Of a stretch of 64,000 nucleotides of DNA, positions 1 through 64,000 are shown in pieces. Where the stretch lies: positions 2,542,001 through 2,606,000 of the forward strand of contig NZ_CADDWH010000001.1 of assembly GCF_902809865.1 (NCBI RefSeq). Direction: 5' to 3'. Numbering within the stretch: position 1 is the first letter of the stretch; every line of letters starts with the position of its first letter. This DNA comes from Halobacillus sp. Marseille-Q1614. Lineage in GTDB: Bacteria; Bacillota; Bacilli; Bacillales; Halobacillaceae. The notes beneath the pieces were generated by a model. The model saw only the letters and a program-made list of their open reading frames with translations, had not been told where the DNA came from and made no database searches. The position numbers and the translations under genes were made by a program.

Positions 1-165
1 TATTCAAAATGCACCATATGGTTCATTAATCCAAATTTTTAGGACAACCTTTGATTCATCTCTTTCTTCCTTTAGTAATTAGTTTTTATTTTCCGCTGCA
101 GCTTAGCCTTGCAGCTGCATTGTCTCGATATCAAGATAAGCGCCCAGACATAGTCATTTATCCCG

Positions 166-174
166 CATACGATA
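166..174 (+). promoter_or_regulatory. Sporulation-type (sigma-E/K-like) -10 box
   Basis: CATACGATA fits the CATANNNTA -10 pattern of mother-cell sigma factors E and K and lies about 29 bases before the likely start codon at 203. The -35 region is not clear. The assignment rests on one motif plus the spore-type genes downstream. Confidence 0.4.
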
Positions 175-202
175 AAATATATTTTGTATGGGAGGAAGCC
201 AA

Positions 203-991
203 ATGACAGATGAACATAAGGACTTTCGAGGGTATGAATGTATCAAGAGTTCCCGTATCAGTCAATGTGAAAATAAATCATTTAAACCACAGGTGAGTAT
301 TGGAAAGATTACGACAAAGGTTCCAGTGGTATTAGCTGAACTTCAATTACAATTAAACATTAATGAGACGATTACCTTCCCTGAGCCCGTTTTAGAAATC
401 AAAGATATTAAAAAAAGAGTAAATTTAACTCAATGCCGCCTATTGCTTCCAACCAAAAAATTATTTATAAAAGGATTTGTCCGCAAAAACATCCAATATG
501 CCAGCCCGTCTCATGAAATTGCACCAAGCACAGAGAAATCCGTCGCCTCTGATATTCATTCTTTCACTGTGGATATCCCCTTTGATTGTGTAACGGAAAT
601 TAAAGATTTCTTATCCATGCCTGTCATGCCTAAAATAAACAAGCGGGAAGAATTTGATTTTGCAGTATCTAAATCCTTACCATCAGGGTTTCCGGAAAAA
701 GATGAATTGCTAACGAGTGACCTTTCTCAGTTTCACCAGGAAAGCAGCCAATTTTATAACGAGCTTCCTTTTTGTGAACTGCTTTCCAGCAAAATCATCG
801 AATGGGATGAAGCGTTGGATCGAGTCCCTCTTCCTGGAACTTCCCCATTTAACGAAGGATACTTTACAAAAGTAGAAGAAAAAATGGTAGTAGATATTTG
901 TCTCAAAGTGCTGCAGAACCAACAAATACGCGTAGCTTCTTCTTGTAATGACGACTGTGATTATAAACATGATTTTGAGTCTTGTGATTAA
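203..991 (+). CDS. SPOCS/DUF3794-like putative spore-surface protein
   Basis: A 262-aa protein without signal peptide. The start ATG at 203 is preferred over the ATG at 188 because the GGGAGG ribosome-binding site lies between them. The core has a beta-strand pattern 'VPVVLAEL', then 'NLTQCRLL', 'LFIKGFVRKNIQYA' and, after a loop, 'FTVDIPFD'. This G-V-x3-I-x-Y...PF pattern is what I associate with the SPOCS (DUF3794) domain of SipL and Clostridium/Bacillus spore-coat proteins. It matches the convergent gene at 2837-3631 in the same motif order, including 'CKLL/CELL' and a shared C-terminal 'FNEGYFTKVEEKM'-like block. An outer spore-layer structural role is inferred; the family match comes from motif recognition only. 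Confidence 0.6.
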   Translation: MTDEHKDFRGYECIKSSRISQCENKSFKPQVSIGKITTKVPVVLAELQLQLNINETITFPEPVLEIKDIKKRVNLTQCRLLLPTKKLFIKGFVRKNIQYASPSHEIAPSTEKSVASDIHSFTVDIPFDCVTEIKDFLSMPVMPKINKREEFDFAVSKSLPSGFPEKDELLTSDLSQFHQESSQFYNELPFCELLSSKIIEWDEALDRVPLPGTSPFNEGYFTKVEEKMVVDICLKVLQNQQIRVASSCNDDCDYKHDFESCD

Positions 992-1053
992 TACGTTAAA
1001 CAAAAAGTAAACTTAAGACATATGGATAAAAAAACTGAGGAGGGGGAGGAAGG

Positions 1054-1089
1054 ATGCGAGAGAAAAAAGCACCTTTCAAGGGGATATGA
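1054..1089 (+). CDS. Possible 11-aa leader ORF coupled to the next gene
   Basis: ATG at 1054 follows a very strong purine-rich ribosome-binding site (GAGGAGGGGGAGGAAGG) and encodes MREKKAPFKGI, then TGA. The stop overlaps the ATG at 1086 as ATGA. The 1086 start has only a poor site of its own (AAGGGG two bases upstream), so re-initiation after this leader, or a small frameshift joining the two, would explain how the long gene is translated. It could also be fortuitous. Confidence 0.35.
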   Translation: MREKKAPFKGI

Positions 1090-2777
1090 AGAAAAAGAAA
1101 GATAACTTATTCACTCGACGGAATTGGCAGCACCCATCTCGTCAGAAGAGCTTACATCAAAAACATTCAGACAATTCTCCAGACGATTTTCACCCTGACT
1201 ATTCTCAAATAGAAATCATCGAGAACCTTGAGTCCTCTGACGAAAACAAAATTTACACACCCTTTAAATCAAGAGGAAAAGCCCCTCGCCCAGTTATACT
1301 ATCTCCGCCTAAGCTGGAAAACCAAATCGTAAAAGGTACTCAACAAGAGGAAGCTGACGATAGGATTCATGAAAGAACCGCTTCAAGCCCTAACCATAAA
1401 GAAAACGGAACGAAAAGGTTAAGAACTACATCTTCTTTTCGAAAGGAATTTTCTTCGATGCTTGAGGATTCATACTCTCCAACTGAAAGTGAGTATTATA
1501 TAGAAAGCTCGTCTTCTCTTCCTCTTGAAGAAAAGGAAGAAGAAGTAGATGTAAGTGAAGATCATATAGAGAGCCAATCAAAAGAGCAGCTGACACTAAG
1601 GAATTCCCTTAAAGAAGAATTTATTTCGTTATTAATCGGATCTCCCCTGTCTGAGGAGGATTTACTGGACACAGAGGAGCAATCAATTGCTAACGAGGAA
1701 GATCCCTCCAGCGACAATTATAAATACTCGATATTAAAGGATATTGTTTCTTCTATGGAAGTGGAACCTGCTGAGGAACAGAATAGGTTTAAAAACTACT
1801 ATTTTTCACAGAAAGACTTGATAGATGTTGAAGATGAAGAATCACTATCTTTTATAGATTCAGTGGATGGTATAGAATCGTTCACTGAAGAGGAATCTTC
1901 CTCTATAAATGAACCTTCGAGTGAAAGGGAGAGTAACGAATCGTTTTCTCTTATAAGTGAATCCTCTTCATTAGCAGATGATTCCTACGAATCTCTTATA
2001 GAAAAAGCAGTATGTGAGGAAGAAGAAATTTCTTCTTCAGTAGAACATGATATAGAACCTTCCCTAATTATTGAGGACTTAATGGAATCTTCTGATGATC
2101 CAACTATTGATGATGAATCCTCCGTCGATTATGAGGAGGAAGATGATGAATCCCCGCTATCCAATGTATTCGAAAAGGAACTTGAAGATAAAGAATGTAA
2201 TGAAAATGATCAACGGGAACACCTGCCGTATGCGGTTACTAAAAAGAAAGAAAATAACTTCTTAGTAAAGGTTCCGGTATTATTATCTAAGGTCCTCATT
2301 GATATTGATATTATGGAATCACTCGATATGATAGATGATCTATCAGAAGTAATAAAAATTGACTGGTCCCTCTATTCTTTGAAAGTGAATGTACTTTCTA
2401 CAACATCTAACGCGTTTTTCAGCGGCGTGTTCCTGGCAGATGTAGAGTATGTAAGTGATCCACAAAAGCGTACCATCCATACTGTAAAAATACCTATTCA
2501 ATGGGATAAAGCTGTTAAAGTTAACTGGCTCTTGCCCCCGGAACTTGCCAACAGCTATCAAAAAGACTATAACTTCGCTTCTCCTTATGCCCAAGAAGGA
2601 AGTACGCATTATGAATACTATCAGGAATTTACAAACCCTATCGAAAAACAAGTTCAGAGCATCCATTTCATTTGGCATAATTCTACTTATTCAAAGGCTG
2701 CCAATGAACGGGTTTCGATTCAGGGAAATGCGCAAATATGTATAGATCTTTTACAGAAACAATATATTACTTATTAA
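1086..2777 (+). CDS. Acidic Ser/Glu-rich protein with C-terminal SPOCS-like domain
   Basis: A 563-aa protein. It has a basic N-terminus (about residues 1-25), then roughly 350 residues of low-complexity Glu/Asp/Ser sequence, then a compact domain from about residue 390. That domain repeats the neighbours' pattern: 'VKVPVLLSKVLIDIDI', a middle strand with 'FFSGVFLADVEYV', and 'HTVKIPIQWDKAV'. No signal peptide or membrane segment is visible. The architecture suggests a disordered, strongly negative spacer carried on a spore-surface assembly domain; calcium or cation binding is speculation. The strong ribosome-binding site belongs to an 11-aa ORF that ends in an ATGA overlap with this start. 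Function unproven. Confidence 0.55.
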   Translation: MKKKKDNLFTRRNWQHPSRQKSLHQKHSDNSPDDFHPDYSQIEIIENLESSDENKIYTPFKSRGKAPRPVILSPPKLENQIVKGTQQEEADDRIHERTASSPNHKENGTKRLRTTSSFRKEFSSMLEDSYSPTESEYYIESSSSLPLEEKEEEVDVSEDHIESQSKEQLTLRNSLKEEFISLLIGSPLSEEDLLDTEEQSIANEEDPSSDNYKYSILKDIVSSMEVEPAEEQNRFKNYYFSQKDLIDVEDEESLSFIDSVDGIESFTEEESSSINEPSSERESNESFSLISESSSLADDSYESLIEKAVCEEEEISSSVEHDIEPSLIIEDLMESSDDPTIDDESSVDYEEEDDESPLSNVFEKELEDKECNENDQREHLPYAVTKKKENNFLVKVPVLLSKVLIDIDIMESLDMIDDLSEVIKIDWSLYSLKVNVLSTTSNAFFSGVFLADVEYVSDPQKRTIHTVKIPIQWDKAVKVNWLLPPELANSYQKDYNFASPYAQEGSTHYEYYQEFTNPIEKQVQSIHFIWHNSTYSKAANERVSIQGNAQICIDLLQKQYITY

Positions 2778-2796
2778 TCTTCTCCCTATGTAAATA

Positions 2797-2825
2797 AGAG
2801 GTGTCTCCGTGATGGAGACACCTCT
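2797..2825. terminator. Bidirectional hairpin between convergent genes
   Basis: A perfect 12-bp stem (AGAGGTGTCTCC / GGAGACACCTCT) with a 5-base loop lies between the ends of the genes at 1086-2777 and 2837-3631. The U-tracts are short on both strands, so termination may be partial. Confidence 0.7.
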
Positions 2826-2836
2826 ATTTAATTAAG

Positions 2837-3631
2837 TTACTGTCCGATAATTTTTCTGAATTTGCTATAAACATTTTGAGAATTTTGGGTATTTGCATAG
2901 TATGAGTCTCCACAAAGATCATCATCGTTAGGTGGTGGTGTTGGTGGATCAAAATTAGGTTGTTGTTTCTGAGTCAGCTTAATAACTAGGTTGATATCCA
3001 TTTTTTCAGTAACTTTGTTAAAACGGCCCCAGTTGTCAAAGTTCTTCACAATATCCCACTGATTTACTGCAGAAGCAAGAAGCTTGCACTTGATCGGTTC
3101 ATTATTAATTTCGAATGTTAAAGAACCAAATTCGCAGCGATCGGCTCCCATACCGTCTTTTGCTAATTCTCTGCGTTGAAGTACATTGTCTTTTACACTA
3201 TATTCAAAATCAAACGGAAAATCTACTGGATTCGCAAGTTCTACTTGATCATAAGCTTTAAATGGAATATCAATGCTATAATCTTTCACAACTCCGTAAG
3301 CGTTTTCCACGTATTGAATATTTTTGTGGACAATCCCTTCTACAAATAGTTTTACATAGTTTGGATTATCTACGACAGGGATTGCTTTGCATTGTGTTAA
3401 GGACACATTCTTCTCAATGTTTTTAATAGCCCTGGCATATGTCGGCAGATAAAAGTCTGCTTCTGTAAGAGATTGGATCAGCACATCTCCAAGGACGACC
3501 GTGATTTCCTGATCGTCAGCATTAGCAAACTGCTCTGACGCAGTAAACAAACTTCTTGATTTTGCCTTATCATTAGGTGGCAGTGCAGGGCATTTTTTGT
3601 GACCATATCCACAGCCTGTGTTTTTCTTCAT
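2837..3631 (-). CDS. SPOCS/DUF3794-like putative spore-surface protein
   Basis: A 264-aa protein. ATG at 3631 is chosen over the in-frame GTG at 3640 because AAGGAG sits eight bases before the ATG and overlaps the GTG. Motifs follow the 203-991 protein: 'VVLGDVLIQSL', 'VSLTQCKAIPV', 'LFVEGIVHKNIQYV', 'YSIDIPFKAYDQVEL', 'IKCKLLASAVNQWD' and 'FNKVTEKMDINLVIKL'. The C-terminus is proline-rich, then Asp-rich, then Gln/Asn-rich, a tail common in spore outer-layer proteins. It has no signal peptide. It is likely a paralog of the 203-991 gene; a spore coat or exosporium role is inferred from family and context. Confidence 0.6.
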   Translation of the reverse strand: MKKNTGCGYGHKKCPALPPNDKAKSRSLFTASEQFANADDQEITVVLGDVLIQSLTEADFYLPTYARAIKNIEKNVSLTQCKAIPVVDNPNYVKLFVEGIVHKNIQYVENAYGVVKDYSIDIPFKAYDQVELANPVDFPFDFEYSVKDNVLQRRELAKDGMGADRCEFGSLTFEINNEPIKCKLLASAVNQWDIVKNFDNWGRFNKVTEKMDINLVIKLTQKQQPNFDPPTPPPNDDDLCGDSYYANTQNSQNVYSKFRKIIGQ

Positions 3632-3865
3632 ATTGTTCACTCCTTAAAAAATTTTTGTCAAAAGCTATAATCGGACTTCTAGTTTCTTTTGACTCATTAG
3701 TAATATATGTAGAGGATATTAAATTGGAATGGACGTGTGTCGCTAGGTTTATAAACCTATTATTTACAGGTTTTTCCGGAGCTTACAAAAGGTCTCCGAT
3801 AAGCTGTATTCCTATCGGGTTATAGCACACCCTAATTTAAAATATTGATAGAGCAGCCTAGTAAA

Positions 3866-3999
3866 AACAAAGGCTTAAAGCGCCCTGGTAGACACGAAAC
3901 GCATAAGCAAAACGGCCGGAGGAAGGCGGCCTTTCCTTTCAGCAGGGCGGATGGTTTATGACGCGAGTGTCTACCAGGGCGCTGAAGCTGGATGTCGCT
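3866..3999. repeat. Dispersed intergenic repeat, copy 1 (134 bp)
   Basis: It is nearly identical to 56571-56700. It carries a perfect 16-bp inverted repeat, GCGCCCTGGTAGACAC at 3880-3895 and its complement at 3967-3982. Between the arms are further complementary stretches (CGCATAAGCAAAAC against GGTTTATGACGCG) and a GGCCGGAGGAAGGCGGCC core, so the whole unit can fold into one long hairpin. No ORF. It is most like a MITE/REP-type non-autonomous element or a structured RNA. It fills most of the gene-free stretch 3641-4128; the rest shows only the lectin terminator. Confidence 0.85.
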
Positions 4000-4033
4000 C
4001 CACAGCTTGGAATTTTATGATTTCCTAGACAAC

Positions 4034-4070
4034 AAAAAAAGCAGTCCAATGAAAACTGGACTGCTTTTTC
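4034..4070 (-). terminator. Rho-independent terminator of the lectin gene
   Basis: GCAGTCCA and TGGACTGC form an 8-bp stem flanked by an A-run that becomes a T-tract on the minus strand, just beyond the 4129 stop codon. Confidence 0.8.
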
Positions 4071-4128
4071 TCTATTATTAAAATTTTAAAATCCGAAAAA
4101 CCTTCCTAGTAACATTTTTTCTAAAAAG

Positions 4129-5193
4129 TTATGAGAACCATTTGTGCCACATATGATCATTTCTTCCTCTTACAAAACAGTCAATCCGATTCCTGCCCCA
4201 TGATACGGCTCCAGGCGAACTTCGGACTCCTCCACGCGGTGCCCCTAAGTCTTCCCAGCCTCTCCACCTTGATCCATCCCACCACTTATGCCACATTTGA
4301 TTGTTACTGCCTCGGACAAAGCAATCTAAGCGATTGCGATCCCACGAAGCCACAGCCGGCGCTCCATCAAAACCACCGCTTGGTGACCCAAGATCCTCCC
4401 AGTTACTCCAGCGAGAGCCATCCCACCATTTATGCCACATGCGGTCATTTCTGCCTTTTACAAAGCAATCGATACGGTTCGGCCCCCACGATACAGCTCC
4501 AGGTGAACTTCGGACTCCTCCGCGCGGAGCACCAAGATTTTCCCATTGACTCCATCGGGAACCATCCCACCATTTATGCCATAAATTATTGTCATCGCCT
4601 TGTACAAAACAATCTAAGCGATTCGACTGCCACGAAGCTGCAGCTGGAGCTCCTTCAAAACCGCCAGGCGGTGCTCCAAGGTCCTCCCAATTGCTCCATC
4701 GGGAACCATTCCACCATTTGTGCCACATTTGATCATTTCTACCACGAACAAAACAGTCAATCCGGTTCGCCCCCCACGATACAGCCCCCGGGGCACTGCG
4801 GACCCCTCCTCTAGGCGCACCGAGGTCTTCCCAGTCATGCCATCTCGATCCATCCCACCACTTATGCCACATTCGGTTATTATTGCCATGAACAAAACAG
4901 TCCAGCCTGTTGGATTGCCACGAAGCTACAGACGGTGCCCCTCTAAAGCCTCCAGGCGGTGCTCCAAGATCTTCCCACTGTTTCCAGCTGGCCCGCGATT
5001 GATCACTCTCTAAATTTTGTTCTGTCGGAAAGTAATGCGGTTGTGGCGGATAGTAATATGGCTGACGATAAGGGTCGGGGCTGCCCGTGGCAGCAGGATA
5101 CCCATAAAATCCATAGTTTTCGTAAAAAGGCAGCCCATTCCTGTTGTGATTAGCAAAATAGGGATTATCCGGATGACCATAATAATACATCAT
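4129..5193 (-). CDS. PLL-type six-blade beta-propeller lectin-like protein
   Basis: A 354-aa protein. A Tyr/Pro/Asn-rich N-terminus (about 1-65) without signal peptide precedes six tandem repeats of about 48 residues. Each has the order W-x2-W-E-D/N-L-G-x-P-x-G-G, S-W-x2-N-R-x-D-C-F-V, and M/L-W-H-K-W-W. This is the pattern of the PLL fucose-binding lectin family (seven-bladed propellers). Repeats alternate between a 'GGF..AP' type and a 'GGVRS.P' type, so the array is three copies of a two-blade unit. The N-terminal 'W..WEDLG' strand could close the last blade. Start supported by AAAGGAGGTG. A carbohydrate-binding role on the spore or cell surface is inferred from family and neighbours. Confidence 0.75.
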   Translation of the reverse strand: MMYYYGHPDNPYFANHNRNGLPFYENYGFYGYPAATGSPDPYRQPYYYPPQPHYFPTEQNLESDQSRASWKQWEDLGAPPGGFRGAPSVASWQSNRLDCFVHGNNNRMWHKWWDGSRWHDWEDLGAPRGGVRSAPGAVSWGANRIDCFVRGRNDQMWHKWWNGSRWSNWEDLGAPPGGFEGAPAAASWQSNRLDCFVQGDDNNLWHKWWDGSRWSQWENLGAPRGGVRSSPGAVSWGPNRIDCFVKGRNDRMWHKWWDGSRWSNWEDLGSPSGGFDGAPAVASWDRNRLDCFVRGSNNQMWHKWWDGSRWRGWEDLGAPRGGVRSSPGAVSWGRNRIDCFVRGRNDHMWHKWFS

Positions 5194-5292
5194 AGCTGTA
5201 CACCTCCTTTAGATATCGATAACAATTTATGCTTTAAGATTGTAAAAAATGTAAAATGTCTTTAAAGCAATATTGATTAGGAGGAAGAGTTA

Positions 5293-5895
5293 TTATTCCT
5301 CTACTTTTAATCTAGTAAGTTCTTTCTGCAAAGACTCTATTTCTTTTTCTAACTGATGAATAATTTGCAAGCCTTCCGCTGCTTTTTGGTTATAAGTATT
5401 TATTTCCGTTTCTAACCTTGTCGCTAACTCGTGTTTCATTAGATTATCCTTCTCTATAAAAAGTTCTCTCTCTTCCTTCAACCTTACTATTTCTTCTTTT
5501 AACTGTTCGATTTCATTCTGTAATTCTTGTTCTTTGTTTGATGAATGGATGATTTTCTCTTCTAACTCTTTTCTTTCTTCTGAGTACTGCATAATCGTAT
5601 TTTCTAAACTCTCATTTTTATCTTTTAAAGTTTCTACAGCAGCTTGCAGCTTTTCATTTTGAAAAGTAATTTCCTCGTATTGACTTTTAGCCGCGTCTAA
5701 CTCATTTTGAAGGGATGTTCTGCTGTCTTCCAGAACTCTAATCTGTTCTATATTTTTCTCCAGCTCTGCTTGCGACTGTTCCCATTCTCTATGAAATTGA
5801 GTTTCTTCTATTATATTGTTCGCTTGGCCTTTATTTTCTAACTGTTCTTGATGAATAGTCCTTTTTCCGGAAGGAAAATTCGTTCTTTTCTTCAC
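5293..5895 (-). CDS. Coiled-coil protein of unknown function
   Basis: A 200-aa protein with GTG start at 5895 behind AAGGGGAGG. After about 35 polar residues the rest is one long, highly charged heptad-pattern coiled coil rich in Glu, Lys, Leu and Gln. There is no signal peptide, membrane segment or catalytic motif. It lies 25 bases after the 5921-7102 gene and about 100 bases before the lectin gene, all leftward, so it is probably co-transcribed with putative spore-surface genes. A scaffold or spacer role is a guess. Confidence 0.55.
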   Translation of the reverse strand: MKKRTNFPSGKRTIHQEQLENKGQANNIIEETQFHREWEQSQAELEKNIEQIRVLEDSRTSLQNELDAAKSQYEEITFQNEKLQAAVETLKDKNESLENTIMQYSEERKELEEKIIHSSNKEQELQNEIEQLKEEIVRLKEERELFIEKDNLMKHELATRLETEINTYNQKAAEGLQIIHQLEKEIESLQKELTRLKVEE

Positions 5896-5920
5896 CTTAA
5901 GACCTCCCCTTTAAAAGCTT

Positions 5921-7102
5921 CTATTTCGGAGGAAACTTTACACTGATCTTATTATTCGAGCTGAACTTTACCTTATCTCCATTAAAGTATACATATCCAT
6001 AAATGTTTACATCCTGTCCTGCTTCCGGCTGTTTAATAACAAATTGAAGATTATCCAGTGATAAGTGCTGCCTGCCGGGAATCATCATCCGCTGGATTGG
6101 CCCTATCCAGTACTCTCCCTTTTCTGAAGCGATTTCCAGCCAGTCTTTATTTAGAAATTTCCACCCTTTGGCACCTTCCTCTGATTGAACACCGAGACCA
6201 TCTACCAGGTCAGGGGGAAGAATCTGTCCTTTTACTTCCAGGCAGCCTGCTGGTTCTACCTTCAAACAAATAACGGGATTATACAAAGGAGTGCTGCTCG
6301 TGTTTTTTATTGCCAGCTTTCCATGAGTCATAAGACGATCTTTCTTTTCGCTGAAGAAGATCGTGTAATCAAAAAATACTTCCGCTGTTGGCAGCTGCTT
6401 TTCGACTGTACTTTTTTGGATGGAAACTGGATGGTTATTGGATTGACTTTTAGGAGAAGGGGGCGTAGTTGAAGTTTTATTTTTAGACGGTGAAAATGAT
6501 GATGCTTTTGTAAATAAATCAAGTGTTCCTAAAGGTAAGCAAGACAGCATCGATTGATTCCCTTTATTAAAATACCTCATTATGGCAGAAACAACATGTA
6601 AGGAAAGGTTCTCAATCCTTGATTGAGCTGATTTTTCCGGGATTACACAGTTGATTTCTAGAACTGGGAATCCCCAATCTTTTGTTGTTTTAATAAATTC
6701 ATATTCGAACTCACTGTTTTTTAACTCCTTATATAAACCTAACTTTAAGCTCTGCAGATTCTGATGTAAGTTATGAGTGATTTTAACTCTTGGCTTGATG
6801 TTTTCCGGTGAGCTTTGACGAAGCGAGAACTTTACCGTTAAATCAACATCTTTCTCAACGTTCTCCTCCAAAACAGTTATCCCGCAATTAGAAAGAAATT
6901 CCTTCATTTGTTTTAAAAAATCTTCTTCACCACTTAAGGCCAGGTTTATAGAAGATAAAGCTGGTTTTAACTTGAGTTCTTTCTTTTCGTTTTTCCAATA
7001 CGTGATGAACCCTTGCTGCTCACAAAACAACCGAAATGCGGCTAAAGAAGCAAAAGGGATCTCCCCTATTTTCTTTTCCTGATGAAAAACAGAAATGTTC
7101 AC
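5921..7102 (-). CDS. Two-domain hypothetical protein, spore-island gene
   Basis: A 393-aa protein with GTG start at 7102 and GGGAGG seven bases upstream. Residues 1-205 form a globular domain. Its stretch 'FPVLEINCVIP...IENLSLHVVSAIMRYF' faintly recalls the C-terminal part of amidase_3 folds, but the zinc-ligand motifs are not visible, so I do not call it an enzyme. A Ser/Pro/Thr linker (about 205-235) leads to a beta-rich domain (about 240-390, 'GKLAIKNTSSTPLYNPVICLKV') that looks like an immunoglobulin-like or DUF11-type fold. No signal peptide. It is divergent to the 7309 paralog gene and first of a leftward run with the coiled-coil and lectin genes. Confidence 0.45.
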   Translation of the reverse strand: MNISVFHQEKKIGEIPFASLAAFRLFCEQQGFITYWKNEKKELKLKPALSSINLALSGEEDFLKQMKEFLSNCGITVLEENVEKDVDLTVKFSLRQSSPENIKPRVKITHNLHQNLQSLKLGLYKELKNSEFEYEFIKTTKDWGFPVLEINCVIPEKSAQSRIENLSLHVVSAIMRYFNKGNQSMLSCLPLGTLDLFTKASSFSPSKNKTSTTPPSPKSQSNNHPVSIQKSTVEKQLPTAEVFFDYTIFFSEKKDRLMTHGKLAIKNTSSTPLYNPVICLKVEPAGCLEVKGQILPPDLVDGLGVQSEEGAKGWKFLNKDWLEIASEKGEYWIGPIQRMMIPGRQHLSLDNLQFVIKQPEAGQDVNIYGYVYFNGDKVKFSSNNKISVKFPPK

Positions 7103-7221
7103 CCGATGACCTCCCGATATATGCCTATACCATTCATTTTATGAAGCAATCGGTTATTCATGATGTTTTTTTATCCTGCCGCCTTGCTGATTGCTATAGA
7201 TTTAGGCTCTTGTCTCTATCA

Positions 7222-7269
7222 CTAAAAACAGGCGAAAACCCCCGTTGCCAAAGTCTTTATAGTTAATAA
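7222..7269 (+). promoter_or_regulatory. Conserved upstream block, copy 1
   Basis: This 48-bp segment matches 8666-8713 at 42 of 48 positions and holds ACAGGC, ACCCCCGTTGC and AGTTAATAA. Both copies end about 40 bases before the start codon of a paralog (7309 and 8757). The flanking sequence is less similar, which suggests a retained promoter or regulator site. Confidence 0.5.
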
Positions 7270-7308
7270 GCTATTAATGATAATAATAACTTCGAAAGGT
7301 TTGATTGT

Positions 7309-8415
7309 ATGAAAAGAATCAAGTCCATTAAAGGTGCTCAAATTCCACCACTTACCCCAAACAGCTTGATGCCTGAATGCATTCGCACACAAAAAGTGTA
7401 TGACTGGATCACAGATGTTAACCAGTACACCAACAAAACTCCTCTTCCAGGAGATCCAGCTGATCCCGCCACTTGCGCTGGATTAGTAGCCGCTGCCCTT
7501 GCAGCCGGAGACGACATTACGTTTGAGTGTACTCCGCCGGAAGTTCCCGGCCCAGATGCCACATGTGATGTGTTAGAAGTAACGAACGGAATGCCGGGTA
7601 TGATCCGCGTATTGTGGACAGTTTTTGTCACGGTGACAGTCACGAATGAAACAACAGGGGAAACGTGTGAGTTTGACGTACCCGTTCAATTTGATGATGT
7701 TTACATGGTATGTATCCCAGAGCCATTTGATGAAACCAATGTTTTCTGCCGCATCACAGCTGTACGGTGCAGCGTGACCAACATGGTTTTCCTTGGCAAC
7801 CAAGTGCAGGTAAGCGTTACCGTTTGTAAAGATATCCAAATCGAAGAAGAAGTGAAACTGGAAGTATTGGCGAAGTTCTGCCAGCCGCGTCCGAACGATA
7901 TGCTTCCAGAGCCGCCAGCTCCAGAAGAATGCCCAGGATTCGAGTTCCCGCCACAATGTAACTTCTTCCCGCGTCCTAACTGTGACTGTCAGGCAGAAGC
8001 AGCTGTTGATGTTACCGTTACAGAACCTAACGGAGGAGGAGGAACAAGACATCAACTAGATGCATTGATTTGTGATAACTGTACGTTATCTCAAAGTACT
8101 TGGAGTTATACACGTACTACTGATGCAGGCACAACAACTGTTACTCCTATAACAATTGAAAGTGTAACTTGTGAACAATTAGCGTTGCCTGGATCAATTA
8201 GAATGACTGTCACTGGCCGAGCGAATGTAAGTGGAGATGCAGGAAATCAAACAAACGTTAACTACACTCTTTTATTAGATGAGAGTGCTGTTGGTTCTGA
8301 TGCCTTTGACCTAACTGCTGGAACATTTGTCACAGGTGCAGTCACTATACCCGATGACGAGCTTCTCGTTCAAGACTGCTTAACATTCGATGATATTGAT
8401 TTTGATACGCCATAA
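7309..8415 (+). CDS. Cys-containing spore-surface paralog A (SPOCS-like)
   Basis: A 368-aa protein, first of four tandem relatives. No signal peptide. Order of features: a short 'KSIKGAQIPPLTP' N-terminus, 'PECIRTQKVYDWI', 'CEVLEV'-type strand, 'NGMPGMIRVLWTVFVTVTV', 'CEFDVPVQFDDVYMVCIPEP', 'VTVCKDIQIEEEVKLEVLAKFC', a Pro-rich 'PNCDCQA' linker near residue 225, then a second domain beginning 'LDALICDNCTLSQSTW' and ending 'QDCLTFDDIDFDTP'. The first domain has the strand, then D/E-P-V/I-F pattern of SPOCS/DUF3794 proteins. Many cysteines suggest disulfide cross-linking. Spore outer-layer role inferred. Confidence 0.6.
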   Translation: MKRIKSIKGAQIPPLTPNSLMPECIRTQKVYDWITDVNQYTNKTPLPGDPADPATCAGLVAAALAAGDDITFECTPPEVPGPDATCDVLEVTNGMPGMIRVLWTVFVTVTVTNETTGETCEFDVPVQFDDVYMVCIPEPFDETNVFCRITAVRCSVTNMVFLGNQVQVSVTVCKDIQIEEEVKLEVLAKFCQPRPNDMLPEPPAPEECPGFEFPPQCNFFPRPNCDCQAEAAVDVTVTEPNGGGGTRHQLDALICDNCTLSQSTWSYTRTTDAGTTTVTPITIESVTCEQLALPGSIRMTVTGRANVSGDAGNQTNVNYTLLLDESAVGSDAFDLTAGTFVTGAVTIPDDELLVQDCLTFDDIDFDTP

Positions 8416-8421
8416 AAGATG

Positions 8422-8456
8422 AAAATAGGGGAAGTCAGCCTTCCCCTATTTTTTTA
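8422..8456 (+). terminator. Rho-independent terminator
   Basis: A 12-bp stem (AAATAGGGGAAG / CTTCCCCTATTT) followed by a run of T. It ends the unit of paralog A. The rest of the gap 8416-8756 holds only the conserved block before paralog B. Confidence 0.9.
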
Positions 8457-8665
8457 TAGGCATATTTCAGAATTAAAACCTAAAATAGGATGACCAAAGT
8501 AACCACCTTACTTTGATATTGATTATCTAACCGTACTGCTTCAAATAAGAGTCCCATCCGTGCTTGGATAGTAAAACCTCTTATATAAAACCTCCTGACT
8601 TTCTACCTTAATGTTATAGGCTCTCAATCCATGACAAATAGCTTTCTAATTTGTTTACGTACCTT

Positions 8666-8713
8666 CTAAAAACAGGCTAACACCCCCGTTGCGAAAGCCT
8701 TTCCAGTTAATAA
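8666..8713 (+). promoter_or_regulatory. Conserved upstream block, copy 2
   Basis: A 42/48 match to 7222-7269, placed at the same distance from the 8757 start codon. No standard sigma-A boxes are evident in the block, which fits sporulation-type control but does not prove it. Confidence 0.5.
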
Positions 8714-8756
8714 AATAATAGTGTTAATAATATTTTAAGAAAGGTAGATTGATTGT

Positions 8757-9854
8757 ATGAAAAAGTTTAAGTCAATCAAAGGTGCTCAAATTCCACCACT
8801 TACTCCAAACGACTTAATGCCCGAATGCATTCGTACACAAAAAGTGTATGACTGGATTACAGATGTTAACCAGTACACCAACAAAACACCGATCCCTGGA
8901 GATCCAGATGATCCAGCAACTTGCGCTGGATTAGTAGCCGCTGCCCTTGCAGCTGGAGACGACCTTACGTTTGAGTGTACACCGCCGGAAGTTCCCGGCC
9001 CAGATGCCACATGTGATGTGTTAGAGGTAACGAACGGAATGCCGGGTATGATCCGCGTATTGTGGACAGTTTTTGTCACGGTTACGGTCACGAACGAAAC
9101 AACAGGAGAAACTTGCGAGTTTGACGTACCTGTTCAATTTGATGATGTTTACATGGTTTGTATCCCAGAGCCATTCGATGAGGATAACGTGTTCTGCCGC
9201 ATCACGGCTGTACGATGCAGTGTCACAAACGCTGTTTTCCTTGGCAACCAGGTCCAAGTCAGTGTAACGGTATGTAAAGACATCCAAATCGAAGAAGAAG
9301 TGAAACTGGAAGTGTTGGCGAAATTCTGTCAGCCGCGTCCGAACGATATTCTTCCAGAGCCGCCAGCTCCAGAAGAATGCCCAGGATTCGAGTTCCCACC
9401 ACAATGTAACTTCTTCCCGCGTCCAAACTGTGACTGTCAGGCAGAAGCGTTTATCAATAATACGGATGGAAGTACAGGGTTCAATTATGTATTAGACGCT
9501 CTTATCTGTGACAACTGTACGTTATCTCAAAGTACTTGGAGTTACACACAGACGGCTCCAGGCGGCGGCGTTACAACGGTAACACCGAGAACGATTGCTA
9601 ATGTTGCATGTAACGCTATAGAAGGCCTTGGTCTCCGTATGGTAGTTACAGGTACAGCGGATGTAAGCGGTGCAGCCGGTGACTTTACGAACGTAAACTA
9701 CACACTTTCGTTCATTGAAACTACTGGTGCAGCAGACGATCTTTTCAACTTAATTGCAGGACCTATTACCACTGGAGACGTCACTGTACCAGATGGCCAG
9801 CTTATTGTTCAAGACTGCTTAACGTTCGATGATATTCCGTTTGACACACCATAA
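8757..9854 (+). CDS. Cys-containing spore-surface paralog B (SPOCS-like)
   Basis: A 365-aa protein, nearly identical to paralog A over the first 225 or so residues, including long blocks of identical DNA. The C-terminal domain (about 230-365) keeps only the frame 'LDALICDNCTLSQSTWSYT', 'NVNYTLS' and 'VQDCLTFDDI' while the rest has diverged. A conserved core with a variable tail suggests recent tandem duplication, with gene conversion over the core or diversifying selection on the exposed tail. No signal peptide or catalytic motif. Own terminator at each end, so probably its own transcript. Confidence 0.6.
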   Translation: MKKFKSIKGAQIPPLTPNDLMPECIRTQKVYDWITDVNQYTNKTPIPGDPDDPATCAGLVAAALAAGDDLTFECTPPEVPGPDATCDVLEVTNGMPGMIRVLWTVFVTVTVTNETTGETCEFDVPVQFDDVYMVCIPEPFDEDNVFCRITAVRCSVTNAVFLGNQVQVSVTVCKDIQIEEEVKLEVLAKFCQPRPNDILPEPPAPEECPGFEFPPQCNFFPRPNCDCQAEAFINNTDGSTGFNYVLDALICDNCTLSQSTWSYTQTAPGGGVTTVTPRTIANVACNAIEGLGLRMVVTGTADVSGAAGDFTNVNYTLSFIETTGAADDLFNLIAGPITTGDVTVPDGQLIVQDCLTFDDIPFDTP

Positions 9855-9862
9855 AAAATTTT

Positions 9863-9899
9863 AAAAATGGGGGGAGCTATTCTTCTCCCATTTTTTTAT
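9863..9899 (+). terminator. Rho-independent terminator
   Basis: AAAATGGG-type stem with its complement CCCATTTT, then a T-run, directly after paralog B. The stem is slightly asymmetric. Confidence 0.8.
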
Positions 9900-9929
9900 A
9901 AGCAAACATTAAAGAAATGAGGCATGATT

Positions 9930-11777
9930 ATGGGGTGTTTATTGCACCAAGGTAATAATTTTGGAACCCCCGTTTTTCTAGGGGACGATGGTTTTAGTCA
10001 AGTTAACTTTACTCAAGGATTCACCTTTTCCTTCTATGGAGCCAATTATACTAGTTTGTTTGTTAACTCCAATGGAAATTTAACGTTTAACGCAGGTGAT
10101 GGAGACTTTTTTGAAACTATTGCTGATTTTATCAATGATAACAACCCACGAATTGCTGCTTTGTGGGATGATCTCAACCCAAACGGAAATGTCTTCGTTA
10201 AACAATTATCCGACCGTTTTATCGTTACATGGGTAAACGTACCGGAATGGCCTAACACTGGGTCAAATACGTTTCAAATTGTTTTATATGATTCAGGGTC
10301 AATAGGTTTTGGTTATGAAAACCTGGACAGTACAGATGGCTTAGTCGGAGTCGCCAGTGGAAATGGAGGACCTTCCAGTGTGTTCACCTATGACCCGCCT
10401 ACTAATACCAGTCCGGACGATACAGTTACGGGACCTACCGGTTCTCTTGATGATAACAACACGATACTATTTTGGAGTTATAATGGAACAAATTATGAAT
10501 TAGCAGAAGAACCTTGTTTAGATATCAGTTGTTCAAGTGATATCTTTGAAGGTATTAATAGAGGACAATCAGGAAAAGTAATTAATTTTCCTTCCCCAAC
10601 TGTAACACCAGAGGGAACAGTTGTTTCTTGTACGCCATCATCCGGTACCTTTTTCCCTGCCGGTGCAACTGAAGTAGTTTGTAGAGCTGATGGAATTTTT
10701 TCCTGTTCCTTTACAGTTACAATTGTCACTCCAGCAGGTAACAGCCTGCGTCCTGAATGTATTCGCACCCAGAAAGTATATGACTGGATTGCTGATGTGA
10801 ACCAGTACACGAACAAAACGCCTCTTCCAGGAGATCCAGATGACCCAGCCACATGCGCTGGATTAGTAGCCGCTGCCCTTGCAGCCGGAGACAACATTAC
10901 GTTTGAGTGTACTCCGCCGGAAGTTCCCGGCCCAGATGCCACATGTGAGGTGTTAGAAGTAACGAACGGAATGCCAGGTATGATCCGCGTATTGTGGACA
11001 GTATTTGTCACAGTGACCGTTACGAATGAAACAACAGGAGAAACGTGCGAGTTTGACGTACCCGTTCAATTTGATGATGTTTACATGGTATGTATTCCTG
11101 AGCCGTTTGACGAAGATAACGTCTTCTGCCGCATCACAGATGTGCGATGCAGTGTCACTAACACTGTTTTCCTTGGCAACCAGGTTCAAGTCAGTGTAAC
11201 GGTATGTAAAGACATTCAAATCGATGAAGAAGTGAAACTTGAAGTATTGGCGAAATTCTGCCAGCCGCGTCCAAACGATATTCTTCCAGAACCGCCATCT
11301 CCAGAAGAATGCCCTGGTTTTGAGTTCCCGCCTCAGTGTAACTTCTTTCCTCGTCCAAACTGTGACTGTCAGGCAAAAGCCGCTATCGATGATATAAATG
11401 CTGCCGGCTTCCATTATGTACTGGATGCGCTTATTTGTGATAACTGCACATTATCTCAAAGTACTTGGAGCTTTACCCAAACGTCTCCTGCTGGAGAAGT
11501 GTCAACAGTGACACCCAGAACTATTGAAAGTGTAGAATGTATGGAAGTAGAAGGCGGCATTCAGATGACGGTTCAAGGACGTGCCGATATTAGAGGAGCC
11601 GTCGGTGACTTCGACAACGTAACTTATACACTTACCTTTACGGATAGTACGGTAGGTCCGACTACATTTAATTTAGTTACAGGACCTATCTCGACATTTG
11701 ATGTCATTGTATTAGCTAGTCAATTAACCGTCCAAGACTGCTTAACGTTTGATGACATATCATATGACAGACCATAA
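9930..11777 (+). CDS. NIDO-HYR-SPOCS-like fusion, spore-surface paralog C
   Basis: A 615-aa protein. ATG at 9930 is preferred over ATG at 9924 because GAGG lies seven bases before it. Three parts are visible. Residues 1-195 resemble a NIDO (nidogen-like) domain: 'SLFVNSNGNLTF', 'PRIAALWDDLNP', 'FIVTWVNVPEW', 'NTFQIVLYDSGSIGF', 'LVGVASGNG'. Residues about 197-270 resemble a HYR repeat: 'ISCSSDI', 'VVSCTPSSGTFFPAGATEVVC', 'CSFTVTIV'. From about 274 to the end it is a full copy of the paralog A/B protein starting at 'RPECIRTQKVYDWI'. NIDO and HYR are extracellular adhesion-type modules. No signal peptide, so delivery as an adhesive spore-surface component is the simplest inference. Confidence 0.7.
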   Translation: MGCLLHQGNNFGTPVFLGDDGFSQVNFTQGFTFSFYGANYTSLFVNSNGNLTFNAGDGDFFETIADFINDNNPRIAALWDDLNPNGNVFVKQLSDRFIVTWVNVPEWPNTGSNTFQIVLYDSGSIGFGYENLDSTDGLVGVASGNGGPSSVFTYDPPTNTSPDDTVTGPTGSLDDNNTILFWSYNGTNYELAEEPCLDISCSSDIFEGINRGQSGKVINFPSPTVTPEGTVVSCTPSSGTFFPAGATEVVCRADGIFSCSFTVTIVTPAGNSLRPECIRTQKVYDWIADVNQYTNKTPLPGDPDDPATCAGLVAAALAAGDNITFECTPPEVPGPDATCEVLEVTNGMPGMIRVLWTVFVTVTVTNETTGETCEFDVPVQFDDVYMVCIPEPFDEDNVFCRITDVRCSVTNTVFLGNQVQVSVTVCKDIQIDEEVKLEVLAKFCQPRPNDILPEPPSPEECPGFEFPPQCNFFPRPNCDCQAKAAIDDINAAGFHYVLDALICDNCTLSQSTWSFTQTSPAGEVSTVTPRTIESVECMEVEGGIQMTVQGRADIRGAVGDFDNVTYTLTFTDSTVGPTTFNLVTGPISTFDVIVLASQLTVQDCLTFDDISYDRP

Positions 11778-11782
11778 CTAAC

Positions 11783-11808
11783 TAGGGAGAGGAGTTCTTC
11801 TCCCTTTT
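11783..11808 (+). terminator. Short hairpin terminator
   Basis: GGGAG / CTCCC stem followed by TTTT after the paralog C stop codon. Short, so moderate confidence. Confidence 0.55.
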
Positions 11809-11898
11809 ACATATTTAAGGAAATGTACTTGTTAGGCATACACCTTTTTTAAATCGTTGACTATTTTTGAGCTAATTATTTAAGAGAGGTGCTTTAGA

Positions 11899-13014
11899 TT
11901 GCCAATAGATGACCTTACCCCTAATAGTTTAATGCCCGAATGTATACGCGTAACAAAAGTTTATGATTGGATTACTGATATCAACAGTTATGAGAATAAA
12001 ACTTCGATTCCTGAGTTCTCTCAATGCAAGGACCCTTGTGCCTCCAGGGTCAGGGGTGCACTGGAAAAACATCACGATATTCGCGTAGAGTGCAGTACGC
12101 CTGAAGTACCGCCGCCATTCCCGCTTAAAGATTTAAAAAAATTCTCTCATAAGCATGATAAAAAGTGCCCCGACAAATTTGAACGTTTTTCCTGTGAAAT
12201 TATAGAAATAATGAACGGAACCCCTGGGATCATCAGAGTATTATGGACCGTGTTTGTTGAATTAAAGATCTTTGATGATACGGAAGGTAAATTATTATGC
12301 AAATTTGATGTGCCTGTGCAATTTGATGAGGAGTATATGATTTGTATTCCTGAACCTCTAGATGAGAAAAACATAACTTGCCGAATCACGAAAATTTTCT
12401 GTAATCCAACTAACAGAGTTCTGCTTGGAGACTTGGTGCAGCTAAGAGTAACCATCTGTAAAGAAATACAAGTAGAGGCGGAAGTTAAATTAGAAGTACT
12501 GGGTAAATTCTGTCAGCCGCGGCCGAATGATATCCCATTACCTCCTCCTATAGATGAAGTCTGTCCTGCTTTTGAATTTCCGCCACAGTGCCCGAATATA
12601 TTCCCGCGGCCTAACTGTGACTGTCAGGCGGAAGCAATGATTGATGTAACAGTGTCAGAAATCCAACATCAGTTAGAAGCATTAATTTGTGATAATTGTA
12701 CATTATCTCAAAGTAATTGGGTGTACACACAAACCGCTTCAGACGGTACGGTTACTACTGTTACCCCAAGAACCATTGAAAATGTTGAATGTACGGAAAA
12801 CATTAGGATGACTATTACAGGGCGAGCGGATGTAACCGGAGGAACAGGAAACCAGCAGAATGTGCCTTATACTTTAGTGTTTACGGAGGCTGCGCAAGAT
12901 ACGTTCGCTCTAACAGCCGGTACCTTTATAGTAGCTGCAGTCAATGTGCCGGATGCCCAACTAGAAGTTCGTGACTGCCTCACATTTGATGACATTGATT
13001 TTGATACTCCATGA
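11899..13014 (+). CDS. Cys-containing spore-surface paralog D (diverged)
   Basis: A 371-aa protein with TTG start behind GAGAGGTG. It keeps the family layout ('LTPNSLMPECIR', 'KVYDWITDINSYENKT', 'NGTPGIIRVLWTVFVEL', 'CKFDVPVQFDEEYMICIPEP', 'NCDCQAEAMIDVTV', 'DCLTFDDIDFDTP'). It is clearly more diverged than A-C and carries a basic, His/Lys-rich insertion around residues 70-95. The C-terminal tail is closest to paralog A. No signal peptide. Probably the oldest member of the tandem set; function inferred as for the others. Confidence 0.6.
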   Translation: MPIDDLTPNSLMPECIRVTKVYDWITDINSYENKTSIPEFSQCKDPCASRVRGALEKHHDIRVECSTPEVPPPFPLKDLKKFSHKHDKKCPDKFERFSCEIIEIMNGTPGIIRVLWTVFVELKIFDDTEGKLLCKFDVPVQFDEEYMICIPEPLDEKNITCRITKIFCNPTNRVLLGDLVQLRVTICKEIQVEAEVKLEVLGKFCQPRPNDIPLPPPIDEVCPAFEFPPQCPNIFPRPNCDCQAEAMIDVTVSEIQHQLEALICDNCTLSQSNWVYTQTASDGTVTTVTPRTIENVECTENIRMTITGRADVTGGTGNQQNVPYTLVFTEAAQDTFALTAGTFIVAAVNVPDAQLEVRDCLTFDDIDFDTP

Positions 13015-13016
13015 TC

Positions 13017-13038
13017 AAGGGGGGCATTCCCCCTTTTT
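13017..13038 (+). terminator. Rho-independent terminator
   Basis: AAGGGGG / CCCCCTT stem then TTT, immediately after paralog D. Confidence 0.7.
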
Positions 13039-13090
13039 ATTTCATTCTATATCTAAATCATATTTGGTAGAAAAAGGAGGATGTGAACAA

Positions 13091-13432
13091 TTGAAAGACA
13101 ACACTGTAAACGCGGATCGGTCCGCTATTTGGGAGATGAACCATAAAATTATTGAATCGCAAGAGACACTCCAAACTTTAAAGAGTAATTATTTACATCT
13201 ACAGCAAAAAGGGGATGAGTGGAGAAATGAACTCAGAAGATCTTTGACTACTGATTTAAATCCTCTATTAAATAAAATAGAAAAAGCTTCTGACCACCTC
13301 TCCCCAATAGACGAAGAATCATCATCCAATTCTCTTCAAGAAATGCGAGATCATAAATCTCCCAATTCTCTGAATTTAGCTCAGTATCTTAACCAATTTA
13401 AAATCAATCAGACGACAAGAATTTCCCCTTAA
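13091..13432 (+). CDS. Small coiled-coil protein, spore island
   Basis: A 113-aa protein. TTG at 13091 is the likely start because AAAGGAGG lies just upstream; the open frame extends farther 5' only through the previous gene's tail. It is mostly polar and helical ('NHKIIESQETLQTLKSNY', 'GDEWRNELRRS') with a Ser-rich C-terminal half. No recognisable family. It is followed by a similar small coiled-coil gene, suggesting a short operon of structural proteins. Confidence 0.55.
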   Translation: MKDNTVNADRSAIWEMNHKIIESQETLQTLKSNYLHLQQKGDEWRNELRRSLTTDLNPLLNKIEKASDHLSPIDEESSSNSLQEMRDHKSPNSLNLAQYLNQFKINQTTRISP

Positions 13433-13516
13433 AAGCTGCCAGTTGCGATTGTATCCAATGGGACAGGTAATTTTTCCAGCTGAATAAACCCATTCAAAAA
13501 GGTGGTGGAAAATATC

Positions 13517-13957
13517 ATGGTAAAAAAGAATTCCAACGGCAAGGACCAGGAGTCTGATACTCAAGTATCCAGTCAAGAGCTTCACTCAAGAATGACAAAA
13601 TTGGAAAATGAACTGGAAAGAATGAAAGCATTAATTAATCAAATGAACAGGAGAATGATTTCTTCTTTGCAGAATGAACCCATCTATACCAATCAAACGA
13701 AAGAATTCAATCAAAATTATACTTCTAAAGCAAAGATGACCTCGATTCCGAAAAGACAGCGTAATACGGGTCAACCAAAAATACAAAAACCCTCTCGCAA
13801 TAACTTATCTAAAAAAGCAGGAACCAAAAAGCAGCAGAATGAAAACAAGCTGCAAAACAAACCACAAGGCAGCTATCCCCAACACCCCGTTCGCAGGCAG
13901 CAGCCTTTAGATGACTCAGTATTTAATCCTTTTAAATACTACCGACGAGAACAATAG
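13517..13957 (+). CDS. Small basic coiled-coil/disordered protein
   Basis: A 146-aa protein. ATG at 13517 sits eight bases after AAGGTGG; two GTGs upstream are less well placed. A short coiled coil (about residues 15-50, 'SRMTKLENELERMKALIN') is followed by a strongly basic, Asn/Gln/Lys/Pro-rich tail ending 'DDSVFNPFKYYRREQ'. The Tyr- and Arg-rich end is typical of spore-coat proteins, but I do not recognise a family. Confidence 0.55.
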   Translation: MVKKNSNGKDQESDTQVSSQELHSRMTKLENELERMKALINQMNRRMISSLQNEPIYTNQTKEFNQNYTSKAKMTSIPKRQRNTGQPKIQKPSRNNLSKKAGTKKQQNENKLQNKPQGSYPQHPVRRQQPLDDSVFNPFKYYRREQ

Positions 13958-14010
13958 CCGTCTCCTCCTCCTTTTATCATGAATATAACTAGTAAAAAGG
14001 AGGAAATTCT

Positions 14011-14190
14011 ATGACGCCAAAACAAGTGAACGAATTATACCGTCAAGCAAAAAGAGGAAGTCTTTCCCACCACCGCCAAGTTAAATCAATCCGGTTAAAT
14101 AGAGGAAGACGATTAAGCCAAAAACTTGCACCATCAAATACCACCAAAAGCCAAGGGTGCGGATGCGGGAAGAAAAAACTTCGTCCCTAA
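14011..14190 (+). CDS. 59-aa basic protein with Cys-Gly tail
   Basis: ATG at 14011 has an excellent AAAAAGGAGGAA site. The product is strongly basic (many Arg, Lys, His) and ends 'CGCGKKKLRP'. It overlaps the next gene's open frame by 65 bases if that frame starts at 14126. Its placement among spore-surface genes suggests a small coat or core-associated protein; no family recognised. Confidence 0.6.
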   Translation: MTPKQVNELYRQAKRGSLSHHRQVKSIRLNRGRRLSQKLAPSNTTKSQGCGCGKKKLRP

Positions 14191-14596
14191 ATCGCCCTGT
14201 TTTTATATAAAAGAGTCCATCTGGAGAAAGATGATCTCCCATTGTAAGTCAGAGCTGCCTTTAGAAGGCTGCGGTCTTCTTTCAGGTCCTGCACTAGGAT
14301 ACGGAAATAATTGTTGGAAAATGAGAAACCTTGATGCTAGTCCTATTTCTTTTTCTATAGATGATCAGGAGCTGCGAAATACATTCTTGGAAATGGAGCG
14401 TAAAGGCGAAAAACTGACAGGGATTTTTCATTCGCACCCAACAAGCCGTGCTTACCCTTCTCATCAGGATATTAAATACGCTCATTACCCTGCAGCGATT
14501 TATATTATTGTTTCTTTTGCTAAAAAAGGACCAGAAGTTAAAGGGTACAAAATAAAGAATGGCAAGGTAATACCTGTTCAGCTCATCAAATATTAA
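14126..14596 (+). CDS. JAMM/MPN-type metallopeptidase domain protein (JAB1 family)
   Basis: Up to 156 aa. The full JAMM zinc-site signature is present: Glu47 in 'PLEGCGLLSG', His102-x-His104-Pro, Ser112 and Asp115 in 'HSHPTSRAYPSHQD'. Bacterial stand-alone JAMM proteins cleave isopeptide or C-terminal peptide bonds. The start is uncertain: TTG at 14126 lies inside the 59-aa gene and has no good ribosome-binding site, while ATG at 14231 has GGAG but would remove the first strand and part of the first helix. Translational coupling to the upstream ORF is possible. In this locus, processing or cross-link editing of spore-surface proteins is a reasonable guess. Confidence 0.75.
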   Translation: MHHQIPPKAKGADAGRKNFVPKSPCFYIKESIWRKMISHCKSELPLEGCGLLSGPALGYGNNCWKMRNLDASPISFSIDDQELRNTFLEMERKGEKLTGIFHSHPTSRAYPSHQDIKYAHYPAAIYIIVSFAKKGPEVKGYKIKNGKVIPVQLIKY

Positions 14597-14604
14597 AGTG
14601 TTTC

Positions 14605-14640
14605 TGCATCCCCAACTCTTGAGTTCGGGATGTTTTTATT
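14605..14640 (+). terminator. Rho-independent terminator
   Basis: GCATCCC paired with GGGATGT around an internal ACTCTTGAGT stem-loop, followed by TTTTTATT, after the JAMM gene. Confidence 0.75.
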
Positions 14641-14730
14641 ATCATTCGCTTTAAGTAAGTCACTCATAATTCCTTAAGCAAAATCATAAGATGGAGCGTC
14701 TCTAAAACTTCTTAGAAGGAAGGTGAAGAC

Positions 14731-15999
14731 ATGAATCTGCAAAGGATTGATGGGGATGATCACACTTTATACATAGCCAGGAACTTAAGCTCAAAGTTTT
14801 TAATGACGAAGGTGGAAGTTCATTTTGGAGAGTGTAAGAAGACTTGTTCCATTCGGCAATTGAAGACCCTTCCCACTGATTCAGTTGCTCTTTCTAAAAC
14901 TTTTGCTTACCCTTTCACTCTTCCAGAAAATATCCCTTATGAGCTTAAAATAACAGGAAACACGTTAACCATCGGTCCAATCATTGGTATCATATCCACT
15001 TACAATCGATTTTTCTCCTGGGAAACAGGGAGATTAAATAAGTATGATGAAATTAAAGGTTTGGTGTTCGTCTGTGAGGAAGCGGATGTAGATATAAAAA
15101 AACGTTCGATCAAAGGATATTGGTTTAACCGGCAAAAGAGCACATGGTCAGAAGGGATGTTTCCTTATCCAGATGTTTGGTTTAATCGATATGGAAATTT
15201 AGATAAACATTTAAATCATAGTTTAAGATTAAAAAAGGATCACCATATCATAAATTCTAAAACCATCGATAAATGGGATCAGTATAAGATTATCCAAAAA
15301 ATAAGCAGTGAGCATCCTGTAATGCCCCGTACAGAAAGGTTCTCCATGGAAAATTTAGTAACCATGTTAAGGGAATGTAAGGAGGTCTATTTAAAAGAAA
15401 CAAACAGAGCAGACGGCCATGGGATAATGATGATCAGGATCCAGGAAAAAGGCTTTTTGTTGATTGACCATAAAAATCACAGCACACAATTCACAAGTCT
15501 CCGTCTGTTATATAACCAACTATTGCAGATAGAGAATCTAAATAATTATCTCATTCAGCAATCAGTGGCCTATCGCTTCAACAGCCAAAACCTGGATTTC
15601 CGTATATACCTTCAAAAAAATGAATCACACGAATGGTTCAGTCCCGGATTCTTTTCAAGGGTTTCGAAAAAAGACAGCATCATAACAAACTATAAAAACC
15701 GAGAAAGGATTTCCCCTGGAAATAAAGCTTTAAAACAAATATATAAACTCACTGAATCAGCTGCTAAAGAGAAAGAGAAAGAAATGTTCCAAATAAGCAA
15801 AAAAATTTGTGAAGCTATAGAAAACACCGGTATTCACTTAGGTGATATTGCTGTGGATATTATTCTGGACCAACAACTCCATATTTGGGTATTAGAAGTC
15901 CAAGTCATCTTTGGTATAGAACCAAAGTTATCATTCGTAGACCAGCATTTAACGGGGCCGCTTTATTATGCCAAATCACTTGCCGGCTACACTAAATGA
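14731..15999 (+). CDS. YheC/YheD-family spore-coat-associated ATP-grasp protein
   Basis: A 422-aa protein with GAAGGAAGGTG before the ATG. Layout matches the YheC/YheD family: an N-terminal beta domain (about 1-90), 'GPIIGIIST' near residue 87, 'YPDVWFNRYG' near 145, and an ATP-grasp region from about 190 with 'VYLKETNRADGHGI', 'QQSVAYRFNSQNLDFRIYLQ' and the metal-binding end 'GDIAVDIILDQQLHIWVLEVQV'. In B. subtilis these proteins associate with the spore coat. Substrate unknown. The canonical final Glu-x-Asn of ATP-grasp enzymes reads Glu-Val-Gln here, so activity should not be assumed. Confidence 0.85.
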   Translation: MNLQRIDGDDHTLYIARNLSSKFLMTKVEVHFGECKKTCSIRQLKTLPTDSVALSKTFAYPFTLPENIPYELKITGNTLTIGPIIGIISTYNRFFSWETGRLNKYDEIKGLVFVCEEADVDIKKRSIKGYWFNRQKSTWSEGMFPYPDVWFNRYGNLDKHLNHSLRLKKDHHIINSKTIDKWDQYKIIQKISSEHPVMPRTERFSMENLVTMLRECKEVYLKETNRADGHGIMMIRIQEKGFLLIDHKNHSTQFTSLRLLYNQLLQIENLNNYLIQQSVAYRFNSQNLDFRIYLQKNESHEWFSPGFFSRVSKKDSIITNYKNRERISPGNKALKQIYKLTESAAKEKEKEMFQISKKICEAIENTGIHLGDIAVDIILDQQLHIWVLEVQVIFGIEPKLSFVDQHLTGPLYYAKSLAGYTK

Positions 16000-16010
16000 C
16001 CCAGAAGTAT

Positions 16011-16042
16011 AAAAACAGGGATGCCAAGGTATCCCTGTTTTT
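16011..16042 (+). terminator. Rho-independent terminator
   Basis: A 12-bp stem AAAAACAGGGAT / ATCCCTGTTTTT with an 8-base loop after the YheC/D-like gene. Confidence 0.9.
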
Positions 16043-16173
16043 GCTTGCTCTTTGATCCTTCTCTTCCATCTTTTTACTTACCCTAAACTGTAAATTTCCA
16101 AAGAAAGAGTAAAAAAGTAAAAAGTGTACATATTAAAAATGGTTCGATCTTGAAATGATAAGGAGGGAAAATC

Positions 16174-16482
16174 ATGAAAAAGAAATTGATCATTTTAACT
16201 ATGTCTCTTGCTATCTCTACTGGAGTTCTAACAGCATGTAATTTAGACAACAATGAAATTGACGAAGGTCCTGCTGATGTAAATTATAACCCTACTCGTT
16301 ATGACAATAATAATTATCCTAATGGTCTTGACGAGCGCGACCGTCCATATATGGATGAGCAGGAGCCAGACCCAACAGAAGAACCGTCTGAACAAAGACG
16401 CGAGAACCAGCGTATGGATGAACAAGAGCCGGATCTTACGGAAGAACCATCTGAACAGCGACGCGACCGCTACGTTCGCTAA
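16174..16482 (+). CDS. Small lipoprotein with acidic tandem repeat
   Basis: A 102-aa protein with a lipoprotein signal peptide ending in the lipobox LTAC (Cys22) and AAGGAGGG before the ATG. The mature part is Asp/Asn/Glu-rich and carries a repeat of about 21 residues twice (MDEQEPD-x-TEEPSEQRR...). No family recognised. The charge pattern suggests a surface spacer. Confidence 0.65.
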   Translation: MKKKLIILTMSLAISTGVLTACNLDNNEIDEGPADVNYNPTRYDNNNYPNGLDERDRPYMDEQEPDPTEEPSEQRRENQRMDEQEPDLTEEPSEQRRDRYVR

Positions 16483-16486
16483 TTTT

Positions 16487-16517
16487 AAAAAAGAGCAGGT
16501 GATCCTGCTCTTTTTAT
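16487..16517 (+). terminator. Rho-independent terminator
   Basis: AAAAAGAGCAGG / CCTGCTCTTTTT stem, just after the lipoprotein gene. Confidence 0.9.
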
Positions 16518-16538
16518 TCATAAGGGGAGGCTTATAAC

Positions 16539-16700
16539 ATGGAAAATGATAAAAGAAAACAGAAAGCAGCCGAATATAAAGAAGCTCCTACTTCTAATGA
16601 TGACGAACTCTTTGGAAAAGATGCCACAGAGGAAGAAATCAGAAACGGAGAATCAACGAAGGTTACGAAATTAATTTATGATGAGTACGATCCAAGTTAA
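16539..16700 (+). CDS. 53-aa acidic hypothetical protein
   Basis: ATG at 16539 follows AAGGGGAGG. The product is hydrophilic and acidic with 'SNDDELFGKDATEEEI' and ends 'LIYDEYDPS'. No signal peptide or cysteines. It has its own ribosome-binding site and a terminator directly after the stop, which supports a real gene. Function unknown. Confidence 0.6.
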   Translation: MENDKRKQKAAEYKEAPTSNDDELFGKDATEEEIRNGESTKVTKLIYDEYDPS

Positions 16701-16726
16701 AAAAGGCTGCTCTTGGGCAGCCTTTT
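16701..16726. terminator. Bidirectional terminator
   Basis: AAAAGGCTGC / GCAGCCTTTT stem with a 6-base loop; it overlaps the end of the leftward LacI-type gene, so it serves both strands. Confidence 0.85.
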
Positions 16727-17738
16727 AAGCAAGATCCTTGTTCTCCAGCAAGCTTGTGGTTTCTCTAACAATTAACCTGGGTGTAAACAAAACTCGTTCT
16801 CCCAGCTTTTTATGCCCCTTTACTTCTTCAACGATGACATCCACAACTTTTTTCCCCATTTCTGCTATTGGCTGAGCCACAGTCGTCAAAGCAGGCACAG
16901 TAGTGGTAGATAAGATCGTATCATCAAAGCCTATGACGGACAGATCTTCAGGCACATAGAGTCCTTTTTCTTTTGCTCCGCGTATGACACCGATCGCAAT
17001 GAGGTCATTACAGGCAAAGATAGCTGTAGGTACACGGCCGTTATCATAAAGTGACTCAAAGCAGCTTTTCCCGTTTTCAATCGAAGCGGTCGTCCGAAGT
17101 ATAAGATCTTCCGAATAAGATACACCTGCTGCGTCATGGGCATCACGGTACCCATGAATTCTCATTCTGCTGCTTTGAACTTTTTCCGCAATGATGGCTA
17201 TATCCTTGTGACCACTGGATAACAGGTAAGAAGCAGCCTCAAATCCGCCTTTATAATCATCGACGGAAACCGTAGTAACTCCGAGAGCCGGATCATCTTC
17301 GGTAAGCATGACGAGAGGAATTTTATTTTGAATGAGTTCTTTTAACAGCTCTTTATCTTTAAAAGAAGAGGCCACAATAAATCCGTCAACCTGCTTCCTT
17401 TGGAGAAGTTCTAAGTATTTCTTTTCTTTCTCAAGGTTCTCGTCCGTACTGCACATGATTACGCTCATCCCTTGTTCATGCGCTCGATCTTCGATAGTCC
17501 TTGCCATCTCTGAAAAGAAGGGGTTGGAAATATCCGGAACTAAAAGACCAAGAGTGTTCGTACTTTTACCTGTTAACGCTGTAGCTACAACATTTGGCTT
17601 GTAATTTAATTCTTTCATCGTTTTTAATACTTTAAGACGTGTACTCTCACGCATCTTACCTGTGTTGTTAATTACTTTTGATACAGTAGCAATAGAAACT
17701 TCTGCCGCTTTCGCTACATCATAAATAGTTGTTTTCAT
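16725..17738 (-). CDS. LacI-family regulator of the inositol cluster
   Basis: A 337-aa protein. The LacI helix-turn-helix is at the N-terminus ('TIYDVAKAAEVSIATVSKVINN', hinge helix 'ATALTGKST') and a periplasmic-binding-like ligand domain follows ('LGLLVPDISNPFFSEM', 'IFACNDLIAIGVI', 'VIGFDDT'). It closes the leftward iol cluster but is separated from it by a terminator, so it has its own transcript. B. subtilis controls iol genes with the DeoR-type IolR, which is not seen here. The GTTAAGCGCTTAAC-type sites before the symporter, iolB and iolC are LacI-family operators, so this protein is the best candidate for binding them. Confidence 0.85.
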   Translation of the reverse strand: MKTTIYDVAKAAEVSIATVSKVINNTGKMRESTRLKVLKTMKELNYKPNVVATALTGKSTNTLGLLVPDISNPFFSEMARTIEDRAHEQGMSVIMCSTDENLEKEKKYLELLQRKQVDGFIVASSFKDKELLKELIQNKIPLVMLTEDDPALGVTTVSVDDYKGGFEAASYLLSSGHKDIAIIAEKVQSSRMRIHGYRDAHDAAGVSYSEDLILRTTASIENGKSCFESLYDNGRVPTAIFACNDLIAIGVIRGAKEKGLYVPEDLSVIGFDDTILSTTTVPALTTVAQPIAEMGKKVVDVIVEEVKGHKKLGERVLFTPRLIVRETTSLLENKDLA

Positions 17739-17820
17739 GAGCCCGTCCTCATTTCTTTAGACAAATACTACTTTCTATTATATAGAATAACAGTCACCTT
17801 CTTCAATTAACGCATTCAGC

Positions 17821-17850
17821 AAAAAGCAGGTAGGGTGGCCTACCTGCTTT
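17821..17850 (-). terminator. Terminator of the iol transcript
   Basis: AAGCAGGTAG / CTACCTGCTT stem with a TTTTT tract on the minus strand, right after the IolX-like gene. Confidence 0.9.
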
Positions 17851-17852
17851 GA

Positions 17853-18905
17853 TTATTGAAACGTCACTTTATCTTTTGTTACGTCCACTAACTGCTTTGT
17901 TTCAAAAGATTTTTTGCAGGCATACCCCAGTCTGGTGGATTCTACACCGTCTTCAACTGTGACACTTGGTCTCCTGTTTTCTAAAATACAGTTCACAAAC
18001 TCTTCTACTTCACTTAAGTAAGCTTGTTCAAACCGTTCTAAAAATCCAGCGACGCATTCCTGTACCACTCCTGTTTCTGACATTATAACGATCTGGTTTC
18101 GTTCTGGGACCGTACCAATTCTCAAACTTCCTTTAGTTCCGATGATCTCTGTTTCAATATGGTATCCATGTGCACAGTTTCGGCCGGCCAGGAACACACC
18201 CATGGCATTATTTTCAAAGCGAACCATCGCAGCACCGGTTTCTGCATCTTGAATTTCATCAAACTCAGAGCGGGCATACCCGCCGCCAATTGCCCAGACT
18301 TCTTTAGGTTCTGTTTTTAGATACCAGCGAGCCAGGTCCAAATCGTGAATCGCCATGTCGAGAAATAATCCTCCGCTATAATTGGATTTGGCAAATTGTA
18401 AAAAACTATCCAGTTGGGCAGCAGGATCTAATCCATAGCAGCGAATGAAAATCGGTTCACCAATATGCCCTTGTTCAATCTTTTCTTTGGCAGCGGCATA
18501 AGAGCGGTCATACCGGCGCATAAACCCGAGCATAAACACTTGGTTTGGGTGAGCCTCCACTACTTCTTGAACTTCTTCTGCTTCTTCTAAGTATAACCCA
18601 AGCGGTTTTTCGCTAAATACATGAAAGCCTGCTTCTAGAGCCTGCTTAATCTGCTGACAATGAAAACCAGAGGGAGAAGCAATGAAAATGGCATCAAGTT
18701 CCTTGTTATCAAGCATGTCTTCATATTTTAAATAGCCATATGGAACGTTCCATTTTTCTTGCGCTTCCTTTACTTCTGCTTCGATCACACTGCATACAGC
18801 GGCCAATTCACAATTAGGAATACGATACGCCAAATTCTCCGCATGCTGCCGGCCAAGACGGCCCAATCCTACAATTCCTACTTTTACTTTTTCCAACTGT
18901 CTCAC
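17853..18905 (-). CDS. Gfo/Idh/MocA oxidoreductase, IolX-like inositol dehydrogenase
   Basis: A 350-aa NAD(P)-dependent dehydrogenase. Rossmann motif 'GIVGLGRLGRQHAENL' near residue 10, conserved 'EKPLGL' near 100, 'GFMRRYD' near 127 and 'GGLFLDMAIHDLDLARW' near 180, which carries the catalytic Asp/His pair. It looks closest to the B. subtilis scyllo-inositol dehydrogenase IolX. GTG start overlaps the iolE stop by four bases (GTGA), indicating translational coupling. It probably lets the cell oxidise scyllo-inositol or another inositol isomer into the same pathway, next to the separate IolG at 25290. Confidence 0.8.
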   Translation of the reverse strand: MRQLEKVKVGIVGLGRLGRQHAENLAYRIPNCELAAVCSVIEAEVKEAQEKWNVPYGYLKYEDMLDNKELDAIFIASPSGFHCQQIKQALEAGFHVFSEKPLGLYLEEAEEVQEVVEAHPNQVFMLGFMRRYDRSYAAAKEKIEQGHIGEPIFIRCYGLDPAAQLDSFLQFAKSNYSGGLFLDMAIHDLDLARWYLKTEPKEVWAIGGGYARSEFDEIQDAETGAAMVRFENNAMGVFLAGRNCAHGYHIETEIIGTKGSLRIGTVPERNQIVIMSETGVVQECVAGFLERFEQAYLSEVEEFVNCILENRRPSVTVEDGVESTRLGYACKKSFETKQLVDVTKDKVTFQ

Positions 18906-19795
18906 ACTCCTGCGGTTTCTTTTATATAGTTCCGTGCAATGAGCGCGTATTCTAGTGGGTTAGCTTTAGATGGATCTTGTTCAGCTTCTACTAGCATCCA
19001 TCCTTGATATTCGGATTCAGACAGCTTTTGAAACACTGGACTAAAATCAAAACCCCCATTACCAGGAACCGTAAATACACCTTCTCTGACTGCATCTAGA
19101 AAGGAGAGTTTTTCTTCTTTCACTCTTCCAGCTACAGAATCACGGACATCTTTTAAATGGACATGTTTAATTCTATGGAAGTGCTCACGAAGAACTTCCA
19201 ATGGATCATCTCCGGAAAAATAAAGGTGTCCAGTATCATAAAGAAGGAAAACTAAATTCGGATCGGTCATTTCCATTAACCGATTGACTTCTTCCGTCGT
19301 TTGAACTCCAGTGCCCATGTGGTGGTGGAAGACTAACTTCATATCTTTTTCTAAAGCGAGCTGTCCTAGTTCATTTAATCCTCCGGCAAGGTCTTCCCAC
19401 TGTTTTTCATTAAAGACAGGTTTCTTTTCGAACAAAGGCACAGCAAGTTTCTGTATACTGTACCCCTGTTCTGAAACTACAATTACTTTCGCTCCCATCT
19501 CAAAAAGGAAATCCCTATGCTGAATAAAAGCTGCTTTTGTTTCTTCAAATGGCTCTGTCGTTAAAAAAGAGCTAAACCAGGCACTGGCAATCTCCATATT
19601 CCTCAGAGAGAGTGCTTTTCGGAGTTCTTGTGTATCTCTTGGATATTTGTTGCCTACTTCAGTTCCTGTAAACCCGGCAAGCGCCATTTCACTTATGCAC
19701 TGTTCGAAAGTATTTTCTTTTCCAAGTTCAGGTAAGTCATCATTCGTCCACCCAATTGGAGCAATACCTAGCTTTACTAAATTTTCTTTAAACAT
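18902..19795 (-). CDS. iolE: Inosose dehydratase (2-keto-myo-inositol dehydratase)
   Basis: A 297-aa TIM-barrel enzyme. ATG at 19795 is chosen because AAGGAGGGGGG lies just upstream; the open frame continues into iolD in another frame but has no site there. Family motifs are 'LGIAPIGWTNDDLPELG' at the N-terminus, 'FHHHMGTGVQ', 'LLYDTGHLYFSGDD' and 'HVHLKDVR', whose His/Asp/Glu residues bind the metal. It dehydrates 2-keto-myo-inositol to the diketone that IolD hydrolyses. It sits between iolD and the IolX-like gene in one transcript. Confidence 0.93.
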   Translation of the reverse strand: MFKENLVKLGIAPIGWTNDDLPELGKENTFEQCISEMALAGFTGTEVGNKYPRDTQELRKALSLRNMEIASAWFSSFLTTEPFEETKAAFIQHRDFLFEMGAKVIVVSEQGYSIQKLAVPLFEKKPVFNEKQWEDLAGGLNELGQLALEKDMKLVFHHHMGTGVQTTEEVNRLMEMTDPNLVFLLYDTGHLYFSGDDPLEVLREHFHRIKHVHLKDVRDSVAGRVKEEKLSFLDAVREGVFTVPGNGGFDFSPVFQKLSESEYQGWMLVEAEQDPSKANPLEYALIARNYIKETAGV

Positions 19796-19815
19796 ATAGC
19801 TTTCCCCCCTCCTTA

Positions 19816-21741
19816 TTAATATTGTCTGGCAAGTTTGAGGTTTTCTTTTCGATCGCCATAGGCATTGTTGACCGATTCTTTTTGAGAAACTTCTGCTACT
19901 CCTACATTCCACCAGGAGTCATAGCCATCTGTCATAGTTTTCGGCAGTACCTTAATATCAATCAAGGTAGAAACAGATTGTTCCTTAGCATCTTTTAAGG
20001 CTTCCTGCAGCTGATCTATAGAATGAACAGAATAAGTTTTCACCCCATACGCTGCTGCACCCTGAGCGAAGTTAACAGGAATAATGTCACCTGTTAATTG
20101 ACGAGTCCCATTGTCCCGCTTTCTAAATTCAGTCCCAAAGCTTCCCATGCCATTTCCCATTTGCAGATTATTAATACATCCAAAGCCGGAGTTATCGAAA
20201 AGCAGCACATTAATTTTCTGACCTTCCTGGATACTGGTAACTAACTCAGAGTGAAGCATCATATAGCTTCCGTCTCCAACCATGCTGTAGACTTCTTGAT
20301 TAGGAGCAGCCATTTTCACTCCTAAAGATCCAGAGATTTCATACCCCATACACGAATACCCGTATTCCATATGGTAAGTGTTCGGTTTATGGCTGACCCA
20401 CATGCGCTGCAAGTCCCCCGGCAAACTGCCAGAAGCGCCGACAATAATGGCATCTTCATCGATTGCTTTGTTAATTTCTCCAATTACTGCCGTTTGAGTC
20501 AGGCAAGTATTCAGCGCTTTTTCATACTCGGGCAGCTTTTCATCTAAATGACCAGAAATCTCAGGCTGGAAATCCGGAGATCTGTAATCCGTTTGATAAA
20601 GGCGATTTAATTCGTTATTCCACTCTTTTTTAGCCGTTTCAATTTCGTTCTTATAACCAGTTAGATAGTTTTGGTCTGTTAACAGCTGATCAAGCTCAAT
20701 TAAAGATCTCTTAGCATCCGCCACGACTTTCACAGCATCCAGCTTTCCGGCATGATATTCCGAGGCATTTATCGTTAAAAAAGAAACATCCTCATGCTGG
20801 AAAAGCTGCTTGGAAGCCGTAGTAAAATCGGTAAATCGGGTACCAATTCCAATGATGAGGTCAGCTTCTTTCGCCAGACGGTTAGCAGCCGACGTACCAG
20901 TCACCCCGATACCCCCGACATTCAGCGGATGGGTGCTCTCTACAGCGCTCTTCCCTGCCTGGGTTTCAGCAAAAGGAATATTGAATTGCTCAGCAAACTG
21001 GCGAAGTTCATTTTCTGCTTCTGAATACTTCACGCCTCCGCCACTAATGATGAGAGGCTTTTTCTTCTGCTGAATCAGCTCTATCGCTGTTCTTAGTTCA
21101 TTTGAAGTAGGGCTGCGACGTTCGAGACAATGCGTTCTTTTTTGAAAGAAATATTCAGGGAATTCATAAGCTTCCCCTTGAACATCCTGAGGCAGTGAGA
21201 CCGTGACCGCTCCAGTTTCTGCAGAATTAGTCAGGACACGCATGGCATTTAACATCGCAGACATCAACTGTTCTGGGCGATTGACCCGGTCCCAATACTT
21301 ACTAACTGGACGAAACGCGTCGTTTGTCGTCAGGCTCGCATCATAAGGCTGTTCAATTTGCTGAAGTACAGGATCGGGCTGCCTGCTGGCAAATGTATCC
21401 CCAGGGAGGAGTAATAACGGAATATTGTTAGCCGTTGCTGTAGCAGCTGCTGTTACCATGTTGGCAGAACCAGGTCCTACAGAAGAAGTACAGGCCATCA
21501 GTTGTTTATGCTTGTTTTGTTTGGCAAACGCAGTAGCCGCGTGGGCCATTCCTTGTTCATTTCTTCCTTGATAAACTTCCAGATCACCAGCGTCTTCTTC
21601 AAGTGCCTGTCCGAGTCCCATAACGTTTCCATGACCAAAGATCGTAAAAATCCCTTTAAATAACTTTGTTTCTTTACCATCTACTTCGATGTACTGCTGA
21701 TTTAGAAATTTCACTAAAGCTTGAGCAGTCGTTAACTTCAT
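19816..21741 (-). CDS. iolD: Trihydroxycyclohexane-1,2-dione hydrolase
   Basis: A 641-aa thiamine-diphosphate enzyme that opens the inositol ring to give 5-deoxy-glucuronate. The ATG at 21741 is preferred over the GTG at 21750 by spacing to GGGGTGA. The three-domain ThDP fold shows: N-terminal '[16 protein letters not shown]' (catalytic Glu region), central '[16 protein letters not shown]' and C-terminal cofactor motif '[14 protein letters not shown]...NSG'. Length matches the family. It lies 74 bases after iolA and 20 before iolE. Confidence 0.95.
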
Positions 21742-21814
21742 TATGTTCACCCCAATATAAAAGTTGTTAGGAAAAGCCGGATAGAATGAGTTCCATCCGG
21801 CTTATGATTTTCTA

Positions 21815-23275
21815 TTACACCCAGCGAGTGGTGAGGACTTTCTTTCTAGTATAAAATTCGATACCGTCCTTGCCGTTGGCATGCAGATCGCCGTAAAAGG
21901 AATCTTTCCAGCCTGAGAATGGGAAGAAAGCCATTGGAGCAGGAACACCGATGTTTACACCTAGCATTCCAGCATCAATCGTTTCACGGAATTGACGGAC
22001 ACTTCCGCCGTCATTTGTAAAAATACAGGCGCCGTTGGCAAAACGGGATTGATTCGTCAGATCTACCGCTTCTTCCAAGTCTTTCACTCTGGAAATAGAT
22101 AGAACAGGTGCGAAGATTTCATCCTGCCAAATTTTCATTTCGCTTGTAACTTCATCGAAGATCGTCGGCCCGACAAAGTAACCTTCTTTCTGAACCTCTT
22201 CATCATTACGACCGTCGCGAATCAAGCGGGCTCCTTCTTTTTCTCCAGTTTCAATATATTGAAGCGTACGCTGCTTATGCTGATCACGGATAACAGGTCC
22301 AAGGAACACGCCTTCATCCAGGCCATTACCAATTTCAATTTCATTCGTCTGTTTCACAAGTTCTTCAATGAAATCATCAGCGATAGAATCCTCTACAGCT
22401 ACAACGGAACAAGCCATGCAGCGTTCACCCGCAGACCCAAAAGCAGCACTCAGCACTTGCTTAGCAGCATTTTCAATGTTGGCATCCTCTAAAATAATAG
22501 AGTGGTTCTTCGCTCCTGCTAGAGCTTGAACTCTTTTTAGATTTTCTGTACCTCGTTTGTACACATATTCAGCGACTGGCTGAGAACCGACAAAAGAAAT
22601 GGCTTTGACTTGTTTATGATCAAGCAGCCCGTTTACGACGTCATGAGCGCCATGAACGATGTTGAATACACCTGCGGGCAGACCTGCTTCTTCCAATAGT
22701 TCTGCCAAGCGGTTAGCAAGCAAAGGCGTGCGCTCAGATGGTTTAAGAACAAAGGAGTTTCCAGTCGCTATAGCCATAGGGAACATCCAGCAAGGAACCA
22801 TCATCGGGAAGTTAAATGGAGTAATTCCGCCAATAACACCGATCGGGTAACGATATACACCGGATTCAAGACCAGACGCAATCGAAGGAAGTTGTGACCC
22901 CATCGTTAAAGTTGGTGCTCCAGCCGCAAACTCAACACATTCGATTCCGCGCTGAACTTCACCATATGCTTCTTTGAAGTTCTTCCCGTTCTCAACAGTA
23001 ATCAGCTCGGCAAGCTCATCCCAGTGCTCAACTAGCAGCTGCTGATATTTAAATAAAATTCTTGCACGTTTTGGCACAGGTACTTCTTTCCAGGAAAGAT
23101 AAGCACCATGAGCCACTTTTACCGCATGGTCTAGATCGTCTGCTGTTGTAAGCGGAGTATGTGCAATTACCTCACCAGTTGCCGGATTATAAACGGGTTC
23201 AGTTTTTTCGGTATTGGCTTCGATCCATTTTCCGCCTACATAGTTCTTAAGTGTCTGTACTGCTGTTTGAGTCAT
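21815..23275 (-). CDS. iolA: Methylmalonate-semialdehyde dehydrogenase (CoA-acylating)
   Basis: A 486-aa aldehyde dehydrogenase of the MmsA/IolA type. It converts malonate semialdehyde to acetyl-CoA and CO2, the last step of inositol catabolism. Motifs are '[19 protein letters not shown]' near 150, '[13 protein letters not shown]', the cofactor region '[13 protein letters not shown]' and the active-site Cys in '[12 protein letters not shown]' near 285. Good AGGAGG site before the ATG. It lies 30 bases after iolC in the same transcript. Confidence 0.95.
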
Positions 23276-23305
23276 TGTAATACCTCCTGGTAATTTATAA
23301 GATTT

Positions 23306-24304
23306 TTATACTTTCTGAATCTGCTTTTCATTTAAAAAATCATTAATTTCATCAGTCGTTGGCATGGCTTCTGAGCAGCTATGCTTGGATATAACAATAG
23401 AAGCTGACGCACTTCCATATTCCATGGCTTTCGGAAGCTCCCAGTTATTCATCAGGCCATAGATAAAGGCTGAAGCATAAGAGTCACCCGCTCCAAAGGT
23501 TTTTAATACCTTCGTCTTGAAAATTCCGCCTTTGTAAGATTGTCCATCTTTCGTATAAGCAATCGATCCTTGTGAACCATGCTTAATAACTACGATTTCT
23601 GCGTGATGACTGAACCATTTTTGAGCTGTCTGATGATCGTTTTGTTTATCCGTTTCAAACTGTTCCATCATGTCAAACTCTTCTCTTGTACCAATAATAA
23701 CGTCGCACTTTTCAGCAACAAGATTATAGTAGACGGCTGTTTCTTTAGCTGATTTCCAGCTGTACGGACGATAATCGATATCGAAAATAACCACCACTTC
23801 ATGCTTTCTTGCATAATCGAGAGCAAGAAAGACGGCTTCTCTTGATGGACTTGCGGCCAGTGCCGTACCGGAGATTAATATAGCTTTCGACTGTTTGATA
23901 TAATCCTCAGAAACTTCCGTTGTCTCTAGTTTTAAATCAGCGACATTATCGCGGTACATAAGAATGCTGCAGTCTTCTGGACTTTTAATTTCTGTAAAAG
24001 CAAGGCCCGTAACAGCCCCCGTGTTATCGACAGTAACTTGTGAAGAATCAATTTTATTTTTATCTAGGTAATTTACGATAAACCGGCCCATTTGATCATC
24101 TGCTACTTTTCCAATAAACCCAGCTTTTAACCCAAGACGTGAGATACCTATCGCTATATTTGCAGGTGATCCCCCGACATATTTAGTAAATGAAGACGTT
24201 TCTTCCATCGGGCGGTTGATTTGGTCAGCATTTAAATCAATACAAAGTCTGCCTACCCCTGTTAAGTCAATTGGCCGATCCTGTTTAAAATTCAGGTTAT
24301 ACAT
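23306..24304 (-). CDS. iolC: 5-dehydro-2-deoxygluconokinase
   Basis: A 332-aa PfkB-family sugar kinase. N-terminal 'DLTGVGRLCIDLNADQINRPMEE' and 'GGSPANIAIGISRLGL', and the C-terminal catalytic motif 'FGAGDSYASAFIYGL' with the base Asp near residue 276. It phosphorylates 2-deoxy-5-keto-gluconate. It is the short, single-domain form without a fused aldolase. AAAGGAGG before the ATG; a LacI-type operator palindrome lies about 30-45 bases upstream. Confidence 0.95.
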   Translation of the reverse strand: MYNLNFKQDRPIDLTGVGRLCIDLNADQINRPMEETSSFTKYVGGSPANIAIGISRLGLKAGFIGKVADDQMGRFIVNYLDKNKIDSSQVTVDNTGAVTGLAFTEIKSPEDCSILMYRDNVADLKLETTEVSEDYIKQSKAILISGTALAASPSREAVFLALDYARKHEVVVIFDIDYRPYSWKSAKETAVYYNLVAEKCDVIIGTREEFDMMEQFETDKQNDHQTAQKWFSHHAEIVVIKHGSQGSIAYTKDGQSYKGGIFKTKVLKTFGAGDSYASAFIYGLMNNWELPKAMEYGSASASIVISKHSCSEAMPTTDEINDFLNEKQIQKV

Positions 24305-24334
24305 AAGTCTTGACCTCCTTTAATCCGCTCATCA

Positions 24335-24348
24335 GTTAAGCGCTTAAC
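24335..24348. promoter_or_regulatory. LacI-type operator before iolC
   Basis: A perfect 14-bp palindrome GTTAAGCGCTTAAC in the iolB-iolC gap. The same core recurs at 25211-25226, 28190-28204 and 28330-28346. No convincing promoter could be read next to this copy. Confidence 0.75.
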
Positions 24349-24369
24349 CTACAGTTAAAAAATATATTC

Positions 24370-25185
24370 TTACGATTTATTTTGAGATTGAAACAGCCAT
24401 TCATGATCTGGATCATTATGAAACTGCCATGTTCGAATCGGGCCAGCCATCACATTTAAGTAATACGATTCGTAGCCTGGTACACAAGAGACAGGATGAT
24501 ATCCTTCGGGCACAAGCACGACATTTTCGTTTTCGACGCTTAATGTTTCATCTAAACTACGGTCATCGTTATACACCCGCTGAAATACAAAACCTTGGTC
24601 AGGATTCACTTTGTGATAGTATGTTTCTTCCAGGTAAGACTCCTCTGGTAAGTTGTTCTTGTCATGCTTATGTGGAGGATAACTTGATGTATTGCCATCC
24701 GGAGTATACACTTCTACGACTAGCAGGCTGTCGGCCTCTTTTTGTTCAGGAAGAATGTTATGAATCTTACGGGACATTTTCCCTGACCCGCGGTCTTCCT
24801 GTCCTACATCGTCGGGAGTAATTAACCGGGCTTCATAACTTCCTTTTCCAGGAGCCAGACAAACCGCTATTTCTACGTCCGTTAATGCTTGTACAGTAAA
24901 TTCATCTTGGTTGGGAACATAAACAGAATATGGAGGAATTTTTTCAAAAACAGTCATCCGTTTCCCGATGTCCTCAAAGTTTGATTTACTGGTAGCAACA
25001 TCTGCACGTCCTGACAATAAGACAAGACAGATTTCCTGATTCTCTGTTTGTTTATAAATGCTTTCTCCTTCACTTAAAGAATACACTTCAAAACCAACAT
25101 ATTCCCAGCCGGCTGACTCAGGAGAGACACTTATCACTTTACCTTCCTTGTCCTTTTCATGCGGTTTTACGATAAGGTGAGACAT
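24370..25185 (-). CDS. iolB: 5-deoxy-glucuronate isomerase
   Basis: A 271-aa bicupin. The C-terminal half holds 'YPPHKHDKNNLPEESYLEETYYH', with the metal-binding His and Glu residues, and 'VPEGYHPVSCVPGYESYYLNVMAG'. It isomerises 5-deoxy-glucuronate to 2-deoxy-5-keto-gluconate. AGGAGG before the ATG. A separate promoter and operator in the 25186-25289 gap show that iolB can begin its own transcript. Confidence 0.95.
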   Translation of the reverse strand: MSHLIVKPHEKDKEGKVISVSPESAGWEYVGFEVYSLSEGESIYKQTENQEICLVLLSGRADVATSKSNFEDIGKRMTVFEKIPPYSVYVPNQDEFTVQALTDVEIAVCLAPGKGSYEARLITPDDVGQEDRGSGKMSRKIHNILPEQKEADSLLVVEVYTPDGNTSSYPPHKHDKNNLPEESYLEETYYHKVNPDQGFVFQRVYNDDRSLDETLSVENENVVLVPEGYHPVSCVPGYESYYLNVMAGPIRTWQFHNDPDHEWLFQSQNKS

Positions 25186-25210
25186 TCTATTCCTCCTAGT
25201 TCAATAATTA

Positions 25211-25226
25211 AGAAAGCGCTTAACCT
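25211..25226. promoter_or_regulatory. LacI-type operator before iolB
   Basis: AAAGCGCTTAACC, same core as 24335-24348, located just downstream of the -10 box at 25238-25243, a position suited to repression. Confidence 0.7.
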
Positions 25227-25237
25227 ATTTGCCTATC

Positions 25238-25265
25238 AGTCTACATTATTTTATTAAAAAGTCAA
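25238..25265 (-). promoter_or_regulatory. Sigma-A promoter of iolB
   Basis: On the minus strand TTGACT (25260-25265), 16-base spacer, TAGACT (25238-25243), followed at once by the operator. Confidence 0.6.
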
Positions 25266-25289
25266 TTGTGTTCTATTAGAAAATTTAAA

Positions 25290-26312
25290 TTACACACGGA
25301 CACTTTCTAGTTCTGCGATGGATACTGTACGATTTTCCTTCCAGGACAAACGTGCAGCCAAGGCCAGCATTTCTGCTTTTAATCCGTCTTCTCCGCAGCA
25401 GCATAGCTCTTTTCCATCCAGAATACTCGCTGCGAAATCCTGGATTTCTTCAATATAAGCCTCCTTATAACGATCAAGAAAGAAATACTTAGGGTGATCC
25501 AGTACAATAGAGTCTTTAGTTGAAATTCGCACATTTGTAGTAGATTCATTTTCAGCAGACACGAGTCCTTTATCACCAAATACCTCAATTCGCTGATCAT
25601 ACCCGTAAACGGCTTGCCGGCTGTTATCGATCACCGCTAGTGAGCCATCTTCAAATGTTAAGGTAATTATGGCTGTATCGATATCATCGTTTTTGCTGAA
25701 CCTTTCATCCAAAAGGTTGGCCGCTTTAACAGAAACTTGAGCTACTTCACTTTTTGAAAGATAACGTACCATGTCAAAATCATGGATCGTCATGTCCATA
25801 AACATGCCTCCGGATCGCTTAATATACTCTTCAGGGGGAGCTTCCGGATCCCTGGAACTAATTTTCACCACATGAGGGCTCCCGATTTTTCCATCTTGGA
25901 CTGCCTCATAAACCTTTCGGAAATGTTTATCAAATCTACGATTAAACCCAACCTGGAACTTAACGCCTGCTTCTTCGGCGACCTTGAGAGCTTCTCTTGT
26001 CTCCTCAATATCAAAGCTGATCGGCTTCTCACAGAAGATGTGCTTGCCGGCTCTAGCGGCATCTTTGATATAGCAAGCATGAGTATCCGTCGAAGAACAA
26101 ATAAATAGAGCATCTATTTCAGGATCTTGAATTAATTCTTGTGCATTAGTCGTAATAACGGGAACCTCTTTTTCATACCTCGTCCCCTTTAAATGGTCCG
26201 TATGAATATCCGAAATCGCTTTCAATTGATAACGGCTGGAATTTAAAATATTGTCTGCATGCAGCTGGCCGATTCGACCTGCCCCAATAATTCCTGTAGT
26301 AATTTTACTCAT
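25290..26312 (-). CDS. iolG: myo-Inositol 2-dehydrogenase
   Basis: A 340-aa Gfo/Idh/MocA protein. Rossmann 'TGIIGAGRIGQLHADNI' at residue 6, 'EKPISFD' near 97, 'GFNRRFDKHF' near 124 and the catalytic 'GGMFMDMTIHDFDMVRYL' near 170. This is the IolG subfamily that oxidises myo-inositol to 2-keto-myo-inositol with NAD+. It follows the symporter by 21 bases. It differs clearly from the IolX-like enzyme at 17853. Confidence 0.92.
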   Translation of the reverse strand: MSKITTGIIGAGRIGQLHADNILNSSRYQLKAISDIHTDHLKGTRYEKEVPVITTNAQELIQDPEIDALFICSSTDTHACYIKDAARAGKHIFCEKPISFDIEETREALKVAEEAGVKFQVGFNRRFDKHFRKVYEAVQDGKIGSPHVVKISSRDPEAPPEEYIKRSGGMFMDMTIHDFDMVRYLSKSEVAQVSVKAANLLDERFSKNDDIDTAIITLTFEDGSLAVIDNSRQAVYGYDQRIEVFGDKGLVSAENESTTNVRISTKDSIVLDHPKYFFLDRYKEAYIEEIQDFAASILDGKELCCCGEDGLKAEMLALAARLSWKENRTVSIAELESVRV

Positions 26313-26333
26313 AATAGAAATCTCCTCTCTTCC

Positions 26334-28082
26334 TTACACTGTATCTCTTTTCAACACATTGGCTTGTTCTCGATTCATAGCGTCTGATTCTAGTTTCTTA
26401 TGGGTGCGGCGCCAGAACCAATAAACTCCTATAAATAGAACAGCGGTTCCAAGCATAAACACTAGGGACATTGGCGAATAGTTACTGGCCGATGCATCAG
26501 CTACTCCTATTGGGGAGAAAAACGCATAGACGCCGATCATTAATGCTAAAGTTAAAATAGAGAATGCTTTCGCATGTTTCCATGGCGTGAGATCCACTTT
26601 TTTAGAATCATAAAGTTCATAAGCTGTAGCTCTTGGCGCTAATCGGCCGACAATTGTCATAACTAAAATGTTAAGCGGGAATAACACAGATAGAATGTAT
26701 AAGAAATTAATATGGCCTAAGACCACTTTAGATAATGTGTAGAACACGATGTGAACCAGTATCATAATTTTCGGTGCACTGGCTGGGATCCGTTTACTAA
26801 AGAAACCAACGACAACCATTGCGATGATTGGCACATTATAGAAACCAAACATTTCCTGCAGATAGTAGTAAAGGCCAGACGGCGCAAAAATAATGAACGG
26901 TGCCACGATTACAGCTATTGCCGCAAGACATACAGCAAAAATACGGCCAACTTTTACAAGCTCACGTTCTTTTGCTTTAGGTTTAAAAATAGGACGGTAA
27001 ATATCTAATGTAAACAGGGTAATCGAACTGTTTAATGCACCGTTAAATGAGCTTAAGATCGCTCCAAATAAGACGGCAGCCAGAAAACCAGATAATGCTA
27101 GTGGAAGTACATCAATAACTAGTGTGGGATAAGCCATATCGGCATTGCTTACTCTGTCTCCATATAATAAATAAGCGATGATCCCAGGCAGTACTAGAAA
27201 AAAAGCACCAAATATTTTAAAGAAGCCTGCATATAATACACCTTTTTGCCCTTCAGCAAGGTTCTTCGCGCCAAGAGTTCTCTGAATAATGGCCTGGTTG
27301 GTACACCAGTAGAAAAGGTTATTAAAAAGCAGCCCTGTTAAAAGAATCGTCCACGGTACGGAAGATTGGTGGTCTCCAATTGCATTTAATTTAGCCGGGT
27401 TCGCATGCAGCAGCTTGTCTACTCCATCGACAATATTCCCTCCCCCAAGCGCAACCAAGGCCAAAATAGGAATCATGAATCCACCAATGACCAAACCGAT
27501 CCCATTAATCGTGTCACTCATCGCACAGGCCTTAAGTCCGCCAAATATAACGTAACAGCAGCCAATAATCCCAATCGCGGCCGCAATAAGAGTTACCGTC
27601 ATTACCGGACTCGTTCCACTAATAGAAGATAATGAGAAAATACTATCAAGCACTAACGCCCCGGAATACAAAACGGTAGGCAAATAAGCAACAGCATATC
27701 CTAATAAAAATAGGACAGACACAATTTGTCTCGTTCTTAAATCATAGCGCTGTTCTAAAAAGTCAGGAATCGTTGAAATCCCAGCTTTTAAGTAACGCGG
27801 CAAAAAGACAAAAGCCATAAAGATTAATGCAATAGGAGAAGTAACCTCCCATGCCATAACAACCATAGACTCACCAAAGCCCTGGCCATTTAACCCAACC
27901 ATCTGCTCTGTTGAGAGGTTCGTTAAAATTAATGATCCAGCAATAACAATCCCTGTTAAACTACGTCCCCCGAGAAAATATCCATCGGAGCTCGTTAAAT
28001 CCGTTCCTCTCGTTTTATACCAGGAGAACCATGCAACAAAAATTGTATACGCCAGAAATGAAGCGAGGATTACCCAGATCAT
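26334..28082 (-). CDS. Sodium:solute symporter, probable Na+/inositol transporter
   Basis: A 582-aa SSS-family (SLC5-like) membrane protein with about 13-14 hydrophobic segments. Signature pieces are 'DGYFLGGRSLTGIVIAGSLILTNLSTEQMVGLNGQGF' near the start and 'YVIFGGLKACAMSDTING' in the middle, which match the sugar/inositol branch. First gene of the leftward iol transcript, with a strong promoter, two LacI-type operators and a cre site upstream, so inositol is the best substrate guess. B. subtilis uses proton-coupled IolT instead; a sodium-coupled carrier would suit a salt-adapted host. Confidence 0.85.
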   Translation of the reverse strand: MIWVILASFLAYTIFVAWFSWYKTRGTDLTSSDGYFLGGRSLTGIVIAGSLILTNLSTEQMVGLNGQGFGESMVVMAWEVTSPIALIFMAFVFLPRYLKAGISTIPDFLEQRYDLRTRQIVSVLFLLGYAVAYLPTVLYSGALVLDSIFSLSSISGTSPVMTVTLIAAAIGIIGCCYVIFGGLKACAMSDTINGIGLVIGGFMIPILALVALGGGNIVDGVDKLLHANPAKLNAIGDHQSSVPWTILLTGLLFNNLFYWCTNQAIIQRTLGAKNLAEGQKGVLYAGFFKIFGAFFLVLPGIIAYLLYGDRVSNADMAYPTLVIDVLPLALSGFLAAVLFGAILSSFNGALNSSITLFTLDIYRPIFKPKAKERELVKVGRIFAVCLAAIAVIVAPFIIFAPSGLYYYLQEMFGFYNVPIIAMVVVGFFSKRIPASAPKIMILVHIVFYTLSKVVLGHINFLYILSVLFPLNILVMTIVGRLAPRATAYELYDSKKVDLTPWKHAKAFSILTLALMIGVYAFFSPIGVADASASNYSPMSLVFMLGTAVLFIGVYWFWRRTHKKLESDAMNREQANVLKRDTV

Positions 28083-28125
28083 AAAATAATTCCCTCCAAT
28101 TATTAGTTATGTAAAAAACTCATCA

Positions 28126-28139
28126 AGGAAACGCTTACA
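28126..28139 (-). promoter_or_regulatory. cre site (CcpA) in the symporter leader
   Basis: TGTAAGCGTTTCCT on the minus strand fits the cre consensus TGWAARCGYTWNCW at every position. It lies between the symporter promoter and its start codon, consistent with catabolite repression as a roadblock. Confidence 0.75.
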
Positions 28140-28189
28140 AAGACTCTTAAAAAAATATACTTCTAAGGTTAAAGTCACTCAACATTTAA

Positions 28190-28204
28190 GGTAAGCGCTT
28201 AACC
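28190..28204. promoter_or_regulatory. LacI-type operator, symporter leader
   Basis: GGTAAGCGCTTAACC, same core as the sites before iolB and iolC; about 145 bases downstream of the promoter. Confidence 0.65.
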
Positions 28205-28329
28205 AATGAATAAAATAAAAACATGCTGTCTTTCATTATGAAAATGAGTAACTGACATGTAACTTAGCTTAATAACAGTTGATTTTTTGTTTTACTAGTT
28301 TTTCCTCCTTATCTGTTTTTAGTTCATTT

Positions 28330-28384
28330 TGAAGAAAGCGCTTAACTTGTTTTTCAGTATAAGAGAAGTAAAATAAGAAATCAA
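28330..28384 (-). promoter_or_regulatory. Symporter/iol promoter with overlapping operator
   Basis: On the minus strand TTGATT (28379-28384), 17-base spacer, TATACT (28356-28361). The AAGCGCTT operator core lies at 28336-28343, covering the likely start of transcription. In the gap 28083-28692 the other recognisable items are the operator at 28190, the cre site at 28126 and a TATAAT box at 28644-28649 before the next LacI gene. Confidence 0.75.
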
Positions 28385-28692
28385 TGGTTTTGTGAAAATT
28401 TTTAGAAAAGTCAAATGTTCTGTTTGGACTTAACACATTACAAATCCACGTATAGTGAGGGATTTACTAACCCATCTTCTCATAAAAAAATTTTACTGAA
28501 TTTACTATATATCTTCTAAATTAAGGAGAAACTTTGGGGGTAGAATAAAAGCTTAAAAATTTCCATTGGTCTCTAAAGTCATTTAGGTCTTAAACTGATA
28601 CTTTTTCAAATCCTCCTTAATTCATTAGTTCCATTAATTATTGTATAATTAGAAAAGGTTAAATACTTCCAAATACAAAGGAGAAACACATA

Positions 28693-29679
28693 ATGAAGCC
28701 GAAAATTCAAGACGTTGCAAAAGCGGCTGGCGTCTCTCCAACTACAGTATCGCGTGTTTTAAATAATCGAGGGTACATTAGCGAAGAGATGAAAAAGAAA
28801 GTTTATACAGCCATGGAGCAAATCAATTATATTCCTAATGATCTAGCTCGTTCTTTATATAACAAAAGATCCTATATAATTGGCTTAATTGTACCTACTA
28901 CAAAGAATCCCTTTTTTGGAGAGTTAACAGCTGATATAGAAAACTATTGCTCAGAACAGGGATATAAAGCTCTTATTTGTAATAGCCTGAACAATGCTGA
29001 TAAAGAAAAGCAGTACTGGGAGATGCTGCGAAGAAATCAAGTGGACGGTGTGATTGTCTGTACATATAATAGAGGTCTTTTAGACTACGACCAGCATAAT
29101 CTGCCAACTGTAGCGATCGACCACTATTTATCGAAAGACATCCCTGTTGTAGGGTCTAATAACTACCAGGGCGGACAATTAGCTGTTCAAGAATTGCTGG
29201 ATGCCGGATGCAAAAAAATTATTCACTTAAATGGACCTGGGGAATTGCAGACTCCTGCCAACTTGCGCAGAAAGGCTTACGAAGACGTAATGGAGAATAA
29301 CGGGCTTCCTCATATTACTTATGAGATTCCAGAAGAGTTTATCGAAGGCAAAGAAAAAACAAAAGTCATTAAAAGAATGTTTGATGAACATCCTGATTTA
29401 GAAGGCGTTTTTGCTAGTGATGATATGATCGCGTTAACAGTGATAAGGGAAGCGGAGAAAAGAAAAATTTCAATTCCAGAGCAGCTTAAAGTTATAGGTT
29501 ATGATGGCACTGAAACCATCCGTACCATTTTTCCTGCTCTCTCTACTCTTCGTCAGCCTATTACCTCTATTGCCGAATCAGCAGTTTCGCTTCTTATCCA
29601 GCAAATGGACGGGACAAAACCTATCAGCAAAGATGAAATCAGGCATGATGTTATCCTCCATAAAGGGAAGACCATTTAA
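28693..29679 (+). CDS. LacI-family regulator of the sucrose/fructan module
   Basis: A 328-aa protein: helix-turn-helix 'KIQDVAKAAGVSPTTVSRVLNN', hinge 'DLARSLYNKRSYI', then the ligand-binding domain with 'IVPTTKNPFFGEL', 'VFASDDMIALTVI' and 'VIGYDGTETI'. It is convergent to the GH32/ABC operon and separated by a shared terminator. By position it should control the operon at 29730-34323, whose promoter carries a GAAAN3TTTC palindrome just downstream of the -10. The effector is probably sucrose, fructose or a derivative (inference). Confidence 0.85.
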   Translation: MKPKIQDVAKAAGVSPTTVSRVLNNRGYISEEMKKKVYTAMEQINYIPNDLARSLYNKRSYIIGLIVPTTKNPFFGELTADIENYCSEQGYKALICNSLNNADKEKQYWEMLRRNQVDGVIVCTYNRGLLDYDQHNLPTVAIDHYLSKDIPVVGSNNYQGGQLAVQELLDAGCKKIIHLNGPGELQTPANLRRKAYEDVMENNGLPHITYEIPEEFIEGKEKTKVIKRMFDEHPDLEGVFASDDMIALTVIREAEKRKISIPEQLKVIGYDGTETIRTIFPALSTLRQPITSIAESAVSLLIQQMDGTKPISKDEIRHDVILHKGKTI

Positions 29680-29680
29680 A

Positions 29681-29725
29681 AAAGACCAAATGCCGGTTTC
29701 TTTAAGAAATTAGCATTTGGTCTTT
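29681..29725. terminator. Bidirectional terminator
   Basis: A long stem AAGACCAAATGC / GCATTTGGTCTT with T-rich flanks on both strands, between convergent genes. Confidence 0.85.
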
Positions 29726-29729
29726 CTAA

Positions 29730-31223
29730 TTAATCGATGACTTTTTTTAATGTCCACGTCTGGATTTCTTCAATTAAAACTTCTGTACTTTCAGTAAAAA
29801 CGTTGATTCCCATGCTTTTTGGGTCTGGATAAATTCGTTGAGTGATCCATGTCTCTCCATCAGTTGTGCACACTTCTAGTGAACACGTGTCTACAAAAAT
29901 TCGAAGGGAAAGATTGTTCTCTACATCGACCTTTGCTTTTCGAATACTCTTATGAGACTTTTCACCGGATAAGGTAGTATCGACAATTAATTCTTTTGTT
30001 TTAACATTTAAATAAATCTCTGTTCTTTCCGTTCCATCCGCGGAAGTTCGCAGCTGCAAGCCTGCCCGCCCTGAAGAATTAGCTTCCGTCAGATTAAAAT
30101 TAATCATTATTTCATAACTATGCTGCAACGTCTCCTGCAGATTAATATCAACTAATTCATTAGAAGATAAGTGTAATGGTTCATAGGATGTATGATTTTC
30201 TCGAAGATCTTCGATTTCAGCTACAGGTAATAACTTAACTTTTTGATCGTCTCTTAATACGACTTGTCGCGGGATAGTCATAGCTCCTGCCCATCCTTCG
30301 TCTTTCGTAGGAAAGTCTGTTTTCCACGTATCCATCCAGGCGATTAGTATACGTCTTCCTCTTTCATCCTCGAAAGTTTGAGCCGCGTAAAAATCGTCTC
30401 CCTCGTCAATCTCTTTGACAGATTCAGGAATGAACTTTCCTTTTTCATAATCCATCTCTCCGACCATAATTATATTTTTCCCATCCGTCATATTCATAGG
30501 GGAAACGACGAGCATATGCTTATCTCCAATTGGAAACAGGTCCGGACACTCCCACATGTCTCCTTGAGCAGCGTCTCCATTTAAAGCTACACCCATATAA
30601 GTCCATTCCAATAAGTCTTTTGATTTGTATAAAGGAATAGCACCATTGCCGTTTATACTAGAGCCTACGACCATGTACCAAGAGCCGTTATGCTTCCAAA
30701 CTTTTGGATCACGAAAGTCTTCAGTCAACCCTTCCGGCGGACTTTTTATGACTGGGTTTTTCTCAGCCTTATTGAAATGCACACCATCCTTTGAAAAAGC
30801 GGCAGCCTGTACCTCTTTAGGCGATTTTCCTATCACATGGCCTGTGTAAATAAGTGCAATCTCATCTCCATTTGATACAGCACTTCCTGAAAAACATCCG
30901 ATATCCTCATTTCCTTCTTCATAGTCATACTCTTCTGAAGGAGCCAATGCTACAGACTCATGCTGCCAGTTGATAAGATCCGAACTTGTTGCGTGACCCC
31001 AGTGCATCGGCCCCCAGTCTACACTGTAGGGATGATGTTGATAAAACAAATGGTAAAGGCCATTGTGCTGGATAAGTCCATTGGGATCATTTATCCAGTT
31101 AGCAGGTGCCATAAAGTGATAATTCAAACGATACTGCGCCTGATCCAAACCTTTCTTTTCTTCTTCTATTGCTTCCATGGCACGGTCAATTTGTTTACTA
31201 TGTTTAACGTTGGTAATCGTCAT
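29730..31223 (-). CDS. sacA: Intracellular GH32 beta-fructosidase / sucrose-6-phosphate hydrolase
   Basis: A 497-aa GH32 enzyme without signal peptide. Catalytic residues are present: Asp46 in 'WINDPNG' (nucleophile), Asp172 in 'FRDPK' (transition-state stabiliser) and Glu225 in 'WECPD' (acid/base), followed by a C-terminal beta-sandwich. The family includes sucrose-6-phosphate hydrolases (SacA/ScrB). Here it is last in an operon with an ABC importer and no PTS gene, so the natural substrate is more likely free sucrose or short fructo-oligosaccharide. The symbol marks the family, not a proven substrate. Confidence 0.88.
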   Translation of the reverse strand: MTITNVKHSKQIDRAMEAIEEEKKGLDQAQYRLNYHFMAPANWINDPNGLIQHNGLYHLFYQHHPYSVDWGPMHWGHATSSDLINWQHESVALAPSEEYDYEEGNEDIGCFSGSAVSNGDEIALIYTGHVIGKSPKEVQAAAFSKDGVHFNKAEKNPVIKSPPEGLTEDFRDPKVWKHNGSWYMVVGSSINGNGAIPLYKSKDLLEWTYMGVALNGDAAQGDMWECPDLFPIGDKHMLVVSPMNMTDGKNIIMVGEMDYEKGKFIPESVKEIDEGDDFYAAQTFEDERGRRILIAWMDTWKTDFPTKDEGWAGAMTIPRQVVLRDDQKVKLLPVAEIEDLRENHTSYEPLHLSSNELVDINLQETLQHSYEIMINFNLTEANSSGRAGLQLRTSADGTERTEIYLNVKTKELIVDTTLSGEKSHKSIRKAKVDVENNLSLRIFVDTCSLEVCTTDGETWITQRIYPDPKSMGINVFTESTEVLIEEIQTWTLKKVID

Positions 31224-31264
31224 AGCTGAATTCCCTCCAATAAATAAATGCTGGCAAATGATTC

Positions 31265-32104
31265 TTATTTTGAGCCTGTCCCTGTGTTGCCAAGCCCCTG
31301 AAGTAAATACTTTTGAGCGACAATATAAACAATAATCAGCGGTATCGTTGATATGGTTAAGATGGCCATGATCTGGTTTGTAAACACAGGCTCTGTAGAG
31401 TTAATATTTGTAATCGCTACTTGCAGCGGAAACTTTTCACCATCGGTTAAAATCATCAGCGGCCAGATATAGTCATTCCAGCTCGCAATAAAGGAAAGAG
31501 TTCCAACTGTAGCAATGGCTGGTTTGGACATCGGCATCATAATACGCCAAAAGATACTCCAATTGCCTGCTCCCTCTAATTTCGCTGACTCTATAACCGA
31601 GTTAGGGACAGCGATAAAGAAGTTTCTAAACAGATAGATGAAGAAGGCATTGGCTATTAATGGTAACACGACCGCTAAACGGCTATTCACTAATCCAAGG
31701 TTATGAATAATTGTGAATTGAGTAATGATAATGGTTTCTACAGGTACAATTAACATCGCCAGCAGCAAACTAAATAAAAGATTTTTACCGAAAAAACTAA
31801 ATTTAGCGAATGCATAGCCGGCCATTCCATTAATGACGATAGATCCAATCGTCACAATCGCAGCATACAAAACGCTGTTAAACAAATAGTTTAAAATATC
31901 AAATCGTTCGAATAACTGTATGTAAGAATCCAGCCATTCAGCCAAATAAAAAGAAGGAAGCAAAGCTTGAAAACTGTTCAAATCTTGATAAATGCTCTCT
32001 TCTGGTTTTAATGAAGATGACACCATCCAGATCAAAGGAAAAATAAAAAAGAAAGCCAGCAATGTCAGCAATACATACTTGACTGTTTTGGTTAATCCTT
32101 TCAT
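31265..32104 (-). CDS. Sugar ABC transporter permease (MalG type)
   Basis: A 279-aa carbohydrate-uptake-1 family permease with six predicted membrane helices. The cytoplasmic loop that contacts the ATPase is seen as 'VIESAKLEGAGNWSIFWRIMMPMSKPAI' near 180, the EAA motif. Pairs with the MalF-type permease, which ends one base upstream. No ATPase gene is in this operon, so a shared MsmX-type ATPase encoded elsewhere is expected. Confidence 0.9.
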   Translation of the reverse strand: MKGLTKTVKYVLLTLLAFFFIFPLIWMVSSSLKPEESIYQDLNSFQALLPSFYLAEWLDSYIQLFERFDILNYLFNSVLYAAIVTIGSIVINGMAGYAFAKFSFFGKNLLFSLLLAMLIVPVETIIITQFTIIHNLGLVNSRLAVVLPLIANAFFIYLFRNFFIAVPNSVIESAKLEGAGNWSIFWRIMMPMSKPAIATVGTLSFIASWNDYIWPLMILTDGEKFPLQVAITNINSTEPVFTNQIMAILTISTIPLIIVYIVAQKYLLQGLGNTGTGSK

Positions 32105-33028
32105 TTAAATTTCCTCCTTTGCCAGTTTTCTCTGCAAGAAACTTACAATAGCTATTAACAAGCCAAACACTACGGTCATCGCACTTGAGTAACCTACTAA
32201 ACGATCGGTGAAGCCGGTTTGATAAATATAGTAAATCGGTGTCATCGTTGAGTTTAATGGCCCCCCCTGGGTCATAATCATCGGCTGAATGATTAATTTA
32301 AAGGCGGCGATTAATGTAGTAAAAATGATTAAAGTTGTGGTAGGTCTTAAGAGCGGCAGCGTAATATGAAGAAAGCTCTGCCACTTATTTGCTCCATCGA
32401 TTTTAGCAGCTTCGTATACTTCCCGTGATATGTTTTGCAAGCCGGCTAAGAAAATCAGCATTTGGTACCCCGCCCCCTGCCAGGCAGACACGAAGACAAT
32501 TGCGAAAATGGCCTGATTAGGACTTGTTAAAAAAGGCTGGGCGTCAATTCCAATCCCCTGCAGGAACGAGTTAATCAAACCATCAGATGGATTTAACAAA
32601 TAAAGCCACAAAACAGAAATGACAACTAACGACATGACAACTGGAGAAAAGAAAGCTACTTTTAAAAATAAGCTGCCTTTTCTATTGTTATTATTAATTA
32701 AAAGAGCCAGTCCAAGCGCTGCTCCTACCTGAACAACAATGATACACACTACAAAAATCGTGATATTTTGTAAGCTTTTAATGAATACTGGATCACTGAA
32801 CAACTGTACAAAATTACTGAACCCTACAAATTGACGCTGGTCGGGTGTAAGCAAATAGTAATCAGTGAACGCATAATAGATCGTTAATAAAGAAGGCAGA
32901 AATAAGAATGTACCTAATAAAAGTAAAGCTGGAAGCAAGAAATAAAAAGGCTGGAAATGAAACTTAACCGAATTTAGACTAAAGGTTTTCCTTCTGGTAT
33001 AACCCGCCGTATTATTAGAAACATCCAT
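32105..33028 (-). CDS. Sugar ABC transporter permease (MalF type)
   Basis: A 307-aa permease with about six membrane helices and an EAA loop 'VYEAAKIDGANKWQSFLHITLPLLRP' near 205. The ATG overlaps the stop codon of the binding-protein gene by one base. Part of the probable fructo-oligosaccharide/sucrose importer. Confidence 0.9.
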   Translation of the reverse strand: MDVSNNTAGYTRRKTFSLNSVKFHFQPFYFLLPALLLLGTFLFLPSLLTIYYAFTDYYLLTPDQRQFVGFSNFVQLFSDPVFIKSLQNITIFVVCIIVVQVGAALGLALLINNNNRKGSLFLKVAFFSPVVMSLVVISVLWLYLLNPSDGLINSFLQGIGIDAQPFLTSPNQAIFAIVFVSAWQGAGYQMLIFLAGLQNISREVYEAAKIDGANKWQSFLHITLPLLRPTTTLIIFTTLIAAFKLIIQPMIMTQGGPLNSTMTPIYYIYQTGFTDRLVGYSSAMTVVFGLLIAIVSFLQRKLAKEEI

Positions 33029-34323
33029 TATTTATTCCTCCTATCTATCGCTGTCTGCATCTCCTGCGCTTTTTCATCAAGCAATTCCTTTAACTCTGCT
33101 TTACTTTCATAAAAAGAAAGGCCTGTAATTGTCTGCTGAAAAGCCCGTGTCACTTGAGGATACGCCGGGATCACAGGCCGGGCTTTTCCTGAAGCTTTAT
33201 TTTGTTCAATTAATGTATTCATCTGTGGAGATACTTCATCTTCTAAATCTTCAGCCGCTGAGTATCTCGCGGGCAGCACACTGTTTCCAAGACTCATATC
33301 GACCATGGCTTCTGTACTTGTCATAAAATCAATAAGGGCTCCTGAAGCTTCTTTATTTCTGGCACTGGTAGACATCGCATACTGCCAGCTTCCAGTCGGT
33401 GAAACTAACTCGTTTGTTTCAGGGGAAGTTGGATATGGCATAATGCCATAATCTATATCCTGATAGTTGGTTTCCATCTGCTGAATAGACCAGGAGCCGC
33501 TCATCATCATCGGATATTTTCCTGTCTCAAATCCATTTTCTGAAGGCGATATCGTTGTGTAATTCTTATTTTGCATTTCCTGTATGAACGACATTGCCGC
33601 TAAGCCATCTTCATTGTTAAAGTAGCCTTCTGCTTTTTCTCCATTATTTGAAACGACTTGGCCCCCTTGAGACCAGAGAAAAGGAGTAAAAGCGTACATC
33701 AGCCATTCACTTTTATCATCCAGCCCCATATCAATAGCAGGTTCATTAAAGGTATCTTTAAGCTTAGCGGATAATTCCATAAATTGATTCCAGTCCCATG
33801 GCTCTTCGATCGTTGGTAAAGTCTCTAAATCTATTCCAGCTTCCTTGAACATATCTTTGTTGTAATAGATTCCTACTCCGGATTCGGAGTAACCTACCGC
33901 GTAGAGCTTTTCATCGTATGTACCCTGATCAACGATACTAGGCAGAAGATCTTCCTTGTCAGAAATGTACTGACCAACAGGTGCAATAATTTCAGCCTCT
34001 GCGTATGCCGCCGTATTCGGCCCATCAAGTGTCAGTACATCCGGCAGCGTCTCCGTTGAAACAGCTGCATTCACTTTGTCTTCATAACCACCTCCGCCTC
34101 CGCCGCGTGGTATGAACTCAATATTGGCTTCATACCTTCCTTCGAATTTCTCGTTAAATTGCTGGACGGTGTCATACATGACCTGTCCCTCGGGACTTTC
34201 TTTAGAAGTCTGAACCCATACCTCCACCATTTGTTCGCCATCTACAACACTTGCCGCCTGTTCGTTACATGCTGTAAGTAATATTGAAGAAACAAAGATA
34301 ACGGCTAAAAATACACCTCTCAT
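33028..34323 (-). CDS. Sugar ABC transporter substrate-binding lipoprotein
   Basis: A 431-aa extracellular solute-binding protein family 1. Lipobox LTAC with Cys19, then the family pattern including 'DVLTLDGPNTAAYAEAEII', 'GIYYNKDMFKEAGID', 'PWDWNQFMELSAKL' and 'MMSGSWSIQQM'. First gene of the operon with a textbook promoter upstream. Substrate inferred from the downstream GH32 enzyme. Confidence 0.9.
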   Translation of the reverse strand: MRGVFLAVIFVSSILLTACNEQAASVVDGEQMVEVWVQTSKESPEGQVMYDTVQQFNEKFEGRYEANIEFIPRGGGGGGYEDKVNAAVSTETLPDVLTLDGPNTAAYAEAEIIAPVGQYISDKEDLLPSIVDQGTYDEKLYAVGYSESGVGIYYNKDMFKEAGIDLETLPTIEEPWDWNQFMELSAKLKDTFNEPAIDMGLDDKSEWLMYAFTPFLWSQGGQVVSNNGEKAEGYFNNEDGLAAMSFIQEMQNKNYTTISPSENGFETGKYPMMMSGSWSIQQMETNYQDIDYGIMPYPTSPETNELVSPTGSWQYAMSTSARNKEASGALIDFMTSTEAMVDMSLGNSVLPARYSAAEDLEDEVSPQMNTLIEQNKASGKARPVIPAYPQVTRAFQQTITGLSFYESKAELKELLDEKAQEMQTAIDRRNK

Positions 34324-34340
34324 TAACTCATCCTCCTTTT

Positions 34341-34353
34341 GGAAACGATTTCT
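34341..34353. promoter_or_regulatory. Operator-like palindrome downstream of the ABC operon promoter
   Basis: GGAAACGATTTCT contains GAAA-CGA-TTTC, a near-perfect inverted repeat placed 9-21 bases after the -10 box. Likely bound by the LacI regulator at 28693; a weak cre resemblance (two mismatches) is the alternative. Confidence 0.55.
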
Positions 34354-34361
34354 TTGTTTGG

Positions 34362-34390
34362 ATTGTACTCCTGATTTGTTAGTATGTCAA
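34362..34390 (-). promoter_or_regulatory. Sigma-A promoter of the ABC/GH32 operon
   Basis: Minus strand TTGACA (34385-34390), 17-base spacer, TACAAT (34362-34367). Near consensus. Confidence 0.85.
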
Positions 34391-34444
34391 CCGGATGACA
34401 TATAAATATTTATAAGCTTTTTCCCTAAAAGGTTTAAGAGCACA

Positions 34445-34475
34445 AATAAAAAACAGTCCGCTATTAGCGAACTGC
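34445..34475 (-). terminator. Terminator of the malonate decarboxylase operon
   Basis: CAGTTCGC / GCGGACTG stem with one mismatch and a TTTTTT tract on the minus strand after mdcG. Confidence 0.8.
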
Positions 34476-34483
34476 TGAAATTT

Positions 34484-35146
34484 TCATTTCATAACAAAGT
34501 TACTATTTAGAGTGCTTTCTTTCCTTAATCCCCAGGGTTTATCGACCAATCGTGCACCTTTATTAGTTTTCAATAAAATCGGAAAGTTTCCTCTAGCATA
34601 TTCAGCTAATGAGATAGAACCAGTTGGTATTTCTACTTGGACATCCACGGTGACAGGTAATTGATTAAATCTAGAAAGTAATTCAATTGCTGTATCAACT
34701 GAAAAGGGTTCTTTCGAAAAAATAATAATATCTAAATCACTAGTCTCCTTCACTGTAGGATTCCCACTTACTAATTCAAATCCCACACTTCCTCCAGGCC
34801 CCCACAATAGCTTAAACTTCCCCACTATTTCATCAACTAAATCCAATGCCTGAACAGCAGGCATTGGATGATTTTGTGCTTTATTTTTCCACTCTTTCAT
34901 TTGCAGGATAGTGGGTGGAGAAAAATGTTTTAAAATATCACTTGAGTCGATATAAGCTCCAAAACGCTCACTCCGTTCTTTCCCACGCACCCCAACAGGT
35001 ATTTTTCCATCAATTCTTGGAGCACGACGCACAACAACTACTGGGGTTTCATGCAAAGAAGTATTCACCCAGTCGGGAACAGGAGAACACAACAAGAATT
35101 CTGTGTTTCTTTTTATTTCTAAAAGGTCATGAGGATTTATTACCAT
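34484..35146 (-). CDS. mdcG: Malonate decarboxylase holo-ACP synthase (phosphoribosyl-dephospho-CoA transferase)
   Basis: A 220-aa nucleotidyltransferase-type protein that attaches the 2'-(5''-phosphoribosyl)-3'-dephospho-CoA group to the MdcC carrier. Visible motifs: 'PVVVVRRAP', 'IPVGVRG', 'WGPGGSVGFELVSG', then the nucleotidyltransferase Asp pair 'TSDLDIII' near residue 140 and 'DVQVEIPTGSISLAEYA'. Overlaps the end of mdcDE by seven bases. Last gene of the mdc operon. Confidence 0.9.
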   Translation of the reverse strand: MVINPHDLLEIKRNTEFLLCSPVPDWVNTSLHETPVVVVRRAPRIDGKIPVGVRGKERSERFGAYIDSSDILKHFSPPTILQMKEWKNKAQNHPMPAVQALDLVDEIVGKFKLLWGPGGSVGFELVSGNPTVKETSDLDIIIFSKEPFSVDTAIELLSRFNQLPVTVDVQVEIPTGSISLAEYARGNFPILLKTNKGARLVDKPWGLRKESTLNSNFVMK

Positions 35147-36813
35147 TGGTTTGCTAACCTTTCTCTAACTTCGATAGAGGCCCATCGATTACTCTTGGCT
35201 TCTTTCGATTCTAAACGGTTCCTTAAATCAAGAGTTCCTGATCGTGCATCTAGGATGGCTTCTAGCAAATGCTCTTCTATTTTTTTAATATCTTTACGAT
35301 TTGGATAAGCAGCACCTACCCCATCTATTAGAGCATGAAGCGCACCTAATTCAGCGAAAGATGTCACATCATACGCCATTGCTGGTGTTTTCTTCGTAGC
35401 TTCTTCAAGTTCTTGTATAGTACGCCGGGTAATTCGAGCAGCAGATTGTTTGGACATTACATGAACGTTTACACCTTCATCATTTAGGGCTAGTATACGA
35501 TTCGCCTGTAGCCCGTGGGTAAGGAATCCGCCAGAAATCGCATGACCTACGATCAATGTGATGACTGGGTGTCCTGCCCGGCGTGCTTTGGCATAGGCAT
35601 CAACAGCTGCTGCGCCTGCCTGATGTAAACCAAAAAACTCTTCTTTATATCCATATGCTTGGCTCGGTACGTCAACAACAGCAACTATGGCCCTTGGTTT
35701 TCCACCTTTATCTTGTTCCATTGCTTCCCTTACATAGTGAGCAATTGCCCATCCTTCTTCTAACCCTACTTCTCCATGCCGAGCACGTGGAAAGCGGCTG
35801 TTCTCATTTGGAACAACAGAGATAAAACGGATAGGTTCATCGTTTATTTTCTTATCTGCACTAAGTACTGAGGCTACAGTTTCATTTTCCGATTCGCCCG
35901 CTAAAGATGAAAACCATGTCCTTCCCCTGCTTTCATAACTCGATTCTTCTTTCTTCTTATCATCTAAATCTTTTTCAGTAGTGCCGTTCCAATAATTTCT
36001 TATGTCTTGCGAGTTTTTAGGTTGTAAGGGGTCGATGGTTTGTAAGCGGGCACGGTATAGATCAACTAACTCACTTCGAGAAGCAGAAGCGGTCTTTTGC
36101 TGGATGTCTTTTTGAACCGTTTCTTTAATAGAATCGATATCATCGTCCACTAAGTAATCGACAAATCCCATCGAGTAACGCTGCTCACCTCCAATTGTAT
36201 TCCATATCAGCCTTCGATTTTGAGAATCAAATTCTTTAATTCCAGCTTCTTGCTCGATCACTTCTGGTCCATTCAATGTGAGTCTGCCTTCTTTAGTCAT
36301 AATAAGAGAACTACACAACCCTGCGGTTAAGGACATCCCGCCGAAACAGCCGATTTTCCCCGGGATAACTCCAATTACTGACGTGTATTCCCGTAATGCT
36401 GAGATGGCCGCAGCAATTTCAGCTATAGCCAGAAGTCCATAATTGGCTTCTTGCAGTCTCACTCCACCGGTATCATATATAATGATGGCCTGTGTGTGAA
36501 TGCCATTCTGATTATCACGCAGCGCTAATTCTAGAGCACCCGCAATTTTCGCACCCGAAACTTCTCCAATTCCTCCTCCTTGAAAGCTCCCTTCTATTGA
36601 TATAATCACTGCTGGTTTTTGATTAAATTCTCCCTGAGCGATGACTACACCGTCATCACTTTGTGGCACGATATCTTGACGTTCTAAATGGGGAGATTCA
36701 AAACCTTCGAATGGATCAAGCAGTTCGCGAAATGTCTTATCGTCTAATAATGATTTTGCTTTATCACGAGCCGTTAATTCTACAAAACTTACTTTAAGAG
36801 CTTTCACGTCCAC
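35140..36813 (-). CDS. mdcDE: Malonate decarboxylase, fused beta and gamma subunits
   Basis: A 557-aa protein joining two subunits that are separate in Klebsiella, Acinetobacter and Pseudomonas. Residues about 1-275 are MdcD, the carboxyltransferase-type decarboxylase subunit ('GAKIAGALELAL', 'IIYDTGGVRLQEANYG', 'GKIGCFGGMSLTAGLCSSLI'). Residues about 315-557 are MdcE ('VVDVPSQAYGYKEEFFGLHQAGAAAVDAYAKARR', 'LIVGHAISGGFLTHGLQANRI'). A charged Lys/Glu-rich linker (about 280-300) joins them. Starts at GTG 36813 or GTG 36807. The complex decarboxylates malonyl-ACP to acetyl-ACP and CO2 without biotin. Confidence 0.9.
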   Translation of the reverse strand: MDVKALKVSFVELTARDKAKSLLDDKTFRELLDPFEGFESPHLERQDIVPQSDDGVVIAQGEFNQKPAVIISIEGSFQGGGIGEVSGAKIAGALELALRDNQNGIHTQAIIIYDTGGVRLQEANYGLLAIAEIAAAISALREYTSVIGVIPGKIGCFGGMSLTAGLCSSLIMTKEGRLTLNGPEVIEQEAGIKEFDSQNRRLIWNTIGGEQRYSMGFVDYLVDDDIDSIKETVQKDIQQKTASASRSELVDLYRARLQTIDPLQPKNSQDIRNYWNGTTEKDLDDKKKEESSYESRGRTWFSSLAGESENETVASVLSADKKINDEPIRFISVVPNENSRFPRARHGEVGLEEGWAIAHYVREAMEQDKGGKPRAIVAVVDVPSQAYGYKEEFFGLHQAGAAAVDAYAKARRAGHPVITLIVGHAISGGFLTHGLQANRILALNDEGVNVHVMSKQSAARITRRTIQELEEATKKTPAMAYDVTSFAELGALHALIDGVGAAYPNRKDIKKIEEHLLEAILDARSGTLDLRNRLESKEAKSNRWASIEVRERLANQW

Positions 36814-37096
36814 TCACCTCCAAAGCTTGAGCCAGCCTCAAGGAAACTACTCCAGGAGTTGCCCCAAAGTCGTTCACTTGTATATTGGCCTGCGCTTCAT
36901 ATTGTTTACAAAACCGCTCAATCACCTTTTCCCAAGTATCATTAAACCCTGTCATCCCCGTTCTTACTTGCACTTGAATCCTAGGCTCTTCTGAAGGAGT
37001 CACAAGCACTTCTAAATCCCCAGACCCTACAACTCCGACGTGTGCTCTCTGAGCTATTGACTTATCAGCAGGATATTCAAAAAACATAGTTTCCAA
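36794..37096 (-). CDS. mdcC: Malonate decarboxylase acyl carrier protein (delta subunit)
   Basis: A 100-aa protein with TTG start behind AAAGGAGG at ideal spacing. The motif 'VGSGDLEVLV' around residue 25 holds the serine that receives the dephospho-CoA-type prosthetic group, and 'NDFGATPGVVSLRLAQALE' ends the protein as in MdcC/CitD-like carriers. Overlaps mdcDE by 20 bases. Confidence 0.92.
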   Translation of the reverse strand: METMFFEYPADKSIAQRAHVGVVGSGDLEVLVTPSEEPRIQVQVRTGMTGFNDTWEKVIERFCKQYEAQANIQVNDFGATPGVVSLRLAQALEVSGRESS

Positions 37097-37108
37097 TGTA
37101 ATCCTCCT

Positions 37109-37978
37109 TTATATTGTGGCCATCTTTTTTTCAATAATATTTTGATCGTTTCTTAACTGATCTAAGTATAAGACAGCCGCTAATAGATCGGCACTTCCAC
37201 CTGGAGAGGCATTATGCTTTAACAGAGTTTGATTTAGTTCTTCCAATTTACTCCACCCTTCAGATGTCGATACCCCTCCACACTGTAAAACTTGCTGCGC
37301 TTTCTCCTGAATCAGGTACAAGACTGCTAAGCCACCTCGATGAATAATACATGTATCATCTAAGCAGGCAATAAGATTAACTAGAGTGTCTAATCGTGCA
37401 TAATCTTCTGAAATTCCTTTTTTTCTTGATTGATAGAGCATCGGCAGTGCAACATTTATAATACGGGGAAAACCAGATACAGCTTCTCCTCTAGCTCCCT
37501 TCACTCCAAATTTTTTGTGAATTTCAGAACCGTGACTGGAAATAAGGGGAGCACGACGATCATTATAGCGAGAGATAATAGAAGCGGTTTCCACAATTTG
37601 AGGCACAGCCTCTCCAGGTTTGTTGACTGCGGTGCCTGAAGTAAGAAGCCCTAACACCCATATAGCTCCTTTGTGTGTGTTAACCCCTTTCGTTGCTTCC
37701 ATCATTACCTTCTCACCTTCACGTCCGATCTCAGCAATTTCTTCACGAAGCTCTTGGCTGGGCTTTCTATTATAGGAAACTTCAGCTATTTGACTAAAAG
37801 TTTCCCTTAAAGAATGGGCTGACTTCACCATCATTGCAAAGCTCATATCAAGATGTGCTCCTTGGTCTCCTGGATCCACAAGCCCTGGTTTTGGTGTAAG
37901 CTCCGCTTCTTGAATAAGAGAATCTACAGCCCAATTACTAAGGACTTTTTTGCACTCTTTAGCGCTGCTCCAAGTCAT
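37109..37978 (-). CDS. mdcB: Triphosphoribosyl-dephospho-CoA synthase
   Basis: A 289-aa CitG/MdcB-family enzyme making the prosthetic group precursor from ATP and dephospho-CoA. Motifs are 'ELTPKPGLVDPGDQGAHLDMSF' near residue 27, 'GVNTHKGAIWVLGLL' near 100 and 'GASPGGSADLLAAVLYL' near 255. 13 bases upstream of mdcC, 16 downstream of mdcA. Confidence 0.93.
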   Translation of the reverse strand: MTWSSAKECKKVLSNWAVDSLIQEAELTPKPGLVDPGDQGAHLDMSFAMMVKSAHSLRETFSQIAEVSYNRKPSQELREEIAEIGREGEKVMMEATKGVNTHKGAIWVLGLLTSGTAVNKPGEAVPQIVETASIISRYNDRRAPLISSHGSEIHKKFGVKGARGEAVSGFPRIINVALPMLYQSRKKGISEDYARLDTLVNLIACLDDTCIIHRGGLAVLYLIQEKAQQVLQCGGVSTSEGWSKLEELNQTLLKHNASPGGSADLLAAVLYLDQLRNDQNIIEKKMATI

Positions 37979-37993
37979 AACGCTTCCCTCCTC

Positions 37994-39661
37994 CTACCAG
38001 CTTTGAAATTTTTCAGGTGGCTGATAGAGTCCTCCTGACCACTCAACTAGTTCTTCCACATTTTTAGCTGCAAGCAAAGAACGATTAGCTTCAGAACGGC
38101 GCACTCCCAGATCTTCAGGAAAAGCTACAATTCCTTTTTGACGAAGTTTGGCTGTACTCTTTGGTGAATAATTTATCCCTACTGGAGTTACTCCTGCTAT
38201 GGCAGCTAGAGCTTCTCGTCTTTCTTCTAAACTATTAGCTTTATACAAATAGGCGACACCCTCTTCTGTAACCACATGAGTCACATCATCTCCATAAATC
38301 ATAATTGGAGCTGTGGCGAGGTTCGCTTCATTTTTCACGTCAATTGCATCTAAGGATTCAACAAAAACAGGAGTATTCCCTGTTTGATGTGTTTCAACTA
38401 CTTGTACTACTAGCTTTTTCCCCCGTGCTAACGGATCATCAGAGTTTATCATGTTCAACCAAGCAGGTGTAGAGTGTCTTCGTCCACCAGGGTCATGCCC
38501 CATATTTGGTGCCCCTCCAAATCCTGCAAGCCTCCCCTTTGTAACCGTTGATGAATTGCCAAAGGCATCTATTTGTAAACTAGAGCCTACAAATAAGTCA
38601 ACCGCATATTGTCCGGCCAATTGAGAAAGCGTACGATTTGAACGGAGGCTGCCATCCCTACCAGTAAAGAATACATCCGGTCTCTGAGAAGTATAATTTT
38701 CCATACCTACCTCGCCGCCAAAACAATGAATACTCTCTACCCATCCTGATTCGATAGCAGGTATCATAGTAGGGTGGGGATTTAAAGCCCAATGCTTACA
38801 TATCTTCCCTTTTAAACCTAAGGATTCACCATAAGTAGGAAGTAACAGTTCAATAGCCGCTGTGTTATACCCAACTCCATGGTTAAGAGATTGAACTTGA
38901 TGCTTTTCATAGATTCCACGTATTGTCATCATGGCTAGTAGAATCTGTATGTCTGTAATATGTCGCGGATCCCTTGTGAAAAGCGGTTCTAATTGATAAG
39001 GCTCATCAGCTTCGACTACGAAATCAACCCATGATCCTGGAACGTCTACTCTAGGCAGTTCCTCCGTAATTTCATTAACTTGAGCGATAACAATACCATC
39101 ACGAAAAGCTGCGGCTTCCACAAGAGTGGGAGTTTCTTCAGTATTTGCACCTGTATATAAGTTACCTTCACTATCTGCTTTATCAGCGGCTACTAAAGCC
39201 ACAGAAGGAATTAAGTCTACAAAAAGCCGGCCGTATAATTCGATATATGTGTGTATCTCCCCCATAGTAAGTTCCTTATCTTCAATCATTTGGGCAATTC
39301 GAAGGCTTTGAGGTCCCGCGAATGCAAAATCAACTTTATCTGCTACACCAGATTCAAAAATATCCAGATGTTCTGGTCTGGAAATACTCGACATGATCAT
39401 ATGTAAGTTATGGACCTTATCAGAATTCACCTGGGAAAGTGCTTGAGAAAGAAAAGAAGCCTGTTTCTGATTATTCCCCTCTAAAACCACTCGATCACTG
39501 GGAGCAATAACCTCTTCTAAAACTTCAACGATTTTTTCTGTAGGTATGATTCTTCCTTCTGTAATCTTACTTACTTGATCTATTCGTTTCTTTTTAGCAT
39601 CCCGTCTTATCGTCCAGCTTCTTCTCGATCGTTGTGTTTGGGTATTGATCGTCATACCCAT
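37994..39661 (-). CDS. mdcA: Malonate decarboxylase alpha subunit (acetyl-ACP:malonate ACP-transferase)
   Basis: A 555-aa CoA-transferase-like subunit that exchanges acetate for malonate on the carrier protein. Recognisable blocks are 'VVLEGNNQKQASFL', 'LHMIMSSISRPEHLDIFESGVADKVDFAFAGPQS', 'HTYIELYGRLFVDLIPSVAL' and 'GFGGAPNMGHDPGGRRH'. An alternative ATG two codons in (39655) is better spaced from the ribosome-binding site. Full length for the family. Confidence 0.95.
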   Translation of the reverse strand: MGMTINTQTQRSRRSWTIRRDAKKKRIDQVSKITEGRIIPTEKIVEVLEEVIAPSDRVVLEGNNQKQASFLSQALSQVNSDKVHNLHMIMSSISRPEHLDIFESGVADKVDFAFAGPQSLRIAQMIEDKELTMGEIHTYIELYGRLFVDLIPSVALVAADKADSEGNLYTGANTEETPTLVEAAAFRDGIVIAQVNEITEELPRVDVPGSWVDFVVEADEPYQLEPLFTRDPRHITDIQILLAMMTIRGIYEKHQVQSLNHGVGYNTAAIELLLPTYGESLGLKGKICKHWALNPHPTMIPAIESGWVESIHCFGGEVGMENYTSQRPDVFFTGRDGSLRSNRTLSQLAGQYAVDLFVGSSLQIDAFGNSSTVTKGRLAGFGGAPNMGHDPGGRRHSTPAWLNMINSDDPLARGKKLVVQVVETHQTGNTPVFVESLDAIDVKNEANLATAPIMIYGDDVTHVVTEEGVAYLYKANSLEERREALAAIAGVTPVGINYSPKSTAKLRQKGIVAFPEDLGVRRSEANRSLLAAKNVEELVEWSGGLYQPPEKFQSW

Positions 39662-39676
39662 CCTCTCCCTTCCATT

Positions 39677-40606
39677 TCATGATTTATTTGTGCGGTGAAC
39701 AAGGATAGCAGCTGTTTTCACTCCGTTGTCCGAGATGGAAAGCCCTCTTGCTGTAGGAAAAGAATTGTTTACCAATCCTGTAAGGACATTACCCGGAGCC
39801 ATCTCTACGAATAATCGAACGCCAAGCTCGTATAGCAGAGATGTAGCTTCATGCCATTTAACAGATTGGGATACGTTCCAAGCTAAATCTCGTTTTATAG
39901 CTTCTCCAGTTTTTAATATCCTCCCCCTTCGGTTTCCTGCAAAAGGAATCACAGGGTCTCTAAATGAAATCTTCTCTAGCTCTGCTTCAAGGTTTAAAGA
40001 TACTTCACGAAGCAACGAACAATGAGATGGTACACTTACATCCAAAAGTTCAGCCCTTTGAGCATGATTTTCTAGTGCCAATTTTGTAAACTTCTCTAAA
40101 TCTATGAGGGACCCCGATATTGTCATTTGGCGGGGACAATTAATATTAGCCAAGTAAACGGAGTTCTCTTTATTAGAATAGAGATCTATTAACTTACTAA
40201 CCTGAGATTCACTTAAACCTAACACGACCGCCATTCCATAACCTATTGGAAATGCTCTCTCCATCAGCTCTCCTCGCTTATGGACTATACGAACCGCATC
40301 TTTAAAGTCCAAGGCTTGTGAGATAACCGCAGCGCCAAAAGCACCTACAGAGTGACCTGCTACAAAGCTTGGAAAAGATTGTTCTTTTTGTAACAGTCGT
40401 GCTGAAGCAACACCAGAGACGAGTAAACATACTTGAGCAGCAACTGTGGATTTTAATTTTTCAGGTTCATCCCATAAGGAAACGCTTTCATTTAACTCAT
40501 CACTTGCTTCTTCTAGCGTCTTAATAACCTCAGGATCATCCGGTAAATTGTGTAACATTCGTGGTTGTTGCGAACCTTGACCTGGAAAAAGAAATGCTGT
40601 AGACAT
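39677..40606 (-). CDS. mdcH: Malonyl-CoA:ACP transacylase of the malonate decarboxylase system
   Basis: About 309 aa, FabD-like. 'FPGQGSQ' at the N-terminus and the nucleophile serine in 'VAGHSVGAFGAA' near residue 85. ATG at 40606 is preferred over 40609 because AGGAGG is then five bases away. It loads malonyl groups to prime the carrier. First gene of the leftward mdc operon; an operator-like box lies 30-45 bases upstream. Confidence 0.92.
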   Translation of the reverse strand: MSTAFLFPGQGSQQPRMLHNLPDDPEVIKTLEEASDELNESVSLWDEPEKLKSTVAAQVCLLVSGVASARLLQKEQSFPSFVAGHSVGAFGAAVISQALDFKDAVRIVHKRGELMERAFPIGYGMAVVLGLSESQVSKLIDLYSNKENSVYLANINCPRQMTISGSLIDLEKFTKLALENHAQRAELLDVSVPSHCSLLREVSLNLEAELEKISFRDPVIPFAGNRRGRILKTGEAIKRDLAWNVSQSVKWHEATSLLYELGVRLFVEMAPGNVLTGLVNNSFPTARGLSISDNGVKTAAILVHRTNKS

Positions 40607-40635
40607 CATGTCCTCCTCTCCTGTTTAAGCCACTT

Positions 40636-40651
40636 CAGTCGTCAGTCGACC
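40636..40651. promoter_or_regulatory. Operator-like box before mdcH
   Basis: On the minus strand GGTCGACTGACGACTG, which aligns with the boxes at 41394-41407 and 41509-41522 as GTCGACWGWYGAYT. Likely target of the adjacent GntR regulator. Confidence 0.6.
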
Positions 40652-40660
40652 AAATAAACA

Positions 40661-40690
40661 AAAAAGAAAAAGGGGTAATCACCCTTCTTT
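40661..40690 (-). terminator. Probable terminator of the GntR gene
   Basis: A short AAGGGTGATTACCCCTT hairpin followed by TTTCTTTTTT on the minus strand; it overlaps the stop codon region. Confidence 0.5.
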
Positions 40691-41365
40691 CTCTTTATAT
40701 TGAATTTTATTTTGATTATTAAAAAGCTGCTTTTGAATACTGGAGATTACATCATGATTATGCTGCTGTAAGACACCTGCCGCTTCTTCTACCTTGTTCT
40801 TATTTAGAAGATCAACTAGAGTAAAATGTTCTCTCACTGACTTCTCAATGTTTCCTTCTGATGCAAAGGAAATATTTTGGACCCTAAGTAAAGGCAGCTC
40901 TAAGCGAGAGTACATTTTCATAATCGTTTCACTTTTACTCATTTCAATTAAGCACAAGTGAAAGGCATGGTTTAACTGAGTGTATAATTTTATATCTTTC
41001 TCAGAGCCCATCTCTTGATAAAGTGTCTCCATCTTATTTAGAACTTTCTGCTCTATCCCTAATTCTTTTATTCTTTTCATCGCAAGGGATTCAAGCATAA
41101 TTCTTATTTCAAGCAAATCATAAATTTCGTTTTCTGTATGTTCTTTAACAATGGCCCCTCTTCTAGGAATCCTTTCTACTAAACCTTCAATTGTAAGTAG
41201 ATATATAGCTTCACGAACGGGGGCACGACTTGTTCCGTACTCAGTTGCATAGACATTCTCAACAATTTTTTCACCAGGTTTTAATTCCCCGGTAATAATT
41301 TGCTCTGTAATATGTTCAGCAATTTGATTAGATAACGCATTATGGTTAAGAGTGGATCGGCTCAC
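40679..41365 (-). CDS. GntR-family (FCD domain) regulator of malonate genes
   Basis: A 228-aa protein. GTG at 41365 is the likely start because AAGGAGG lies six bases upstream; the open frame 5' of it reads through that site. Winged helix 'YGTSRAPVREAIYLLTIEGLVERIPRRGAIV' near 45-75, then an all-helical FCD ligand domain with 'EIRIMLESLAMK' and 'LNHAFHLCLIEMSKS'. It sits between the mdc operon and madLM, and three similar boxes flank all three transcripts, as for MdcY-type regulators. Malonate or malonyl-CoA is the probable effector. Confidence 0.85.
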   Translation of the reverse strand: MSRSTLNHNALSNQIAEHITEQIITGELKPGEKIVENVYATEYGTSRAPVREAIYLLTIEGLVERIPRRGAIVKEHTENEIYDLLEIRIMLESLAMKRIKELGIEQKVLNKMETLYQEMGSEKDIKLYTQLNHAFHLCLIEMSKSETIMKMYSRLELPLLRVQNISFASEGNIEKSVREHFTLVDLLNKNKVEEAAGVLQQHNHDVISSIQKQLFNNQNKIQYKEKEG

Positions 41366-41393
41366 AGTAAACCTCCTTAGCAAAAACTATATT

Positions 41394-41407
41394 GTCGACT
41401 GTCGATT
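41394..41407. promoter_or_regulatory. Operator-like box before the GntR gene
   Basis: GTCGACTGTCGATT, similar to the boxes at 40636 and 41509; suggests autoregulation. Confidence 0.6.
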
Positions 41408-41508
41408 AAATTGTACACCAAATAAGTTAATCATTCAATATTTTTAGAAAATTTAAAAAAAGGTTTGCATTTCTATTCATATTTATCTATGATGAGGAAT
41501 ATGAAACG

Positions 41509-41522
41509 GTCGACAGTTGATT
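41509..41522. promoter_or_regulatory. Operator-like box before madL
   Basis: GTCGACAGTTGATT, same core as the two boxes on the mdc side. Confidence 0.6.
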
Positions 41523-41533
41523 ATCGGCTAAAA

Positions 41534-41547
41534 TGTAAACGCTTTCT
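41534..41547 (+). promoter_or_regulatory. cre site (CcpA) before madLM
   Basis: TGTAAACGCTTTCT matches TGWAARCGYTWNCW at every position. The remaining 41548-41728 leader shows no other clear feature. Confidence 0.75.
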
Positions 41548-41728
41548 AAAGAGGAGGGATAATCTTAACACTGTTTTTCACCATGGCATACTTCCATAAA
41601 CACAGTCTAACTTCCTATGATTGTTTCTTTTCTTCTGCTGTTTGTTTTAGTCTTTTCCAGATCATGTACCCCTTACTGTTGTTGGAGTCAGGAACACGAA
41701 GGATAAAAAACAAAATGAGGTGAATGAA

Positions 41729-42142
41729 TTGGTTATTTACGGAGTGGCACTGTTAGCAATTTGTATGTTGCTTGGTGTTGTGTTAGGAGAGTTCTTAGGA
41801 TTAGCTATTGGAATTGAAGCCAATGTCGGTGGCGTTGGTATTGCTATGTTAATTCTCGTGTTATTGATCGATTATTTAAAGAAAAATAATAAATTAAATA
41901 TTAAATCTCAGGAAGGAATGGCCTTTTGGGGGGCTATGTATATTCCAATTGTAATTGCTATGGCTGCAAAGCAAAATGTGGTAGCTGCTCTTGATGGCGG
42001 CCCTTTAGCGTTGACAGCTGGACTCATTGTCGTTATCGTCAGCTGGGCAATGGTCCCAGTGCTAAGTAAAATCGGTAAAGGTAAATCAACACTTTCTAAT
42101 GAAGAGCTAGGAGGGGCTGGCAATGTTCGAAATATTAAGTAA
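41729..42142 (+). CDS. madL: Malonate carrier subunit MadL
   Basis: About 137 aa. TTG at 41729 gives the typical N-terminus 'VIYGVALLAICMLLGVVLGEFLGLAIG' and is six bases after GAGGTG; an upstream in-frame GTG at 41720 overlaps that site. Three to four membrane helices. MadL and MadM together form the malonate:sodium symporter first seen in Malonomonas rubra. Ends within madM. Confidence 0.9.
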   Translation: MVIYGVALLAICMLLGVVLGEFLGLAIGIEANVGGVGIAMLILVLLIDYLKKNNKLNIKSQEGMAFWGAMYIPIVIAMAAKQNVVAALDGGPLALTAGLIVVIVSWAMVPVLSKIGKGKSTLSNEELGGAGNVRNIK

Positions 42143-42887
42143 CACATTTTCCGAAAATGGACTAATAGTTTCTTTTGCCGTGGTTGGTGTCACTATCTAT
42201 TTATCATATTTCCTTTCCGATAAACTTACCCGAGGAAGAATACACGGGTCTGCAATCGCCATAATTCTGGGACTTGTGCTCGCTTATATTGGCGGGATAA
42301 GTACTGGCGGTGAACAAGGGTTGGCAGATATCGGGATTTTCACAGGTATCGGACTCATGGGCGGGGGTATGCTGAGAGATTTTGCTATTGTTGCCACCGC
42401 TTTTGGAGCTAATCTGGATGAAATAAAAAAGGCTGGATTGCCAGGTGTTATCTCACTATTTGCAGGAGTAGTTGTATCATTCTTTATTGGAGTAATTATC
42501 GCCTTTATGTTTGGGTACACCGATGCAGTAAGCTTAACTACAATCGGAGCTGGAACAGCGACGTACATAGTAGGTCCCGTGACTGGTACTGCTCTTGGGG
42601 CGAGTTCAGAAGTAATAGCATTAAGTATTGCAGCCGGATTGATTAAATCTATACTAACGATGATCGGTACACCCTTCATTGCGAAGTACATTGGTTTAAA
42701 CAACCCAAGATCAGCTATTGTTTACGGTGGTCTAATGGGCACCACAAGCGGAGTAGCTGGTGGACTAGCAGCTACTGATCCAAAACTAGTTCCTTATGGA
42801 GCTATGACCGCAACTTTTTATACAGGACTGGGATGTCTGATGGCTCCGTCCGTCTTGTTCTTAATAACGAGAACCATCTTTGGATAA
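42123..42887 (+). CDS. madM: Malonate carrier subunit MadM
   Basis: A 254-aa membrane protein with about seven or eight helices; family blocks 'VTIYLSYFLSDKLTRGRIHGSAIAI', 'FTGIGLMGGGMLRDFAIVATAFGA' and 'AGGLAATDPKLVPYGAMTATFYTGLGCLMAPS'. Its start overlaps the end of madL by 20 bases, with GGAGGGG in the madL tail. Imports malonate for the mdc-encoded decarboxylase. Confidence 0.93.
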   Translation: MFEILSNTFSENGLIVSFAVVGVTIYLSYFLSDKLTRGRIHGSAIAIILGLVLAYIGGISTGGEQGLADIGIFTGIGLMGGGMLRDFAIVATAFGANLDEIKKAGLPGVISLFAGVVVSFFIGVIIAFMFGYTDAVSLTTIGAGTATYIVGPVTGTALGASSEVIALSIAAGLIKSILTMIGTPFIAKYIGLNNPRSAIVYGGLMGTTSGVAGGLAATDPKLVPYGAMTATFYTGLGCLMAPSVLFLITRTIFG

Positions 42888-42913
42888 CTCTTATCTAAGG
42901 ATTGTTTAGACTT

Positions 42914-42955
42914 AATAATAAAAAGGCGCTTCTAATCATGCGCCTTTTTATTAAG
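42914..42955 (+). terminator. Terminator of madLM
   Basis: AAAAAGGCGC / GCGCCTTTTT stem with flanking A and T tracts, likely bidirectional with the leftward PLA2-like gene. Confidence 0.9.
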
Positions 42956-42977
42956 TCATATTATTTTGTCCATTTTC

Positions 42978-43274
42978 TTAAAAAGCACAAGTAAAAAACC
43001 GCTGTACTTTCATATAATGCAGCATCATTCTCGCATGACGCCCCTCTGGAGTGTAAGGGTTTTGAAGTGATGCCAGTCTGTGCATAAATTGTTCGTCGCA
43101 GGCACAATAATTTCCTGTTCTTAAGTAACATTCGTCATGTTGTTTGCATGCCGCATCTACTGCATTTATGGGAGCACCTGGCCCGCTGCAGCCCGGACCG
43201 CACCAGTTGTATCCTGGGAACACACAAAACCTTGGTTTAAAACCTCTTCTATAATAATCGCCGCGATTCGCCAT
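42978..43274 (-). CDS. Small PLA2-like protein (parvoviral/plant-type phospholipase A2 fold)
   Basis: A 98-aa protein without signal peptide. It has the calcium-loop pattern 'GYNWCGPGCSGPG' (residues 21-33) and the helix with the catalytic dyad 'VDAACKQHDECY' (His46, Asp47), plus cysteines at 17, 25, 29, 43 and 49 suited to disulfides. These match secreted and capsid PLA2 domains. Related small proteins occur in Bacillaceae, but their role is unknown to me. Basic N-terminus 'YYRRGFKPRF' and lack of an export signal would fit mother-cell expression and spore association; that is speculation. Confidence 0.75.
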   Translation of the reverse strand: MANRGDYYRRGFKPRFCVFPGYNWCGPGCSGPGAPINAVDAACKQHDECYLRTGNYCACDEQFMHRLASLQNPYTPEGRHARMMLHYMKVQRFFTCAF

Positions 43275-43346
43275 TCACTTCTCACCTCCCCGCCTTAAGG
43301 TCTGTCTGCTGTATTATATGTCCTCAATGGCAGGGAGGTGTGGCCG

Positions 43347-44111
43347 TTAGCCTCTTGATTTAACTTGATTTCGCAGTACGCCGATGCCGCCTACTTCTGC
43401 TTCAACGACATCCCCAGGTGACAGCGGCCCGACTCCTGAGGGCGTTCCTGTATAAATAACATCGCCTGGCTGTAATGTCATAACTTCTGTTACTTTCGCA
43501 ACGAGTTCGGCAATATCGTGAATGAGATCATTCGTATTCGACTGCTGCTTCACTTCACCGTTTAATTTCAACTTAATCGGTGTATTGTTCGGATCGAGTT
43601 CTGTTTCTATGACAGGACCGAGCGGCTTAAACGTTGGAAAAGACTTTGCACGCGTAAATTGCCCGTCCTTTTTCTGCAAGTTACGGTCGGATACGTCATT
43701 TCCAACCGTGTATCCGAAGATATAAAAGTACGCTTCCTCTTTCGTTACGTTCTTCGCTTCTTTTCCAATGACGATCACGAGCTCAGCCTCGTAATCTATG
43801 CGATGATCCAGCGCCGGCAGCTCGATGTCAGTATTATGTGCGACAACCGCGCTTGGTGAAGCCATGAACATCATCGGTTCTTCCGGAATCGGTTTTCCTG
43901 TCTCTTCAGCGTGCAGCTCATAATTTAAGCCAATCCCTATGACCTGCCCCGGATCGACAGGTGTAAGAACTTCCACTTCATTTAAGCTGAATTCCGTGGA
44001 AAGCGGGCGGGTTTCACCGTTTATGTAATCACCTTCAAGCTGGGTGATGGAATTTCCTTTTAAAACTCCATAATAGATTTCTTCATCTTTACGAAAACGA
44101 ATGTATTTCAC
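43347..44111 (-). CDS. Fumarylacetoacetate hydrolase family protein
   Basis: A 254-aa protein with GTG start behind GGAGGAG. FAH-family catalytic blocks are present: 'GIGLNYELHAEETG', 'DYEAELVIVIGKEAKNV' (metal-binding Glu), 'GYTVGNDVSDRNLQ', 'KSFPTFKPLGP' and 'LQPGDVIYTGTPSGVGPLSPGDVVE'. The family includes acylpyruvate hydrolases, oxaloacetate decarboxylases and HpaG-type isomerases; the exact substrate cannot be told from sequence. No linked pathway genes. Confidence 0.88.
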   Translation of the reverse strand: MKYIRFRKDEEIYYGVLKGNSITQLEGDYINGETRPLSTEFSLNEVEVLTPVDPGQVIGIGLNYELHAEETGKPIPEEPMMFMASPSAVVAHNTDIELPALDHRIDYEAELVIVIGKEAKNVTKEEAYFYIFGYTVGNDVSDRNLQKKDGQFTRAKSFPTFKPLGPVIETELDPNNTPIKLKLNGEVKQQSNTNDLIHDIAELVAKVTEVMTLQPGDVIYTGTPSGVGPLSPGDVVEAEVGGIGVLRNQVKSRG

Positions 44112-44191
44112 TAGCAGCTCTCCTCCTTCTTGTTCTCTGAACTATTTCGATATATCTGCAAGGAATCCTTTTTTAAAAACAATCCAGCTAT

Positions 44192-44228
44192 TAAAAAAAG
44201 CTATCCTGCCTTACTAGCAGGATAGCTT
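44192..44228 (-). terminator. Terminator of the carbonic anhydrase gene
   Basis: AAGCTATCCTGC / GCAGGATAGCTT stem with a TTTTTTT tract on the minus strand. Confidence 0.85.
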
Positions 44229-44365
44229 CCCTTTAAACACCCTTTTCATGAGCGGCCGCTCCCGCAGGTAAAAGCGAAAGGTCACTAAATATGGAAGGGT
44301 TCATCTAGCTAAATACGTCTGTGAATAAACGTAAAAAGGTATGAAAAGACCACTCATAAAGAGTT

Positions 44366-44920
44366 TTAAACGTCTAGTTGCTCGAGCTTTCCAGAGCCCA
44401 GGTCAAACAAGTATCCAGCAACTTCGGTATTACCGCCATATTCTTTATATACCGGATGGTTTTTCATTTGCTCCACTTGTGCTTTGACATTGGCTTTTAC
44501 AAGTTCTTGTAAGTCATTATCTGCAGAATACCCTTGGCTGCTGAATCCTTCTTTAATGCCTTTTATCCAGCCTTTTAAATGAGGTTCTTCATTTCCTCCC
44601 TGAGCAGCGGCTACTCCCCCGCATCCTGTATGGCCTTTAATTATAATCTTTTTCACTTTAAGGTGAACCAGAGCATAATAAAGACTTGCAGCCAGGCTGT
44701 CATCATCTTTTCTCACCTGGTTGGCGATGTTTCGGTGGACAAACATCGTTCCAAGCGGAGAATTAGAAATTACGGAAGGACTGACACGGGAATCACTGCA
44801 GGATATCACGAAATAATCTGGAGACTGTCCGGCCTGTAAATCTTCAAAATAAGCAGGATCCTGCTCTAAAATTTTGCTGGAAAATAATTGGTTGCCTTCG
44901 ACTAGGCGATCAGAACACAT
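44366..44920 (-). CDS. Beta-class carbonic anhydrase
   Basis: A 184-aa protein. Zinc ligands and catalytic dyad are present: Cys41 with Asp43 and Arg45 in 'SCSDSR', His97 and Cys100 in 'GHTGCGG'. Interconverts CO2 and bicarbonate in the cytoplasm. Directly upstream on the same strand lies the C-terminal remnant of a SulP-family transporter; SulP-carbonic anhydrase pairs handle bicarbonate in many bacteria, so this gene is probably the survivor of such a pair. Confidence 0.92.
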   Translation of the reverse strand: MCSDRLVEGNQLFSSKILEQDPAYFEDLQAGQSPDYFVISCSDSRVSPSVISNSPLGTMFVHRNIANQVRKDDDSLAASLYYALVHLKVKKIIIKGHTGCGGVAAAQGGNEEPHLKGWIKGIKEGFSSQGYSADNDLQELVKANVKAQVEQMKNHPVYKEYGGNTEVAGYLFDLGSGKLEQLDV

Positions 44921-44933
44921 AGCATCTACCCCC

Positions 44934-45153
44934 TTAGTTTTGTAAAGCTTGCTGTAATGTGAGAAATTCCATTTTTCCTTTATACTTTTCCTTCCAACCT
45001 GCTCTGTGCATTAAATCTCGCACCGGCCCTTTTATTTGAGCCAGGTAAAAGTCGATTCCTGCTTCTTTATAATTATCAATTAATCTTTCAAGTTCGTCAA
45101 TTGCAACAGCGTCAATTCTAAAAATGAGTGTATCTTCAAATAGACGGGCTTAT
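44934..45153 (-). pseudogene. SulP transporter remnant (C-terminal STAS domain only)
   Basis: The minus strand reads about 70 codons ending in TAA at 44934-44936, with 'LIFRIDAVAIDELERLID', 'AGIDFYLAQIKGPVRDLM' and 'MEFLTLQQALQN', the pattern of the STAS domain at the end of SulP sulfate/bicarbonate transporters. An in-frame TAA at about 45157 precedes it; there is no start codon, and the roughly 400-residue membrane domain is missing. The break point is therefore near 45155, where sequence turns AT-rich and unrelated. Confidence 0.75.
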
Positions 45154-45269
45154 TTGTAATCAATTAAATCAGCAAGACTGTTTAGTCAATTTTTAATATC
45201 TACCACCTTGCTGCCCTCAACCTATCGTTATATAATTGAGAGAAGCTTATACATAAAGGAGGGAAAATC

Positions 45270-45380
45270 ATGCATACGTTCATCGAAGACATCAAAATTG
45301 AGAAAAAATACCTTGTATTAATGATGTCTTTTACTGGAATTTTAGCCGTCCTCGGGACAAGTCTGTCCTTTTTTAGCTGA
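45270..45380 (+). CDS. 36-aa single-membrane-segment peptide
   Basis: ATG at 45270 follows AAAGGAGGG at ideal spacing. The peptide has a charged N-terminal half (MHTFIEDIKIEKKY) and a hydrophobic C-terminal half (LVLMMSFTGILAVLGTSLSFFS). No paralog in the window. Possibly a small membrane protein; a promoter was not identified with confidence. Confidence 0.5.
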   Translation: MHTFIEDIKIEKKYLVLMMSFTGILAVLGTSLSFFS

Positions 45381-45426
45381 AATTTCATAAATATGAACGT
45401 AAGTATGATTTCCTGAAACTATAGTA

Positions 45427-45462
45427 AAAGCCACAGGGAGATTACTTTCCTGTGGCTTTTTT
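45427..45462 (+). terminator. Rho-independent terminator
   Basis: AAAGCCACAGG / CCTGTGGCTTT stem then a T-run, between the 36-aa peptide and the MFS gene, supporting that the small ORF is transcribed. Confidence 0.9.
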
Positions 45463-45496
45463 TGCGACTTTTATGTGTAAGAGAGGACGAATTTAA

Positions 45497-46687
45497 ATGT
45501 TTAAGACAAAAACGAATATCTATATGCTTTACCTCTATATATTTTTTGCCCAGTTGTTTTTTGACCGTGCCTTATGGGTAATCTACCTTGGAGATAAGGG
45601 CATGACATATGGGCAAATTGGCTTATTAGAAGCTTTTCTTCATTTAGCGATTGTTTTGTTTGAAGTACCTACTGGGATGATTGCGGACTTATACGGCCGG
45701 AAAATCAGCCTGGTGATCGGGAATATTTTCAGCCTCCTGTATGGATTATTCATGCTGATCAGCGGGACGTTTTCGATGTTTACCCTTGCTTTTTTATCGA
45801 TGGGACTTATGGTCACGTTTCATTCAGGCGCCGAGCAGGCCTTTGCTTATGATACGTTAAAAAATGAGAATCAGGAGAAGAATTATACGAGAGTTATGGG
45901 AAGCATGACGGCTCTTGCTCTTTTATCCTTGAGCCTTGCCAAATTCCTCGGCGGATTCATGGCGGATATCAGCTGGGAACTGGTGTATGGCTCCATGATT
46001 TTCACTCACATTCTTGCGATTATTCCGCTTTTCTTTATGAAAGAGCCGGAACGAGACAAGACCGAAGATATAGGCGGACGATGGTACAACCAGTGGGGGC
46101 ACCAATTTAAACTGGGTTTCAATGTATGGAAAAACAATCCGGTGATTCACCAGCCTGTTGTTCTGTTTATTCTGGCGAGTGCAGTTATGGTCATCATTGT
46201 GTTCTACGGGCAGGAATATTTCATTCAGCTCGGCTACTCTCCAGTCGTGGTTGGAGCCGTATTTACGGTAGAGGGACTACTTGGAGTGGTTATGGCGAAG
46301 GTTGCTTATAAAGTTGAGGAACGGTTTAAGTTCTTTAATATTTTATATTACGGGCTTGGGCTGTTTATTTTGTTCTTCGGCTTGTTCATTTTCGCCAGTG
46401 ACTGGGCGATTCTGTTATCATTTCTTTTCCTCGCCCAGCTGTTTAGCCTGTTTGAGCCGATTTTCAGTTCATTCGTGCAAAACTTGCTGACAAGTAATGT
46501 GCGGTCAACTTTCTTTTCACTGATCGGGTTAATGGAAAGCTTTTTGATAATGATTAGTTTCCCACTGTTTGGTTTTACAATTGAACGCACAGGCTTTACT
46601 GATGGATTTGCAGGGCTCTTGCTTATATTTTTTGTAACAGTCAGTGTTTTTATGGTAGTGCAAAAGGTAAAAAGAGCTTCTCATTAA
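45497..46687 (+). CDS. MFS transporter
   Basis: A 396-aa protein with 12 predicted membrane helices. The MFS loop 2-3 motif appears as 'GMIADLYGRKISLVIG' near residue 62. No substrate-specific feature recognised; drug or sugar efflux are both possible. Stands alone between terminators. Confidence 0.85.
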   Translation: MFKTKTNIYMLYLYIFFAQLFFDRALWVIYLGDKGMTYGQIGLLEAFLHLAIVLFEVPTGMIADLYGRKISLVIGNIFSLLYGLFMLISGTFSMFTLAFLSMGLMVTFHSGAEQAFAYDTLKNENQEKNYTRVMGSMTALALLSLSLAKFLGGFMADISWELVYGSMIFTHILAIIPLFFMKEPERDKTEDIGGRWYNQWGHQFKLGFNVWKNNPVIHQPVVLFILASAVMVIIVFYGQEYFIQLGYSPVVVGAVFTVEGLLGVVMAKVAYKVEERFKFFNILYYGLGLFILFFGLFIFASDWAILLSFLFLAQLFSLFEPIFSSFVQNLLTSNVRSTFFSLIGLMESFLIMISFPLFGFTIERTGFTDGFAGLLLIFFVTVSVFMVVQKVKRASH

Positions 46688-46705
46688 ATTGAGAAGCTCT
46701 TTACT
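46671..46705. terminator. Bidirectional terminator overlapping the MFS stop
   Basis: AAAGAGCTTCTC / GAGAAGCTCTTT stem with the MFS stop codon in the loop; also serves the leftward GH32 gene. Confidence 0.85.
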
Positions 46706-46728
46706 TTATTAACGGCGGGGCGCGCACA

Positions 46729-49700
46729 TTAATTTTTACCTTTATTCACCTTAGCTTTCACTTTATTGAACGCGACCGTCGAATCCCACACATTTAATCC
46801 AAAGTAACCTTCTTTAAAGGTAGAATCTTTCTCATCAATTACCAGTTTCTTGTCTAAGTAAGCCCTTATGTGATCTCCTTTGGTTTCTACTTCTAAGTGA
46901 TAGGGCTGATTTGCTTTTAAATCAAGCTTCCCATCATTGTTATAGACGGCCAGGTCGCTTCCCTTACCATCTGTAAATTTAATAAGTTTGACTGAATTAT
47001 TTTTCACATCAACGTTTACAGCATAACCATTCTTCCCTGAGGAATCAGAACGGAAGACTAAAGAACCTGCGCCCACCAAGTTATCAGCTAAATCTGAATC
47101 CAGTACCTTGATATTGGCTTTATATCGAAAATCACCGCCTTGCTCAGTTGATAAATTAAAAGCATCCCCGCTGCTTTGGCCTTGTTTTCCTTCCATTGTC
47201 TCTGCCCAGGTTCCAGAAACAGGGGTCCAGCCTGATAAATTTGTTTTGAACTGGTTCTTATCTTTCCAAATACTCTTTAACGGGTATATTTCTAGCGAGG
47301 TTAGTGTAACTTCTCCTCCCTCACTATAAACCTCCAACCCTTTACTTAATGGATCCGGGAAAACTTGATCCGTAATGACGGTTTCTCCATTCGTGCCATA
47401 CACTTCTACCGCTGAACGGTCTACAAATATATGCATTTTCACCTTTCCATCTGAAACAAGTAAAGGTCCGTCATGTTTATCTACAAGGTTATTTCCATAG
47501 TCAAACTCGTCAGCATTTGATCGGTCTACAAAAAGCTGTTCACGATCCAGGTCATAACCAATCTTTGTGTATTCTGCACCTGCTTTACGAACTTTAAAGC
47601 CGAATTCGGAAGCCTTGGAATTCGATACATCGAACTCTGCCACCATTTCATACGTATCTCCTGAGAAATCAGACAGGAGCGTGCTGCTGTTTGAAATAAC
47701 TTCATTACTGTAAGAAGCCTTTTGGCTTTGATCACGAATGCCGTCCAGTGAAATTGGAGTTTGTTTTAAACGAGCTCCTGCTTCTGTCTGGGTCAATTCC
47801 ATCTTCCGCGGCAATGACATCGAGCTTCTCCAAGTTGTAGTTGGTGTATGGTTGGCATATTGCCAGTTACTCATCCACCCGAGCCAAAATTTTTCACCGT
47901 TTTCGCCTTCGATTCCGCTCCAGTCCACACCAGCATAATAATCAGCTCCATAATCACTCCACAGGACTTTGTTTGAAGGATTTTCATTAGCGAAAGTTTT
48001 TCCATCAAAGCTACCGACAAAGTACTGCATCCCTGACCCTCCAGCAGGTGCGCCATCATTGATACTCACTTGAAGCACCCATTTCGTATGATTCGGGTCT
48101 CCGTCAACCGGCAGTTCAACTAATGTCGGACACTCCCAAATTCCTCCATTATTTCCGTGGGTCGAGTTTATCCATTCGCCGGAAATACCGGTCCATTCTT
48201 CAATTGTTCCACTTTGTTTGACTTCTGCCTTTTCAGGTTCTTTTGCTACTTGGTCAACCTGTTCAGGCATAGGACCTTCATTATAAACATTGAAGTCATC
48301 AATATTGATATGACCCCATCCGCCTCCAGCCTGGTCTACTGCTTTAATATAGAGAACATCCCCTACAAAATCAGAGGCATCCCATACGTATCGTTTAAAC
48401 GTTTCATCCTCATTAAACTTCGTATTTGCCTGGCGGATGAGTTCCTGGCCGTCTGACGCTCTCACTAAAGAGAGGTAGCGGTTATTTATATCATTACCTC
48501 CGCCTAATAAGAAATTAATCTCACCGGATCCACTCAGCTTAAAGTAAGAAGAGCGTAATTCACCTGTAGCATTATCTCCATCATGCAAGTCAGAGAACCC
48601 CCACAAATGAAACGTCCCCTCCTGGTTAAAAGCACCGCCCCAGTAGTTCGTAACTTCTGTTATGTGATCATCTGTAAAAGCATTTCCTTTTACTGGATTC
48701 CAGCCAGTAAGGTCTCCTGTTTCAAAATCATGATTGATGATTTCCTTTTCAGAAGTTTTAATGTTTTCACCTTTTCTTACATTCTGAAACACGGCTGTAG
48801 AGTTCCATACATTTAATCCAAGGTAACCATCTGAAAAAGAAGCATCGTTGATATCATGAATAAGCTGATCATCAACGAAGAGCTTGATATTATCTTCATA
48901 CGCATCGACTTTTAAATGATAAGTTTGCTCGGTCTCAAGGACCATCGATTTCTCCGCCAGCACGGTAATATTACCATTTTCGATCTTCATCAGTTTTACG
49001 ACATCGTTTAAAGCATCGACATTGGCAAAGTAACCATTTTTCGCTTCTTTATCGGAACGGAAAACGAGAGCTCCTGCCCCGCCCTCCCCTTCGTCTTTGG
49101 ACACTTTAATATCCGCTTCATATAAAAAGTTTGCAGCTGTTTGATCACTCAGAGTAAAAGCATCATCTTTAGCTGTGCCTGTTTTTCCATCTAAAGAATT
49201 TTCCCAAGTACCGCTGAGTGTCTTCCAGCTGGATAAGTTACTTAAAAAATTTGAAGTGTTTTTAAATTTGATATTGCGGAAAGATGCCGTTGATTCCGCA
49301 GATGATAATCCATAGTATCCATGCTCAAATGATGTGTCTCTCTCTTCAATCACCAATTCGTTATCGACAAAAACATCGACCTTGTCTCCTTCTGCAACTG
49401 CTTTTAGATGATAGGTTGAAGAAGTGTCCAGCTCCATCGATTCGCGTGCCAGTTCCTGTCTTTCACCATTTACGACTTTGCTTAAGGTGACTTGATCGTT
49501 TTTCGCATCGACATTAGCCGCATAACCATTGCTTCCCTCTTTATCGGATCGAAATACTAAGCCGCCGGAACCTTCACGGCCATTTTTTTCATTGAGAGTA
49601 ATATCTCCTTCATAAGTAAACGAACCCCCTCTATGCTCAGAGATGGCATACGATACCCGGTCCAAGCTATTGGATTGAATACCGCCATCAGGACCAAATT

Positions 49701-50325
49701 CGCTGGCGTATTCCCATTTTTTCAAATCAGGAGACGTGTAAAACATGATTTTATCCTTAGCTGCAAGCGACATCACCCACTGACTCGAATCTTCATGCCA
49801 GAAGACTTTAGGATCGCGCCAATCGGCGACTGGAGGATCCGGCATCACCGGGTTGCCTTCATACTTTTCCCATGTCCTCCCGTTATCCAGGCTGTAAGCT
49901 AAACTTTGCACCTGACCCTTTGGTCCCGAATGGGTAAAAATAGCGACCATTGCTTCTTCCCCAAAACCTGCCGTATTCTCCCAATCTATAACGGCACTTC
50001 CAGAAAAGATTTGACCGTGTTCATCTGGAGACAAAGCGATCGGCAAGTGCTCCCATTTTACGAGATCTTTACTGACGGCATGTCCCCAGTGCATCGGTCC
50101 CCATGTGGTTCCATAGGGATGATACTGGTAAAACAAATGGTACTCTCCTTCGTAGTAAACCATTCCATTTGGATCATTCATCCAGTTAGCTTCTGGCGAG
50201 AAATGAAACTGGTTGCGATATGGCTCTTCATAATAACCTGAGTCATTGGCAAGCACCGTTGACGGCAAACCTGCAGCAAGTAAACAAAGTAACAGCGGAA
50301 GACCTTGTTTCCATCCAGCTTTCAT
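46729..50325 (-). CDS. Secreted multidomain GH32 fructanase (levanase-like) with interrupted catalytic domain
   Basis: A 1198-aa protein with a signal peptide (about 1-26, 'LLLCLLAAGLPSTVLA'). The first part of the GH32 propeller has nucleophile Asp51 ('WMNDPNG') and Asp171 ('WRDPK'). Residues about 214-716 are inserted: two laminin-G-like modules resembling CBM66 (about 216-357 and 362-518, 'GALVFRSDKEAKNGYFANVDA') and a beta-sandwich module (529-682, 'NHDFETGDLTGW', 'GTFHLWGF'). The propeller then resumes with acid/base Glu731 ('IWECP'), followed by the GH32 C-terminal sandwich (about 850-1016) and a third CBM66-like module (1025-1193), as at the end of B. subtilis SacC. Probably an exo-acting levan or inulin hydrolase releasing fructose for the adjacent importer. 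Confidence 0.88.
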   Translation of the reverse strand: MKAGWKQGLPLLLCLLAAGLPSTVLANDSGYYEEPYRNQFHFSPEANWMNDPNGMVYYEGEYHLFYQYHPYGTTWGPMHWGHAVSKDLVKWEHLPIALSPDEHGQIFSGSAVIDWENTAGFGEEAMVAIFTHSGPKGQVQSLAYSLDNGRTWEKYEGNPVMPDPPVADWRDPKVFWHEDSSQWVMSLAAKDKIMFYTSPDLKKWEYASEFGPDGGIQSNSLDRVSYAISEHRGGSFTYEGDITLNEKNGREGSGGLVFRSDKEGSNGYAANVDAKNDQVTLSKVVNGERQELARESMELDTSSTYHLKAVAEGDKVDVFVDNELVIEERDTSFEHGYYGLSSAESTASFRNIKFKNTSNFLSNLSSWKTLSGTWENSLDGKTGTAKDDAFTLSDQTAANFLYEADIKVSKDEGEGGAGALVFRSDKEAKNGYFANVDALNDVVKLMKIENGNITVLAEKSMVLETEQTYHLKVDAYEDNIKLFVDDQLIHDINDASFSDGYLGLNVWNSTAVFQNVRKGENIKTSEKEIINHDFETGDLTGWNPVKGNAFTDDHITEVTNYWGGAFNQEGTFHLWGFSDLHDGDNATGELRSSYFKLSGSGEINFLLGGGNDINNRYLSLVRASDGQELIRQANTKFNEDETFKRYVWDASDFVGDVLYIKAVDQAGGGWGHINIDDFNVYNEGPMPEQVDQVAKEPEKAEVKQSGTIEEWTGISGEWINSTHGNNGGIWECPTLVELPVDGDPNHTKWVLQVSINDGAPAGGSGMQYFVGSFDGKTFANENPSNKVLWSDYGADYYAGVDWSGIEGENGEKFWLGWMSNWQYANHTPTTTWRSSMSLPRKMELTQTEAGARLKQTPISLDGIRDQSQKASYSNEVISNSSTLLSDFSGDTYEMVAEFDVSNSKASEFGFKVRKAGAEYTKIGYDLDREQLFVDRSNADEFDYGNNLVDKHDGPLLVSDGKVKMHIFVDRSAVEVYGTNGETVITDQVFPDPLSKGLEVYSEGGEVTLTSLEIYPLKSIWKDKNQFKTNLSGWTPVSGTWAETMEGKQGQSSGDAFNLSTEQGGDFRYKANIKVLDSDLADNLVGAGSLVFRSDSSGKNGYAVNVDVKNNSVKLIKFTDGKGSDLAVYNNDGKLDLKANQPYHLEVETKGDHIRAYLDKKLVIDEKDSTFKEGYFGLNVWDSTVAFNKVKAKVNKGKN

Positions 50326-50356
50326 CCAAATTGTAATCCCTCTTCTCTATGATATT

Positions 50357-51349
50357 TTAGGAACGCAGCCTGTCGATTAACACAGCTGATAGAATAACTC
50401 CGCCCTTTACAACAAGCTGCCAGTAATAGCTGACATCCATTAACGTAAGACCGTTGGTAATAACCCCCATAATCAGCACCCCGATGATGGTTCCCTGAAT
50501 TTTACCGACACCGCCTGTCAGCTTGGATCCTCCTAATATAACGGCAGCTATCGCATCAAGTTCATACATATTACCAGCTGTCGGCTGACCGGAATACAAA
50601 CGGCCGGCGAGGACAACTCCGCCTAAGCCAGCGAGCAGGCCGCTGATAGAATAAACATTTACGAGCGTCTTTTTCACTTTAATTCCTGTTAATCTAGCTG
50701 CTTCTTCATTGCCTCCAATAGCGTAAATATGACGGCCAAACATTGTGTATTTTAAAACAAGAAACATGATGATATACACAAGGACCATTAAATAGATAGG
50801 TGTAGGAATAGATAGAATAGACCCTGATCCTACAAACCGAAATGTACTCGATTCCAGAACGACTGGATATCCTCCGCTAGTTACATAGGCCAGCCCTCTC
50901 ACATAGGTCATGCTCGCAAGCGTAACGATAAAAGCAGGCAGTCCGATTTTCGCAGTAAATACTCCATTTATAAAACCGACAAGATAACCTGCACCAACTC
51001 CGAGCAGCATAGCAATTATCGGGTTCATTCCTGTTTGGGAAGCCATAACAGAGACAACTCCCGATAAGGCTACGATCGACCCTACAGATAAATCGATACC
51101 TCCGGTTAGAATAACAATCGTCATACCCGCAGCTAGAATCGCAGTTACGGATACCTGTTTTAAAATATTGGTAAGGTTCGCAGAGTCTAAAAAGTTAGGA
51201 GCCATGACACTCATTACGATACAAAGCAAAATCAAAATGATCACCATTCCAAGCTGGTTCCAGAGTGTCGAAGCATGGCGGCCTAACTTAAATCCAGGCC
51301 CTACAGGCGGGTGAGCCGGCTGTTGATTAGACGACAAAGTTGATTTCAT
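50357..51349 (-). CDS. Pentose/hexose ABC transporter permease (RbsC-like)
   Basis: A 330-aa BPD_transp_2 permease, about 9-10 membrane helices, with 'GGIDLSVGSIVALSGVVS' near residue 75 and 'VILGGSKLTGGVGKIQGTIIGVLIMGVITNGL' near the end. ATG at 51349 is chosen: GGGAGG precedes it and the ATPase stop lies one base upstream. Family members carry ribose, xylose, fructose (FrcC) or galactose. Next to a secreted fructanase, fructose is the likeliest substrate. Confidence 0.9.
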   Translation of the reverse strand: MKSTLSSNQQPAHPPVGPGFKLGRHASTLWNQLGMVIILILLCIVMSVMAPNFLDSANLTNILKQVSVTAILAAGMTIVILTGGIDLSVGSIVALSGVVSVMASQTGMNPIIAMLLGVGAGYLVGFINGVFTAKIGLPAFIVTLASMTYVRGLAYVTSGGYPVVLESSTFRFVGSGSILSIPTPIYLMVLVYIIMFLVLKYTMFGRHIYAIGGNEEAARLTGIKVKKTLVNVYSISGLLAGLGGVVLAGRLYSGQPTAGNMYELDAIAAVILGGSKLTGGVGKIQGTIIGVLIMGVITNGLTLMDVSYYWQLVVKGGVILSAVLIDRLRS

Positions 51350-51350
51350 T

Positions 51351-52904
51351 TTACTTACCTCCCGTTGCGTGATACATAATTCGTTCTTGCGTGGCTTCAT
51401 GCTTTTGAAGGTGTCCGGTGATCCGTCCTTCATGCATCACAAAAATCCGGTCACTTACACCTATGACTTCCGGAAGTTCAGAGGAGATCATCAACACCGC
51501 AAGCCCCGCATCTGCAAGTTCTGAAATGATTTTATGAATTTCTGTTTTGGCCCCGATATCTACCCCACGCGTTGGTTCATCAAGCAAAAGAACTTTAGGG
51601 TTAGTTGACAGCCACCTGGCAATGACAGCTTTTTGCTGATTTCCTCCGCTTAAGCCGGAAATGGGCTGATCGGGTGAAGCTGTCTTTATGTTTAAGCTTT
51701 GAATATATTCGTCTGCCATACGGTTTAAAGACTTCCAATTAATCTTCAAATTCTTTTTATGCTCTTTTAATTCCGCGAGCAAAATATTCTCTTTCACAGA
51801 CATATCAGGGAATAATCCTTGTTCTTTGCGGCTTTCAGGTACGAGGGCTATACCATGTTTAATCGCATCAATTGGTGATTTGATTTTCACCTGCTGTCCA
51901 CCTGCCCAGACTTCTCCCTGCTGGATATCAGAAACACCGAAGATTGATCGGACAAGCTCTGTTCTGCCAGCTCCAACCAGTCCTGCAAACCCTACAATCT
52001 CTCCTGGATAGATCTGAAAAGACAGGTCTTTAACAAATGTGGAATCACTTAAATTTCTCACTTCTAAAGCAGGCTTATCTTTACCTTCTTCTTTTATATA
52101 ATTGCTTTTCGAACGCTGAAATAGGTCTTTTAAGTCACGGCCAACCATTAAACTGACTAAATGATCTGGGTTTGTCTCATGGATAGGACCACTTTGAATC
52201 CACTCCCCATCACGCAATACTGTATACCGGTCTGAAATCTTAAAAATTTCTTCCATTCGATGGGAGATATACACGATGGCAACGCCTTGTTTTCTTAAGT
52301 CTTTAATAATCGTAAATAAGCTGTCAATTTCTTTATCTGTTAAAGATGCTGTCGGCTCATCCATGATCAGGACTTCCGCTTTGTACGAGAGGGCTCTTGC
52401 GATTTCCACCATCTGCTGCTGGGCCACACTTAATGTCGAGACAAGGGTTTCAGGCTTTAAATCTGAACCCATGGAAGATAATACTTCCTTTGCTCGTTTA
52501 TGTACTTCCTCCCATCGCACCATGCCGAATTTGTTTCGAGGGTATTTCGTTCCCATTAAAATGTTTTCACTAATGGTCAAGTTTGGAGAGAGGTTGAGTT
52601 CCTGATGAATAACTCCAATCCCTCTCTTTCTGGCAGTCAGCGGATCCTTCCACGTGACTGACTGATTTTTATAAGTTATCCTGCCACTGTCCTGATCAGG
52701 TACGTAGACTCCAGATAATATTTTCATTAACGTAGATTTCCCGGCTCCGTTCTCTCCCATTAAGGCGTGAACTTCACCCGGGTAAAGATCAATATATACA
52801 TTTTTCAAAACCGTAGTGCCAGAAAAAGTTTTGCTGATTCCTTCCATACGTAGGATAGGCATGGCTGCGGCTGAATTTATCTTCACCTTTTCCTGCATAA
52901 CCAT
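51351..52904 (-). CDS. Sugar ABC transporter ATP-binding protein (RbsA-like, two ABC domains)
   Basis: A 517-aa protein with duplicated ATPase domains. N-terminal Walker A 'GENGAGKSTLMKIL', signature 'LSVAQQQMVEIARAL', Walker B 'VLIMDEPTASLT'; C-terminal degenerate Walker A 'GLVGAGRTELVRSI', signature 'LSGGNQQKAVIARWL', Walker B 'VLLLDEPTRGVD'. Middle gene of a binding protein-ATPase-permease operon. AAGGAG before the ATG. Confidence 0.93.
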   Translation of the reverse strand: MVMQEKVKINSAAAMPILRMEGISKTFSGTTVLKNVYIDLYPGEVHALMGENGAGKSTLMKILSGVYVPDQDSGRITYKNQSVTWKDPLTARKRGIGVIHQELNLSPNLTISENILMGTKYPRNKFGMVRWEEVHKRAKEVLSSMGSDLKPETLVSTLSVAQQQMVEIARALSYKAEVLIMDEPTASLTDKEIDSLFTIIKDLRKQGVAIVYISHRMEEIFKISDRYTVLRDGEWIQSGPIHETNPDHLVSLMVGRDLKDLFQRSKSNYIKEEGKDKPALEVRNLSDSTFVKDLSFQIYPGEIVGFAGLVGAGRTELVRSIFGVSDIQQGEVWAGGQQVKIKSPIDAIKHGIALVPESRKEQGLFPDMSVKENILLAELKEHKKNLKINWKSLNRMADEYIQSLNIKTASPDQPISGLSGGNQQKAVIARWLSTNPKVLLLDEPTRGVDIGAKTEIHKIISELADAGLAVLMISSELPEVIGVSDRIFVMHEGRITGHLQKHEATQERIMYHATGGK

Positions 52905-52981
52905 AGCTTTTCACTCCTTACTTAGATTGAAATGACGGCCCTTGCTGCAGCAAGGACCGTACTCCTTTTGGCAAAAGATCT

Positions 52982-53941
52982 CTACCAGCCTTCATAAGAA
53001 TCTACGTTGTCTTGCGTCACTAAATCTACTGGAATTTTGATCACTTCTTCTACAGATTCGCCGTCCAATACTTGTATTCCAACGTCCATGGCTTTTTTGA
53101 TCATTTCATCAGGGTGCTGAGCAGAAGTACCTGCAATTGAACTTCCCTCTTTCTTCATCGCTTCAATAACATCCGGCGAACCATCAACACCGACAATATA
53201 AAATTCATCTTGTCGGCCGGCTTGCTGCTGGGCAATTTCTGCACCGATTGCTACAGGATCGTTATTGGCAAAAACAGCGTCAATAGTACCCGGCTCGTTG
53301 GCCTGCAAAATACTTTCCATGACCTGTAACCCTTTTTCACGGTTCCCTTCACCATTCTGCTTCGCAATTACTTTAATATCAGTGCCTTTGATCGTATCTT
53401 CAAACCCGGCAATCCGATCTTTCACAGCAGTTACAGGAGGGCCGTCGATCACAACAACATTCCCTTTCCCGCCAAGGTCTTCAATCATATATTCAGCCGC
53501 CAGAACCCCACCCTGGTAGTTATCCGAAGTTACCGTTCCCTCAATTCCTCCGTCAGCACCAACATCCACAGAAACGACAGGGATTCCAGCTGCATCTGCT
53601 TGAGCCACTGCTCCTGCAATCCCTTTAGAATCCACGGCATTCAGCAGGATGAGGTCGACACCTTGTGTAATGAAGTCCTCAATTTGAGAGGTTTGTTTGG
53701 CCAAATCAGCATCTGCCGCCTGCACGATAATTTCAGCACCAACCTCATCGGCATAATCCTCTGCCGCTTCACTCATTGATACGAAAAATGGATTAGCTAA
53801 ATTGTTAAGAGTTAAACCGATTTTAACTTTTTCTTCTTTGTCAGCGCTTTCATTTTCCTGCCCGGAAGTTTCATTACTTGAACAAGCTGCCATAAATAGC
53901 ATAAGGATTATCATTAAAATTAAGTTAAGCTTCATTTTCAT
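52982..53941 (-). CDS. Sugar ABC transporter binding lipoprotein (RbsB-like)
   Basis: A 319-aa periplasmic-binding family protein (type 1). Lipobox 'FMAAC' with Cys20, then 'KIGLTLNNLANPFFVSMSEAAEDYADE', 'LILNAVDSKGIAGAVAQADAAGIPVVSVDVG' and 'VFANNDPVAIGAEIA', typical of ribose/fructose-binding proteins. First gene of the importer operon. GGAGGGGG before the ATG. Confidence 0.92.
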   Translation of the reverse strand: MKMKLNLILMIILMLFMAACSSNETSGQENESADKEEKVKIGLTLNNLANPFFVSMSEAAEDYADEVGAEIIVQAADADLAKQTSQIEDFITQGVDLILLNAVDSKGIAGAVAQADAAGIPVVSVDVGADGGIEGTVTSDNYQGGVLAAEYMIEDLGGKGNVVVIDGPPVTAVKDRIAGFEDTIKGTDIKVIAKQNGEGNREKGLQVMESILQANEPGTIDAVFANNDPVAIGAEIAQQQAGRQDEFYIVGVDGSPDVIEAMKKEGSSIAGTSAQHPDEMIKKAMDVGIQVLDGESVEEVIKIPVDLVTQDNVDSYEGW

Positions 53942-53980
53942 TTTTCTTTCCCCCTCCAGATTTAACTTTCGATCTTTTGA

Positions 53981-54290
53981 ATGCGCTTACAAAATAAATT
54001 AATGATGTCCTCCTTTCTGATTCCATTACGCATATCAAAACTAGATGTTGGGATTTTTTTGTACTATGCGTAAAAATCACCAAGATTGGATATGATTGTT
54101 TTTGCTTATTAATGATGATATATGCGTATACAAATTTTGTCAATAAGTTTTCTAAAAATTACAAAAACATTTGTCATTCCCTATAATATAACTGTTTTAA
54201 CTTATAATCATTCTTATCCTTATTAGCCACCTCAACCACTTGTGATTGTTTGTGATTACTTTTATTCATAAATTAACCAAATGCGCATTC
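53981..54290. promoter_or_regulatory. Cluster of ATGCG-type boxes and importer promoter
   Basis: Five related boxes occur at 53981-53990 (ATGCGCTTAC), 54025-54034 (ATTACGCATAT), 54065-54072 (TATGCGTA), 54121-54128 (TATGCGTA) and 54281-54290 (ATGCGCATTC). On the minus strand TTGACA (54138-54143), 17 bases, TATCAT (54115-54120) forms a strong promoter for the binding-protein operon, with one box inside its spacer. The last box lies before the divergent DeoR gene. Likely operators of that regulator. Confidence 0.6.
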
Positions 54291-54394
54291 AAGCCTGACT
54301 GAAGTCTTCATCGATCAATCATCATTTTTTCTTTTGATATCGAGAGTAGTCTATAATTAAAGAGAAAACGCTTACGAAAGGAGCACTCCTATTC

Positions 54395-55165
54395 ATGTTT
54401 ATGGAAGAACGTAAAGCGCAAATCCTTGAATACTTGCGCCATATGTCACGGGCCTCTGTCCATGACTTAAGTAAACAATTTAATGTTTCAGACTCTACGA
54501 TTCGAAGGGATCTAAAGGAGTTAGAGGAAACAGATAATATAAAAAGAACTCACGGCGGTGCTATCCTTCTGCAGCCTGTCAGTTTTGAAGCATCGATCGG
54601 AGACAGAAAAAAAGATTATATTTCAGAAAAGCAGGCGATTGCTAAAAAAGCCGTAGAGTTTATCAACCCCGGCGATGCCATTCTATTAGATTCAGGAACT
54701 ACCACATTTGAACTTGTGAAAGAGTTAAAATCCTTCACTAATCTCTCCATCGTTACCAACTCTATCATTATCATGCAGGAGTTAACCGATATTCCGGGAT
54801 TAGAGGTAATGCTGCTAGGCGGAAATTTACGAAGGGAAACATCAGCATTAGTCGGGCCTTTTGCGGAGCAGTCTCTCAATATGATTCGAATTGATAAAGC
54901 CTTTATCGGGACGAACGGGCTGGACCTAAAAGAAGGGATGATTACCACCCCTAACCTTACCGAAGCGCGGATTAAGCGGATGATGATTACGAACTCCAGG
55001 CACACTATTTTATTGACCGATCATAGTAAAATTGGCAAAGTGAATTTTGCAAAAGTAGCTGATCTGGCAGAGATAGACTTTTGTATCGTAGACAACCATA
55101 TACCGGCTGATTTTGAAGAGGACATGAAGCGTTTTGATGTAAATGTACATATGGTTAAAGTTTAA
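54395..55165 (+). CDS. DeoR-family regulator of the fructanase/importer module
   Basis: A 256-aa protein. DeoR helix-turn-helix 'ASVHDLSKQFNVSDSTIRRDLKELEE' near residues 17-45 and 'IKRTHGGAIL', then the sugar-phosphate sensing domain with 'AILLDSGTTTFEL', 'LGGNLRRETSALVGPFAE' and 'TDHSKIGKVNFAKVADL'. GAAAGGAG before the ATG; a second ATG lies two codons on. Divergent from the importer and fructanase operon. A fructose phosphate as inducer is inferred. A cre-like sequence overlaps its leader near 54363-54376 with two mismatches. Confidence 0.85.
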   Translation: MFMEERKAQILEYLRHMSRASVHDLSKQFNVSDSTIRRDLKELEETDNIKRTHGGAILLQPVSFEASIGDRKKDYISEKQAIAKKAVEFINPGDAILLDSGTTTFELVKELKSFTNLSIVTNSIIIMQELTDIPGLEVMLLGGNLRRETSALVGPFAEQSLNMIRIDKAFIGTNGLDLKEGMITTPNLTEARIKRMMITNSRHTILLTDHSKIGKVNFAKVADLAEIDFCIVDNHIPADFEEDMKRFDVNVHMVKV

Positions 55166-55180
55166 AACGGCTTTAAACAC

Positions 55181-55210
55181 AAAAAAGAGGATCCAAAAAG
55201 GATCCTCTTA
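55181..55210. terminator. Bidirectional terminator
   Basis: AAGAGGATCC / GGATCCTCTT stem with a 5-base A loop between convergent genes. Confidence 0.85.
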
Positions 55211-55214
55211 TGTA

Positions 55215-55553
55215 TTAAACCTCTCTGATAACCGATCTGCCTTCGGTTTGCTTCTGGTCGATCCATTGCCACTCTTCATGGAGCTCTATTTTCCCATCAT
55301 TCGTTATTACCGGCGTGGACTTACATTTCCCTCCTCTTATTTCATTGGAGATGTTAATGTGGTTGTATCGGAACTCTAATGTATCATCTGCATTCACAAT
55401 TCCAACCAGCTTTCCTTTTACGATGTCTCCGCCCTCGTAATCTGCGTAAAGAATGCGCCCCTCCTGGTAATAGTGAAAATAAGTTTTTGAAGAGACTTCC
55501 CCATTCTCCGTATTTTCCACAGAAATGAACGTTCGATTATTATAATCAATCAT
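55215..55553 (-). CDS. Small conserved hypothetical protein
   Basis: A 112-aa beta-rich protein with AGGAGG before the ATG: '[30 protein letters not shown]' type N-terminus, '[20 protein letters not shown]' and '[11 protein letters not shown]'. Similar Bacillaceae proteins are sometimes labelled N-acetylglutamate synthase in databases, a name not supported by any acetyltransferase motif here. 25 bases downstream of mmuM, so perhaps co-transcribed. Confidence 0.65.
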
Positions 55554-55578
55554 CCTAAATCATCCTCCTGGCACAAAG

Positions 55579-56532
55579 TTATCTCCATTTCTTAGCTAGC
55601 GATTCAATATGCTCTGGTGTTGTTCGGCAGCACCCGCCAATGATGCGCGCGCCCGTTTCATACCAGGCTTCCGACTGAATATCGAATGGGTCACAAGCTT
55701 CTTCCCCATGCCATGTTTTCGTTTCAGGATTATAAGTTTCTCCTGAATTCGGATAAACAATAATTGGCTTCACTGTGTTTCTACGCAGTTCTTTCACAGC
55801 TTCTATAGCAGAAGGGACTGGGGCACAATTTACACCAATGGCTACGATCTGGTTATGATCATTAAATGTTTCTGCACATCTCTTTAGATTCGTACCATCA
55901 CTTATGGCATCTCCATTTCTTAAGGAAAAAGACAGCCAGGCAGATGTACCCGGAAATTCTTCCAGTAAGGAAGCAAGTACTTGCGCTTCCTGAAAAGACG
56001 GGATGGTTTCTATAGCTAAAAGATCCGCCCCTGCTTCAATCAAGGCTTCCATACTTGGACGGTGAAAATCTGCTAAACATTTATCAGACACGCCGTAGTT
56101 CCCTGCGTATTCAGACCCATCTGCAAGATAGGCTCCATATGGTCCTACAGAGGCAGCAACCAAAGGTTTAGAACGGTCTGTTTTTTCTTCCTCATTCCAA
56201 ACCTCATCTCTGGCCTGTCTTGCTAGATGAACCGTCTTTTTAATTAAGTCTATTGCTTCCTCTTTTTTAATACCGCGCTTAGCAAACCCAGCAATTGTCG
56301 CCTGGTAGCTTGACGTAATAGCTACATCTGCTCCTTTGCGGAAATAATCCGCATGTACCTGGACAATGGCTTCTGGCTTTTCCAGCAAGACTCGTGCTGA
56401 CCAAAGCGGATCATCCAAATCACATCCGTGCTTTTCTAATTCCGTCGCTAACGCCCCATCAAGAATGACAAGGGAATACTTTTGCAAAATTGAATCAATG
56501 GGATTGTGCTTTTGACTGGTTTGGTTCGACAT
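55579..56532 (-). CDS. mmuM: Homocysteine S-methyltransferase
   Basis: A 317-aa zinc-dependent methyltransferase. N-terminal 'LVILDGALATELEKHGCDLDDPLWSARVL', central 'VNCAPVPSAI' with one zinc Cys, and C-terminal 'IIGGCCRTTPEHI' with the paired zinc cysteines. It makes methionine from homocysteine using S-methylmethionine or SAM. An S-box riboswitch lies upstream, consistent with methionine-pathway control, with a 130-bp repeat between riboswitch and gene. Confidence 0.93.
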   Translation of the reverse strand: MSNQTSQKHNPIDSILQKYSLVILDGALATELEKHGCDLDDPLWSARVLLEKPEAIVQVHADYFRKGADVAITSSYQATIAGFAKRGIKKEEAIDLIKKTVHLARQARDEVWNEEEKTDRSKPLVAASVGPYGAYLADGSEYAGNYGVSDKCLADFHRPSMEALIEAGADLLAIETIPSFQEAQVLASLLEEFPGTSAWLSFSLRNGDAISDGTNLKRCAETFNDHNQIVAIGVNCAPVPSAIEAVKELRRNTVKPIIVYPNSGETYNPETKTWHGEEACDPFDIQSEAWYETGARIIGGCCRTTPEHIESLAKKWR

Positions 56533-56570
56533 ATCTGGTTCCTCTTTTCTTTACGTGCTTTCCTATACAG

Positions 56571-56700
56571 AACAAAGGCTAAAAGCGCCATGGTAGACAC
56601 GAAACGCATAAGCAAAACGGCCGGAGGAAGGCGGCCTTCCCTTTTAGCAGGGCGGATTGCTTATGACGCGAGTGTCTGGGTGCTGGATCTGGATGTCGCT
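56571..56700. repeat. Dispersed intergenic repeat, copy 2 (130 bp)
   Basis: Same element as 3866-3999. Left arm GCGCCATGGTAGACAC at 56585-56600; the right arm has lost four bases (ACCA), so the 16-bp inverted repeat is broken here. It sits in the mmuM leader between the riboswitch terminator and the start codon. Confidence 0.85.
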
Positions 56701-56733
56701 CTTTTAAACATATATATCCACTTGCTATACATT

Positions 56734-56760
56734 AAAAAACGCACTCCAAACGAGTGCGTG
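56734..56760 (-). terminator. Riboswitch-controlled terminator
   Basis: On the minus strand CGCACTC / GAGTGCG stem followed by TTTTTT, immediately 3' of the S-box aptamer. The only upstream transcript it can end is the mmuM leader. Confidence 0.85.
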
Positions 56761-56764
56761 TCCG

Positions 56765-56890
56765 ACAAATAAAAGAAGCTCCTATCTATCAGGTAAGATC
56801 ACCCGCTGGAATTAGCACAGTGTTTAAATAGACCTGTTGCTGAGGTTTCTAAGGGCCAGTCCCTCCACCTCTCTGGATAAGAATTATTTA
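56765..56890 (-). ncRNA. SAM-I (S-box) riboswitch upstream of mmuM
   Basis: On the minus strand the conserved S-box blocks appear in order: TTATCCAGAGAGGTGGAGGG, ACTGGCCC, AAACCTCAGCAAC, and a closing segment GATAGATAGGAG. With the terminator at 56734-56760 this is a complete aptamer plus expression platform: SAM binding would favour termination and switch mmuM off. It also explains why a minus-strand terminator sits in an apparently empty gap. Confidence 0.88.
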
Positions 56891-56901
56891 CATTTTTCAC
56901 A

Positions 56902-56930
56902 ACTCTACCAATTGATTTAAAAATAGTCAA
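56902..56930 (-). promoter_or_regulatory. Promoter of the S-box/mmuM transcript
   Basis: Minus strand TTGACT (56925-56930), 17-base spacer, TAGAGT (56902-56907), about 20 bases before the aptamer. Confidence 0.6.
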
Positions 56931-57101
56931 GATAGTAAAAATGTATACCATTTCAATATGAGAACCCCAGAAATCTATTCATCCTCCTAGTCTATTTGTT
57001 TCATTTTCCAGCTTCACTAGAGCGGTTACATTTTGTGGAAGCGTTCGCGAAGTGCTGAGGCCACCGGGATTCTCACGCTCTCTCATACTATAGAGACAGA
57101 A

Positions 57102-57129
57102 TTGACGCTTTCGGGCTTTTTGTTATAGT
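57102..57129 (+). promoter_or_regulatory. Promoter of the YesMN-type operon
   Basis: TTGACG (57102-57107), 16-base spacer, TATAGT (57124-57129), about 105 bases before the kinase start. Confidence 0.65.
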
Positions 57130-57240
57130 TTAGGAGATTATACAGGAATACTGACCAGACCACATGTTGAGAAAAGGAACTATCAGCTTTTTCGAACAGC
57201 TGTTTTTCCATTGGCTCTCTCGTGAAAGGGGCTCCTTAAA

Positions 57241-58998
57241 ATGAAAAGCATTCAAAGCCGCTTATTAATCATGCTGCTAATGTTCATCATTCTCCCCTAT
57301 TTTTTATCTGTTTTTTTAATCTACAGCTACACGAAAAATAGTGTGGAGCAGCATGAACTTGAGAACAGCCGCGAACAAATTCAGGAAAGCTCAGAAGAAC
57401 TCGAACAATATTTCAATGAGATGATTGATCTTCCTTATATTCTGTATCGCGACCCCGAGCTTTTTCGGATCTTCAATAACGAAATAGATGATTCAGCCTA
57501 TTTAGAAAAAAGCTTAGAAAATTACTTTCTCATGCGAAAAGAAATCCGGCAGGTCCGGCTATATCTCGATAAGGGTAAAGAATCGTTAGCTGTTTATAAT
57601 GGAATGGTCAGCGCACGGAAATCAAAGCCTGACTTTTTAGAGCAAAATACGATAAACGAACTTTATGATACAAACGTTAAATACCCCCTGGAACCGCCTC
57701 ATCCGATTGAAAATTATAATGAGGCCGCGATTGTCCCCCAATCGGACAACTCTACGGTGATGACCTTTCACCATAAAATAGTAGACGTGCTGTCTAATGA
57801 ATTTCTCGGCATCCTTACGACAGACATCGATTTAGATGTCTATGCTCAAATATGCCAAAACCTCCTGCAGGAAGACGAAGAAACCGTGATGCTTGTTAAT
57901 GAAAATGCCAATGTAATTTACGCAAACGACCAAGAGCTTATCGGCAAGCCAGTAACATCTGACATAAAACAGAAGATGAACACCTCAGGAGGAAAAAGTG
58001 AAGATATAATTCTATCCAAAACCTTAACAGGACCGCTTCAAAACTGGAAATTAGTGAAAATCACACCAAGTGAAGTCTTATTCCAGGAGGTCAGAAAAAC
58101 CGCCTACACAAGCATTTTGGTGGGGATAGGAGTCGGGCTGTTAGGGGTACTGATGATTAGTATGATTACTTACAAAATTACTCACCCAATCAAGCAGCTC
58201 ACCCAAAAAGTTCGTTCGATCGAAGGCGGAGATACACATGCTCCATTTGATGACAGCCGAACGGATGAAATCGGTTATTTAGAAAAGCATATGAAGGAAA
58301 TGATGGATCGCATCAACCGTCATATTGACCGCGAATATAAGCTGGAAATCGAGAATAAGGAAAATCAATTCCGAGCCTTAAAGTCTCAGGTCAATCCACA
58401 TTTTTTATTTAACTCCTTGCAGTCGATTGGTGCTGTAGCCTTAAGGTCAAAAGCTCCTCATGTCTATCAGCTTGTAACATCATTATCCAAAATGATGCGT
58501 TACTCAATGAAAGCTAACAAGTGGGTGCTCGTCCATGACGAAGTGAATTATATAGAAGCTTACCTTATGCTGCAAAAAGAACGGTTCAGAAACAATGTGA
58601 ATTATTCTATAAAAATCAGTGATACGATTCTTCAGATGACCATACCCAGTATGATACTTCAGCCGCTTGTTGAAAACTTCTTTAAACACAGTTATGAAGA
58701 AGGATTTCATGAAGCTCATTTAACGATACACGGGGAAATCCAGGGCAAAGTACTGCAGCTTGCAGTAGAAAATGACGGGCCGAGTTTAACAGATGAAGAG
58801 CTTCACGAGTTAAGAAGCAACATATACACAGCCCCTTACGAAGGAACTTATTCTGAAAAGCATATCGGCTTAAAAAATATCCACGACCGGCTGATTCTTA
58901 ATTACGGCCACGATGCTTCTTTAGAAGTTGATACCATTCAAGGACAAGGTTTTCTCGTTAAGATCTCAATTCCTTTACAATCGAAGCTTGCTCAATAG
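57241..58998 (+). CDS. YesM-type sensor histidine kinase
   Basis: A 585-aa membrane kinase. First membrane helix about 7-28, an extracellular sensor domain about 30-280, second helix near 285-308, HAMP about 310-362, then the His_kinase domain with phospho-acceptor His in 'QVNPHFLFNSLQSIG' near residue 385 and a HATPase region 'IPSMILQPLVENFFKHSYEEG' with C-terminal 'GIGLKNIHDRL'-type glycine motif. YesMN-type systems usually sense carbohydrates and activate uptake or polysaccharide genes. It is followed at once by its regulator. Confidence 0.92.
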   Translation: MKSIQSRLLIMLLMFIILPYFLSVFLIYSYTKNSVEQHELENSREQIQESSEELEQYFNEMIDLPYILYRDPELFRIFNNEIDDSAYLEKSLENYFLMRKEIRQVRLYLDKGKESLAVYNGMVSARKSKPDFLEQNTINELYDTNVKYPLEPPHPIENYNEAAIVPQSDNSTVMTFHHKIVDVLSNEFLGILTTDIDLDVYAQICQNLLQEDEETVMLVNENANVIYANDQELIGKPVTSDIKQKMNTSGGKSEDIILSKTLTGPLQNWKLVKITPSEVLFQEVRKTAYTSILVGIGVGLLGVLMISMITYKITHPIKQLTQKVRSIEGGDTHAPFDDSRTDEIGYLEKHMKEMMDRINRHIDREYKLEIENKENQFRALKSQVNPHFLFNSLQSIGAVALRSKAPHVYQLVTSLSKMMRYSMKANKWVLVHDEVNYIEAYLMLQKERFRNNVNYSIKISDTILQMTIPSMILQPLVENFFKHSYEEGFHEAHLTIHGEIQGKVLQLAVENDGPSLTDEELHELRSNIYTAPYEGTYSEKHIGLKNIHDRLILNYGHDASLEVDTIQGQGFLVKISIPLQSKLAQ

Positions 58999-59031
58999 CC
59001 GCCTATCACATATTAATGAGGAGGAATTTTT

Positions 59032-60204
59032 TTGAAGGCTCTAATTGTTGATGACGAGATGAATGTACGCGACGTCATACGCTACCTCGGACAGTGGGAT
59101 AAGCACGGCATTACCGACATATATGATGCAGGCAATGGCCAGGAAGCAAAAGCGATTATTGAAAAAGAAAATCCTGAACTTATCTTTACAGATATCAAAA
59201 TGCCAGGTATGAGCGGAATAGAGATCATCGAGTGGCTCGATTCCATCTCCTACCCCGGGAAGGTCATTTTTATTACAGGTTATAATGACTATTCATTTAT
59301 GCGCCAAGCAATAAAGTGCAGCAGCTTCGACTATCTTTTAAAGCCAATTGAACCGGAGCCCTTTAATAAAACGGTCGGCGAAGCGGTAGAAAGCTGGAAA
59401 AATGACCAGCAATCCCATCATTCTGATGAAACTGAAGAAGACTTTAAAAAGCTGCGGCTGGATCAATTAATAACCGCTGCCTGTATGGGAGAACCTTTTC
59501 AAATAGACGATATTCTCCCCTACCTTCCTGCAGCGGATCATTACGAAGCAGCATTAATTTCTTTTTATCAAATGCATCACCCAGAACCTTATATTGAATC
59601 ACTGGCAGACAAGCTGATTCAGCAGAAATTAGGGAATGTATTTACCCTGCAAAATGGGCGAAACCTCTGCCTCGTCATTACGATCCCAGATGAATGGTTA
59701 ACCGTTGAAGAATGGATGAGCCAGGAATTTGATATACCCGTACGTCTAGTAAGTGGTGAGCGGCTGTCTTCATTATCCGATATACCAAGTTCTTATCAAT
59801 CTCTGCAAACAGCTATCGACAGCCATAACTACCGATCGATTCATAGAGTGGATGACCTAGATGCAGCGAGGCGCATAAAAGACATTGTTTCATATGTGGA
59901 TGAGTACTACATGGAAGAATTGAGCTTAGAGAAACTATCCAGTCTTTTCTTCTTCAGCCGCGAACATATCTCAAGGAAGTTTAAAAAAGAAACAGGCCTG
60001 CCATTGTCTAAATATATAACGAAACTTAGAATTAATCAGGCAAAAATATGGCTGAAAGAAACAGACGAAACGATCTACTCCATCTCATTAATGCTCGGGT
60101 ATCAGGATGAGAAATACTTCTCCAAACTTTTTAAGAAAGTAGTTAGGCTGACACCATTTGAATACAGAAATAAACAGCAGCCTGACCGCCAGCAGATAAC
60201 CTAG
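59032..60204 (+). CDS. YesN-type response regulator (AraC output)
   Basis: A 390-aa protein with TTG start nine bases after GAGGAGGAA. Receiver domain 1-120 with acceptor Asp54 in 'FTDIKMPG' and Lys near 104 ('YLLKPIE'); a middle region without known fold; AraC helix-turn-helix about 285-385 ('EELSLEKLSSLFFFSREHISRKFKKETG', 'YSISLMLGYQDEKYFSKLFKK'). Expected to activate the downstream binding protein and levan genes. Confidence 0.92.
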   Translation: MKALIVDDEMNVRDVIRYLGQWDKHGITDIYDAGNGQEAKAIIEKENPELIFTDIKMPGMSGIEIIEWLDSISYPGKVIFITGYNDYSFMRQAIKCSSFDYLLKPIEPEPFNKTVGEAVESWKNDQQSHHSDETEEDFKKLRLDQLITAACMGEPFQIDDILPYLPAADHYEAALISFYQMHHPEPYIESLADKLIQQKLGNVFTLQNGRNLCLVITIPDEWLTVEEWMSQEFDIPVRLVSGERLSSLSDIPSSYQSLQTAIDSHNYRSIHRVDDLDAARRIKDIVSYVDEYYMEELSLEKLSSLFFFSREHISRKFKKETGLPLSKYITKLRINQAKIWLKETDETIYSISLMLGYQDEKYFSKLFKKVVRLTPFEYRNKQQPDRQQIT

Positions 60205-60222
60205 GGTAAAGAAGGTGACGGA

Positions 60223-61491
60223 ATGAAAAAGGAGATTCTTAACATATGCCTAATTGGAACACTGAGTTTATCTCTTTCCGCATGCCAGAATAAGCCAGAA
60301 ACTGAAGAAAAACCCGACGTTGAACAGGAAATTACACTAAATGTACGAAATCCGAAGGTGGAGATTGCTTCTCAATTTGAGCAAATGGTTCAGGCTTATG
60401 AAAAGGAACATCCCAACGTAAGTATAGAGGTGCATACGGTCGGTGGAGCAATGGATGATTTCTCTGACCTAAAAGCCCAGATGGCTGCTGGCAATGGACC
60501 TGACATTTTCACCAATCCCGGGTACGAGAGCGCACGAATCTGGGAGCACTATTTAGAAGATCTTTCCGATCAGCCATGGGTGGATCAAGCCTATGAGGAC
60601 GCTTTAACACCGATACGTTTTAATGACCAAATCTTTGGTATGCCCATGAATTTGGAAGGATATGGATTTATATATAACAAAGATTTATTCGATCAAGCCG
60701 GTATTGATTCATTACCTTCTACGCTTACTGAATTAGAAGCTGCGGCAGAAAAATTACAGCAGGCAGGAATTACTCCGTTTGCTACGGGATATTACGAAGA
60801 ATGGAAACTGGGCGACCACCTTATGAATATTGCTTTTGCCCAACAGAAAGACACTAAAGCTTTCATCAAAGGCTTAAATGAAGGGAAAACTTCGATCACA
60901 AATAATCCGAAGTTTAAGGATCTCCTCCACCTGTTAGATGTAACTTTAGAATACGGAAGCGACGATCCGCTGTCGACTGATTATAGTATGGAAGTAAATA
61001 CATTTGTTTCCGGGGAAGCTGCGATCATCCTGCAAGGGAACTGGATACAGCCGATGATTGACCAGCGCTCCCCGAATATGAATATTGGAATCATGCCCAT
61101 CCCCATTAACGATACTACTGAGAATGAATCATTAGTTGTTAACACACCGAGCTATTGGGTGGTCAATAAACAAACCACTGAAGAGAAGAAAAAAGAAGCG
61201 AAGAAGTTTTTAAACTGGATGGTTTCATCCGAGCAAGGCCAGCGCTATATGACAAAGCATTTAAAGTTTATTCCTGCTTTTAAGCACATTACACCAGATC
61301 ATTCAGGTCCACTGGCTGAGCAGACACTAGATTATTATAAAGAAGGCCAAACGATGTCCTCGAACTGGTTTAATTTCCCCGTTGGTGTTAGAGAAGAATT
61401 CGGTTCGGCTACACAAAAATATATAAAGAACCAGGTTACCCGTGACCAATTGCTGCAAGAATATCAGAAGTCCTGGGAAGAGGCTCAGTGA
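60223..61491 (+). CDS. Orphan sugar-binding lipoprotein (family 1 SBP)
   Basis: A 422-aa protein. Lipobox 'LSAC' with Cys21, then 'FEQMVQAYEKEHPNVSIEVHTVGGAMDDFSDLKAQMAAGNGPDIFTN', the pattern of extracellular solute-binding proteins, and 'GYGFIYNKDLFDQAGID' and 'AAIILQGNWIQPMI'. No permease or ATPase gene follows; levansucrase does. It could feed a permease encoded elsewhere or present sugar to the kinase sensor. 18 bases after the regulator, so co-transcribed. Confidence 0.9.
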   Translation: MKKEILNICLIGTLSLSLSACQNKPETEEKPDVEQEITLNVRNPKVEIASQFEQMVQAYEKEHPNVSIEVHTVGGAMDDFSDLKAQMAAGNGPDIFTNPGYESARIWEHYLEDLSDQPWVDQAYEDALTPIRFNDQIFGMPMNLEGYGFIYNKDLFDQAGIDSLPSTLTELEAAAEKLQQAGITPFATGYYEEWKLGDHLMNIAFAQQKDTKAFIKGLNEGKTSITNNPKFKDLLHLLDVTLEYGSDDPLSTDYSMEVNTFVSGEAAIILQGNWIQPMIDQRSPNMNIGIMPIPINDTTENESLVVNTPSYWVVNKQTTEEKKKEAKKFLNWMVSSEQGQRYMTKHLKFIPAFKHITPDHSGPLAEQTLDYYKEGQTMSSNWFNFPVGVREEFGSATQKYIKNQVTRDQLLQEYQKSWEEAQ

Positions 61492-61512
61492 GTCCCTTCA
61501 TCAGGACTTTTT
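61491..61512 (+). terminator. Weak terminator after the binding-protein gene
   Basis: AGTCC / GGACT stem followed by TTTTTT. The short stem suggests partial read-through into sacB. Confidence 0.5.
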
Positions 61513-61614
61513 TCTCTTCTCCTCCCCCTTTTAAGTCAAATCAAATATCCTATATATCAATTCAAGACCAAATTCCAATCAATATCGTCCATATCCAACA
61601 AATGGAGACACCCC

Positions 61615-61620
61615 TATAAT
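61615..61620 (+). promoter_or_regulatory. -10 box before sacB, without a good -35
   Basis: TATAAT about 70 bases before the sacB start. No TTGACA-like -35 at 16-18 bases, as expected for an activator-dependent promoter. I see no SacY-type antiterminator (RAT) sequence or hairpin terminator between this box and the gene. Confidence 0.4.
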
Positions 61621-61692
61621 TAAAATTGTCATATGGCGGAGCTGAACAAACGAAATAAATGCCCCGCAAAAAAAATTATAGGAGGAAAGCAT

Positions 61693-63165
61693 ATGAACTT
61701 AAGAAAGCTGGCCAAAACAGCAACCTTAGTCACGCTTAGTACAGTAATTTTAGCAGGTGGTGACGGATTACTAGCAAATGCGGCAACAAAAGATTCCAAA
61801 GATCACAATGAAGACTACGGAATTTCGCAAATTACTCGTTCAGATGTAAGCAGTATGATTGAGCAGCACGGGAATCCAAATTTTGAAGTACCTAAATTCG
61901 ATGAATCTACTATCAAAAATATCCCTTCAGCCACTAAAAAAGACGAGAACGGTAATGAAATGAGAATGGATGTATGGGATACATGGCCGCTTCAGAATGC
62001 CGATGGAACAGTAGCAGAATATAATGGTTATCACATCCTCTTCGGTTTAGCAGGAGATCCTGATAACCCTAATGACACCTTTATCTATATGTTCTATAAA
62101 GATGCAGACGATAAATCTATTGACGACTGGAAGAACGCCGGGCGAGTATTCGACGAAGATGACAAATACAAAGCCAACGATAAATACTTAAAAGACCAAT
62201 CAGAAGAATGGTCCGGTTCAGCAACCTTCACTTCTGATGGGGAAATTCGTTTATTCTATACAAACCGCACAGAATTTAACACAGAAAAAGAGCTTTACGG
62301 AAAACAGACGCTGACAACAGCGCAGGTGAACGTTTCTGAACCAAAAAACGGCACCCTTAATGTAGACGGTGTAGAAGATCATAAATCTATCTTCGAAGGC
62401 GGCGACGGATCCGTTTACCAAAACGTCCAACAAGCTTTCGGCGGCGGTGACATTAACTGGAATGAAAACCATACATTTAGAGATCCTCACTACATCGAGG
62501 AAAACGGCCGCAAATACTTAGTGTTTGAAGCAAATACAGGTACTGACTTTGGATATTCTGGAGAAAAATCTCTTTACAACAAAGCATATTACGGAAATAG
62601 TGAAGAATACTTCCAGGAAGAGAAAGCTAACTTGCTGGAAAGTCCTAAAAGAGAATTTGCAGAACTAGCGAATGGCGCTATTGGCATTATTGAAATCAAT
62701 GACGACTACACGCTTAAGAAAGTTATGGATCCATTAGTTGCTTCTAATACCGTAACGGATGAAATTGAACGTCCTAACATTTTCAAGAAAGATGGCAAGT
62801 GGTACTTGTTCACAAGTGCCCGCGGTTCGAAGATGACCATTGACGGCATCGATGATGAAGATATTTACCTGTTAGGTTACGTTGCGAATTCCTTAACAGG
62901 AGAATTCAAGCCGATGAACAAAACAGGAATTGTCCTGCACCATGACCTTGACCCTTATGATGTAACGTGGAATTACGCGCACTACGCCATTCCTCAAGAA
63001 AATAGCGACGAAGTTGTCGTCACAAGTTATATGACAAACAGAGGTTATTTTGAAGAGGAAAAGTCAACTTTCGCCCCAAGCTTTAAGTTAGAGCTTAATA
63101 ATAAGAAATCTTCTGTCGTAGAAGACAGCATTCTAGAACAAGGACAAATTGTTGACGAAGAATAG
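61693..63165 (+). CDS. sacB: Levansucrase (GH68)
   Basis: A 490-aa secreted enzyme; ATG at 61693 follows ATAGGAGGAAAGC, while the longer open frame 5' lacks such a site. Signal peptide about 1-31 ('LVTLSTVILAGGDGLLANA'). GH68 catalytic triad by comparison with B. subtilis SacB: Asp96 ('DVWDTWP'), Asp264 ('TFRDPH') and Glu359 ('TDEIERPN'). It makes levan and glucose from sucrose. It contains more acidic residues than I recall for B. subtilis SacB, in keeping with a saline habitat (impression only). Followed by levB as in B. subtilis. Confidence 0.95.
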   Translation: MNLRKLAKTATLVTLSTVILAGGDGLLANAATKDSKDHNEDYGISQITRSDVSSMIEQHGNPNFEVPKFDESTIKNIPSATKKDENGNEMRMDVWDTWPLQNADGTVAEYNGYHILFGLAGDPDNPNDTFIYMFYKDADDKSIDDWKNAGRVFDEDDKYKANDKYLKDQSEEWSGSATFTSDGEIRLFYTNRTEFNTEKELYGKQTLTTAQVNVSEPKNGTLNVDGVEDHKSIFEGGDGSVYQNVQQAFGGGDINWNENHTFRDPHYIEENGRKYLVFEANTGTDFGYSGEKSLYNKAYYGNSEEYFQEEKANLLESPKREFAELANGAIGIIEINDDYTLKKVMDPLVASNTVTDEIERPNIFKKDGKWYLFTSARGSKMTIDGIDDEDIYLLGYVANSLTGEFKPMNKTGIVLHHDLDPYDVTWNYAHYAIPQENSDEVVVTSYMTNRGYFEEEKSTFAPSFKLELNNKKSSVVEDSILEQGQIVDEE

Positions 63166-63176
63166 GAATTAGTTTG

Positions 63177-63216
63177 AAAAGGAAATGCCAATGATGAATT
63201 GGCATTTCCTTTTTTA
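63177..63216 (+). terminator. Intergenic terminator or attenuator between sacB and levB
   Basis: A long stem AAAAGGAAATGCCAA / TTGGCATTTCCTTTT followed by TTT. Strong, so levB may be expressed at a lower level than sacB or from its own promoter. Confidence 0.85.
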
Positions 63217-63255
63217 AAATAGTGATAAATATAAAAGAAGAGGTGAATAGACAAC

Positions 63256-64000
63256 ATGAAGAAAAAATTAACAAAGAAATCACTTCTTTGGACATTAATT
63301 GTCCTCTCCTCTCTCTTTCTTTTAACCCTCGGGGTATTATGGATCAACCAGCCAGAAGAACAGGAAGAGGAACCAAGCATTGATAAGACGCACCGTGCCG
63401 ATTACCATTTCACTGCACCGGACCATTGGAAAAATGACCCGCAGAAACCAATTTATTTAGATGGAAAATATCATTATTATTACCTATATAACGGAGACTA
63501 TCCAAGTGGCAATGGAACCGAGTGGCGTCATGCTGTATCCAAGGATTTAATTCACTGGAAAGATGAAGGAGTCGCCATTCCAAAGTATACGAATGAAAAC
63601 GGTGATCCATGGTCTGGTTCTGTTGTTGTTGATAAAAACAATACAGCAGGATTTGGAGAAGATGCTGTAGTGGCAATCGTTACGCAGCCTTCTGCTAATG
63701 GAAAACAGGAGCAATACCTTTGGTACAGTACGGATAAAGGCCAAACGTTCAACTCATATAGTGACGAGCCGGTGATGGCTAACCCTGGCGCGGAAGATTT
63801 CAGAGATCCGAAAATCATCTGGGATAAAAACACGGAAAAATGGGTGTTGCTGATGGCGGAAGGCACAAAAATTGGCTTTTACGAGTCTGAGAATCTAAAA
63901 GACTGGAACTATACCGGCGGATTTCAAACCGAAGATATTGGATTGGTCGAATGCCCTGACCTTTATATGATGCGGGCAGACGACGGTACTTTGAAGTGGG
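63256..64000 (+). CDS. levB: Endolevanase (GH32), 3' end beyond the window
   Basis: At least 248 codons, open to the window end. An N-terminal membrane anchor or signal (about 8-31, 'LLWTLIVLSSLFLLTLGVLW') is followed by a GH32 domain closely following B. subtilis LevB: nucleophile Asp in 'WKNDPQKP' near residue 61, 'FRDPK' near 183, and the acid/base Glu in 'VECPDLYMM' near 234. The Asn-Asp-Pro-Gln variant of the GH32 motif is typical of the endolevanase branch. It cuts levan made by SacB into oligosaccharides. Confidence 0.92.
   Translation, partial: MKKKLTKKSLLWTLIVLSSLFLLTLGVLWINQPEEQEEEPSIDKTHRADYHFTAPDHWKNDPQKPIYLDGKYHYYYLYNGDYPSGNGTEWRHAVSKDLIHWKDEGVAIPKYTNENGDPWSGSVVVDKNNTAGFGEDAVVAIVTQPSANGKQEQYLWYSTDKGQTFNSYSDEPVMANPGAEDFRDPKIIWDKNTEKWVLLMAEGTKIGFYESENLKDWNYTGGFQTEDIGLVECPDLYMMRADDGTLKW

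Follow-up and report, generated by a model that had tools for sequence, protein, structure and literature searches.

A four-gene array of modular BMQ_0737-family proteins in Halobacillus sp. Marseille-Q1614 and its probable place at the spore surface

The window analysed here, a stretch of 64,000 nucleotides from Halobacillus sp. Marseille-Q1614, contains four adjacent genes whose products share one part closely and another part much less so, and the question it raises is what these proteins are and what could keep one part alike while the other drifts. The first-pass annotation had read them as an expanded SPOCS-like family. Four adjacent homologous genes, in tandem and all on the plus strand, are indeed present, with another gene, F1, divergent from the first of them:

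5921..7102, minus strand: F1, divergent from gene A, with no convincing Pfam or NCBIfam family
7309..8415, plus strand: gene A, 368 aa, core and tail; NF052457 90.4 bits (cut-off 71)
7978..8412, plus strand: tail of A, used in tail alignments A2 and A4
8757..9854, plus strand: gene B, 365 aa, core and tail; NF052457 88.3 bits
9426..9851, plus strand: tail of B, used in tail alignments A2 and A4
9924..11777, plus strand: gene C, 617 aa, NIDO/HYR head, core and tail; NF052457 86.8 bits
11358..11774, plus strand: tail of C, used in tail alignments A2 and A4
11899..13014, plus strand: gene D, 371 aa, listed with a TTG start, diverged core and tail; NF052457 99.6 bits
12613..13011, plus strand: tail of D, used in tail alignments A2 and A4

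In all four proteins the core boundary lies near FPRPNCDCQ and the tail is bounded by LDALICDNCTLSQS and DCLTFDDI, while the N-termini (e.g. MKKFKSIKGAQIPP) have, by eye, no signal peptide. The cores of A, B and C are 95-96% identical in amino acids, as had been described for the whole array; however, the core of D, which has an insert of about 22 residues in the alignment with A-C, is only 60-61% identical to them. Near-identity of three of the genes in DNA was not found, the A/B/C cores being 89-91% identical in nucleotides and only 72-77% in third positions. Nor is the tail reduced to a conserved frame, since the tails are still 55-66% identical in amino acids across the six pairs. Gene C also has an N-terminal extension of about 270 residues, which is absent from the first-pass annotation. 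The system is patchy: a match of any kind to protein B was obtained in three of ten congeners and a match covering core and tail in none, and the plasmid records yielded one partial match, in Cytobacillus spongiae, at 38% identity and limited to query residues 1-263.

Judged by its profile matches, the core of A-D is that of the BMQ_0737 family, and not SPOCS. All four cores match the whole of the model NF052457 (in NCBIfam naming, BMQ_0737 family morphogenetic spore coat protein) above its cut-off, at 86.8-99.6 bits against 71, which bears out the earlier suggestion of a spore-coat family. In Pfam, no family reached its cut-off in A, B, D or the core of C; the SPOCS model (PF12673) gave no match to A-D at E values up to 1, the CotZ model (PF10612) none to A-D, and neither appeared when the 37 core rows were searched to E 0.5. 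The core profile had no match in the PDB. Six cysteine positions are conserved in 37 of the 37 rows of the core alignment (A5), which comprises the four window cores, 22 of 27 listed core pieces (L054, L063, L065, L067 and L105 being left out) and 11 stand-alone cores. The best NF052457 match in the same genome, at 202 bits, is a core-only ORF of 226 aa on another contig (C2, 69,230 bases). Downstream of it comes an F1-like ORF (by eye) and upstream a JAB-type gene (by eye and by an NCBIfam match below the cut-off); around them are sugar-synthesis genes, with a PseC match over the cut-off (E 2.2e-145) and a NeuB match under it (E 1.2e-108, 363 bits against 400).

A BMQ_0737-type protein is reportedly, to go by the title of work by Manetsberger from 2014, involved in the integrity of the outermost spore layers. 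In a study on B. megaterium, a BMQ_0737-GFP fusion was located together with outer-coat proteins, and spores with this fusion strongly bound anti-GFP antisera, from which the authors place BMQ_0737 among the outermost proteins (PMC4656864); plasmid-borne exosporium genes are also reported for B. megaterium (PMC4674009). The window genes resemble this family, described from B. megaterium QM B1551, in that all four match its entire model over the cut-off; they differ from it in scoring 87-100 bits as opposed to 202 for the C2 copy, in the addition of a tail (and, in C, a head) and in forming an array of four genes. The former statement that no described system has this composition is thus half correct: the core belongs to a named family with one member studied in B. 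megaterium, whereas for the tail, F1 and the array no family was found in Pfam or NCBIfam, and no paper.

Our main reading, to which we give a probability of about 0.72, is that A-D are paralogous structural proteins of the outer spore layers, belonging to the BMQ_0737 family and consisting of a docking core and a carried tail, with F1 as a partner. The proteins would be synthesised within the mother cell and carry no signal peptide, and the core (about 220 residues, cysteine-rich) would act as an assembly module, docking onto the outermost coat or exosporium layer and cross-linking into it, probably via disulphides, together with the divergently encoded F1. The six-cysteine tail (about 140 residues) would be a separate domain borne by the core, as would the NIDO/HYR head of C; a common assembly surface and gene conversion among A, B and C would keep the cores alike, while the carried domains would drift apart. 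An assembly role is suggested by the family name, the conserved cysteines and the low dN/dS, all of which other conserved functions could give as well; spore location, disulphide linking, display and physical contact with F1 we infer. What the sequence itself shows is that the proteins belong to the family and are modular, that the cores have been homogenised, that selection is purifying on average, that F1 is linked to the core, and that the neighbours include spore-protein families (CotZ, CsxC). To judge from the sequence, A-D most probably serve to construct the spore's exterior and to decorate it, and its matches and layout mark the array as a genuine variant, expanded and modular, of a spore-coat family that has a name but has been little studied.

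The tail is a six-cysteine domain of about 140 residues, widespread and less conserved than the core, with its six cysteine positions kept in 34-38 of the 39 rows of alignment A4 (35 of the 39 tails listed, without L073, L079, L084 and L105, the last having wrong limits, plus the four from the window). Within the order, its profile finds matches in 77 of 397 genomes and 33 of 135 genera. In 65 of the 77 it lies in ORFs of 368-618 aa, of which C is the longest, and all 65 genomes also have a core match; this core-plus-tail class is set by ORF length and E-value, the joining in one ORF having been seen for the loci that were read. In the other 12 genomes the tail is found just in shorter or weakly matching ORFs, and 11 of the 12 short-ORF regions (L071-L082) contain a tail ORF of 125-252 aa, that is, stand-alone tails. 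Relatives of the tail were not found: the profile search of the PDB (E up to 10) returned two unrelated chains (E 0.41 and 0.61), NCBIfam gave chance-level matches only, and Pfam, searched with the 39 rows, no convincing relative. Similar in general character are the Ena proteins (DUF3992) of the spore surface, which are short and rich in cysteine, carry an N-terminal cysteine motif and have subunits with a jelly-roll fold and a disulphide-linked N-terminal connector; however, the tail profile matched neither an Ena chain in the PDB set, where such chains are presumably present, nor an Ena model in Pfam, and no relation to Ena was found.

The surroundings of the array are consistent with a spore-surface gene island, as suggested by its CsxC and CotZ neighbours. 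Within the window they include:

188..988, plus strand: CsxC-family protein (SPOCS-like), NF045794 E 2.1e-80, 269.6 bits against a cut-off of 135
2840..3640, minus strand: second CsxC-family protein, NF045794 E 4.8e-48, 163.9 bits against 135
4129..5193, minus strand: DUF346-repeat, beta-propeller-lectin-like protein, PF03984 E 9.4e-15 in five stretches; NF052348 E 6.5e-16, 58.3 bits against a cut-off of 200
5293..5895, minus strand: coiled-coil protein (cluster F11), in 6 of 23 loci, the window included
14126..14596, plus strand: JAB/MPN metalloprotease-like protein (cluster F7), PF14464 E 7.3e-20, in 10 of 23 loci, the window included
14731..15999, plus strand: YheC/D ATP-grasp protein, PF14398 E 1.7e-45

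The CsxC genes lie 4-7 kb upstream of the array, and a CotZ homologue, one of three CotZ matches in the genome, about 10 kb before A (C1:2538851-2539318). Glycosyltransferase-like clusters, named by sight, occur in 11 and 9 of the 23 loci. In about ten relatives a core-plus-tail gene is located near a 2'-5' RNA ligase-type gene (in L092, PRK13679 E 1.2e-77), with GNAT, esterase and YetF neighbours as well; these may be the yjcFGH genes, which lie beside the crust genes in B. subtilis.

The additional domain of gene C requires separate consideration:

9924..10724, plus strand: extra head of C, NIDO (PF06119) E 1.2e-7, over the cut-off; HYR E 8.7e-4, 20 bits, just under the cut-off of 21.7

One might suppose that the spore adheres to a specific surface by means of this head and the lectin-like neighbour, the tails being spacers. 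The NIDO match, the sub-threshold HYR match and the DUF346 propeller would agree with such adhesin display, as would the other regions carried on core-like ORFs of the same family of genomes, where six ORFs of 586-799 aa (L085-L090) have weak core matches (E 2.6e-7 to 3.4e-4, repeated in a phmmer rerun for L086 and L088 only) and, by eye, parallel-helix-like repeats and HYR-like or Ig-like regions. HYR similarity to the head of C itself was found by tblastn in L085, L087 and L038. However, while the HYR part is matched in 5 of the 43 other genomes of the family that were searched, the NIDO part is matched in none of them, A, B and D have no head, and binding is putative; we consider adhesin display unlikely.

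Nei-Gojobori dN/dS is 0.05 for the A/B/C cores, dS being saturated in the core pairs with D, and 0.11-0.22 for the tails in five of six pairs, the sixth being saturated. On these estimates the tails are under purifying selection on average, and an excess of amino-acid over silent change, as expected of an antigen array, was not seen in the average dN/dS; "diversifying", the word initially applied to the tail, finds no support in this form, with the reservation that these values are averages and not site-wise. Halobacillus sp. BBL2006 (L012) has a B-like and a D-like gene, at the single locus found in a contig search, and third-position identity in the cores is 0.72-0.77 among A, B and C as against 0.53 between B and its BBL2006 counterpart, whereas the tails show no such excess (0.43-0.52 as against 0.55). 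In the trees, whose tested groups were named after a first pair of trees had been viewed, an A+B+C clade is rejected for the tails (p-AU 1.5e-5) and supported at 91/91 for the cores; for the cores, forcing B together with its BBL2006 counterpart is rejected marginally (p-AU 0.041), and forcing both together with C is not rejected (p-AU 0.087). The simplest reading of these sequence comparisons is that the cores of A, B and C were homogenised after the split and that the tails were left alone, which is in line with the former suggestion of maintenance by conversion or duplication, homogenisation being seen both in third positions and in the trees. Gene conversion we infer as the cause; core segments duplicated anew in recent times would leave much the same picture.

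A conserved core, divergent tails and homogenisation of the core could also suggest an antigenic or phase-variation cassette, in which the tails diversify against phages, predators or hosts and the core is a recombination anchor, and regions other than the tail are fused to core-like domains in relatives. We regard this as improbable, considering the dN/dS of the tails, the occurrence, among the matches listed, of more than one long core-plus-tail ORF in just the window genome and one other (G062) of the 65, and the fact that no silent cassettes were seen, the genome itself having one further core (that on C2) and four tail matches.

Least credible of all is the SPOCS/DUF3794 array initially proposed, with the core a diverged SPOCS domain and morphogenetic hub: SPOCS-like CsxC genes do share the island and in one congener (L084, the single such case) the tail comes after a PF12673 match, but hhalign of the core against 30 of 33 SPOCS rows (L128, L130 and L140, from loci too short for the cut, being left out) gave a probability of 0.2% and E 0.26, against 96.4% and E 1.3e-9 for three congener SPOCS rows compared with the other 27 as a positive control; CsxC, unlike the core, does resemble SPOCS (four CsxC-type rows against the SPOCS profile, 73%, E 3e-5), and the core shows no similarity to CsxC (0.1%, E 0.81). 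PF12673 has no match in the genome itself and has one in 1 of 21 genomes searched. Likewise rejected, at hhalign probabilities of 0.1-0.3%, were any kinship among core, tail and F1 or with CsxC, and an origin of the tail from the core.

To return to the BMQ_0737 core, its regular companion is F1. It gave no match near a cut-off in Pfam or NCBIfam; its members gave coiled-coil-type and chance matches only in Pfam, among the matches listed (25 of 49 families), and its profile, from an alignment (A6) of 17 of 21 members, returned from the PDB six helical chains, none convincing, with E 0.26 at best. The F1 cluster is present in 21 of the 23 loci compared (20 relative neighbourhoods, L012, L083 and the window). 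Across the order, 192 of 397 genomes have the core and 193 have F1, the presence of F1 being set at E up to 1e-5, where some of the weakest matches may be coiled-coil; 190 genomes have both, 2 the core only, 3 F1 only and 202 neither (phi 0.975), so that the two occur together in 190 of the 195 genomes having either. The genomes are related, and Fisher tests or p-values are not independent evidence; fairer is the count by genus (65 with both, none with the core only, 2 with F1 only, 68 with neither), in which F1 accompanies the core in 65 of 65 genera. The unnamed divergent gene is also adjacent to the core in most genomes checked. Of the 65 core-plus-tail genomes, 53 have an F1 match starting no more than 4 kb from the tail match, 11 have it 10.9-20.3 kb away and one has it on another contig. 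Among the matches listed, 59 of 60 core-only genomes have an F1 match starting at most 2.5 kb from that of the core, these 60 being the better-scoring ones for which both core and F1 rows were among those matches.

With CotZ the core shows the opposite tendency. The crust and the exosporium are known chiefly via CotY/CotZ/ExsY (PF10612), cysteine-rich outer-layer assembly proteins and in this respect similar to the core; the core differs from them in having no Pfam match to their model and in its distribution. PF10612 is found in 211 of the 397 genomes: 53 have both core and CotZ, 139 the core only, 158 CotZ only and 47 neither (phi -0.50), and of the core-plus-tail genomes 21 have CotZ and 44 do not. 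By genus the corresponding numbers are 22, 43, 56 and 14 of 135 (phi -0.47), so that 43 of the 65 genera with the core lack CotZ. On the whole core and CotZ avoid each other, though not strictly, both being present in the window genome. A broader and more tentative proposal, to which we give rather less than an even chance, is that core and F1 are obligate halves of a second outer-coat scaffold of the order, distinct from SPOCS and CotY/Z and replacing CotY/Z in many genera, with the tail, NIDO/HYR and the other regions as interchangeable display modules.

Signals of expression were found around the array and in its relatives:

7227..7248, plus strand: upstream motif of A, AACAGGCGAAAACCCCCGTTGC, 22 nt
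8671..8692, plus strand: upstream motif of B, AACAGGCTAACACCCCCGTTGC, 22 nt
8422..8452, no strand assigned: inverted repeat with T-runs in the A-B gap, terminator-like on both strands
13017..13038, plus strand: terminator-like hairpin after D, from the hairpin scan

The 22-nt motif has two sites genome-wide at up to three mismatches, those before A and B, and none in the backwards control. Terminator-like sites number 33 in the region against 10.2 in shuffles, and since such hairpins follow A, B and D on the plus strand, the genes may be transcribed as separate units. Promoter-like sites of the sigma-70 type, 30 in number, are no more frequent than expected by chance (28.7 in shuffles). The sigma-K-like pattern AC-N15-18-CATANNNT ends 20-60 nt upstream of the start in 12 of 41 non-redundant core-plus-tail genes as compared with 29 of 310 other ORFs (p 9e-4), a conservative contrast, as the control ORFs include at least three core-plus-tail genes (L091, L096, L099, under second ids). 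It was also found in 4 of 21 F1 genes, and Markov-shuffled upstream regions gave an average of 0.5; in this position it is absent from all four window genes. Around the genes, Rfam gave a single sub-threshold L20 leader match (23.4 against 58.7 bits), taken as chance.

The distribution of these families raises the question of what builds the outermost spore layer in the 139 of 192 core genomes that have no CotZ match. The two-gene unit of core and F1, found together in all 65 core genera sampled, is a concrete and testable candidate for this role, and the natural fusions of the core suggest how spores could exchange surface domains.

In the distant relative G062, three genes combining the BMQ_0737-family core with the six-cysteine tail stand in tandem (L083:3744-7584), with a gene of F1, the family of the gene divergent from gene A, nearby; this triple array looks like a separate, independent expansion. 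In Halobacillus sp. BBL2006, two repeat-protein ORFs (L012:7187-8174), YVTN-propeller-like as judged by eye, separate the relatives of genes B and D and occupy the position held in the window by gene C.

At L076:1775-3001 and L078:2-1321, ATP-grasp-like genes, typed by eye as YheC/D, adjoin two stand-alone tail genes, and the window array likewise lies beside an ATP-grasp gene, YheC/D (14731-15999). The island that contains the array also encodes a protein whose N-terminus is rich in Tyr and Pro:

Window 4129-5193, DUF346-repeat, lectin-like propeller protein.

A second unnamed neighbour, F3 (266-342 aa), is found in ten relatives (L091-L093, L095, L097-L101, L107). The N-terminal parts of F3 and F1 are similar (hhalign over 95 columns: probability 83.9%, E 7.8e-6), and the F3 consensus ends in repeated NPFK-type motifs.

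The organism's own genome carries a further gene set, resembling a spore-surface glycan cluster, with an F1-like ORF and a JAB gene alongside a core-only BMQ_0737 gene, and with sugar genes of the NeuB/PseC type:

L145:408-15999, possible spore-surface gene set on the plasmid-sized 69-kb contig C2.

The tail itself also occurs in a congener, in a gene adjoined by two more SPOCS genes:

L084:889-1941 (identical with L151:5389-6441), tail following a PF12673 (SPOCS) domain.

The tail is therefore common to two families without detectable similarity.
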